Of a DNA stretch of 64,000 nt, positions 1-64,000 are shown in pieces. How positions within the stretch are numbered: position 1 is the first letter of the stretch; every line of letters begins with the position of its first letter. The notes below the pieces were generated by a model, which saw only the letters and a list, made by a program, of their open reading frames with translations, made no database searches and was not told the origin of the DNA. The translations under genes were made by a program, and so were the position numbers. Origin of the DNA: Streptantibioticus ferralitis (GTDB taxonomy: Bacteria > Actinomycetota > Actinomycetes > Streptomycetales > Streptomycetaceae); NCBI RefSeq assembly GCF_029223525.1, contig NZ_JARHTQ010000003.1, positions 310,001 to 374,000 of the forward strand, in the 5' to 3' direction.

Positions 1-1
1 G

Positions 2-3000
2 TTCCGGCTCGTCCAGGCCTGGGGTCTGATGCCCGACTTCCTGTCCGGGCATTCGATCGGTGAGCTGGCGGCTGCGCATGTGGCCGGGGTGTTGTCGCTG
101 GAGGATGCGTGCAGGCTGGTGGCGGCGCGTGGTCGTCTGATGCAGGAGCTGCCGGGTGGCGGTGCGATGGTCGCCGTGCAGGCGTCGGCGGATGAGGTTG
201 ATCAGCTGTTGACCGAGCGGGTCAGCATTGCCGCGATCAATGGTCCGACGTCGGTGGTGGTCGCGGGGGATGAGGACGCGGTGGTGGAGATCGCTGCGGG
301 CTTTGAGGCGCGGGGTCGTAAGACGAAGCGGTTGACCGTGAGCCATGCGTTCCATTCGCCGCACATGGACGGGATGCTGGCTGAGTTCCGTAAGGTTGCC
401 GAGGGGCTGTCGTACGAGGCGCCGCGTGTTCCGATCGTCTCGAACCTGACCGGTGCGGTGGTCTCCGCGGAGGAGATCTGTCTGCCGGACTTTTGGGTGC
501 GGCATGTTCGTGAGGCTGTGCGTTTCCTTGATGGGATCCGTGCTTTGGAGGCGGAGAACGTCACGACGTTCGTGGAGCTCGGCCCGGACGGTGTGTTGTC
601 GGCGATGGCGCAGGACTGTGTCGTGGCGGATGATGTCGCCGTGTTCGTTCCGGTCCTGCGCAAGGGCCGTGCCGAGGCCGAGTCGTTGACTGCCGCGCTG
701 GCCCAGGCGTACGTCCGGGGCCTGGTGGTCGACTGGCAGGCGTACTACGCCGGGACCGGCGCTGACCGCGTCGACCTGCCCACGTATGCCTTCCAACGCC
801 AGCGGTACTGGGTCGACACCTTCGCGGTGTTCGACGATGTGACGTCGGTCGGGCTCGGGCACGTCGGTCATCCGCTGCTGGGCGCGGCGGTGGAACTGCC
901 CGAGTCGGATGGGTTCCTCTTCACCGGCCGGTTGTCGTTGCAGAGCCACCCGTGGCTGGCCGACCACACGCTCATGGACACCGTCGTTCTGCCGCCCTCG
1001 GCCTTCGTCGAGCTGGCGATCCACGCCGGGGACCAGGTGGGCTGCGGTGGGGTGGACGAGTTGACGGTGGAGTCGCCGCTTGTCCTTCCCGAGCGCGGCG
1101 GGGTCCAACTGCGGGTGACCGTGGGCGAGCCCGACGAGTCCGGGCGGCGCGCCCTGAGCGTGCACTCGCGTCCGGACGACGCCACGGGAGACGGCGCCGT
1201 ACGGCCCGATCTGCCCTGGACCCGTAACGCCAGCGGTGTACTCACCGCTGCGGAGCCGAGCATCGCCCCGCAGCCCGATCTGGCCGTATGGCCCCCGGCC
1301 CGGGCCGTGGCGGCGCCGTCCGACGCGGCAGAGGTCTACCAGCGGCTGGCCGTGGCCGGGCTGGTACACGGGCCGGTGTTCCAGGGCCTGCACCAGGTGT
1401 GGACGCGCGACGACGAGGTCTACGCGGAAGTGCGTCTCGCGCCGGAGCAGCATGCTGACGCCGCCCGGTTCGCACTGCATCCGGCGCTGCTGGACGCGGC
1501 GCTGCACGCACGCGCCCCGCAGATCGCCGGGGACGGCCTGCCGCTCTCGTGGCGCGGCGTCGCACTGCACGCCTCCGGTGCCTTGACCCTGCGGGTACGG
1601 ATCGCCCCGGCGGGAACCGGCACGGTGTCGCTGACGGCGGCGGACGAGACGGGCACCCCCGTCGCGTCCGTGGCGGCCGTGGCACTGCGCCCGCTCTCCG
1701 CGGACCAACTCGCCGTCGTCCAGACGGCCGACGGCGGAACCACGCGGCACGATGCGCTGTTCCGCCTCAGCTGGGCACAACTGCCCGTCGCCTCGCCGAC
1801 GTCGAGCCGCTACGCGGTCATAGGCACCGTGGACGACGAGCTGACCGGAGCGCTGGCGGCGGCCGGTGTGCACGGCGAGGCGTTCGAGGACCTGGCGGCG
1901 CTGGACGCGGCCATCGCCGCCGGGCAACCGGTGCCGGATGCCGTCCTCGTACCCTGCCTCCACCCGACCACCGAAGAGTCGACCACCGAAGAGACGACTG
2001 CCCCAGAACCGACCGCCGCATCCGTTCGCGAGGCCGTCACCCGAGTCCTCGGCACGCTGCAATCGTGGCTGGCCGGTGAGCGGTTCGGCTCGGCGCGGCT
2101 GGTGCTGGTCACGCGGGGTGCGGTCGACACGGGCGGCGAATCGCTGCCAACGGACCTGGTCGGCGCGCCGCTTTGGGGACTGGCTCGCTCGGCGCAGTCC
2201 GAGAACCCGGACCGCATCGTGCTGCTCGACATCGACGGCACCGCTCCGACGCACTCGGCCCTACCCGGTGCCATCGCCTCCGGCGAACCCGAACTGGCCC
2301 TGCGCGCGGGCGTGGCGTACGTGCCGCGGCTCGCCAGGGCCGAGTCGGCCGCTGTCGGCGCCGCCCGTTCCATCGATCCGGAGGGAACCGTCCTGATCAC
2401 CGGAGCCACCGGTGGCCTGGGACGACTCCTCGCCGCACACCTTGTCGCCGAACACGGCGCGCGTCATCTGCTGCTGGTCAGCCGCAGCGGCGCGGCGGCC
2501 GAGGGCATGGCGGAACTCGGGGAGGAGCTCGGCGAGTTGGGGGCACAGGTCACGATGGCGGCCTGCGACGCCGCCGATCGTGAGGCACTGGCCGGACTCC
2601 TCGACGGGATTCCGGCCGAGCACCCGCTCACGGCCGTCGCCCACGTCGCCGCGGTGCTGGACGACGGCGTCGTCGACAAGCTGACGCCGGACAGGTTGGC
2701 TCATGTGCTGCGGCCCAAGGTCGACGCCGCGCTCAACCTGCATGAACTCACCAAGGACCGGGACCTGTCCGCGTTCGTGATGTTCTCGGCGGCGGCCGGC
2801 ACCCTCGGCGCCGCCGGGCAGGCGAACTACGCGGCGGCCAACGTCTTCCTGGACGCACTCGCCCGGCACCGGCACGCCCATGGGCTCCCGGCCGTATCGC
2901 TGGTGTGGGGCATGTGGGCCGAAGAGCGCGGTATGGCCGGCCGGTTGGCCGCCGCCGACCGCTCGCGCGCGGCACACGGCGGCATGGTGCCGCTGTCCGC

Positions 3001-3739
3001 CGACGAGGGCCTCGCACTGTTCGACGCCGCCGTCCGTACCGAAGAAGCCGTCCTGGTGCCCATCCGGCTCGACTTCGCCACGCTACGTGCGGCGGGAGCG
3101 GCCGGCGAGCTGCATCCGATGTTCCGGGGGCTGGTACGTACACCGGTCCGCCGGGCCGTGGAGCACGGGCACGGCGGTGCGGCCGAGAAGGAGACCCTGG
3201 AGCGGCGGTTGTCGCGGCTGTCGGAGGCCGAGCAGGAGCGTACGGTGCTCGACCTGGTACGCGGGCAGGTCGCCGCGGTACTGGGGTACGCGTCATCCGA
3301 CCTGGTGGGCGCCGGGCAGGCGTTCCGCGAGCTCGGCTTCGACTCCCTCACCGCCGTGGAACTGCGCAACCGGTTGAACGCGGCCACCGAACTGCGGCTG
3401 CCGGCCACCCTGATCTACGACTACCCGACACCGGCCGCGCTCGCCCAGTACCTGCGGGCAGAGGTCGCACCGGACGGGGCGGGGGAGCCGGGGATCTCCG
3501 TACTGGAGGAGCTGGACCGGCTGGAGAACTCCCTGTCCGCGCTGGCACCGGACGATGTCTCGGCGCTGGTGCCGGACGAGGCGGCGCACGCCCGTATCGC
3601 GGTACGGCTGCAGTCGCTCTTGGCGAAGTGGAACGACGTCCGCGGCGGCGCGGGAGAGGGCGGTACGGCGGACGTGCTCGAAGAGGCCAGCGACGACGAA
3701 CTCTTCGACTTCATCGACAAGAGGTTCGGCAAGGGCTGA
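2..3739 (+). CDS. Type I modular PKS, 3' end (AT-DH-KR-ACP, partial)
   Basis: The reading frame is open from the first full codon at base 2, so the gene continues upstream and the ATG at 29 is an internal Met of the AT domain. Domains in order: AT with active-site Ser in GHSIG (codon 53-55) and HAFH (344-355), the malonyl-CoA signature; DH from about 869 with catalytic His (965-967) and Asp (1493-1495); KR with Rossmann motif TGATGGLG near 2399, an LDD motif (B-type) and Tyr 2828-2830; ACP with the phosphopantetheine Ser in GFDSL (3344-3346). A helical docking tail ends in [14 protein letters not shown]. The module adds an acetate unit and should leave a double bond. However, the DH departs from consensus (HxxxD instead of HxxxG, LPPSAF instead of LPGTAF, HGP instead of YGP), and the KR has Ala where the catalytic Ser is expected (2789-2791), so full activity is not assured. 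The next PKS gene starts about 68 bases downstream. Confidence 0.96.
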
Positions 3740-3807
3740 GCGAGCGCTGACCGATCCGACACCGACTACCGCGACGATCTCGACCATTCCGAATGGGTGA
3801 AGCGCCA

Positions 3808-6800
3808 ATGGCGAACGAAGCAAGGCTCCGGGAATACCTCAAGAAGGTCACGACGGAACTCGACGAGACCTATGGACGGCTGCGGGAAATTGAGGACCAG
3901 GCACGGGAGCCCATTGCCATTGTGGCGATGAGCTGCCGTTTCCCCGGAGATGTGCGGTCGCCCGAGGAGCTGTGGCGGCTGCTGGAGTCGGGAACCGACG
4001 CGCTGTCCGGCTTCCCCCTCGACCGCGGCTGGGACGTCGAGGCGCTGTACGACCCGGATCCGGACTCCCCTGGCACCTCGTACACCCGTGAGGGCGGCTT
4101 CCTGAACGATGCCGCCCGGTTCGATCCGGCGTTCTTCGGGATCAGCCCGCGCGAGGCGCTGGCGATGGATCCGCAGCAGCGGCTGCTGCTGGAGACCTCG
4201 TGGGAGTCCTTCGAACGCGCGGGCATCGACCCGGGGACGCTGCGCGGCAGCCAGTCCGGTGTGTTCGTCGGCATCAACGGTTCGGACTATCTCAACGCGC
4301 TGCTGGAGGCGGACGACGACTTCGCCGGACATCTGGGCACCGGCAATGCGGCCAGCGTGATATCCGGCCGCCTTTCCTACACCTTCGGGCTGGAAGGGCC
4401 CGCCGTCACGGTGGACACGGCGTGCTCGGCCTCGCTGGTGGCACTGCACCTGGCGGTGCAGGCGCTGCGCAACGGTGAGTGCTCGCTGGCGCTCGCGGGC
4501 GGCGCGCATGTGATGGCGACCCCGGGCCTGTTCGTGGAGTTCAGCCGTCAGCGCGGTCTTTCCATCGACGGCCGCTGCAAGGCCTTCTCCTCCGACGCCG
4601 ACGGGTTCGGCCCGGCCGAGGGCGTGGGCATGCTGCTGGTGGAACGGCTCTCGGACGCCCGCAGGAACGGCCACCCGGTACTGGCGATCGTGCGTGGCAG
4701 TGCCATCAACCAGGATGGTGCGAGCAACGGTCTGACGGCGCCGAACGGCCCGTCGCAGCAGCGCGTCATCCGCCAGGCGCTGGCGAACGCCCGGCTCACC
4801 GCCGACCAGGTCGACGCGGTCGAGGCGCACGGTACGGGGACTTCGCTCGGTGACCCGATCGAGGCGCAGGCACTGCTGGCCACTTACGGTCAGGGGCGGC
4901 AGGAGGGGGAGCCGCTGCTGTTGGGGTCGTTGAAGTCCAACATCGGCCACACCCAAGGGGCCGCGGGTGTCGCGGGCGTGATCAAGATGGTGCTGGCGAT
5001 GCGGCACGGTGTGCTGCCGAAGTCGCTGCACATCGCCGAACCGTCGCCGCACGTGGACTGGTCGGCCGGTGCGGTGTCGCTGCTGACGCAGACCACCGAG
5101 TGGCCGCAGACCGGTCGGCCGCGACGTGCCGGAATCTCGGCCTTCGGCTTCAGCGGCACCAATGCCCATGTGATCGTCGAGCAGGCCCCGGTGGAGGAGG
5201 AGCAGGAGCCCGCCGGGGAACTGCCAGGCACCGTTCTGTGGCCGCTGTCCGGGAAGAGTGAGGGCGCGCTGCGCGGTCAGGCCGATCGGCTGCTCGCGCT
5301 GCTGGACGCCGACGCCGGGCTTCGCCCCGTCGATGTGGGCTGGTCGTTGGCGATGGGCCGGGCCGGACATGAGCACCGTGCGGTGGTGGCGGGCGAGGGA
5401 CTCGCCGAGCTGCGCTCCGGACTTGCGGCGTTGGCGGCTGACGGTATGGCCGCTGGGCTGACGCAGGGTGTGAGCGTCGGTGGTAAGTCGGTGTTTGTCT
5501 TTCCTGGGCAGGGGTCGCAGTGGGTGGGGATGGCGGTGGGGTTGTTGGATGCCTCGCCGGTGTTCGCTGCTCGGATCGATGAGTGTGCGGGGGCTTTGGA
5601 TCCGTTCACTGGTTGGTCTTTGGTGGATGTGTTGCGGGGGGTTGAGGGTGCGCCGTCGTTGGACCGGGTGGATGTGGTTCAGCCGGTGTTGTTCGCGGTG
5701 ATGGTGTCGTTGGCTGAGGTGTGGCGGTCGGTGGGTGTGGAGCCGGCGGCCGTGGTGGGTCATTCGCAGGGTGAGATCGCTGCTGCGTGTGTGGCCGGAA
5801 TCCTCGGCTTGGAGGATGCTGCGCGGGTTGTGGCGTTGCGTAGTCAGGCTATTGGGCGGGTGCTGGCCGGGTTGGGCGGCATGGTGTCCGTTGCGTTGCC
5901 GGTGGTGGCGGTGCGGGAGCGGATTGCCGTCTGGGGTGAGGACCGGATTTCGGTTGCCGCGGTGAACGGGCCGTCGTCGGTGGTGGTCTCGGGTGAACCG
6001 GGGGCGCTGGATGAGTTGTTGGCGTCGTGTGAGTCGGATGGTGTGCGGGCGCGTCGTATTCCGGTGGACTACGCGTCGCACTCCGCGCAGGTGGAGCTGC
6101 TGCGTGATGAGCTGCTGGAGCTTCTGGCGCCGATCGTGCCGCGGGCTGCGCGGGTGCCGTTCTTGTCGACGGTGTCGGGTGAGTGGGTGGAGGGTCCGGA
6201 GCTTTCTGCGGAGTACTGGTTCCGTAACCTGCGGCAGACCGTGGAGTTGGAGAGCGCCACTCGTACGTTGTTGGAGCAGGGTTTCGGGGTGTTCATCGAG
6301 TCCAGCCCGCACCCGGTGCTGACCGTGGGCGTGCAGGAGACCATCGAGGACTCCGGCCGAGACGCGGCCGTCCTGGGTTCGCTGCGTCGCGACGAAGGCG
6401 GCTTGGACCGCTTCTACGCCTCCCTGGGTGAGGCGTATGTTCGCGGTGTGACGGTGGACTGGGATGCCGTCTTCGCGGGCACCGGTGCCCGCCGGGTCGA
6501 GCTGCCGACGTACGCCTTCCAGCGTCAGCGGTACTGGCCGGAGGCCGCCGCGCCGGAGGAGATCGCGGCAGCGCCGACGGATCCGATCGACGCCCTGTTC
6601 TGGGAGGCCGTCGAGCGCGAGGACCTGGAATCGCTCGCCGAGACGCTGGAGATCGAGGGCGATCAGCCACTCAGCTCCGTACTGCCCGTGCTGTCCTCCT
6701 GGCGTCGTACGAACCGCGAGCGGTCGACGGTGGACGGCTGGCGCTACCGCGTCGCCTGGAAGCCGCTTCCGGAGGATGCCACCGCCCGGTTGTCCGGGAC

Positions 6801-8709
6801 CTGGCTGCTCATCTCGTCCGAGACCGAAGCCGCCAGGGCGACGGACACCGCCCGCGTCCTCACCGAACGCGGCGCGACCGTACGGCAGTTGGTGCCGGCC
6901 GCCACCGACCGCGAGTCGCTGGCCGAGCTGCTGCGCGCGGAGCAAGCGGAGGACGGCGGTACGACCTTTGGCGGGGTGCTCTCCCTCCTGGCGTTCGGCA
7001 GCCAACCCCTGCATTCCGCTGTGGCGTTGGTGCAGGCGATGTCGGACGCCGAGGTCAACGCCCCGTTGTGGTGTGCGACCCGTGGCGCTGTCTCCGTCGG
7101 TGCCGCCGAGCGGCTGGAGAATCCGACTCAGGCGCTGGTGTGGGGCCTTGGCCGGGTGGCGTCCATGGAGCACGGCGAGCGGTGGGGCGGGCTGGTGGAC
7201 CTCCCGGAGGTCGCCGACGACCGCGCGCTGGCCCGTATGGTCGCCGTGTTGGCCGGGACGGACGGGGAGGACCAGGTCGCGGTCCGCTCCTCCGGTCTGT
7301 TCACCCGCAGGCTGGTCCGCGCCTCCCTGGCGCAGACGCCCGCGGTACGCGCCTGGCAGCCGGACGGCACCGTCCTGGTCACCGGCGGTACGGGCACGCT
7401 CGGCGGACATGCCGCCCGCCATCTGGCCCGCAACGGCGCCAAGCACCTCCACCTGACCAGCCGACGCGGCGAAGACACGCCGGGCGCCGCCGAACTGCTC
7501 GCCGAACTGCAGGAGTTGGGCGCCGAGGTCACCATCTCCGCCTGCGACATCGCCGACCGGGACGCGCTGGCCGCACTGCTGGCCGCCATCCCCGATGAGC
7601 GTCGGCTGTCGGCGGTCGTGCACACCGCGGCGGTGCTCGACGACGGCGTGATCGAAGGCCTGACCCCGGCACAGGTTGACGGAGTGCTGCGGGTCAAGGT
7701 CGACGGGACGCTCAATCTGCATGAGCTGACCCGTGATCTGGACCTGTCCGCCTTCGTGATGTTCTCGTCCTTCGCGGCCACGTTCGGGGCGCCGGGACAG
7801 GGCAACCAGGCCCCCGGCAACGCCTTCCTCGAGGCGCTGGCGGAACAGCGCCGCGCCGACGGCCTGACCGCCACCACCATCTCCTGGGGGCCGTGGGGTG
7901 ATGGCAGCGCGGTGGGCGGTGCCATCGGTGACCGTATGCGCCGTCACGGCATCAACGAGATGGCACCCGAGCGGGCGGTCGCCGCACTGGGCCATGTGCT
8001 GGACCGGGACGAGACGGTGCTGACCGTCATCGACATGGAGTGGAAGCGGTTCGCGCTCGCCTTCACCGCGGACCGTGCACGACGCCTGCTGCATGAGCTG
8101 CCCGAGGCGCGCCAGGTCATCGAGAACGCGCAGAACGACACCGCGGACGACCTCACCGGCGGTGTTCCGCTCGCCAAGCAGCTCGCGGGACTGCCGGGCA
8201 GCGAGCAGGAGCGCCTGCTGCTGGACTTGGTGCGCGGCGCCGTGGCCGCCGTTCTCGGTTACTCGGGTACCGAGGCGGTCGAGGCGAACCGGGCCTTCAA
8301 GGAGTTGGGCTTCGACTCGCTGACCGCCGTGGAGCTACGCAACCGGTTGGGTGCGGCGACCGCGCTGAAGCTGCCGCCCACCCTGATCTTCGACCACCCC
8401 ACGCCGTCCGCGGTGGCGGGCTATCTGCGGGTCGAGGTGCTGCCCGATGCGGAGGGCACCGGCGCGCCGGTGCTCGAAGAGCTGGACCGGCTGGAATCCC
8501 TGCTCGCCGACAGCACCCCGGACAACGTGACCCGGGCCCGGGTCACCATGCGTCTGCAGTCGCTGCTGGCGAAGTGGAACGACACCGAGGCCCCCGCGGC
8601 CGAGGAGCCGGGGACGTCGGGGGGCATTCTGGACGACGTCGACCAGCTGCAGTCGGCGTCCGACGAGGAGCTCTTCGCGTTCATCAACAAGGGACTCGGC
8701 CGGGAATGA
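3808..8709 (+). CDS. Type I modular PKS, one module: KS-AT(methylmalonyl)-KR(Tyr lost)-ACP
   Basis: One complete extension module of 1633 residues. An N-terminal coiled-coil docking head ([13 protein letters not shown]) is followed by KS (about 34-460; Cys206 in TACSAS, His341, His381), AT (about 560-905; Ser653 in [11 protein letters not shown] and YASHS from 755, the methylmalonyl-CoA signature), KR (Rossmann TGGTGTLGG near 1192) and ACP (Ser1504). The tail ends in [14 protein letters not shown]. The KR motif reads GQGNQAPGN where GQGNYAPGN is expected: catalytic Tyr is Gln1334 (codon 7807-7809), with Ser1321 and the cofactor motif kept. I infer a C2-type KR without ketoreduction, possibly still epimerising the methyl branch. 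Start: an in-frame ATG lies at 3793, but 3808 is chosen because GGGTGAAG sits 5 bases upstream and because it places the KS Cys at residue 206, as in genes C and E. The post-AT linker closely matches module E2, the KR-ACP half module E1. Confidence 0.95.
5455..6662 (+). repeat. Near-identical methylmalonyl AT tract, copy 1 (gene B)
   Basis: Encodes the AT domain of gene B and its post-AT linker. Compared by eye, it matches copy 2 in module E1 from its first base to about 6417 and copy 3 in module E2 from about 5573 to 6662, with roughly ten base differences in each pairing and no indels. Codons here end in G or T far more often than in flanking DNA (many TTG, GTG, GGT). Identity with E2 runs through the linker and stops at 6662. 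Confidence 0.85.
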
Positions 8710-8727
8710 TTCAGGCCGCCCGCTGAG

Positions 8728-8776
8728 GGGAATTCCGTCAATGGTGGCGCCGTCGGCGGCTATTGACGGAATTCCC
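8728..8776 (+). terminator. Perfect 15-bp inverted repeat after gene B
   Basis: Arms 8728-8742 (GGGAATTCCGTCAAT) and 8762-8776 are exact reverse complements around a 19-base loop, beginning 18 bases after the stop of gene B. The structure suits a transcription terminator. No T-run follows, which is common in Streptomyces. The arm contains GGAATTCC, itself a palindrome, so a protein-binding operator is the alternative. Confidence 0.55.
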
Positions 8777-8825
8777 GGCGTCGGTGAGGATGCCGTAAAG
8801 TCCGTGGACCGGCATGGACGTTTTC

Positions 8826-8847
8826 TTCGGGGGCTTCTTCCCCCGAA
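8826..8847 (+). terminator. Perfect 8-bp GC-rich hairpin
   Basis: TTCGGGGG at 8826-8833 pairs exactly with CCCCCGAA at 8840-8847 across a 6-base loop (CTTCTT). A further short CCCC/GGGG pairing sits directly downstream (8849-8859). Together with the upstream inverted repeat it looks like a tandem terminator between genes B and C. Confidence 0.5.
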
Positions 8848-8919
8848 CCCCCGCAGGGGTGCGTAGGGGGCAGTAAGGGGTTGTCCGGAGGGTTAGCCCG
8901 ACCATAGCCTCCCTACGAG

Positions 8920-9002
8920 AAGTCGATTGAATTCATTACTGGTTCGATTGTTTCTGGTTCGTTTATTTTCCGATGCCGTCTGCCGTAAATGGGTTGCGTT
9001 AA
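8920..9002 (+). promoter_or_regulatory. Putative promoter/leader of gene C
   Basis: This AT-rich stretch just before gene C contains a direct repeat of CTGGTTCG (8939-8946 and 8954-8961, start to start 15 bases) and a possible TTGAAT element at 8927-8932. No convincing pair of -35 and -10 hexamers with normal spacing can be picked. The call rests mainly on base composition and on position after the two hairpins. Confidence 0.35.
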
Positions 9003-12000
9003 ATGGCGAATGAAGAGACGCTGCGGGACTACCTCAAGCTGGTGACGGCGGATCTGCATCAGACCCGGCAACGCCTGCGCGAGGCCGAGGCGAAGAACCA
9101 GGACCCCATAGCCGTCGTGGGGATGAGTTGCCGCTACCCGGGGGGCATCAACTCCCCTGAGGACCTGTGGCAACTGGTCACCGACGGCGAGGACGCGATC
9201 AGCGACTTTCCCGCCGACCGCGGCTGGGATCTCGACACCGTTTACCACCCGGACCCCGAGCACCCGGGCACCGCCTACGTCCACCAGGGCGGGTTCGTCC
9301 GCGACTTCGCCCAGTTCGATCCCGGTGTCTTCGGTATCTCGCCCCGCGAGGCCCTTTCCATGGATCCGCAGCAGCGGTTGCTGCTGGAGACCTCGTGGGA
9401 GGCGTTCGAGCGGGCCGGTATCGACCCGACCTCGATGCGCGGCAAGCAGGTCGGCGTCTTCGTCGGCACCAGCAGCCACGACTACCTCACCGCTCTGTTG
9501 AGCTCGTCGGAAGACCTTGAGGGCTATCTGGGCACCGGCAACGCGGCGAGCGTGGCCTCCGGCCGGGTGTCGTACACCTTCGGGCTGGAAGGCCCCGCGG
9601 TCACCATCGACACCGCGTGCTCCTCGTCGCTGGTCGCGCTGCATCTGGCGGTTCAGTCGCTGCGCAACGGCGAGTGCTCGCTGGCGCTGGCCGGTGGCGC
9701 GACGCTGATGTCGGCGCCCGGCACGTTCATCGACTACAGCAAGCAGCGCGGCCTGGCCATGGACGGCCGCTGCAAGGCGTTCTCGACGGAGGCCGACGGG
9801 TTCAGCCTGTCGGAGGGCGTCGGCATCCTGCTGGTGGAGCGGCTGTCCGACGCGCGCCGCAAGGGTCATCCGGTGCTCGCGGTGGTCCGCGGTACCGCGG
9901 TGAACCAGGACGGCGCGAGCAACGGCCTGACCGCGCCCAACGGCCCCTCGCAGCAGCGCGTCATCCTCCAGGCGCTGTCGAACGCCCGGCTCACACCCGA
10001 CGAGGTCGACGCCGTGGAGGCGCACGGCACCGGCACCGCCCTCGGTGACCCGATCGAGGCCCAGGCGCTGCTGGCCACCTACGGCAAGGACCGGCCGAAG
10101 GAACGGCCGCTGTGGCTGGGCTCGTTGAAGACCAACATCGGCCACGCACAGGCCGCCGCAGGTGTCGCGGGCGTCATCAAGTCGGTCATGGCCATACGGG
10201 CCGGCACGCTGCCCAAGACGCTCCACCTCACCGAGCCGACTCCGCATGTGGACTGGTCGGCGGGCGAGGTCTCGCTGCTCACCGAGGCCCGGCCGTGGCC
10301 GGACAACGGCAGGCCGCGCCGGGTGGGCGTCTCGTCGTTCGGCATGAGCGGCACCAACGCGCACACCATTCTGGAGCAGGCACCCGCCGCGGAGTCCGCG
10401 GCTACCGACACCGCCTCGTCCTTGCCGTTCGTCCCTGTCGCGCTGTCCGGCAAGGACGAGGCGGCCCTGCGTACCCAGGCCGAGCGGCTTCACGCGTACC
10501 TTGAGGCGGAGCCGGGCGTGTCCCTGGCTGATGTCGGGTTTTCGCAGGCTGTCACCCGTGCCGCGTTGGATCGGCGTGCGGTGGTTGTCGCCGGGGACCG
10601 TGCGGATCTGCTGGCGGGCCTGGCCGAGCTTGCGGCCGGTCGCACGTCCGCCGCGCTGGTGGAGGGGACGGCCGCCGAGGGCAAGGTGGCGTTCCTGTTC
10701 ACCGGGCAGGGCAGCCAGCGGCTGGGGATGGGCCGGGAGCTTTACGAGACGTATCCCGCCTTCGCCGCCGCGCTGGACGCGGTGTGCGAACGGATCGAAC
10801 TACCCCTGCGCGACGTGCTGTTCGGGACCGACGCCGACCTGCTGGACCAGACCGGCTACACGCAGCCCGCGTTGTTCGCGGTCGAGGTGGCGCTGTTCCG
10901 GTTGGTGGAGTCCTGGGGGCTGCGGCCGGACTTCCTGACCGGGCACTCCATTGGTGAGCTGGCGGCGGCGCACGTTGCCGGGGTGCTGTCGCTCGATGAC
11001 GCGTGCACGTTGGTGGCGGCGCGTGGCCGTCTGATGCAGGAACTGCCGGGCGGCGGCGCGATGGTGGCCGTCGAGGCCTCGGCGGACGAGGTCACTCCAC
11101 TGTTGACCGACCGGGTCAGCATTGCCGCGGTCAACGGTCCGACGTCGGTCGTCATCGCGGGCGACGAGGACGCGGCCCTGGAGATCGCCGCGGGCTTCGA
11201 GGGGCAGGGTCGTAAGACCAAGCGGCTGACCGTCAGCCACGCCTTCCACTCGCCGCACATGGACGGCATGCTGGACGCGTTCCGTGCGGTGGCCGAGGGG
11301 CTGACGTTCAACGCCCCGCGCATCCCGATCGTCTCCAACCTCACCGGCGAGCTGGTCTCCGCCGATGAGATCGGCACGCCCGAGTTCTGGGTACGGCACG
11401 TCCGCGAGGGGGTGCGCTTCCTCGACGGCATCCGCTGGCTGGACGGCCACGGTGTGACGACATACCTCGAACTCGGCCCGGGCGGTGTGCTGTCGGCCAT
11501 GGGCCAGGCCTGCGTCACCCGACCCGACGCGGCCTTCGTGCCCGCACTGCGCACCGACCGTGCCGAGCCGCAGACGCTGACCGCCGCCATCGCGCGCGCC
11601 CAGGTCCGCGGCTTCGCCCCGGACTGGGAGGCGTACTTCTCGGGCACCGGAGCGTCCCGCGTCGACCTGCCCACGTATGCCTTCCAGCGCCGCAAGTACT
11701 GGCCGCGTGACCCGTTCTCCGAGCCGACCGACGCCCTGGGCACCACCGTGCTGGACGCGGTCAGCGCCCGGTTCTGGGAGGTCGTGGACAACGAGGACCT
11801 GGCGGCGCTCACCGGAACCCTCGGCGTGGACGCCGAACAGCCGCTCAGCGCGGTGCTGCCCGCGCTGTCCGCATGGCACCGCCAGAGCCGTGACCGCTCC
11901 ACCGTCGACAGCTGGCGCTACCGCGTCACCTGGCAGCCGCTGACGTACTCCGCGCCGAAGCCGCTGACCGGAACCTGGCTGCTGGTCGCCCCCACCGGGC

Positions 12001-15000
12001 AGACCGCCGACGAGTGGGTGACCGCTGCCGTCCGCACCCTGGCCGAACGTGGCGCCGACGTACGGCAGTTGGCGTTCGACGCCTCGACCGAGGACCGTGC
12101 GGCGGTCGCCGAGCAGATCCGTGCCGCGCTCGACGGCGACGAGATCGCGGGCGTGCTGTCGCTGCTGGCCCTCGACGAGCGGCCGCACACCGAGTACCCG
12201 TCGCTGCCAGCAGGGCTATCCGGCACGACCGCCCTGCTGCAGGCACTCGGCGACACGGGTGTGGACGCACCGCTGTGGGCCGCCACCCGCGGCGCGGTCC
12301 GCGTGGGCCGTTCCGACCAGCTCACCAGCCCCGGCCAGGCGCAGATCTGGGGACTTGGCCGCTCGGCCGCCCAGGAGTACCCGGAGCGCTGGGGCGGCCT
12401 GATCGACCTGCCCGCAGCGGTCGACGACCGCGCGCTCGCGCGGCTGGCCGACATCCTCGGCGGGCTCGCGGACCGCGCGGACGAGGACCAGTTGGCGGTG
12501 CGCCCGCAAGGCGTCTTCGCCCGCCGTCTGGCCCGGGCACCCCAGACCGAGCTGACCGACACGCCGGACGGCCGCTGGTCCGCCACCGGCACCGCGCTGA
12601 TCACCGGCGGCACCGGCGCGCTCGGCGCGCACGTCGCCCGCTGGCTGGCACGTAACGGCGCCGAGCACCTGGTCCTGGTCAGCCGCCGGGGCCCGGACGC
12701 GCCCGGGGCCGCGGAGCTGCGCGCGGAACTCGTCGAGCTGGGCGCCGAAGTGACCGTGGCGGCCTGCGATGTCGCCGACCGCGCCGCGGTCGCCGACCTG
12801 CTGGGCTCCCTGCCCGCGCGGTACCCGCTGACCACCATCGTGCACGCCGCCGGTGTGCTCGACGACGGCGTACTGGACGCACAGACCCCGCGCCGGCTCG
12901 CCGACGTCCTGCGCCCCAAGGCGACCGCCGCGGCCGTACTGCACGAACTGACCCGTGACCTCGACCTGTCCGCGTTCGTGCTGTTCTCCTCCTTCGCGGG
13001 CACCTTCGGCGGCGCCGGTCAGGCCAACTACGCTGCCGCCAACGCCTTCCTGGACGCGCTCGCGGAACAGCGCAGGGCCGAGGGCCTGCCCGCTACCGTG
13101 CTGGCCTGGGGGGCCTGGGCCGAGGGCGGCATGGCGACCGACAAGGTGGTCGCCGAGCGGCTGCGACTCGCCGGAATGCCCCCGCTGGCACCCGAGCTGG
13201 CGCTCACCGCCATGCACAAGGCGCTCGATCTCGACGAGTCGTTCTCGCTCGTCGCGGACATCGACTGGGACCGGCTCGCCCCGGGACTCACGGCGGTGCG
13301 GGCCAACCCGTTCATCGCCGACCTGCCGGAGGCCCGTCGTGCGCTGGAGAACGCCGCGACGACCGGCGGTGGCACCGCCGCCGATCTGTCGTCGTTCCAG
13401 CGGAGCCTGGCCACCGCCCCCGAGGCCGAACGCGAGCAGCTCGCACTGGACTTCGTACGTACTCAGGTGGCCGCCGTACTCGGCTACCCCGGACCGGAAT
13501 CGGTGGAGCCGGGCCGGGCCTTCCGCGACCTGGGATTCGACTCGCTGACCGCGGTCGAGATACGCAATCTGCTCGGCGCCCTCACCGGCCTGCGCCTCCC
13601 GGCCACGCTGGTCTTCGACTACCCCAACTCCGTGGCTCTGGCGGAGTTCCTGCGCGTCGCGCTGCTGGGCGCCCCGGACGAGGCCGACACGGCGCGTCCG
13701 CGGTTGACGGCCGCCGACATCGCCGACGACCCCATCGCCATCGTCTCGATGAGCTGCCGGTTCCCCGGCGGCGTGCGGTCACCGGAGGACCTGTGGGAGC
13801 TGCTGGCGTCCGGCCGTGACGCGATCACCGGCTTCCCGACCGACCGCGGCTGGGACATCGAGTCGTTGTACGACCCGGAGACCGCGGCGGAGAACACCTC
13901 GTACGTCCGGGAAGGCGGATTCCTCGCGGATGCCGCCGAGTTCGACCCGGCGTTCTTCGGGATCAGCCCGCGTGAGGCGCTGGCCATGGACCCGCAGCAG
14001 CGGCTGCTGCTGGAGATCTCCTGGGAGGCATTCGAACGCGCCGGTATCGACCCCGCCGCGCTCCGCGGCGAGCAGGTCGGTGTCTTCGCCGGAACCAACG
14101 GCCAGGACTACCTCCCGCTGATGCTGGCCGCGCCGGACGGCACCGAGGGCTTCCTCGGCACCGGCAACGCGGCGAGCGTGGTCTCCGGCCGGGTGTCCTA
14201 CGTGCTCGGCCTCGAAGGCCCGGCGGTCACCGTGGACACCGCGTGCTCGTCGTCCCTGGTCGCCCTGCACTGGGCGATCCAGGCCCTCCGCCACGGCGAG
14301 TGCACCATGGCGCTGGCCGGTGGTGTCACCGTGATGTCCACCCCGGCGTCGTTCGTCGACTTCAGCCGCCAGCGGGGACTGGCCACCGACGGCCGGATCA
14401 AGGCGTTCGCCGCCGGAGCGGACGGCACCGGCTGGGGCGAGGGCGCGGGCATGCTCCTGGTCGAGCGGCTCTCCGACGCGCGCCGCAACGGTCACCCGGT
14501 GCTGGCCGTGGTCCGCGGCAGCGCCATCAACCAGGACGGTGCGAGCAACGGTCTGACCGCGCCCAACGGACCGTCGCAGCAGCGGGTGATCCGCCAGGCG
14601 CTGGCCGCCGCGGGTCTGTCGACGGCGGACGTGGACGCGGTGGAGGCGCACGGTACGGGCACCACGCTCGGTGACCCGATCGAGGCGCAGGCGCTGCTCG
14701 CCACCTATGGCCAGGACCGGCCGGAGAGCCAGCCGCTCTGGCTGGGGTCGATCAAGTCCAACTTCGGCCACACTCAGGCCGCGGCCGGTGTCGCGGGCGT
14801 GATGAAGATGGTGCTGGCGATGCGGCATGGAGTGCTGCCGCGGACGCTGCACGTCGATGAGCCCACACCGCATGTCGACTGGTCGGCAGGTGCCGTCTCG
14901 CTGCTGACCGAGGCGCGGGAGTGGCCGCAGACCGGCCGTCCGCGCCGGGCCGCCGTCTCCTCGTTCGGCATCAGCGGCACCAACGCGCACACCATCGTCG

Positions 15001-18000
15001 AGCAGGCGCCGGTGTTCGACGACGAGACCGCGCACCAGGCGCCGTCCACGCCCGCGGTGACACCGCTGATGCTGTCGGCCAAGCACGCCGACGCGCTGCG
15101 CGGCCAGGCGGAACGCCTCCGGTCGCACCTGACCGACCACCCTGAACTCGGCCTCGCCGACGTGGCGTTCTCGCTGGCCACCGGCCGCACGGCGTTCGAA
15201 CACCGTGCCGTGGTGGTGGCGGGGGAGCGCGAGGCGGTACTCGCCGGGCTGGACGCGCTGGTTGAGGACCGCCCCACGGCGAGCGTGATCGGGGGCAGGG
15301 CCGAGGGCGGGAAGCTCGCGTTCCTGTTCACCGGTCAGGGCAGCCAGCGGCTGGGCATGGGCCGGGAGCTGTACGAGGCGTACCCCGTGTTCGCCGAGGC
15401 GCTGGACGCGGTGTGCGCCTACCTCGATCAGCACCTTGAACTTCCGCTGCGGGACGTGGTTTTCGGAACCGATGGCGCCTTGCTGGATCAGACCGGCTAC
15501 ACGCAGCCCGCGTTGTTCGCGGTTGAGGTGGCGCTGTTCCGGTTGGTCGAGGCGTGGGGTCTCAAGCCTGATGTTCTCGCCGGGCATTCGATCGGCGAGC
15601 TGGCCGCGGCGCATGTCGCTGGTGTGCTCTCGCTTGAGGACGCTTGTGCGTTGGTGGCTGCTCGCGGTCGTCTGATGCAGGAGCTGCCGGGTGGCGGCGC
15701 GATGGTCGCCGTGCAGGCGTCGGCGGACGAGGTCACTCCACTGTTGACCGACCGGGTCAGCATCGCCGCGATCAACGGTCCGACGTCCGTGGTCATCGCG
15801 GGTGACGAGGACGCGGTTCTGGAGATCGCCGCGGGCTTCGAGGCGCAGGGCCGTAAGACCAAGCGCCTCACCGTGAGCCACGCGTTCCACTCGCCGCACA
15901 TGGACGGGATGCTGGACGCGTTCCGCAAGGTCGCCGAAGGCCTGAGGTACGAGGCCCCGCGCATCCCGATCGTCTCCAACCTCACCGGCGCCCTGGTCTC
16001 CGCCGAGGAGATCGGTACACCCGACTTCTGGGTCCGGCACGTCCGTGAGGCCGTCCGCTTCCTCGACGCAGTACGTGCGCTGCACGCCGCCGGGGTCACC
16101 ACGTTCGTCGAACTCGGGCCGGACGGTGTGCTGTCGGCCATGGCACAGGACTGCCTCACCGCCGACGACACCGTCTTCGCCCCCGTCCTGCGCAGCGGAC
16201 GCCCCGAGGCGGAGGCACTGACCACCGCACTGGGCCTCGTCCACGCGAAGGGCGCCGCTCTCGACTGGGACGCGTACTTCGCGGGCACCGGAGCCCGCCG
16301 GATCGACCTGCCCACCTACGCCTTCCAGCGCCAGCGCTACTGGCCGAACCTGCCCGCGTTCCTGGCGGGCGACGTCGCGGCGATCGGGCTGGCCGAGACC
16401 GGGCATCCGCTGCTCGCCGCCAGTGCCGAACTGCCGGACTCGGACGGGGTGCTGCTCACCGGCCGGCTGTCCCTGCAGAGCCACCCGTGGCTCGCCGACC
16501 ACGCGATCATGGGTTCGGTGCTGCTCCCGGGCACCGCGTTCGTCGAGCTGGCGCTGCGCGCGGGCGATCAGGTGGGCTGCGACTACCTGGAGGAGCTCAC
16601 CCTTGAGGCGCCGCTGATCCTGCCGGAGCACGGCGGGGTCCGGCTACGGCTGCTGGTGGGCGCGGCAGACGGTGCCGGACGGCGCCCGCTCGCCCTGCAC
16701 TCGCGGTCCGAGGACCTGGCCGCCGAGGAGCCGTGGACCCGGCACGCCGCCGGTGTGCTGGCCTCCGGTGGACAGCCGCAGGCGTCGTTCGACCTGAGCA
16801 CCTGGCCGCCGGCCGAGGCGGCCGAGGTGGAGCTCGACGGCCGTTACGAGCAACTTCTGTCCATCGGCTTCGACTACGGACCCGCCTTCCAGGGACTGCG
16901 CAAGGCCTGGCGGCGGAACGGCGAGATCTTCGCCGAGGTGCGGTTGCCGGAGGACGCCGAGTCGGAGGCGGGCCGGTTCGGTCTGCACCCGGCGCTGCTC
17001 GACTCCGCACTGCACGCCATCGGCCTCGGCGGCCTGGGCAACACCGACGGACAGGGGCGGCTGCCGTTCGCCTGGACGGGAGTGTCGCTGCACGCCAGCG
17101 GCGCCGCCGCACTGCGCGTCCACCTGGTTCCGGCGGGCGCGGACGGCGTCCGGCTGGAGATCGCGGACCTGACGGGTGCGCCGGTCGCGGCCGTTGAATC
17201 GCTCGGCCTGCGCCCGGTCTCCGACGAGCAGCTGCGGGCCGCCCGGGCCACGTACCACGAGTCGCTGTTCCGCCACGAGTGGACCGCCCTGCCCGCCACC
17301 GCCGTTTCCGCACAAGGGAGTTGGGCGGTACTGGGCGATGCCGACCTCGGCCTCGACGCGCCGCGCCACACCGATCTCGATGCGCTCATCCGCGCCGTCG
17401 ACGAGGGCGCGGACGTGCCGGAGGAAGTCTTCGTCCCGCTCGCTCCGGCTTCCGGCCTGTCACCGCAGGCCGTACACGCGGCCGCCCGCGAGGCGCTGCG
17501 GCTGGCGCAGACATGGTTGGCCGACGAGCGGTTCGCCGGTGCGCGGCTGGTGGCGGTGACCCGTGGAGCGGTGGCCGCCGGTGCCGACGAGCCCGTCAAC
17601 GACCCGGCGCTCGCGGCCGTCTGGGGTCTGCTCCGCTCGGCGCAGACCGAGAACCCGGACCGCTTCGTGCTGATCGACCTCGATGACCAGCAGGCTTCGC
17701 TGCGGGCCCTGCCGACGGCGCTGGCCAGCGGCGAGCCGCAACTTGCGATACGCGAGGGCACCGTACGGGCACTCAGGCTGGCGCGCGTCGCCGCCGGGAC
17801 CGACACCGAGGCGCGGCCGTACGACCCGGACGGCACGGTGCTGATCACCGGCGCGTCCGGCTCCCTGGCCCGCCTGTTCGCCCGCCATCTGGTGACCGAG
17901 CACGGTGTACGGCACCTGCTGCTCGTCAGCCGACGCGGCGCCGCCGCCGAACTGTGCGAGGAGCTCGGCGCGTTGGGCGCCACCGTCAGCTCGGCCGCCT

Positions 18001-21000
18001 GCGACGTGGCCGACCGGGACGCCCTCGCGGAGGTGCTGGCCTCGATTCCGGCAGCGCACCCGCTGACCGCCGTCATCCATGCGGCGGGCGTGCTCGACGA
18101 CGGTGTCATCGGGTCGTTGACCGACGACCGTATGGACCGGGTGCTGCGTCCGAAGGTGGACGCCGCGCTGCATCTGCACGAGCTGACCCGCGACCTCGAC
18201 CTGTCCGCGTTCGTGCTGTTCTCCTCGTCCTCCGCTGTCTTCGGCGGCCCCGGCCAGGGCAACTATGCGGCGGCGAACGCCTTCCTGGACTCGCTGGCCC
18301 AGCACCGCCGGGCGCAGGGGCTCACCGCGACCGCGCTGGCCTGGGGCCTGTGGGCGGTCGCGGACGGTATGGCGGGCGGCCTGGACGAGGCGGACATCAG
18401 CCGCATGCGGCGCGCGGGCCTGCCGCCGCTCACCGCCGAGGACGGACTCGCGCTGTTCGACGCCGCACGTTCGGTGGACACGGCCGCCCTGGTTCCGATG
18501 CGGGTGGACCTCGCGGCGCTGCGTACCCAGGCCGCGGCGGGCACGATCGCACCGGTGCTGCGCGGTCTGGTCCGCACCCCGGTACGCCGGGTCGTCGACG
18601 GCGCGACCGGTGCTGGTGAATCGGGCCTGGCGCAGCGGCTGTTGGGCCGCTCCGAGGATGAGCAGCACCGTGTGGTGCTCGACCTGGTCCGCGCCCAGGT
18701 GGCCGCGGTACTCGGCCACGCCGGGCCGGAGGCCGTCGAGTCCGGCCGGGCGTTCAAGGAGCTCGGCTTCGACTCGCTGACCGCCGTTGAGCTGCGCAAC
18801 CAGCTCAACGCGGCGACCGCGCTGCGGCTGCCCGCGACGCTGATCTTCGACTACCCCGACCCGACCACGCTCGCCCGCCATCTGCGTACCGAGCTGACCG
18901 GCACCGGCGCGGCCGCGGTCACGCCGGTGGTCGCGGCCGGTACCGCCGCCGACGAGCCGATCGCCATCGTCGCGATGAGCTGCCGCTACCCGGGCGGTGT
19001 GCGCACCCCCGAGGACCTGTGGCGACTGCTCGCCGCGGGCTCCGACGGCATCTCGGCCCTCCCCGGAAACCGTGGCTGGGACCTGGACGCCCTCTACCAC
19101 CCGGACCCGGACCACCAGGGCACCTCCTACGCCCGCGAGGGCGGCTTCCTGCACGACGCGGCCGAGTTCGACCCGGCGTTCTTCGGGATAAGTCCGCGCG
19201 AGGCGCTGGCCATGGACCCGCAGCAGCGGCTGCTGCTGGAGACCTCCTGGGAGGCGTTCGAACGCGCGGGCATCGATCCGCTGTCGACCCGCGGCAGCCG
19301 TACCGGTGTGTTCGCGGGCGTGATGTACCACGACTACGGCGCCCGGCTGCACGCCATCCCGGACGAGGTCGAGGGCTATCTCGGCACCGGCAGCTCCAGC
19401 AGTGTGGTGTCCGGCCGGGTGGCCTACACCTTCGGGCTCGAAGGCCCCGCGGTCACCGTCGACACCGCCTGCTCCTCGTCGCTGGTGGCACTGCATCTGG
19501 CGGCGCAGGCGCTGCGCAACGGCGAATGCGAGCTGGCGCTGGCCGGTGGTGTCACCGTGATGTTCACGCCGGGTACGTTCATCGAGTTCAGCCGCCAGCG
19601 CGGGCTCGCCGCCGACGGCCGCTGCAAGTCGTTCGCCGCCGCTGCCGACGGCACCGGTTGGGGCGAGGGCGCGGGCATGCTGCTGCTGGAGCGGCTGTCG
19701 GACGCCCAGCGCAACGGCCACCAGGTGCTGGCGGTGGTGCGTGGCTCGGCCGTCAACCAGGACGGTGCGAGCAACGGTCTGACCGCGCCCAACGGCCCCT
19801 CGCAGCAGCGCGTCATCCGGCAGGCCCTGGCCAACGCCCGGGTGTCCGCCGCCCAGGTCGATGTGGTCGAGGCGCACGGCACGGGCACCACGCTGGGCGA
19901 CCCGATCGAGGCACAGGCCCTGCTCGCCACCTACGGCCAGGGCCGTCCCGAGGGGCAGCCGCTGTGGCTCGGCTCGGTCAAGTCCAACCTGGGCCACACA
20001 CAGGCCGCTTCGGGCGTCGCCGGCGTGATGAAGATGGTGCTGGCGATGCGGCACGGGCTGCTGCCCCAGACCCTGCACGTGGACCAGCCGTCACCGCATG
20101 TGGACTGGTCCGCGGGCGCCGTCTCGCTGTTGACCGAGGCACGGGAGTGGCCGCGGACCGAGGAGCCGCGCCGAGCCGGTGTGTCGTCCTTCGGCATCAG
20201 CGGCACCAACGCGCACGTCATCATCGAGCAGGCACCGACGGCCGATGCACCGGAGCCCAGGACGGCGGAGCCCGACGCGGCGGACGCTGAACTTCCGATC
20301 GTTCCCCTGCTGTTGTCGGCACGTGGTGAGGACGCACTACGCGCCCAGGCGCGGCGGCTGCGCTCCCAGGCGCTGGCCGACCCCGAGGCGAGCCTGACGG
20401 ACCTCGGCTTCTCGCTGGCCACCACGCGTGCGGCACTGGAGCAGCGGGCTGCCGTGCTGGCCGGTGGCCGGGACGAGGCGCTCCGCGCCCTCGATGCCCT
20501 GGCACGTGGCGAGTCGGCGCCGAACCTGCTGCTTGACACGGCGGTCGAGGGCAAGGTGGCGTTCCTGTTCACCGGCCAGGGCAGTCAGCGACTGGGTATG
20601 GGCCGGGAGCTGTACGAGGTGTATCCGGTCTTCGCCGAGGCGCTGGACGCGGTGTGTGAGCGCTTCGACATGCCGCTGCGGGATGTGCTGTTCGGTTCGC
20701 AGCGCGAGTTGCTGGACCGGACCGGCTACACGCAGCCCGCGCTGTTCGCGGTCGAGGTGGCGCTGTTCCGACTCGTTGAGTCGTGGGGGCTGCGGCCGGA
20801 CTTCCTGTCCGGGCACTCGATCGGTGAGTTGGCGGCGGCGCATGTCGCTGGTGTGCTGTCGCTGGAGGACGCGTGCACGTTGGTGGCGGCGCGTGGTCGT
20901 CTGATGCAGGAGCTGCCGGGTGGCGGCGCGATGGTCGCCGTGCAGGCGTCGGCGGACGAGGTTGATCAACTGTTGACCGAGCGGGTCAGCATCGCCGCGA

Positions 21001-24000
21001 TCAACGGTCCGACGTCGGTGGTCATCGCGGGTGACGAGGACGCGGTGATGGACATCGCCGCGGGCTTCGAGGCGCAGGGTCGTAAGACCAAGCGCCTGAC
21101 CGTGAGCCATGCGTTCCACTCGCCGCACATGGACGGGATGCTGGCCGACTTCCGCAAGGTCGCCGAAGGCCTGACGTACGAGGCCCCGCGCATCCCGATC
21201 GTCTCCAACCTCACCGGTGCGCTGGTCTCCGGCGAGGAGATCTGCCTGCCGGACTTCTGGGTGCGGCACGTCCGCGAGGCCGTCCGCTTCCTCGACGGAG
21301 TACGTGCGCTGCACGCCGCCGGGGTCACCACGTTCGTGGAACTCGGCCCTGATGGCGTGCTGTCGGCCATGGCGCAGGACTGCGTCACCACCGACGGCAC
21401 CGCCTTCGTCCCCGCCCTGCGCAACGGACGCCCCGAGGCGGAGGCACTGACCACCGCACTCGCCCTGGCACACGTCCGCGGTAGTGCCGTCGACTGGGAC
21501 GCCTACTTCGCGGGCACCGGCGCCCGCCGGGTCGACCTGCCCACCTACGCCTTCCAGCGCCAGCGCTACTGGCTTGATGTGGGCGTGTCCATCGAGGACA
21601 TGATCGCGGCCGGTCTGGACACGGCGGACCACCCGCTCCTGGGCGCCGCGGTGGAGCTGCCCGAGTCCGGTGGCTTCGTCTTCACCGGGCGGCTGTCCCT
21701 GCAGACGCACCAGTGGCTGGCCGACCACGCCGTCATGGACACCGTGCTGCTGCCCGGCACCGCCTTCGTGGAACTCGCGCTGCGCGCGGGCCAGGAAGTC
21801 GGCTGCGACACCGTGGAGGAGCTGACCCTGCACGCACCGCTGGCGCTGCCCGAGCGCGGCGCGGTGCACCTGCGGCTGTGGGTGGGCGAGCTGGACGAGT
21901 CCGGCAGGCGTCAACTGGCCCTGCACTCACGCCCGGAGGACGCACCGGCCGACGAGCCCTGGCTGCGGCACGCGGGCGGCACACTCGCCGCCGGGCAGCA
22001 GCCGGAGCCGTTCGACCTGAGCGTATGGCCCCCGCAGGACGCGACCGAGGTCGACACCACCACCCTGTACGAGGGCGTCGCCGAAGCCGGGCTCGGCTAC
22101 GGGCCGGTGTTCCAGGGCCTGCGTGCCGCCTGGCGGCGCGGCGACGAACTGTTCACCGAGATCCGGCTGCCGCAGGGGTACGAGACCGGCGCGAGCGCGT
22201 TCGGTGTGCACCCGGCGCTGCTGGACGCCGCACTGCACGGCATCGGCCTGGGCGGTCTGAGCCAGGACGTGGACGACAACGCGGGCCAGCCGAGGCTGCC
22301 GTTCGCCTGGACCGGGGTACGGCTGCACGCCGCCGGCGCCGACACACTGCGGGTCCGGCTGACGCCGACCGCGTCCGGCGGGGTGTCACTGCGGTTGGCG
22401 GACGGCACCGGAGCACCGGTCGCCACGGTCGACGCGCTGATCCTGCGCCCGGTGACCGCCGAGCAGTTGGGCGCGTCCCGTACCGCGCACCAGGAGTCGC
22501 TGTTCCGTGTGCAGTGGGCCGTCCTACCGGAGGCGGCGGGCGCGGTCCCGATCGGCGAGCGTTGGGTGGTGCTGGGCGCCGACGGGTTCACGCTCTCCGG
22601 CGACCGACTCGACACCTACCCGGATCTGGCCGCGCTCACCGAAGCGGTGGCGGACGGTGCCTCGGTCCCCGAGGTGGTGTTCGTGCCGTTGGCGGACGCC
22701 GAGTTGCCGCACGATGTGCCCGGCGCGGCCCGGGCGGCGGCAAGGGGCGCGCTGGAACTGGTGCAGTCCTGGCTGGCCGAAGACCGGTTCGCCGACGCGC
22801 GGCTGGTGTTCGTCACCCGTGGCGCCGTCTGCGTACGACCCGGCGAAGGCGTGGCGGATCTTGTGCATGCCCCGGTGTGGGGCCTGGTGCGCTCGGCGCA
22901 GTCGGAGAACCCCGGCCGGTTCGCGCTGGTGGACACCGACCACACCGACGCCTCGTACCGGGCGCTGGCCCCGGCACTGGCCACCGACGAACCGCAACTC
23001 GCGCTGCGCGCGGGCAGCGCGTACGCCTTCCGCCTGGCGCGGGTACCGGCCGTGGAGCACAGCGCGCCGGACTTCGACGAGCACGGCACCGTCCTGATCA
23101 CCGGCGCGACCGGAACGCTGGGACGGCTGTTCGCCCGGCACCTGGTGGCCGAACGCGGCGCCCGGCACCTGCTGCTGACCAGCCGCCGTGGCGGCGCGGC
23201 CGAAGGTGCCGAGCAACTTGCCGCCGAACTCAGGGAATTGGGTGCATCGGTCACCTGGGCCGCCTGCGACGCGGCGGACCGGGAGGCACTGGCCGAGACG
23301 CTGGCCGCGATCCCCGACGACCATCCGCTGACCGCGGTGATCCACACCGCCGGTGTGCTGGACGACGGCGTCATCGACTCGCTCACCGGCGAACGCGTCG
23401 ACCGCGTACTGCGTCCGAAGGTGGACGCGGCATGGCACCTGCACGAGCTGACCCGCGACCGGGAACTGTCGGCGTTCGTGCTCTTCTCGTCGGTCGCCGG
23501 ACTGTTCGGCGGCGCCGGTCAGGGCAACTACGCGGCGGCGAACACCTTCCTCGACGCGCTGGCCCAGCACCGCAACGCGCAGGACCTGGCGGCCAGTTCG
23601 CTGGCCTGGGGCCTGTGGGCGGCGGCCGACGGAATGGCGGGCGGCCTCACCGACGCCGACCTGACCCGGATGGCGCGGGCCGGGGTGGCACCGCTGCCGT
23701 CCGACGAGGGCCTGGCCCTGTTCGACCTGAGCGGTGCGTTGGACGACGCGCTACTCGTACCCATGTGCACCGATGCGGCGGGCCTGCGGGCCCAGGCCGC
23801 CGCGGGCACCCTGCCGCCGCTGCTGCGCGGTCTGGTACGCGCCCCGGCACGTCGGGCGGAGCAGACGGGCGGCGCGGCCGACGGCGGACAGGCGACCGCC
23901 TCGCTGGGCGAGCGGCTGGCCGGGCGGTCGGAAGAGGAACGCGACCGTGTGCTGCTGGACGCGGTGCGCACCCAAGTGGCCGCTGTCCTGGGCCACTCGG

Positions 24001-24416
24001 GACCGGACGCGGTCGACGCCGCACGCGGCTTCCTCGACCTGGGCTTCGATTCGCTGACCGCCGTGGACCTGCGCAACCGCCTCGGTGCGGTCGCCGGGAT
24101 CAGGCTGCCGGTCACGCTGATCTTCGACTATCCGACGCCCGCCGCGCTCGCCGGATACCTGAGCGGTGAACTCCGCCAGGACGGCGCCACGGCACCGCAG
24201 TCCGTACACGCGGAACTCGACAAGTTGGAGTCGGTCCTCTCCGCGATCGCCGCCGACGACGCCGAACGGCCCGGCATCACCGCCCGCCTGCGAGACCTCC
24301 TGTCGAAGTGGAACGAAACGCACAGTGCAACGGACACCGCTGCCGAAGAACGTGAAATCCAGTCCGCCACCGCGGACGAGCTCTTCGATCTGCTCGACGA
24401 GGAGCTCGGCCTGTGA
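9003..24416 (+). CDS. Type I modular PKS, three modules (C1, C2, C3)
   Basis: A 5137-residue protein with three complete extension modules. Module C1 (residues about 34-1560) is KS-AT-KR-ACP; C2 (about 1577-3300) and C3 (about 3318-5055) are KS-AT-DH-KR-ACP. All three ATs carry GHSIG and HAFH, so malonyl-CoA is predicted each time. All KRs have LDD (B-type). The protein should add a beta-hydroxy acetate unit and then the first two double bonds of a polyene. The N-terminal docking head contains [13 protein letters not shown], shared with gene F. The C-terminal tail, after an amphipathic KLESVL...LLSKWNE segment, ends in [13 protein letters not shown], very like gene D. The start is fixed by an in-frame TAA immediately before the ATG. 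It is probably the first gene of a transcription unit C-D-E-F. Confidence 0.96.
9102..13690 (+). other. PKS module C1: KS-AT(mal)-KR-ACP
   Basis: KS has Cys206 in TACSSS, with the HGTGT and GH histidine motifs intact. AT has Ser649 in GHSIG and HAFH at 746-749 (malonyl). No DH is present: the AT is followed by the linker and the KR structural half (WRYRVTW). KR has TGGTGALG near residue 1200, LDD and Tyr1343, and looks active. ACP Ser1514. Predicted outcome: reduction of the upstream carbonyl to a D-configured hydroxyl, with an unsubstituted CH2. Confidence 0.9.
13728..18915 (+). other. PKS module C2: KS-AT(mal)-DH-KR-ACP
   Basis: KS Cys1748. AT Ser2196 in GHSIG and HAFH at 2293-2296 (malonyl). 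DH has canonical [10 protein letters not shown] with His2500, and Asp2667 in [13 protein letters not shown] has Tyr3088, Ser3075 and LDD, but its cofactor motif is TGASGSLA, with Ala2956 where the other KRs here have Gly. ACP Ser3258. Predicted to make the first double bond of the conjugated run if the altered KR still binds NADPH. Confidence 0.88.
18954..24170 (+). other. PKS module C3: KS-AT(mal)-DH-KR-ACP
   Basis: KS Cys3490. AT Ser3939 in GHSIG and HAFH at 4036-4039 (malonyl). DH His4242 in [10 protein letters not shown] (Asp4246 replaces the usual Gly) and Asp4408. KR has [10 protein letters not shown] near 4702, LDD, Tyr4843 and its partner Ser, so it looks active. ACP Ser5017 in [12 protein letters not shown]. 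Predicted to make the second double bond of the polyene before transfer to gene D. Confidence 0.9.
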
Positions 24417-24510
24417 TCACCCACGCTTCATGAGCACGGCCACTCCGGCTCGCAGCACGGGCTTTCCGGCTCGCACAATTCCCACCACTCTCACCACCGG
24501 GACGGCGTAA
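24417..24510. other. Short spacer between genes C and D with an 11-bp direct repeat
   Basis: This 94-base spacer contains TCCGGCTCGCA twice, at 24444-24454 and 24465-24475, exactly 21 bases apart start to start. Nothing resembling a terminator hairpin is visible. In-frame TAA at 24508-24510 abuts the ATG of gene D, as before gene C. Read-through transcription from gene C is likely. Confidence 0.5.
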
Positions 24511-27500
24511 ATGGTGAACGAGGAGAAGTACCTCGATTACCTCAAGCGGGCGACGGCAGATCTGCGCGAGGCTCGCCGACGACTGCGCGAGGTGGAGGAG
24601 CGGGAGCAGGAGCCCATCGCCATTGTGGCGATGAGCTGCCGCTACCCGGGAGACGTGCGTTCCCCCGAGGACCTGTGGGAGCTCGTCGCCCGTGGCGCGG
24701 ACGCCGTCTCCGGCTATCCGGAGGACCGCGGTTGGGGCACCGACGTGCTGTACGACCCCGAGCCGGACGCCGACGGCACGGCCGCGGAGTACGTACGGGA
24801 GGGCGGCTTCCTGCGGGACGCGGCCGAGTTCGACCCGGCGTTCTTCGGGATCTCGCCGCGTGAGGCGCTGGCGATGGATCCGCAGCAGCGGTTGCTGCTG
24901 GAGACCTCGTGGGAGGCGTTCGAGCGGGCCGGGATCGACCCGGCGGCGCTGCGCGGCAGCCGTACCGGTGTGTTCGCGGGCGTGATGTACCACGACTACG
25001 CCGCACGGCTGTTCACGGTCCCCGAGGAGGTCGAGGGCTTCCTCGGCAACGGCAGCTCGGGAAGCATCGCCTCGGGCCGGGTGTCGTACACCTTCGGCCT
25101 GGAGGGTCCGGCGGTGACCATCGACACCGCGTGCTCCTCTTCGCTGGTCGCGGTGCATCTGGCGGCGCAGGCGCTGCGCAACGGCGAGTGCACGCTGGCA
25201 CTCGCGGGCGGCGTCACCGTCATGTCCACTCCCGGCACCTTCACCGAGTTCAGCCGCCAGCGCGGGCTGGCACTCGACGGCCGCTGCAAGTCGTTCGCGC
25301 AGGCCGCCGACGGCACCGGCTGGGGCGAGGGCGCGGGCATGCTGCTGCTGGAGCGGCTGTCGGACGCCCAGCGCAACGGGCACAAGGTGCTGGCGCTGGT
25401 CCGCGGCAGCGCGATCAACCAGGACGGCGCGAGCAGCGGTCTGACCGCGCCCAACGGCCCCTCGCAGCAGCGCGTCATCCGCCAGGCACTGACCAACGCA
25501 CGGCTGTCCACGACCCATATCGACGTGGTCGAGGCGCACGGCACGGGCACCACGCTGGGCGACCCGATCGAGGCACAGGCGCTGCTGGCCACCTACGGCC
25601 AGGGCCGTCCCGAGGGGCAGCCGCTGTGGCTCGGCTCGATCAAGTCCAACGTCGGCCACACCCAGGCCGCGGCGGGCGTGGCCGGGATCATCAAGATGGT
25701 CATGGCGATGCGCCACGGCGTTCTGCCGAAGACCCTGCACGTCGACGAGCCGTCGCACAACGTCGACTGGACCAAGGGCGCGGTCTCGCTGCTGACCGAG
25801 GCGCGCGAGTGGCCGGAGACCGGCCGTCCGCGGCGGGCCGCGGTGTCCTCCTTCGGCATCAGCGGCACCAATGCGCACACGGTGCTGGAGCAGGCACCTG
25901 AGGAAGTCACCGGCTCCGGCGATTCCACGGGTTCAGCCGATTCCGCGGTTTCCGTTGACGCTGTCGAAGCCGAGCCGCGCCCCGCGCTGCCGGTGTGGCC
26001 GCTTTCGGCCAAGACCCGGACGGCGCTACAGCAGCAGGCCCAAAGGCTGTTGGCCCATGTGACGGCGCACCCCGAGGCGGCTGCCACGGATGTCGGCTAC
26101 TCGCTGGCCACCGGCCGGGCGGCGTTCGAGCACCGTGCGGTGGTGGTGGCGGGGGAGCGGGAGGCATTCCTCGCGGGCCTGGCGGCGCTTGCCGAGGGCC
26201 GGCCCACGGCGAGCGTGACCGCGGGCAGGACCCAGGGCGGGAAGCTGGCGTTCCTGTTCACCGGGCAGGGCAGCCAGCGGCTGGGGATGGGCCGGGAGCT
26301 CTACGAGGCGTATCCGGTGTTCGCCGAGGCGCTGGATGCGGTGTGTGGGCGACTTGAACTGCCGCTGCGCGATGTGCTGTTCGGCGCTGATGGTGATCTG
26401 CTGGATCAGACGGCCTACACGCAGCCCGCGCTGTTCGCGGTCGAGGTTGCTCTTTTCCGGTTGGTTGAGTCGTGGGGCCTCAAGCCCGATTTCCTGTCCG
26501 GGCATTCGATCGGCGAGTTGGCTGCCGCGCATGTCGCTGGTGTGCTGTCGCTGGATGACGCTTGTGCGTTGGTGGCGGCTCGTGGCCGGTTGATGCAGCA
26601 ACTGCCGGGTGGCGGCGCGATGGTGGCGGTACAGGCCTCGGCGGACGAGGTTCTGCCGCTGCTGGTCGACGGCGTGAGCATCGCCGCGATCAACGGGCCG
26701 ACCTCCGCCGTCATCGCCGGTGACGAGGATGCGGTCTTGCAGATCGCTGCGGCCTTCGAGGCGCAGGGTCGTAAGACGAAGCGGCTGACCGTCAGCCATG
26801 CGTTCCACTCGCCGCACATGGACGGGATGCTGGCTGAGTTCCGTAGGGTCGCCGAGGGGCTGTCGTACGAGGCCCCGCGTATCCCCATCGTCTCCAACCT
26901 CACCGGTGCTGTCGTCTCCGCCGAGGAGATCACCGCCCCGGAGTTCTGGGTCCGTCACGTCCGTGAGGCGGTCCGTTTCCTCGACGGCATCCGTGCGCTG
27001 GAAGCCGAGAACGTCACGACGTTCGTGGAGCTCGGCCCGGACGGTGTGCTGTCGGCGATGGCCCAGGACTGCGTGGCGCAGCCGGAGAAGGCCGCCTTCG
27101 TCCCCGTGCTGCGCAACGGCCGTCCGGAAAGCGAAACTCTCGCTTCCGCCCTGGCCGAGGCGCATGTCCGTGGTGTCCGGCTGGCATGGGAAGAGGTCTT
27201 CGCCGGGACCGGTGCGCAGCGCGTCGAGCTGCCGACGTATGCGTTCCAGCGTGAGACGTACTGGCTTGACTCGGGCTATCCGACCGGCGATGTGACGTCG
27301 GCCGGGCTTGGTGCGGCTGACCATCCGTTGCTGGGCGCCGCCGTGGCGCTCGCCGACACCGATGGCTTCCTGTACACCGGCCGGCTGGCGCTCGACACCC
27401 ACCCCTGGCTGGCCGACCACACCGTCATGGACACGGTGCTGCTGCCCGGCACGGCCTTCGTCGAACTGGCGATCAGGGCCGGAGACCAGGTGGGCTGTGA

Positions 27501-30500
27501 CCACCTGGAGGAACTCACCCTCGAAGCCCCGCTGGCCCTTCCCACGACGGCGGGTGTCCAGCTCCAACTGTGGGTCGGCGCACCGGATGGGTCCGGGCGC
27601 CGCTCACTCGCTGTGTACTCGCGGTTCGAGGATGCGGCTGTGGGGGAGCCGTGGGTGCGGCATGCCAGTGGTGTGTTGGCGTCGGGTGGGGTTGCGGCGT
27701 CGTTTGAGTTGGGTGTGTGGCCTCCGGTGGGGGCGGCGGCGGTGCCGGTTGAGGGGTTGTACGAGGGACTGGCGGCTGCCGGTCTTTCGTATGGTCCGGT
27801 CTTCCGTGGGGTCGGGGCAGCTTGGCGCCGGGGCGAGGAGGTTTTCGCCGAGGTCGAGTTGGGTGAGGAGCAGCGTTCGCAGGCTGGTGCGTACGGGCTG
27901 CATCCGGCGTTGCTGGACTCTGCGCTGCACGCTGTCGGCTTGGGTGACTTCTTCGCCGGTGATGGCGCGGGTGGGGCGCGGCTGCCGTTCTTGTGGGGTG
28001 GTGTGTCGCTGCATGCCGTGGGCGCTTCGGTGCTCCGGGTGCGGTTGGCGCCGACCGGGCAGGATGCGGTGTCGCTGTGGGTGGCTGATGGGTCCGGGCA
28101 GCCGGTGGCGTCCGTTGACTCGTTGGTGCTGCGTCCCGTGTCGGCCGAGCAGGTCCGTGGCGGCCGTCATGAGTCGCTGTTCCGGGTGGAGTGGGCGAAC
28201 GTCCCGGCACCCTCAGCGATCCCGGCCGGACAGTGGGCCGTTCTGGGCACGCAGGACGCAGGGCTGGCGGCCGGGCTTCCGGTACAGCGGTACGCGGACC
28301 TGGACGAGCTGGTCGCGGCCGTGGAATCCGGCTCTGCGGCGGTCCCCGACGTGGTTCTGGTGCCCCACACGGTCGCCGTCCCCAGCGCGCAGGCGGTGTC
28401 CCAGGCGACCGAGCGGGCCCTTGACCTGGTGCGGTCATGGCTGACGGCGGAACGCTTCGCCGCCTCGCGGCTGGTCTTCGTCACCCGGGGCGCGGTGGCC
28501 GCCGGTGCCGACGAGCCGGTGAACGACCTGACCCATGCGGCGGTTTGGGGCCTGGTGCGCTCGGCCCAGTCGGAACACCCGGACCGCTTCCTGCTGGTCG
28601 ATCTGGACGGCTCCGACGCATCGCTCCCGGCCGTATGCGCGTCCGGCGAACAGGAAGTCGCCGTACGCGGCGGGCTGCTGCGTGCGCCCAGGCTGGCCCG
28701 GACCGCGACCGGCGGCGACGCCGACGCACGGCCGTACGACCCGAACGGCACCGTGCTGATCACCGGCGCCACCGGCACCCTGGGCCGCCTCGTCGCCCGG
28801 CACCTGGTGACCGAGCACGGCGTGCGGCGCCTACTGCTGGTCAGCCGACGCGGCGAGCGCGCCGACGGCGCCGCCGAACTCGCCGACGAGTTGACCGAGT
28901 TGGAAGCCGAGGTCACCTGGCACGCATGTGACGTCGCGGACCGGGAGTCGCTGTCGGACGTACTGGCCTCGATACCGGCCGAGCATCCGCTGACGGCCGT
29001 CGTGCACACGGCCGGTGTGCTGGACGACGGTGTCATCGACTCCCTCACTCCGGAACGCGTCAGGAACGTCCTGCGCCCGAAGGCGGACGCGGCGCTCAAT
29101 CTCCATGAACTCACGCGGGACCTGGACCTTTCCGCGTTCGTGCTGTTCTCCTCGGCCGCGGGCGTGTTCGGCGCCCCCGGCCAGGCCAACTACGCCGCCG
29201 CCAACACCTTCCTCGACGCCCTGGCGCACCACCGCCGCGCCCTGGGTCTGCCCGCCGTGTCACTGGCCTGGGGGCTGTGGGACACCGACGACGGCATGGC
29301 TGGCGGCCTTGACTCCGCCGATGTCAGCCGCATGAACCGCAGTGGCGTCCAGGGGCTGTCCGCCGACGAGGGGCTCCAACTCCTCGACGCGGGCGTCACA
29401 CTGGGCGAACCGCTGCTCGTCCCCACCCGGCTCGACCTCGCCACCGTGCGGGCGAACGCCGCCACCGGCGCGGTCCCGCCGCTGCTGCGCGGCCTGGTCC
29501 GTACCCCGGCGCGGCGTACGGCGGAGGCAACGGACAGGTCTGCCCTCGCCCAGAGTCTGCTCGGCCTCACCGCGGCCGAGCAGGAGCGCGTGCTCCTCGA
29601 CCTGGTGTGCACGCATGTCGCGGCCGTACTCGGCTACGACTCGGCGCACGCCGTCGAACCCGACCGCGCCTTCAAGGAGTTGGGCTTCGACTCGCTGACG
29701 GCGGTCGAGCTACGCAACAGGCTCGGCGCCGCGACTGGAATGCGGCTGCCCGCCACGCTGATCTTCGACCATCCGACCTCCCTCGTACTCGCCCGCCATC
29801 TGCACTCCGAGATCTCCGGCACGCACGGCGCGCCGGGCGCCACGGTGACCGCGGCGGGCGCCGACCACGATGAGCCCATCGCCATCGTGGCGATGAGCTG
29901 CCGCTTCCCAGGCGGCATCGGCACCCCCGAGGACCTGTGGGCGGCAGTGGCCGCGGGGCGGGACGGAATCACTCCGTTCCCGGCCAACCGCGGCTGGGAC
30001 GTCGACGCGCTGTACGACCCGGACCCCGACCACCCCGGCACCAGCTACACGCGTGAGGGCGGATTCCTGCACGACGCGGGCGACTTCGACCCCACGTTCT
30101 TCGGGATCAGCCCGCGCGAGGCGCTGGCCACCGACCCGCAGCAGCGGTTGTTGCTGGAGACCTCGTGGGAGGCGTTCGAGCGGGCCGGGATCGACCCGGC
30201 GGCGCTGCGCGGCAGCCGTACCGGTGTGTTCGCGGGCGTGATGTACCACGACTACGCGGCGGTGCTGGAGAACACCTCTGATGCCGTCGAGGGCTCGCTG
30301 GGCTCGGGCAGCACCGGAAGCATCGCCTCGGGCCGGGTGTCGTACACCTTCGGCCTGGAGGGCCCGGCAGTGACCATCGACACCGCCTGCTCGTCTTCGC
30401 TGGTCGCGCTGCATCTGGCCGCGCAGGCGCTGCGCAACGGCGAGTGCTCGCTCGCGCTCGCGGGCGGGGTCACCGTCATGGCGACCCCCGGCACCTTCGT

Positions 30501-33500
30501 CGGCTTCAGCCGTCAGCGTGGTCTGGCGGCGGACGGCCGTTGCAAGGCGTTCTCGGCCGACGCGGATGGCACCGGCTGGTCCGAGGGTGTCGGCATGCTG
30601 CTGGTGGAGCGGCTGTCGGACGCCCAGCGCAACGGGCATCCGGTGCTGGCGATCGTGCGGGGTAGCGCGATCAACCAGGATGGTGCGAGTAATGGTCTGA
30701 CGGCGCCGAATGGTCCGTCGCAGCAGCGGGTGATTCGTCAGGCGTTGGCGAATGCGCGGTTGACGGCGGCCGAGGTGGACGCCGTGGAGGCGCACGGTAC
30801 GGGGACCACGCTCGGTGACCCGATCGAGGCGCAGGCGCTGCTGGCGACGTACGGGCAGGAGCGCTCGGCGGATCAGCCGCTGTGGCTGGGGTCCATTAAG
30901 TCGAACTTCGGTCATACGCAGGCTGCCGCTGGTGTCGCCGGAGTCATCAAGATGGTGATGGCGATGCGGCATGGTGTGTTGCCGCAGACCCTGCACGTGG
31001 ATCAGCCGTCGCCGCATGTTGACTGGTCCGCTGGCGCGGTCTCGCTACTGACCGAGGCACGCGAGTGGCCGGAGACCGGCCGTCCGCGGCGGGCCGCGGT
31101 GTCCTCGTTCGGCATCAGCGGCACCAATGCGCACACGCTGCTGGAACAGGCGCCGACGACCACGGGCGTGGGCCCGGCTGAGCCAGCCGTCAAGTCGCCG
31201 GTCTTGCCGTGGGCGCTGTCGGCCAAGTCCGCAGACGCACTGCGGGCCCAGGCAGAGCAGCTGCGTACGCGGGTGGCCGCTGACCCGGAGGTCAGCCCGG
31301 CGGATGTGGGCTACTCGCTGGCCACCGGGCGCGCGGCGTTCGAGCACCGTGCGGTGGTGGTGGCGGGGCAGCGGGAGACGTTCCTCGCCGGCCTGGCGGC
31401 GCTGGCCGAAGGCCGTGAGGCCGCCGGGGTGATTGAGGGCTCTCGGGTTGGCGGGAAGCTCGCGTTCCTGTTCACCGGTCAGGGCAGTCAGCGGCTGGGT
31501 ATGGGCCGGGAGCTTTACGAGGCGTATCCGGTGTTCGCTGAGGCGCTGGATGCGGTGTGTGGGCGACTTGAACTGCCGTTGAAGGACGCGCTGTTCGGTG
31601 CTGATGGTGATCTGCTGGATCAGACGGCCTACACGCAGCCCGCGCTGTTCGCGGTCGAGGTGGCGCTGTTCCGGTTGGTTGAGTCGTGGGGGTTGAAGCC
31701 CGATTTCGTGTCTGGGCATTCGATCGGTGAGCTGGCTGCCGCGCATGTCGCTGGTGTGCTGTCGCTGGATGACGCTTGTGCGTTGGTGGCGGCTCGTGGC
31801 CGGTTGATGCAGGAGCTGCCGGGTGGCGGCGCGATGGTCGCTGTTCAGGCCGCCGAGGATGAGGTCACGCTGACGGATGGCGTGAGCATTGCGGCGATCA
31901 ACGGGCCTTCCTCTGTCGTCATCGCAGGGGATGAGGACGCGGTGGTGGAGATAGCCGCGTCGTTCGAGGCGCAGGGTCGTAAGACGAAGCGGCTGACCGT
32001 GAGCCATGCGTTCCACTCGCCGCACATGGACGGCATGCTGGACGCGTTCCGCGCGATCGCGGAGGGCCTGACCTACGAAGCCCCGCGCATTCCGATCGTC
32101 TCCAACCTCACCGGTGCTGTCGTCTCCGCCGAGGAGATCACCGCCCCGGACTTCTGGGTCCGCCATGTCCGTGACGCCGTCCGATTCCTCGACGGCATCC
32201 GTGCGCTGGAAGCCGAGAACGTCACCACGTTCGTGGAGCTCGGCCCGGACGGTGTGCTGTCGGCGATGGCCCAGGACTGCGTCGCGCAGCCGGAGAAGGC
32301 CGCCTTCGTCCCCGTGCTGCGCAACGGCCGCCCCGAGGCCGAATCACTCAACGCGGCCGTGGCGCAGGCCCATGTGCGCGGTGTGGCCGTGGACTGGGCG
32401 GCCTACTTCTCCGGAACCGGCGCGAGCCGGGTCGACCTGCCCACGTACGCTTTCCAGCGCCGCGCATACTGGCCGCGGCCGTCCGACTCTCCGAGCGCCG
32501 GAGACGCTGCCGGGCTTGGGCTGGCGTCGGCCGATCACCCGCTGCTGGGCGCCGCGGTGCCGTTGGCGGACGACGACGGTCTGGTGTTCACCGGCCGGCT
32601 GTCACTGCGGACGCACCCCTGGCTGGCGGATCACGCCGTCATGGACACGGTGTTGCTGCCGGGCACGGCCTTCGTCGAACTGGTATCGCACGCCGGAAAC
32701 CAGGTGGGTTGTGACCATCTGGAAGAGCTCACCCTCCAAGCACCGCTCACCCTGCCCGAGAAGGGCGCGGTGCGGATACAGCTCGTACTCGGCGCGCCGG
32801 ACGCGTCCGAGCGGCGCTCGGTAGCCCTGTACTCGCGGTTTGAGGACGCGGGGGTGGGTGAGCCGTGGGTGCGGCATGCCAGTGGTGTGTTGGCTGTTGC
32901 TGGGCGGGCGCCGGAGTTCGACCTGGCCGTGTGGCCTCCGACGGGTGCCGAGGAGGTGAGCGTCGACGGCCTTTACGAGGGATTGGCAGCCGCTGGGCTC
33001 TCGTACGGGCCCGGCTTCCGTGGGCTGAGCGCGGCTTGGCGTCGGGGTGAGGAGATCTTCGCCGAGGTCGAGTTGGCGGAAGAGCAGCGGTCCCAGGCTG
33101 ACCGGTACGGTCTGCATCCGGCGCTGCTGGACTCCGCGTTGCACGCGGTGGGCCTGGGCGACTTCTTCGCTGACGCTGACGCTGGTGCGCGGTTGCCGTT
33201 CGCCTGGAGCGGTGTGTCGCTGCATGCCGTGGGTGCTTCGGTGCTGCGGGTCCGGGTGTCGGCGGACGGGCAGGACACGGTGTCGCTGGCGGTGGCTGAT
33301 GGGACCGGGCAGCCGGTGGCGTCGGTTGAGTCGCTGGTGCTTCGGGGTGTTTCTGCCGAGCAACTGCGGCAGGTCCGGCATGAGTCGCTGTTCCGGGTGG
33401 ACTGGACCGAGCTGACGGTTGCGGAGGCTGGCGAACGGCCGACGTACGCGACGCTTGGCGCCGAGGGGCTGGCTGGCCTGCCAACTGCGTTGCCGGGCAA

Positions 33501-36500
33501 CGTGGTTGTCGACGCATTGACGTCGGCTGTGGCGGTTTCCGTCGAGGTGGTGCATGCGGCGACCCGGCGCGCGCTGGCGCTGCTCCAGGAGTGGCTGGCC
33601 GATGAGCGGTTCACCGCGTCGCGGCTGGTGTTCGTCACGCATGGTCCGGAGGACCTGGCGGGGGCGGCGGTACGGGGTCTGGTGCGCTCGGCGCAGTCGG
33701 AGAACCCGGGTCGCTTCGTCCTGGTGGACCTCGACCCGTCCGTGTCGGCGCTGGATCCCGCGCTGCTCGGCTTGGCGGAGCAGGAGTTGGCCGTTCGCGG
33801 CGGCCGCGTCCTGGTCCCGAGGCTGACCCGGCTCATCGCGGGCGCCGCCGACGTACGGCCGCACGACGCCAATGGCACCGTCCTGATCACCGGCGCGACC
33901 GGCACCCTGGGCGGCCTCGTCGCCCGCCATCTGGTGACCGAGCACGGTGTACGACACCTGCTGCTGACCAGCCGACGCGGCATGGACGCCGAGGGAGCGG
34001 CGCAACTCGCCACGGAACTCGGCGCGTTGGGCGCCGATGTGTCGCTTGCCGCCTGCGATGTGGCCGACCGCCCCGCACTGGCCGAGCTGCTGGACTCGAT
34101 TCCCGCCGAACGCCCGCTGACCGCGGTGATCCACACCGCCGGTGTGCTGGACGACGGCATCATCGAGTCGCTGACTGCGGAACGCGTTGAGCGTGTGCTG
34201 CGTCCGAAGGTGGACGCGGCGCTGAACCTGCACGAGTTGACCCGTGAGCTGGACCTGTCGGCGTTCGTGTTGTTCTCCTCGGCCGCCGGTGTGTTCGGCA
34301 ACGCGGGCCAGGCCAACTACGCGGCCGCCAACGCCTTCTTGGACGCCCTGGCGCAGCACCGCCGCGCCCAGGGCCTCCCGGCACAGTCGCTGGCCTGGGG
34401 CCTGTGGGCCGAGTCCGGAAGCATGACCGCCGAACTGGGCGACGCGGACCTCGGCCGGATGAACCGAGGCGGAGTCTCCGCCCTCAGCACCGAGGAAGGA
34501 CTGCAACTCCTCGACGCCGCATACGGATCGGCCGCCGAGGCACTGCTCGTACCCATCCGTCTGGACACCGCCGCACTACGTGGGCGGGCCTCCGAGGCTG
34601 TGCCGCCGCTGCTGCGCGCACTGGTCCGCACCACGGTCCGTAGGACCGCGGAAGGCACCGAACGCGCCCAGAACGGTTCGCTGGCGCAGCGGCTCGCCGC
34701 TGCGCCGACCGCCGAGCAGGACGCCGCGCTGCTGGAGCTCGTCCGCACCCAGGTCGCGGCCGTGCTCGGATACTCGGGCGCCGAAGAGGTCGGCCCCGAC
34801 CGCTCGTTCCGTGAACTCGGCTTCGACTCACTGAGCGCGGTCGAGTTGCGCAACCGGTTGGGCGCCACCACGGATCTGCGGCTGCCCGCCACGCTGGTCT
34901 TCGACTACCCGACGCCGGTCGTGCTCGCCGACTTCCTGCGTACCGAGGTGCTGGGCGCGGCCCCGGAGGCGGTCGACAAGGCCGTGACGGTCGTGGCGGC
35001 CGACGACGAGCCGATCGCCATCGTCGGTCTTGGCTGCCGCTACCCCGGTGGCGTGCAGACCCCCGAGGACCTGTGGCGGCTGGTCATGGACGGCCGGGAC
35101 GCCATCGGCGCGTTCCCCACCGACCGCGGCTGGCACCTGGACGCGCTGTACGACGCCGACCCGGACCGCACCGGCACCAGCTATGCCCGCGAAGGCGGCT
35201 TCGTCCATGACGCCGCCAGTTTCGACCCGGCGTTCTTCGGAATCAGCCCGCGTGAGGCCGTCGCCATGGATCCGCAGCAGCGGTTGCTGCTGGAGACCTC
35301 GTGGGAGGCGTTCGAGCGGGCCGGGATCGACCCGGCTGCGCTGCGCGGCAGCCGTACCGGGGTGTTCGCGGGCGTGATGTACCACGACTACGCCTCGCGG
35401 CTACCGGTGCTCCCGGAAGGCGTCGAGGGCTTCCTCGGTACCGGCAACGCGGCAAGCGTGATCTCGGGCCGACTCGCCTACACCTTTGGTCTTGAGGGGC
35501 CCGCCGTCACCGTGGACACGGCGTGCTCGTCGTCGCTCGTGGCCCTGCACCTGGCGGTGCAGGCGCTGCGCAACGGCGAGTGCTCGCTCGCGCTCGCGGG
35601 CGGTGTGACCGTGATGGCGACACCGGCGCCCTTCGTGGAGTTCAGCCGCCAGCGCGGTTTGGCGGCGGACGGCCGATGCAAGGCGTTCTCGGCCGACGCG
35701 GATGGCACCGGCTGGTCTGAAGGCGCGGGCATGCTGCTGGTGGAGCGGCTGTCGGACGCCCGGCGCAACGGTCATCCGGTGTTGGCGATCGTGCGTGGTA
35801 GTGCGGTCAATCAGGATGGTGCGAGTAATGGGCTTACGGCGCCGAATGGTCCGTCGCAGCAGCGGGTGATTCGTCAGGCTTTGGCGAATGCGCGGTTGAC
35901 GGCGGCGGATGTTGATGTGGTGGAGGCGCACGGTACGGGGACCACGTTGGGTGACCCGATCGAGGCGCAGGCGCTGCTGGCGACGTATGGGCAGGAGCGT
36001 TCCGACGACCAGCCGTTGTGGTTGGGTTCGATCAAGTCGAACATGGGTCATACGCAGGCCGCCGCTGGTGTTGCCGGGATCATCAAGATGGTGATGGCGA
36101 TGCGGCATGGTGTGTTGCCGCGGACGCTGCATGTTGATGAGCCGACGCCGCATGTTGACTGGGCGGCGGGGGCGGTGTCCCTGCTGGGTGACTCCTTGCC
36201 CTGGCCGGAGACCGGCCGTCCGCGTCGGGCTGCCGTCTCCTCGTTCGGATTCAGCGGAACGAACGCCCACACGATCATCGAGCAGGCGCCGACTGTCGCG
36301 GACGACAGCCAGAGTGCGCCGCTGGCGCCGCTGCCGGTGCTGCCGTTGGTGTTGTCCGGAAAGACCGAGGACGCGCTGCGGGCCCAGGCCGAGCGGCTGC
36401 GGTCTCATGTTGCGGAGGTCGATCTCCTTGAACTGGCTGATGTGGCCTACTCGTTGGCAACTACGCGCTCCGCGCTGGATCGTCGCGCGGCGCTGATCGT

Positions 36501-39500
36501 CGGCGATCGGGACGAGTTGCTGCGCGGGCTGGATGCCCTGATGCAAGGGGCAGCCGCCCTGGGCGTGGTGCAGGGGACGGCCTCGGCGGGCAAGACGGCC
36601 TTCCTGTTCACCGGGCAGGGCAGCCAGCGGCTGGGGATGGGCCGGGAGCTGTACGAGGCGTATCCCGTCTTCGCCGAGGCGCTGGATGCGGTCTGCGAGC
36701 GGTTCGAACTGCCGCTGAAGGACGTGCTGTTCGGCACTGATAGCGAGGTACTGGATCAGACCGCTTACACGCAGCCTGCGTTGTTCGCGGTCGAGGTCGC
36801 GTTGTTCCGGTTGGTGGAGTCGTGGGGGATCAGGCCGGACTTCCTGTCCGGGCATTCGATCGGTGAGTTGGCTGCTGCGCATGTGGCGGGTGTGCTGTCG
36901 CTGGATGACGCCTGCGCGCTGGTGGCGGCTCGTGGCCGTTTGATGCAGGAGCTGCCGGGTGGCGGCGCGATGGTCGCTGTTCAGGCCGCCGAGGATGAGA
37001 TCACGCTCACCGAGGGCGTGAGCATTGCGGCGGTCAACGGTCCGACGTCCGTGGTGATCGCGGGTGACGAGGCCAAGGTTCTGGAGATCGCCGCGGCCTT
37101 CGAGGCGCAGGGTCGTAAGACCAAGCGGCTGACCGTCAGCCACGCGTTCCACTCGCCGCACATGGACGGGATGCTGGACGCGTTCCGTGCGGTGGCTGCG
37201 GGGCTGACGTTCAACGCCCCGCGTATCCCGATCGTTTCGAACCTCACCGGTGCTGTGGTGTCGGCTGAGGAGGTCACCGCGCCGGACTTCTGGGTCCGTC
37301 ACGTCCGTGAGGCCGTCCGTTTCCTCGACGGCATTCGCACGCTGGAAGCGCAGAACGTCACGACGTTCGTCGAGCTCGGCCCGGATGGTGTGCTGTCGGC
37401 GATGGCCCAGGACTGCGTCACGCAGCCGGAGAAGGCGGCGTCCTTCGTCCCCGTACTCCGCACCGGCCGCCCCGAACCCGAAACCCTGACCGCCGCCTTG
37501 GCCCAGGTCCACGTCAACGGCATCGCCGTCGACTGGCAGGCGTACTTCACCGGAACCGGCGCCCGCCGCGTCGACCTGCCGACCTACGCCTTCCAACGCC
37601 AGCGCTACTGGCTGGAGGCGCCCGCCGGGCTGGTCGGTGACGTGGTCTCGGCCGGACTGGGCGAGGCCCGGCACCCGTTGCTGGGGGCCGCGGTCGAACT
37701 GCCGGACTCCGACGGGTTCCTGTTCACCGGGCGGCTCTCGCTCGACACCCACCCGTGGCTGGCCGACCACACCGTGTCCGGCGCGGTGCTGGTGCCCGGT
37801 GCCGCGCTTGTGGAGCTGGCGATCCGGGCCGGGGACCAGGTCGGCTGTGATGTCCTGGACGAACTCACCCTCGAAGCCCCGCTGATCCTGCCGGAGCGCG
37901 GCGCGGTCCACCTGCGGGTGACCGTGGGCGAGCCCGACGGATCGGGCCGCCGGACGCTGGACCTGTACTCCCGGCCGCAGGACGCGCCGACCGACGAACC
38001 GTGGACCCGGCACGCCAGCGGTGCGTTGGCCTCGGGCACGCATCAGCCGACCGCGCTGACGGAGTGGCCGCCCGCCGACGCCGAGTCGGTGGACGTCCAG
38101 GGTCTCTACGAGGATCTCGCCGCGATCGGGCTCGGCTACGGCCCGCTCTTCCAGGGCCTGCGGGCCGCGTGGCGGCGCGGGGACGAGGTCTTCGCCGAAG
38201 TCGCCCTCAGCGAGGAACAGCACGCCGAGGCCGGGGCGTTCGGGCTGCACCCCGCGCTGCTGGACGCGGCGCTGCACGCGGTCAGCCTCGGTGACTTCTT
38301 CGCGGGCGACACCGCAGGTCAGGCGCGTCTTCCGTTCGCCTGGGACGGCGTACGGCTGTATGCCGAGGGCGCTTCGGCGCTTCGGGTACGGGTGTCCGCG
38401 GCGGGGCAGGACGCGGTCGCGCTGGCCGTGGCCGATGAGACGGGCCAGGCGGTGATCTCGGTGGACTCGCTGGTGCTGCGTCCGCTCGCCGCTGACCAAC
38501 TCGCCGCTGCCCGCGCCGGGCAGCCGCACCACGAGTCGCTGTTCCGCATCGACTGGTCCCTGCTGGCCACCTCGTCCGACGCGGATGAGGACGGCCGTTG
38601 GGCCGTCGTGGGCAGCGACGACCTCAAGTTGTCGGCCGCGCTGGAGATGGCGGGCGGTCGGGTCGCGGGATACCGCGATCTGTCCGCGCTGGCCGAGGCG
38701 GTAGCCGCCGGGGACGCGGCACCCGATGTCGTGTTCGTCTCGTATGTACCCGACCTCGCCTACGCCAGTGAGGTCGCCACCGCGACGCACACGGCCACCG
38801 GTCAGGCACTGGACCTGGTGCGGGAGTGGCTGGCCGATGAGCGCTTCGCCTCCGACGGCCTGGCCGACACCCGGCTCGCGGTGGTGACCCGCGGTGCGGT
38901 GGCTGTCGGCGCCGAGGAGGACGTGGACGACCTGGTGCACTCCGCCGTCTGGGGTCTGGTGCGCTCGGCCCAGGCGGAGCATCCCGGCCGGTTCGTGCTG
39001 ATCGACCTCGATGGCGAGGACGCCTCCCTGCAGGAGCTGACGGCCGCGCTGACGCTGGACGCGTCGGACGAGACCCAGTTGGCCGTACGCGCCGGTTCGG
39101 TGTACGCACCGCGCCTGGCACGGGTGGCGGCGGTCGATGACGCGCCGCTGCCGGAGCTCGACCCGGACGGCACGGTGCTGATCACCGGCGCGACCGGAAC
39201 GCTGGGTGGGCTGCTGGCCCGGCATCTGGTCACCGAGCGCGGCGTCCGCCATCTGCTGCTGACCAGCCGACGCGGTGCGTCGGCCGACGGCGCCACCGAA
39301 CTCGGCGCGGAGCTGGCCGAGTTGGGCGCGCAGGTCAGCTGGGCGGCCTGCGACGCGGCCGACCGCGCCGCGCTGGACGGCGTGCTGGGCGCGATCCCGG
39401 CCGAGCATCCGCTGACCGCGGTGATCCACACCGCCGGTGTGCTGGACGACGGCGTCGTGGAGTCGCTGACTGCGGAACGCGTTGAGCGTGTGCTGCGTCC

Positions 39501-40509
39501 GAAGGTGGACGCGGCGCTGAACCTGCACGAGTTGACCCGTGAGCTGGACCTGTCGGCGTTCGTGTTGTTCTCCTCGGCTGCCGGTGTGTTCGGCAACGCG
39601 GGCCAGGCCAACTACGCGGCCGCCAACACCTTCTTGGACGCCCTGGCGCAGCACCGCCGCGCCCAGGGCCTCCCGGCACAGTCGCTGGCCTGGGGTCTGT
39701 GGGACGACGAGGGCGGTATGGCCGCCACGCTGGCCGATGCCGACCGGCAGCGGATCACCCGCGGCAGCATGGCCGCGCTGTCGACGGACGAAGGCCTGGC
39801 GTTGTTCGACGCGGCCGGTGCGCTGGACGACAGTCTGCTGGTGGCCGCGCGACTCGACCTGGACGGGCTGCGCGCCCAGTCCGGTGCGGGAGCGGTGCCG
39901 CCGCTGCTGCGCGGGCTGATCCGTACCCCACGGCGCCGTACGGCGAGCGGTGGCTCGGCGGCAGCGGGTGCGGCGACCACGCTCGCCGAGCGGTTGGCCG
40001 GGCTGCCCGCCGCCGAGCGGGACCGGGTGCTGCTGGACCTGGTGCGTACCCAGGTGGCGGGCGTGCTGGGGCACGACGGCGCCGCCGCGATCGAGCCCGA
40101 CGCCGCCTTCAAGGAGCTCGGCTTCGACTCGCTGACGGCCGTCGAACTCCGCAACCGCCTCGGGGCGGCCACCGGACTGCGGCTCGCCGCCACGCTGATC
40201 TTCGACTACCCGACGCCCACCGCACTGGCCGAACACCTCCGTACGGCCCTGCCACTCACCGAGGGCCCCTCGGTGTTCGACGAACTCGACCGCCTGGAAG
40301 CCACGTTGGCCGGTATGGCCTCCGGTGAGGCGACCTCTGACAGGGTCAACCGGTCCCGCGTCACCATGCGGCTGCAGGCGCTCATGGCCAAGTGGCATGA
40401 CGCGCAGGAAGCGACGGCCGACAGCGCCGTCGATGACGACCACGATCTTGAAACAGCCACCGATGACGAGCTTTTCGACCTGCTCGACGACGAGCTCGGC
40501 TCGTCCTGA
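24511..40509 (+). CDS. Type I modular PKS, three polyene-forming modules (D1, D2, D3)
   Basis: A 5332-residue protein with three modules of identical layout, KS-AT-DH-KR-ACP: D1 about residues 35-1765, D2 about 1788-3475, D3 about 3501-5245. All ATs have GHSIG and HAFH (malonyl), all KRs have LDD and an intact Tyr and Ser, and all DHs keep His and Asp. It should add three acetate units as three consecutive double bonds, extending the run begun by C2 and C3 to five. The docking head ([20 protein letters not shown]) is almost the same as in gene E, and the acidic tail ends in [14 protein letters not shown], almost the same as gene C. The start is fixed by an in-frame TAA directly upstream. Large parts of D1, D2 and D3 are very similar to each other at DNA level. 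Confidence 0.96.
24613..29815 (+). other. PKS module D1: KS-AT(mal)-DH-KR-ACP
   Basis: KS Cys208; the two-residue shift from 206 reflects a small insertion ([10 protein letters not shown]). AT Ser666 in GHSIG and HAFH at 763-766 (malonyl). DH His970 in [10 protein letters not shown] (Asp974 replaces Gly) and Asp1136. KR Rossmann motif near 1419, LDD, Tyr1561. ACP Ser1728. Predicted double bond. The stretch 27600-28190 inside the DH and KR structural region has GT-rich codons and a close match in D2. Confidence 0.9.
29872..34945 (+). other. PKS module D2: KS-AT(mal)-DH-KR-ACP
   Basis: KS Cys1960. The usual MDPQQR KS motif reads TDPQQR here. AT Ser2404 in GHSIG and HAFH from 2499 (malonyl). 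The AT loop reads EVTLTDGVS, two residues shorter than in A or C1-C3. DH His2708 in [10 protein letters not shown] (Asp2712) and Asp2874. KR Tyr3270, LDD. ACP Ser3440 in [12 protein letters not shown]. Predicted double bond. Confidence 0.9.
34117..34408 (+). repeat. KR core block shared with D3, copy 1
   Basis: This 292-base block over the KR LDD-to-Tyr region of D2 is nearly identical to 39412-39703 in D3, with an offset of 5295 bases. By eye only a few base differences are visible. Confidence 0.75.
35011..40245 (+). other. PKS module D3: KS-AT(mal)-DH-KR-ACP
   Basis: KS Cys3672. AT Ser4116 in GHSIG and HAFH from 4211 (malonyl), with the short EITLTEGVS loop. DH has the canonical [10 protein letters not shown] with His4420 and Gly4424, and Asp4585; of the three DHs in this protein only this one keeps the Gly. 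KR Tyr5035, LDD. ACP Ser5207. Predicted to form the fifth conjugated double bond before transfer to gene E. Confidence 0.9.
39412..39703 (+). repeat. KR core block shared with D2, copy 2
   Basis: Partner of 34117-34408. Visible differences include the codons after the LDD motif (GVV against GII) and two single-base changes around the Ser and Tyr motifs. Confidence 0.75.
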
Positions 40510-40520
40510 GAAAGAAGGAC
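40509..40520 (+). promoter_or_regulatory. Strong ribosome binding site of gene E
   Basis: GAAAGAAGGA overlaps the end of gene D and lies about 10 bases before the ATG at 40530. It is the clearest Shine-Dalgarno sequence in the window and fixes the start of gene E. The 20-base gap between genes implies co-transcription with D. Confidence 0.75.
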
Positions 40521-40529
40521 CCCGACGCG

Positions 40530-43500
40530 ATGGTGAATGAGGACAAGCTTCGCGACTACCTCAAGCGGGCCACCGCCGACCTGCGTCAGGCCCGTCGGCG
40601 GCTGCGCGAGGTGGAGGAGCGAGACCAGGAGCCCATCGCCATCGTGGCGATGAGCTGCCGCTACCCCGGAGGCGTACGCACCCCTGAGGACCTGTGGCGG
40701 CTGGTGGTGGACGGCACGGATGCCATCGGGCAGTTCCCCACCGACCGCGGCTGGGACGTCGAGTCGCTCTACGACGCGGACCCGGACCAGCCGGGCTCCA
40801 GCTACGTCAGCGAGGGCGGCTTCCTTTACGACGCGGGCCGGTTCGACCCCGCCGTCTTCGGGATCAGCCCGCGCGAGGCGATGGCGATGGACCCGCAGCA
40901 GCGGCTGCTGCTGGAGTCCTCCTGGGAGGCGTTCGAGCGGGCCGGTATCGATCCGACGTCGGTGCGCGGCAGCCGTACCGCGGTGTTCGCGGGCGTGATG
41001 TACCACGACTACACCTCGCGCCTGGACTCCGTACCCGAAGGTGTCGAAGGCTTCCTGGGCACCGGAAGCTCCGGCAGCATCGCCTCCGGCCGGGTGTCGT
41101 ACGTCTTCGGCCTGGAGGGCCCGGCCGTCACCGTCGACACGGCCTGCTCGTCATCGCTGGTCACCCTGCACATGGCGGTACAGGCGCTGCGCAACGGAGA
41201 GTGCTCGCTGGCGCTCGCGGGCGGTGTGACGGTCATGGCCACCCCCGCCACCTTCACCGAGTTCAGCCGTCAGCGCGGGCTTGCCGCCAACGGGCGCTGC
41301 AAGCCGTTCGCGGCGGCCGCCGACGGCACCGGGTGGGGTGAGGGCGTGGGCATGCTGCTGGTCGAGCGGCTGTCGGACGCGCAGCGCAACGGTCACCCGG
41401 TACTGGCGATCGTGCGTGGCAGTGCCATCAACCAGGATGGTGCGAGCAACGGTCTGACGGCGCCGAACGGCCCGTCGCAGCAGCGTGTCATCCACCAGGC
41501 GCTGACCAACGCCAGCCTGTCGGCCGCCCAGGTCGACGCGGTGGAAGCGCACGGTACCGGCACCACGTTGGGCGACCCGATCGAGGCGCAGGCGCTGCTG
41601 GCCACCTACGGGCAGGACCGGCCGCAGGACCGGCCGCTGCTGTTGGGGTCGATCAAGTCCAACATCGGCCACACACAGGCCGCGGCGGGTGTCGCGGGTG
41701 TGATCAAGATGGTGCAGGCGATGCGGCACGGTGTGCTGCCCAAGACCCTGCACATCGACGAGCCGACGCCACACGTGGACTGGTCGGCGGGCGCGGTCTC
41801 GCTGCTGACCGACACCGTCCTGTGGCCGGAGACCGGCGAACCGCGCCGGGCGGCGGTGTCCTCGTTCGGCTTCAGCGGGACGAACGCACACACCATCCTC
41901 GAACAGGCCCCGGCGGAGGAGGAGTCCGCGCCTGCGGAGGAGTCGGCCCCGGCCGGGCCCGTGGTGTGGGCGCTGTCGGGCAAGAGCGCGGCGGCCGTTC
42001 GGGGTCAGGCGGAGCGGCTGTTGGCGTGGGTGGACGCTGACGACGAGCTTCGTCCGGTGGACGTCGGATTGTCGCTGGCGACCGGCCGCGCGGGCCTTGA
42101 GCACCGTGCGGTGGCGCTGGGCCGGCAGCGTGCTGAACTGCGTTCCGCGCTGGCCGCGTTGGCGGCCGGGGACATGGCGCCCGGGCTGACGCAGGGTGTG
42201 AGCGTCGGTGGTAAGTCGGTGTTTGTCTTTCCTGGGCAGGGGTCGCAGTGGGTGGGGATGGCGGTGGGGTTGTTGGATGCCTCGCCGGTGTTCGCTGCTC
42301 GGATCGATGAGTGTGCGGGGGCTTTGGATCCGTTCACTGGTTGGTCTTTGGTGGATGTGTTGCGGGGGGTTGAGGGTGCGCCGTCGTTGGACCGGGTGGA
42401 TGTGGTTCAGCCGGTGTTGTTCGCGGTGATGGTGTCGTTGGCTGAGGTGTGGCGGTCGGTGGGTGTGGAGCCCGCGGCTGTGGTGGGTCATTCGCAGGGT
42501 GAGATCGCTGCCGCGTGTGTGGCCGGAATCCTCGGCTTGGAGGATGCTGCGCGGGTTGTGGCGTTGCGTAGTCAGGCTATTGGGCGGGTGCTGGCCGGGT
42601 TGGGCGGCATGGTGTCCGTTGCGTTGCCGGTGGTGGCGGTGCGGGAGCAGATTGCCGTCTGGGGTGAGGACCGGATTTCGGTTGCCGCTGTGAACGGGCC
42701 GTCGTCGGTGGTGGTCTCGGGTGAGCCGGGGGCGCTGGATGAGTTGTTGGCGTCGTGTGAGTCGGATGGTGTGCGGGCGCGTCGTATTCCGGTGGACTAC
42801 GCGTCGCACTCCGCGCAGGTGGAGCTGCTGCGTGATGAGCTGCTGGAGCTTCTGGCGCCGATCGTGCCGCGGGCTGCGCGGGTGCCGTTCTTGTCGACGG
42901 TGTCGGGTGAGTGGGTGGAGGGTCCGGAGCTTTCTGCGGAGTACTGGTTCCGTAACCTGCGGCAGACCGTGGAGTTGGAGAGCGCCACTCGTACGTTGTT
43001 GGAGCAGGGTTTCGGGGTGTTCATCGAGTCCAGCCCGCACCCGGTGCTGACCATGGGCGTGCAGGAGACCATCGAGGACTCCGACCGAGACGCGGCCGCT
43101 CTCGGCTCGCTGCGTCGCGACGAAGGCGGCTTGGACCGCTTCTACACCTCGCTGGGTGAGGCCTATGCGCGCGGCGTGGCCGTCGACTGGTCGCAGGTGT
43201 TCGCGGGCACCGGTGCCCGCCGCGTGGACCTGCCGACCTACGCCTTCCAGCACCAGCACTACTGGCTTGACTCGGGTGTCGCCGACGCGGTCGAGGGCAC
43301 CGCGGCCGACTCCGTCGAGGCGCGCTTCTGGGAGGCCGTGGAACGGGAGGACTTCGAGGCGCTCGCCGCCGAGTTGGCGGTCGACGGCGACCAGCCGTGG
43401 AGCGATGTGCTGCCCGCGCTGTCCTCCTGGCGTCGCCAGGGGCGCGAGCGGTCGACGGTGGACGGCTGGCGCTACCGCGTCACCTGGAAGCCGTTGACCG

Positions 43501-46500
43501 ACGACGCGACGTCCCGCCTCTCCGGCACCTGGCTGCTCATCGCGCCGACCGCCGACAGCGTGTGGGCGGCGGACACGGCCCGCACCCTCGCCGAACGCGG
43601 TGCGGCCGTCCGTCAGTTGACGCCCGCCGCCACCGACCGTGCATCACTCACGGAACTGCTCCGCGAGGAGACCGCCGACGGCGAGGGCGTCACCGGCGTA
43701 CTGTCGCTGCTCGCCCTGGACGGCGGGCAGCCGCTGCACGCGTCCATGGCGCTGGTGCAGGCGCTGGGTGACGCGGAGATCGACGCGCCGTTGTGGTTCG
43801 CCACGCGCGGTGCGGTGGCCGTGGACCGCTCGGAGCCGCTGGACGACCCGGAGCAGGCCCTGGTGTGGGGCCTCGGCCGGGTGGTGGCGCTGGAGCACGG
43901 TGAGCGGTGGGGCGGTCTCGTGGACCTTCCGCAGACCGCTGACGAGCGTGCGCTGTCCCGGCTGGTCGCGGCGCTGGCCGGGACCGACAGCGAGGACCAG
44001 GTGGCGGTGCGGCCCTCCGGCCTCCTCGCCCGCAGGCTGGTGCGCGCCTCGCTGGCGCAGTCGCCCGTCGTACGCACCTGGCGGCCGGACGGGACCGTCC
44101 TGGTCACCGGCGGCACGGGCGCCCTGGGCGCGCACGTCGCCCGCTACCTGGCCCGCGAGGGTGCGCGCCATCTCGTACTGACCAGCCGCCGTGGCCCCGA
44201 CGCCCCCGGCGCCGCCGAACTGCGTGACGAACTGGCCGAGTTGGGGGCGGACGTCACCATTGCCGCCTGCGATGTCGCCGACCGGGACGCACTCGCCGCC
44301 CTGCTGGCCGCCATCCCCGCCGATCGTCCGCTGACCGCGGTCGTGCACACCGCGGCCGTGCTCGACGACGGGGTCATCGAGGCGCTGACTCCGGAGCAGC
44401 TCGACCGGGTGCTCCGCGTCAAGCTGGACGCGACGCTCAACCTGCACGAACTGACCCGCGACCTGGACCTGTCCGCCTTCGTGCTGTTCTCGTCCTTCGC
44501 GGCCACCTTCGGTGCCCCCGGACAGGGCAACTACGCGCCGGGGAACGCGTTCCTCGACGCCTTCGCCCAGCACCGGCGCGACGCCGGACTGCCCGCGACC
44601 TCGGTGGCGTGGGGGCCGTGGGGCGACGGCGGAATGGCGGAGGGCGCGGTCGGTGACCGCATGCGCCGGCACGGAGTCATCGAGATGGCGCCCGAACTCG
44701 CCGTCACCGCACTCCAGCACGCCCTGGACCGGGACGAGACCACGCTGACCGTCGCCGACATGGAGTGGAAGCGTTTCGTCCTTGCCTTCACCTCCGGCCG
44801 TCCGCGCCCGCTGCTGCACGACCTGCCCGAGGCCCGCGCGGTCATGGACGCCCTGCGCGCCGACGCCGAGGAGGAGGCGGCCGATGGCGTGGCGCTCGTC
44901 CAGCGGCTCGCGGGCCTGCCCGAGTCCGAACAGGAGCGTCTGCTGCTGGAGTCGGTGCGCGGCGCCGTGGCATCCGTCCTCGGCTACCAGGGCTCTGAGG
45001 CGGTGGAGCCGAACCGGGCCTTCAAGGAACTCGGCTTCGACTCGCTGACCGCCGTGGAACTGCGAAACCGGCTGAACGCCGCCACCGCGCTGAAGCTGCC
45101 GCCGACCCTGATCTTCGACTATCCGACGCCCACCACTCTCGCGAAGTTCCTGCGTACCGAACTGTCCGGTGAGCAGGGCGCGATAGCGGTCCCGCTGCCG
45201 ACCGCCGCGGCCGCCGACGATGAGCCCATCGCGATCGTGGCGATGAGCTGCCGCTTCCCGGGAGACGTACGGTCGCCGGAGGAGCTGTGGCGGCTGCTGG
45301 AATCGGGCGGCGACGCGCTGTCCGGCTTCCCGCTCGACCGCGGTTGGGACGTCGAGGCGCTGTACGACCCGGATCCGGACGCCCAGGGCACGTCCTACAC
45401 CCGTGAGGGCGGCTTCCTGAGCGACGCGGCACGGTTCGACTCCGGGTTCTTCGGGATCAGCCCGCGTGAGGCCCTTGCGATGGATCCGCAGCAGCGGCTG
45501 CTGCTGGAGACCTCGTGGGAGGCGTTCGAGCGGGCCGGGATCGATCCCGCGACGCTGCGCGGCAGCCAGTCCGGTGTCTTCGTCGGCACCAACGGCTCCG
45601 ACTACTCGATGCTCATGCAGGGCAGCGCCGACGGCTTCGAGGGACACCTCGCGACGGGAACCGCCGGGAGCGTCGTCTCCGGCCGTCTGTCCTACACGTT
45701 CGGGCTGGAAGGGCCCGCCGTCACCGTGGACACGGCGTGCTCGGCCTCGCTGGTCGCGCTGCACCTGGCGGTGCAGGCACTGCGCAGCGGGGAGTGCTCG
45801 TTGGCGCTCGCGGGCGGCGTGACCGTGATGTCGACCCCTGGCACGTTCATCGAGTTCAGCCGTCAGCGCGGTCTTTCCACCGACGGCCGCTGCAAGGCCT
45901 TCTCCTCGGACGCCGACGGGTTCACCCCGGCCGAAGGCGTGGGCATGCTGCTGGTCGAGCGGCTGTCGGACGCGCAGCGCAACGGCCATCCGGTGCTGGC
46001 GATCGTCCGGGGCACCGCCATCAACCAGGACGGCGCGAGCAACGGTCTGACGGCGCCGAACGGCCCGTCGCAGCAGCGCGTCATCCGCCAGGCGCTGGCC
46101 AACGCCCGGCTGTCCGCCGCCGAGGTGGACGTCGTCGAGGCGCACGGTACGGGGACTTCGCTCGGTGACCCGATCGAGGCGCAGGCACTGCTGGCCACCT
46201 ACGGGCAGGGCCGGTCGGAGGACCAGCCGCTGCTGCTGGGGTCGATCAAGTCCAACATCGGCCACGCGCAGGCCGCTGCGGGTGTCGCGGGTGTGATGAA
46301 GATGGTGCTGGCGATGCGGCACGGTGTGCTCCCGCAGAGCCTGCACATCGCCGAGCCGACGCCGCACGTGGACTGGTCGGCCGGTGCGGTGTCGCTGCTG
46401 ACGCAGACCACCGAGTGGCCGCAGACCGGTCGGCCGCGGCGGGCGGGCGTGTCGTCGTTCGGCTTCAGCGGTACGAACGCGCACGCCCTACTCGAACAGG

Positions 46501-49500
46501 CCCCTATATCCGAAAACGAGACCCCGGCTGTCGGGACCGAGTCTCCCGCCGCCGACAACGACGCCCCGGCACAGGGCGCCGATGTGTCGCCGGTCGTGCC
46601 GTGGGTACTGTCCGGAAAGAGCGAGTCGGCGCTGCGCGGACAGGCCGAGCGGCTGCTGACCCACCTCGGCACCCACGATGACCTGCGATCCGCTGACGTG
46701 GGCTACTCACTGGCGACCACCCGGACCGCCCTCGACCACCGCGCGGTGGTGATCGGCCGGGACCGCGACGACTTCGTCCGCGGACTGGACGCGCTGGTTC
46801 AGGGGCTGAGCCTGCCGAGCCTCGTTGAGGGGGCCGGAGTCGGGGGCCAAGGGGTCTTCCTGTTCCCCGGACAGGGGTCGCAATGGGTAGGCATGGCCGT
46901 CGGGTTGTTGGACGCTTCACCCGTGTTCGCTGCCCGGATCGATGAGTGTGCGGCGGCTTTGGATCCGTTCACTGATTGGTCTTTGGTGCATGTGTTGCGG
47001 GGGGTTGAGGGTGCGCCGTCGTTGGACCGGGTGGATGTGGTTCAGCCGGTGTTGTTCGCGGTGATGGTGTCGTTGGCTGAGGTGTGGCGGTCGGTGGGTG
47101 TGGAGCCCGCGGCTGTGGTGGGTCATTCGCAGGGTGAGATCGCTGCCGCGTGTGTGGCCGGAATCCTCGGCTTGGAGGATGCTGCGCGGGTTGTGGCGTT
47201 GCGTAGTCAGGCTATTGGGCGGGTGCTGGCCGGGTTGGGCGGCATGGTGTCCGTTGCGTTGCCGGTGGTGGCGGTGCGGGAGCGGATTGCCGCCTGGGGT
47301 GAGGACCGGATTTCGGTTGCCGCTGTGAACGGGCCGTCGTCGGTGGTGGTCTCGGGTGAACCGGGGGCGCTGGATGAGTTGTTGGCGTCGTGTGAGTCGG
47401 ATGGTGTGCGGGCGCGTCGTATTCCGGTGGACTACGCGTCGCACTCCGCGCAGGTGGAGCTGCTGCGTGATGAGCTGCTGGAGCTTCTGGCGCCGATCGT
47501 GCCGCGGGCTGCGCGGGTGCCGTTCTTGTCGACGGTGTCGGGTGAGTGGGTGGAGGGTCCGGAGCTTTCTGCGGAGTACTGGTTCCGTAACCTGCGGCAG
47601 ACCGTGGAGTTGGAGAGCGCCACTCGTACGTTGTTGGAGCAGGGTTTCGGGGTGTTCATCGAGTCCAGCCCGCACCCGGTGCTGACCGTGGGCGTGCAGG
47701 AGACCATCGAGGACTCCGGCCGAGACGCGGCCGTTCTGGGTTCGCTGCGTCGCGATGAAGGCGGCTTGGACCGTTTCTACGCCTCCCTGGGTGAGGCGTA
47801 TGTTCGCGGTGTGACGGTGGACTGGGATGCCGTCTTCGCGGGCACCGGTGCCCGCCGGGTCGAGCTGCCGACGTACGCCTTCCAGCGTCAGCGGTACTGG
47901 CCGGAGGCCGCCGCGCCGGAGGAGATCGCGGCAGCGCCGACGGATCCGATCGACGCCCTGTTCTGGGAGGCCGTCGAGCGCGAGGACCTGGAATCGCTCG
48001 CCGAGACGCTGGAGATCGAGGGCGAGCCGCTGGGCGCCGTACTGCCCGCGCTGTCCTCCTGGCGTCGGCAGAGCCGTGAGAAGTCGACGGTGGACGGCTG
48101 GCGCTACCGCGTGAACTGGCAGCCGCTGGCTGAGGAGCGGGCGTCCCGCCTCACCGGAACTTGGCTTGTCGTCGTACCGAAGACCGCGGCCGACGGCGAG
48201 TGGCCCACCGCCGCGGCTCGGATGCTCGCCGAACGCGGCGCCTCCGTACGTGAGGTGGTGCTTGATCCGGCCGATGCCGATCGCAAGCCCCTGGTCGACC
48301 GCCTCCGCGATGAGGTGGTGGACGGCGAGCGTCTCGGCGGTGTGCTCTCGCTGCTCGGGTTCGACGGCCATCCGCAGGGCCTGCACGGCTCGCTGGCGCT
48401 CGTCCAGGCACTGGGCGATGCCGGGATCGACGCCCCGCTGTGGTGTGCGACGCGCGGCGCGGTGTCCGTGGCGGCGGCGGACCCGGTACGGGATCCGGCC
48501 CAGGCACTGCTGTGGGGCTTCGGCCGGACCGCGGCCCTGGAGTACCCCGAGCGCTGGGGCGGCCTCGTCGATCTGCCGGAGAACCCCGATGAGCGCGCGC
48601 TGTCCCGCCTGGTCGCGGTGCTGGCCGGGGTGGACGGCGAGGACCAGGTCGCCGTCCGATCCTCGGGACTGTTCGCCCGCAGGCTGGTACGCGCTTCGCT
48701 CGCCGACGCGGGCGCGGTGCGTGACTGGCGGCCGGACGGCACCGTCCTGGTCACCGGCGGTACCGGAGCGCTCGGCGGGCATGTCGCCCGCTGGCTGGCC
48801 CGCAGCGGCGCCAAGCACCTCGTGCTGACCAGCCGCCGCGGCCCCGACGCGCCCGGCGCGGCCGAACTGCGCGCCGAGCTGAACGAGTTGGGCGCCGATG
48901 TCACCATCGCGGCCTGCGATGCCGCCGACCGCGAGGCGCTCGCCGGACTGCTCGCCGCCATTCCCGCCGACAGTCCGCTCACCGCGGTCGTCCACGCGGC
49001 GGGCGTGCTCGACGACGGTGTGCTCGACGCGCTGACGCCGGACCGGTTCGCCACCGTGCTGGGGCCCAAGGCCGACGCGGCACTCAACCTGCATGAGCTG
49101 ACCCGGGACCTGGACCTGTCGGCGTTCGTCCTGTTCTCAGGTGTCGCGGGCACGCTCGGTGACGCCGGACAGGCCAACTACGCGGCCGCCAACGCGTACC
49201 TGGACGCGCTGGCGGAACACCGCCGCGCGGCGGGCCTCACCGCCACCTCCGTGGCCTGGGGACGTTGGGGCGACAGCGGTCTGGCCGCGGGCGGCGCCAT
49301 CGGCGACCGACTGGACCGCGGCGGGATCCCGGCCATGGCACCGCAGTTGGCGATCAGCGCGCTGCAGCAGGCGCTGGACCACGATGAGACGGCCGTCGCC
49401 ATCGCGGACATCCGCTGGGACCTGTTCGCCCCCGGCTTCACCGCCGTCCGCCACAGCCCGTTCATCGGCGAACTGCCCGAGGTGCGGCGGCTGGCGCGGA

Positions 49501-50090
49501 CCGGTGCGGCGGGCGACGAGTCCGCTGCGGCCGGGTCCGCCGAGGCGCTGCGCCAGCGGTTGGCCGGTATGTCCCAGGCGGAACAGTCGCTGGTGGTCGT
49601 GGAGTTGGTCCGCTCGCACGCGGCCAGCGCGCTCGGCCACCCGTCGACCGCCGAGGTCGGTGCCGGCCGGGCGTTCAAGGAGCTGGGATTCGACTCCCTG
49701 ATCGCCCTGGAGCTGCGCAACCGGCTGACCGCGGCCACCGGACTGCGGCTGCCCGCGACGCTGGTCTTCGACTACCCGACGCCCGCCGCCCTGGCCGACT
49801 TCCTGCGTGCCGAGATCACGCAGGACGGCGGCGCGGCAGCGGCGGCTCCGGGGATCGCGGAGCTGGAGAAGCTGGAGTCGGCGCTGTCCGTCCTCGACCC
49901 GGACAGCGAATCCAGGGCGGACATCGCCCTGCGCCTGCAAGCCCTGCTGGCGAAGTGGGGCGAACCACAGCCCACGTCGACCGGCGAGGCCGTGACGGAA
50001 AAGCTGCAAGAGGCAACACCCGATGAGGTCTTCGCCTTCATCGAGAACGAGCTCGGGTTCGGGGGGCCGGGGGACGGCCCCCGGCAATAG
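40530..50090 (+). CDS. Type I modular PKS, two methylmalonyl modules (E1, E2)
   Basis: A 3186-residue protein with two KS-AT-KR-ACP modules: E1 about residues 34-1540 and E2 about 1565-3090. Both ATs carry [11 protein letters not shown] and YASHS, so methylmalonyl-CoA is predicted. Both KRs have LDD (B-type). The protein should place two CH(OH)-CH(CH3) units directly after the pentaene. The docking head ([20 protein letters not shown]) is nearly identical to gene D's. The tail contains [12 protein letters not shown], like gene B, but runs on for about ten extra residues ([10 protein letters not shown]) encoded by a perfect hairpin sequence at the stop codon. The two AT domains are almost identical in DNA to each other and to the one in gene B. 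Confidence 0.96.
40629..45165 (+). other. PKS module E1: KS-AT(methylmalonyl)-KR-ACP
   Basis: KS Cys206 in TACSSS. AT Ser655 in GHSQG and YASHS from 757. KR near 1193-1385 with GQGNYAPGN (Tyr1335), Ser, LDD and an intact cofactor motif. The APGN form differs from the AAAN of the other reducing KRs here and matches gene B except for the Tyr. ACP Ser1505. Predicted beta-hydroxy, alpha-methyl unit. Confidence 0.9.
42183..43145 (+). repeat. Near-identical methylmalonyl AT tract, copy 2 (module E1)
   Basis: Covers the whole AT catalytic region and matches copy 1 in gene B at an offset of 36728 bases, with about ten base differences by eye. Among them are GAGCAG for GAGCGG and ATGGGC for GTGGGC. 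Identity fades after 43145 at the start of the post-AT linker. Confidence 0.85.
45222..49815 (+). other. PKS module E2: KS-AT(methylmalonyl)-KR-ACP
   Basis: KS Cys1737 in TACSAS. AT Ser2200 in GHSQG and YASHS from 2302. KR has TGGTGALGG near 2742, LDD and Tyr2884, but the residue 13 before Tyr, usually Ser, is Gly2871 (LFSGVAG). The preceding Ser2870 remains. ACP Ser3056 in [12 protein letters not shown], where all others read LTAVE or a close variant. Predicted beta-hydroxy, alpha-methyl unit if the KR is active. Confidence 0.88.
46936..48025 (+). repeat. Near-identical methylmalonyl AT tract, copy 3 (module E2)
   Basis: Matches copy 1 in gene B at an offset of 41363 bases, with about eleven base differences by eye over 1090 bases and no indel. 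The match begins inside the AT, about 75 bases after the FPGQGSQ motif, and runs through the post-AT linker. Confidence 0.85.
50066..50085 (+). terminator. Perfect 8-bp hairpin overlapping the end of gene E
   Basis: GCCGGGGG (50066-50073) pairs with CCCCCGGC (50078-50085) across the loop ACGG, just before the stop codon TAG at 50088-50090. It resembles an intrinsic terminator or attenuator, but no T-run follows and gene F starts 69 bases later, so partial read-through is likely. Confidence 0.4.
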
Positions 50091-50159
50091 CGGTAGCACG
50101 ACAGAGCGCGGGCATTCCCGGCGCAAGCGTTTGTGACGAGAAGCATGGGTGAGGTTCCA

Positions 50160-64000
<13,841 letters not shown>

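Follow-up and report, generated by a model that had tools for sequence, protein, structure and literature searches.

The ketoreductase (KR) of gene B, a single-module polyketide synthase (PKS) protein encoded in the 64,000-nucleotide stretch of DNA analysed here (the window), is probably a C2-type domain, that is, a non-reducing KR which inverts the alpha-methyl group, which would derive from B2-type KRs and which would operate in a module of a neotetrafibricin-type synthase. The Tyr proton donor of this KR is gone, so that the domain should not reduce, a conclusion in which we have high confidence; a C2-type KR at this point of the assembly line is very likely to leave an alpha-methyl ketone. 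That the domain would also epimerise the methyl group seems likely from its sequence, and is the least certain part of this reading.

Gene B (3793..8709, on the forward strand, as are all features described here) encodes a protein of 1638 aa with the organization docking-KS-AT-DE-KR-ACP, in which DE is a dimerisation element. Its AT (5491..6453, recognised by domain and motif matches) displays the motifs GHSQG and YASH (YASH at 6070), which we take to be methylmalonyl-specific, a specificity read from the motif only. The KR catalytic domain (7366..7899) corresponds to the Pfam KR match at residues 1192-1369, and the ACP (8227..8427) was located by a domain match. The fold of the KR is clear because its best-matching solved chains, Lsd14 and DEBS KR1, match it strongly. 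The sequence at 7795-7821, GGACAGGGCAACCAGGCCCCCGGCAAC, is translated as GQGNQAPGN, and its codon CAG at 7807-7809 places Gln1339 at the position of the catalytic Tyr, as determined by motif match and alignment. A pattern allowing Tyr or Gln, which gave a mean of 0.00 matches on 100 shuffles, matched 12 KR motifs within the window, 11 of them with Tyr and only that of gene B with Gln. The closest KR in the window is that of module E1 (77% identity over the aligned KR region), a Tyr-bearing (TAC) paralogue of the B2 type according to motif, alignment and tree, with the motif GQGNYAPGN at 44520..44546. The KR of gene B retains the cofactor motif TGGTGTLGG as well as Lys1302, Ser1326 and Asn1343, the catalytic Ser position presumably lying 13 residues ahead of the catalytic Tyr. 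An earlier note on this DNA had described the CAG codon in place of Tyr, E1 with its TAC as the otherwise closest KR, and the kept cofactor motif and Ser, all of which are borne out by the sequence, the 12-motif comparison and the identity to E1; its claim that module B loads methylmalonyl agrees with the YASH motif of the AT.

Other KRs of the window show variations of their own. The Ser position is occupied by Ala in the KR motifs of gene A (2816-2842) and F1 (54858-54884) and by Gly in that of E2 (49167-49193), each with a Ser one residue earlier. The second KR of gene C (motif at 18252-18278) has the cofactor motif TGASGSLA, with Ala for the third Gly, and the next KS possesses an enoyl-type VMYH loop.

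Over approximately 8 kb spanning genes B and C, the window displays 86.3% DNA identity with Streptantibioticus rubrisoli DSM 42083 (locus L008) and 87.0% with Streptomyces sp. RPT161 (locus L034). S. rubrisoli Inha501 produces Inha-neotetrafibricin (I-NTF), and its PKS IV to VII comprise 1633, 5121, 5309 and 3169 aa according to the available part of PMC8312574; these sizes are matched by genes B to E of the window, whose ORFs encode 1638, 5137, 5332 and 3186 aa. The gene order, the sizes of IV to VII and the presence of three methylmalonyl-type ATs are those of a neotetrafibricin-type system, and the window is read, on this comparison of sequences, as part of a neotetrafibricin-type linear polyene PKS, with gene B as the putative counterpart of PKS IV (Tfb4) by size and by synteny with the DSM 42083 and RPT161 loci. 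The likeness to the neotetrafibricin PKS consists of a single-module protein IV of near-equal size and of proteins V to VII that match genes C to E, whereas the DNA differs by some 13-14% (versus DSM 42083), which indicates that the window is from another species or strain, and only part of the pathway lies within the window, the starter, glycosyltransferase and amidinohydrolase genes being outside it. This places the synthase in an antifungal family of linear polyenes that is already known and that the earlier note did not identify. A literature search for the position of the ketone in tetrafibricin or neotetrafibricin found no paper stating it. Tetrafibricin is a 12-methyl-13-oxo compound, which was given no weight in our confidence.

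An older C2 predictor, quoted in PMC11228615, is based on a kept Tyr and an absent NADPH motif, and the gene B KR departs from it on both points, its Tyr being absent and its NADPH motif present. In the updated description given in the accessible text of that paper, most C2 KRs retain Tyr and some have Gln, they resemble A2 or B2 KRs, and their Lys is kept; the gene B KR, which is B2-like, keeps its Lys and has Gln for Tyr, corresponds to this description. The rule applied in the earlier note, in which an intact NADPH site and a missing Tyr define the C2 class, differs from the published definition. C2 KRs with Gln have already been reported (PMC11228615, same text), and the gene B KR would be a new member of this variant. 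The domain resembles C2-type KRs such as DEBS KR3 and PIKS KR3 in its predicted lack of reduction, its epimerising-type ancestry and its methylmalonyl module; it differs in having Gln and an intact NADPH motif, whereas those KRs are, in the literature available, mostly Tyr-bearing with mutations in the NADPH site. All four B2 markers, LDD, P(10), H(13) and Q(3), are present: the gene B KR shares with the B2-type KRs DEBS KR1 and E1 the LDD, the Pro two residues after the Tyr position, the Gln at position 3 and the lid-end His, but, unlike them, it is without the lid GM motif and has Gln1339 in place of the catalytic Tyr of an active B2-type KR. According to PMC11228615, in the portion available, GM is highly conserved in reducing KRs except those of the A2 type, and the Pro and the His are B2 signatures. 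The loss of the catalytic Tyr is shared with tetromadurin KR14, where it is consistent with a keto group, and which differs in its B1-type surroundings and its pathway (PMC7489565, partial text). In vivo, ketones were obtained with LipPks1 by changing Tyr to Phe, in a study that calls the Ser partly replaceable (PMC6212451, partial text).

The distribution of the Gln-bearing KRs (Q-KRs) was examined by scanning contigs of at least 3 kb from 84,980 species genomes for the pattern GQ[AG]NQA[AP][AG]N, which gave 47 stretches; 29 of these were found in KR context, all with one 12-letter protein motif and all from Streptomycetaceae, and the other 18 had no KR context. Since the pattern demanded Gln, Tyr-bearing orthologues would be missed, and the 29 loci do not show the share of orthologues that keeps Tyr. 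A quick tree of 53 KRs, calculated without bootstrap, grouped the 27 full-length Q-KRs (that of gene B and those of 26 of the 29 loci; L009, L042 and L046 were too short) in one clade with an SH-aLRT of 93, short of the 95 that the tool itself sets as its mark, and this clade was sister to the Tyr-bearing E1 KR of the window (SH-aLRT 99), beside other B2-like KRs. The Q-KR clade is, as its place in the tree indicates, derived from B2-type (epimerising) KRs. Wherever the position is covered, the Q-KRs possess the three NADPH glycines (27/27), the Lys (29/29) and the Asn (30/30), as well as the B2 markers Pro (30/30), Gln at position 3 (29/29) and lid-end His (29/29); LDD is less constant at its first two positions (L in 9/29, D in 20/29), and SRRG has Leu for Arg in two of 27. 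The AT displays YASH in gene B and in 17 of the 29 loci, those where the AT of the Q-KR module is visible, so that by motif these are methylmalonyl modules, as is expected for the C2 type. The alignment columns show that all 29 Q-KRs with a readable lid lack the Met of its GM motif. GM was found in 93 of 107 Tyr-bearing KRs, and in all five listed Tyr-bearing KRs with the B2 Pro, by a rough script that misread three of 31 'Q' rows (one of them the KR of the window itself, another an L055 KR), and which was replaced by the alignment columns.

The catalytic Ser position is occupied by Ser in 15 and by His in 15 of the 30 Q-KRs. The 15 His/Gln KRs (L003, L010, L015, L016, L019, L020, L022, L027, L029, L030, L036, L041, L042, L044 and L046) belong for the most part to members of the S. 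violaceusniger group and to relatives of S. olivoreticuli/griseocarneus. Ser is also absent from its usual position in 16 of the 120 Tyr-bearing KRs read by script (15 with Ala, one with Gly), in which the neighbouring Ser is kept; the Ser at the usual position may therefore not be essential, and the change of Ser to His was rejected as proof of inactivity.

The first alternative is that the KR of gene B is fully inactive, performing neither reduction nor epimerisation (a C1-type outcome), and is kept as a structural part of the module. This explanation, which we consider rather unlikely, is favoured by the Tyr and Ser mutants of the C2 KRs DEBS KR3 and PIKS KR3, which lost much of their epimerase activity (PMC5331325, partial text), and by the His that occupies the Ser position in half of the Q-KRs. 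It is opposed by the evolution of the catalytic part, which resembles that of an active KR. In the only two pairs compared, the window versus DSM 42083 and versus RPT161, dN/dS was 0.142 and 0.131, respectively, for the catalytic part of the Q-KR, and 0.140 and 0.135 for the Tyr-bearing KR of module C1; the corresponding values were 0.284 and 0.226 for the structural half of the gene B KR, with intervals that overlap those of the catalytic half, 0.203 and 0.226 for the ACP plus linker, and 0.080 and 0.076 for the C1 KS. The constraint on the catalytic part is thus similar to that on a KR with Tyr, which makes a dead remnant less likely, and decay of the domain is disfavoured for the catalytic part by these two comparisons, overlapping intervals included. 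The invariance of the Lys, the Asn, the NADPH glycines and the B2 markers across the Q-KRs, and the Gln reported in some C2 KRs (PMC11228615, partial text), likewise speak against full inactivity. By analogy with the KR3 mutants, the Gln may weaken the epimerase activity of the gene B KR.

The modules on either side of gene B were also considered. The end of gene A (2..3739, an ORF cut by the window, its last module AT-DH-KR-ACP assigned from domains and the DH motif) encodes a DH (869-1708) with LVHGP, while the other seven of the eight DHs matched in the window have YGP; a missing Tyr of YGP is a mark of DH inactivity (PMC7489565, partial text). The KS loop of gene B is INGS and not the VMYH of enoyl-accepting KSs. 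From the LVHGP and INGS motifs, the DH of gene A is probably inactive, and module A, ahead of module B, would leave a hydroxyl. On the other side, gene B hands its chain to a KS of gene C, in which the KS alignment places the loop TSSH at residues 156-159 (9468..9479), and the receiving KS has TS[NS]H in the window and in all 23 loci where it is visible, six of the 29 loci ending too early; this correlation represents one lineage and not 24 independent cases. None of 110 other readable KSs has this loop (152 examined, 18 unreadable). The Asn of the TNGQ loop, proposed to help repel beta-keto chains (PMC11321453, partial text), is absent from TS[NS]H. As a control, 12 named Streptomyces plasmid regions were inspected, the whole set providing 59 same-protein module-KS pairs, and no clear C-type KR was recognised in the 12 regions. 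Five modules of this plasmid set have no KR hit; two of them feed a TNGQ KS and three, with a DH motif, feed a VTYQ KS, which rules out TS[NS]H as a general mark of beta-keto acceptance, and the loop of the receiving KS is given little weight as support for a ketone. The third KS of gene F, after the ER module, has the loop QMHN, versus VMYH and TNGQ elsewhere.

For I-NTF, the available part of PMC9421130 describes 27 modules, the removal of a guanidine group and an aglycone C61H95NO15 with m/z 1082.66. A C4 amino starter, 27 two-carbon units and three methyls amount to C61, and the window contains exactly three YASH ATs (B, E1 and E2). From the H and O count of this published formula, the number of ketones equals the number of fully saturated beta carbons; as gene F (50133..63998, an ORF that runs off the window) carries an ER in its second module (F2, motif near 60063), at least one ketone is required. 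Module B is the only ketone candidate in the window, and if it is the sole source of a ketone, 8 hydroxyls and 7 alkenes account for the 15 modules that lie beyond the window, with none left over. The balance permits extra ketones elsewhere, and allows a hydroxyl at module B only if another module leaves a ketone. It presupposes that the product is a linear acid which undergoes no other oxidation or reduction, that the ER of F2 is active, that the other modules in the window are read correctly, and that the window strain makes the I-NTF skeleton. The balance uses the published number of modules (27) and the carbon count rather than gene sizes, because the I-NTF gene sizes in table 2 of PMC8312574 sum to 182 kb of coding DNA versus the 167 kb stated in PMC9421130; at least one entry of the size table, as available, is probably misprinted. 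The proposal of the earlier note, a non-reducing KR leaving a ketone beside a methyl branch, draws support from the absence of the Tyr and of the lid GM and from the elemental balance, and more weakly from the KS loop; its suggestion that the methyl may be inverted fits the B2 origin of the domain and the B2 markers that it retains.

A hydroxyl at this position of the product, formed because the KR still reduces with Gln in the role of Tyr or because another KR acts in trans, is very improbable. The kept NADPH glycines and the purifying selection on the catalytic part are compatible with it, as is tetromadurin KR12, which is without Tyr and yet has a hydroxyl in its product (PMC7489565, partial text), and the KS loops are not decisive, since a KS of the TNGQ type can also accept the chain of a module that has no KR. 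However, the lid GM is absent from every readable Q-KR, and some other module would then have to supply the ketone that the elemental balance requires. The poor capacity of Gln as a proton donor was counted against a reducing KR. A sequencing or assembly error as the source of the Gln codon, raised by the earlier note as a misread at 7807, can be dismissed, since Tyr codons and CAG are two base changes apart (7807 changed to T alone gives the stop TAG, and 7809 changed alone gives His), so that a single wrong base cannot account for Gln1339, and since Gln is also present in 29 other contigs together with the matching lid change.

Under the preferred C2-type reading, a B2-type ancestor that both epimerised and reduced would have lost reduction through the change of Tyr1339 to Gln and the loss of the lid GM. 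Module B would add methylmalonate and hand on a 2-methyl-3-ketoacyl chain, whose beta-keto group would most likely still be held by Gln together with Ser1326, Lys1302 and Asn1343 while the methyl centre is inverted. Gln could act as hydrogen-bond donor towards the keto group, a role suggested in PMC11228615 (partial text), so that enolisation and methyl inversion remain plausible. The predicted local product is CH(OH)-CH2-C(=O)-CH(CH3)-CH(OH)-CH2-pentaene.

More tentatively, and with considerable doubt, the Q-KR clade may have arisen as a reductase was turned step by step into a specialised methyl epimerase, a class that is Tyr-less and keeps its cofactor. The change of Tyr to Gln and the loss of the lid GM would have been followed by the change of Ser to His in half of the clade, the NADPH glycines would be under selection because the bound cofactor still shapes the active site, and the receiving KS with its TS[NS]H loop would be adapted to the chain delivered by the epimerase. 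A non-exhaustive literature search, with the 2017 primary neotetrafibricin PKS paper outside it, found neither a description of the Gln clade as one lineage nor an account of the lid-motif loss, the selection or the formula argument for the Q-KRs.

The known picture of non-reducing KRs is unchanged by the gene B KR. The natural Ser/Gln and His/Gln pairs make the question of which residues are involved in epimerisation testable, and in the 29 further natural Tyr-to-Gln KRs epimerisation may be uncoupled from reduction while the cofactor motif stays intact. In the antifungal linear polyene family, the KR of gene B would place a ketone, and perhaps the configuration of a methyl group.
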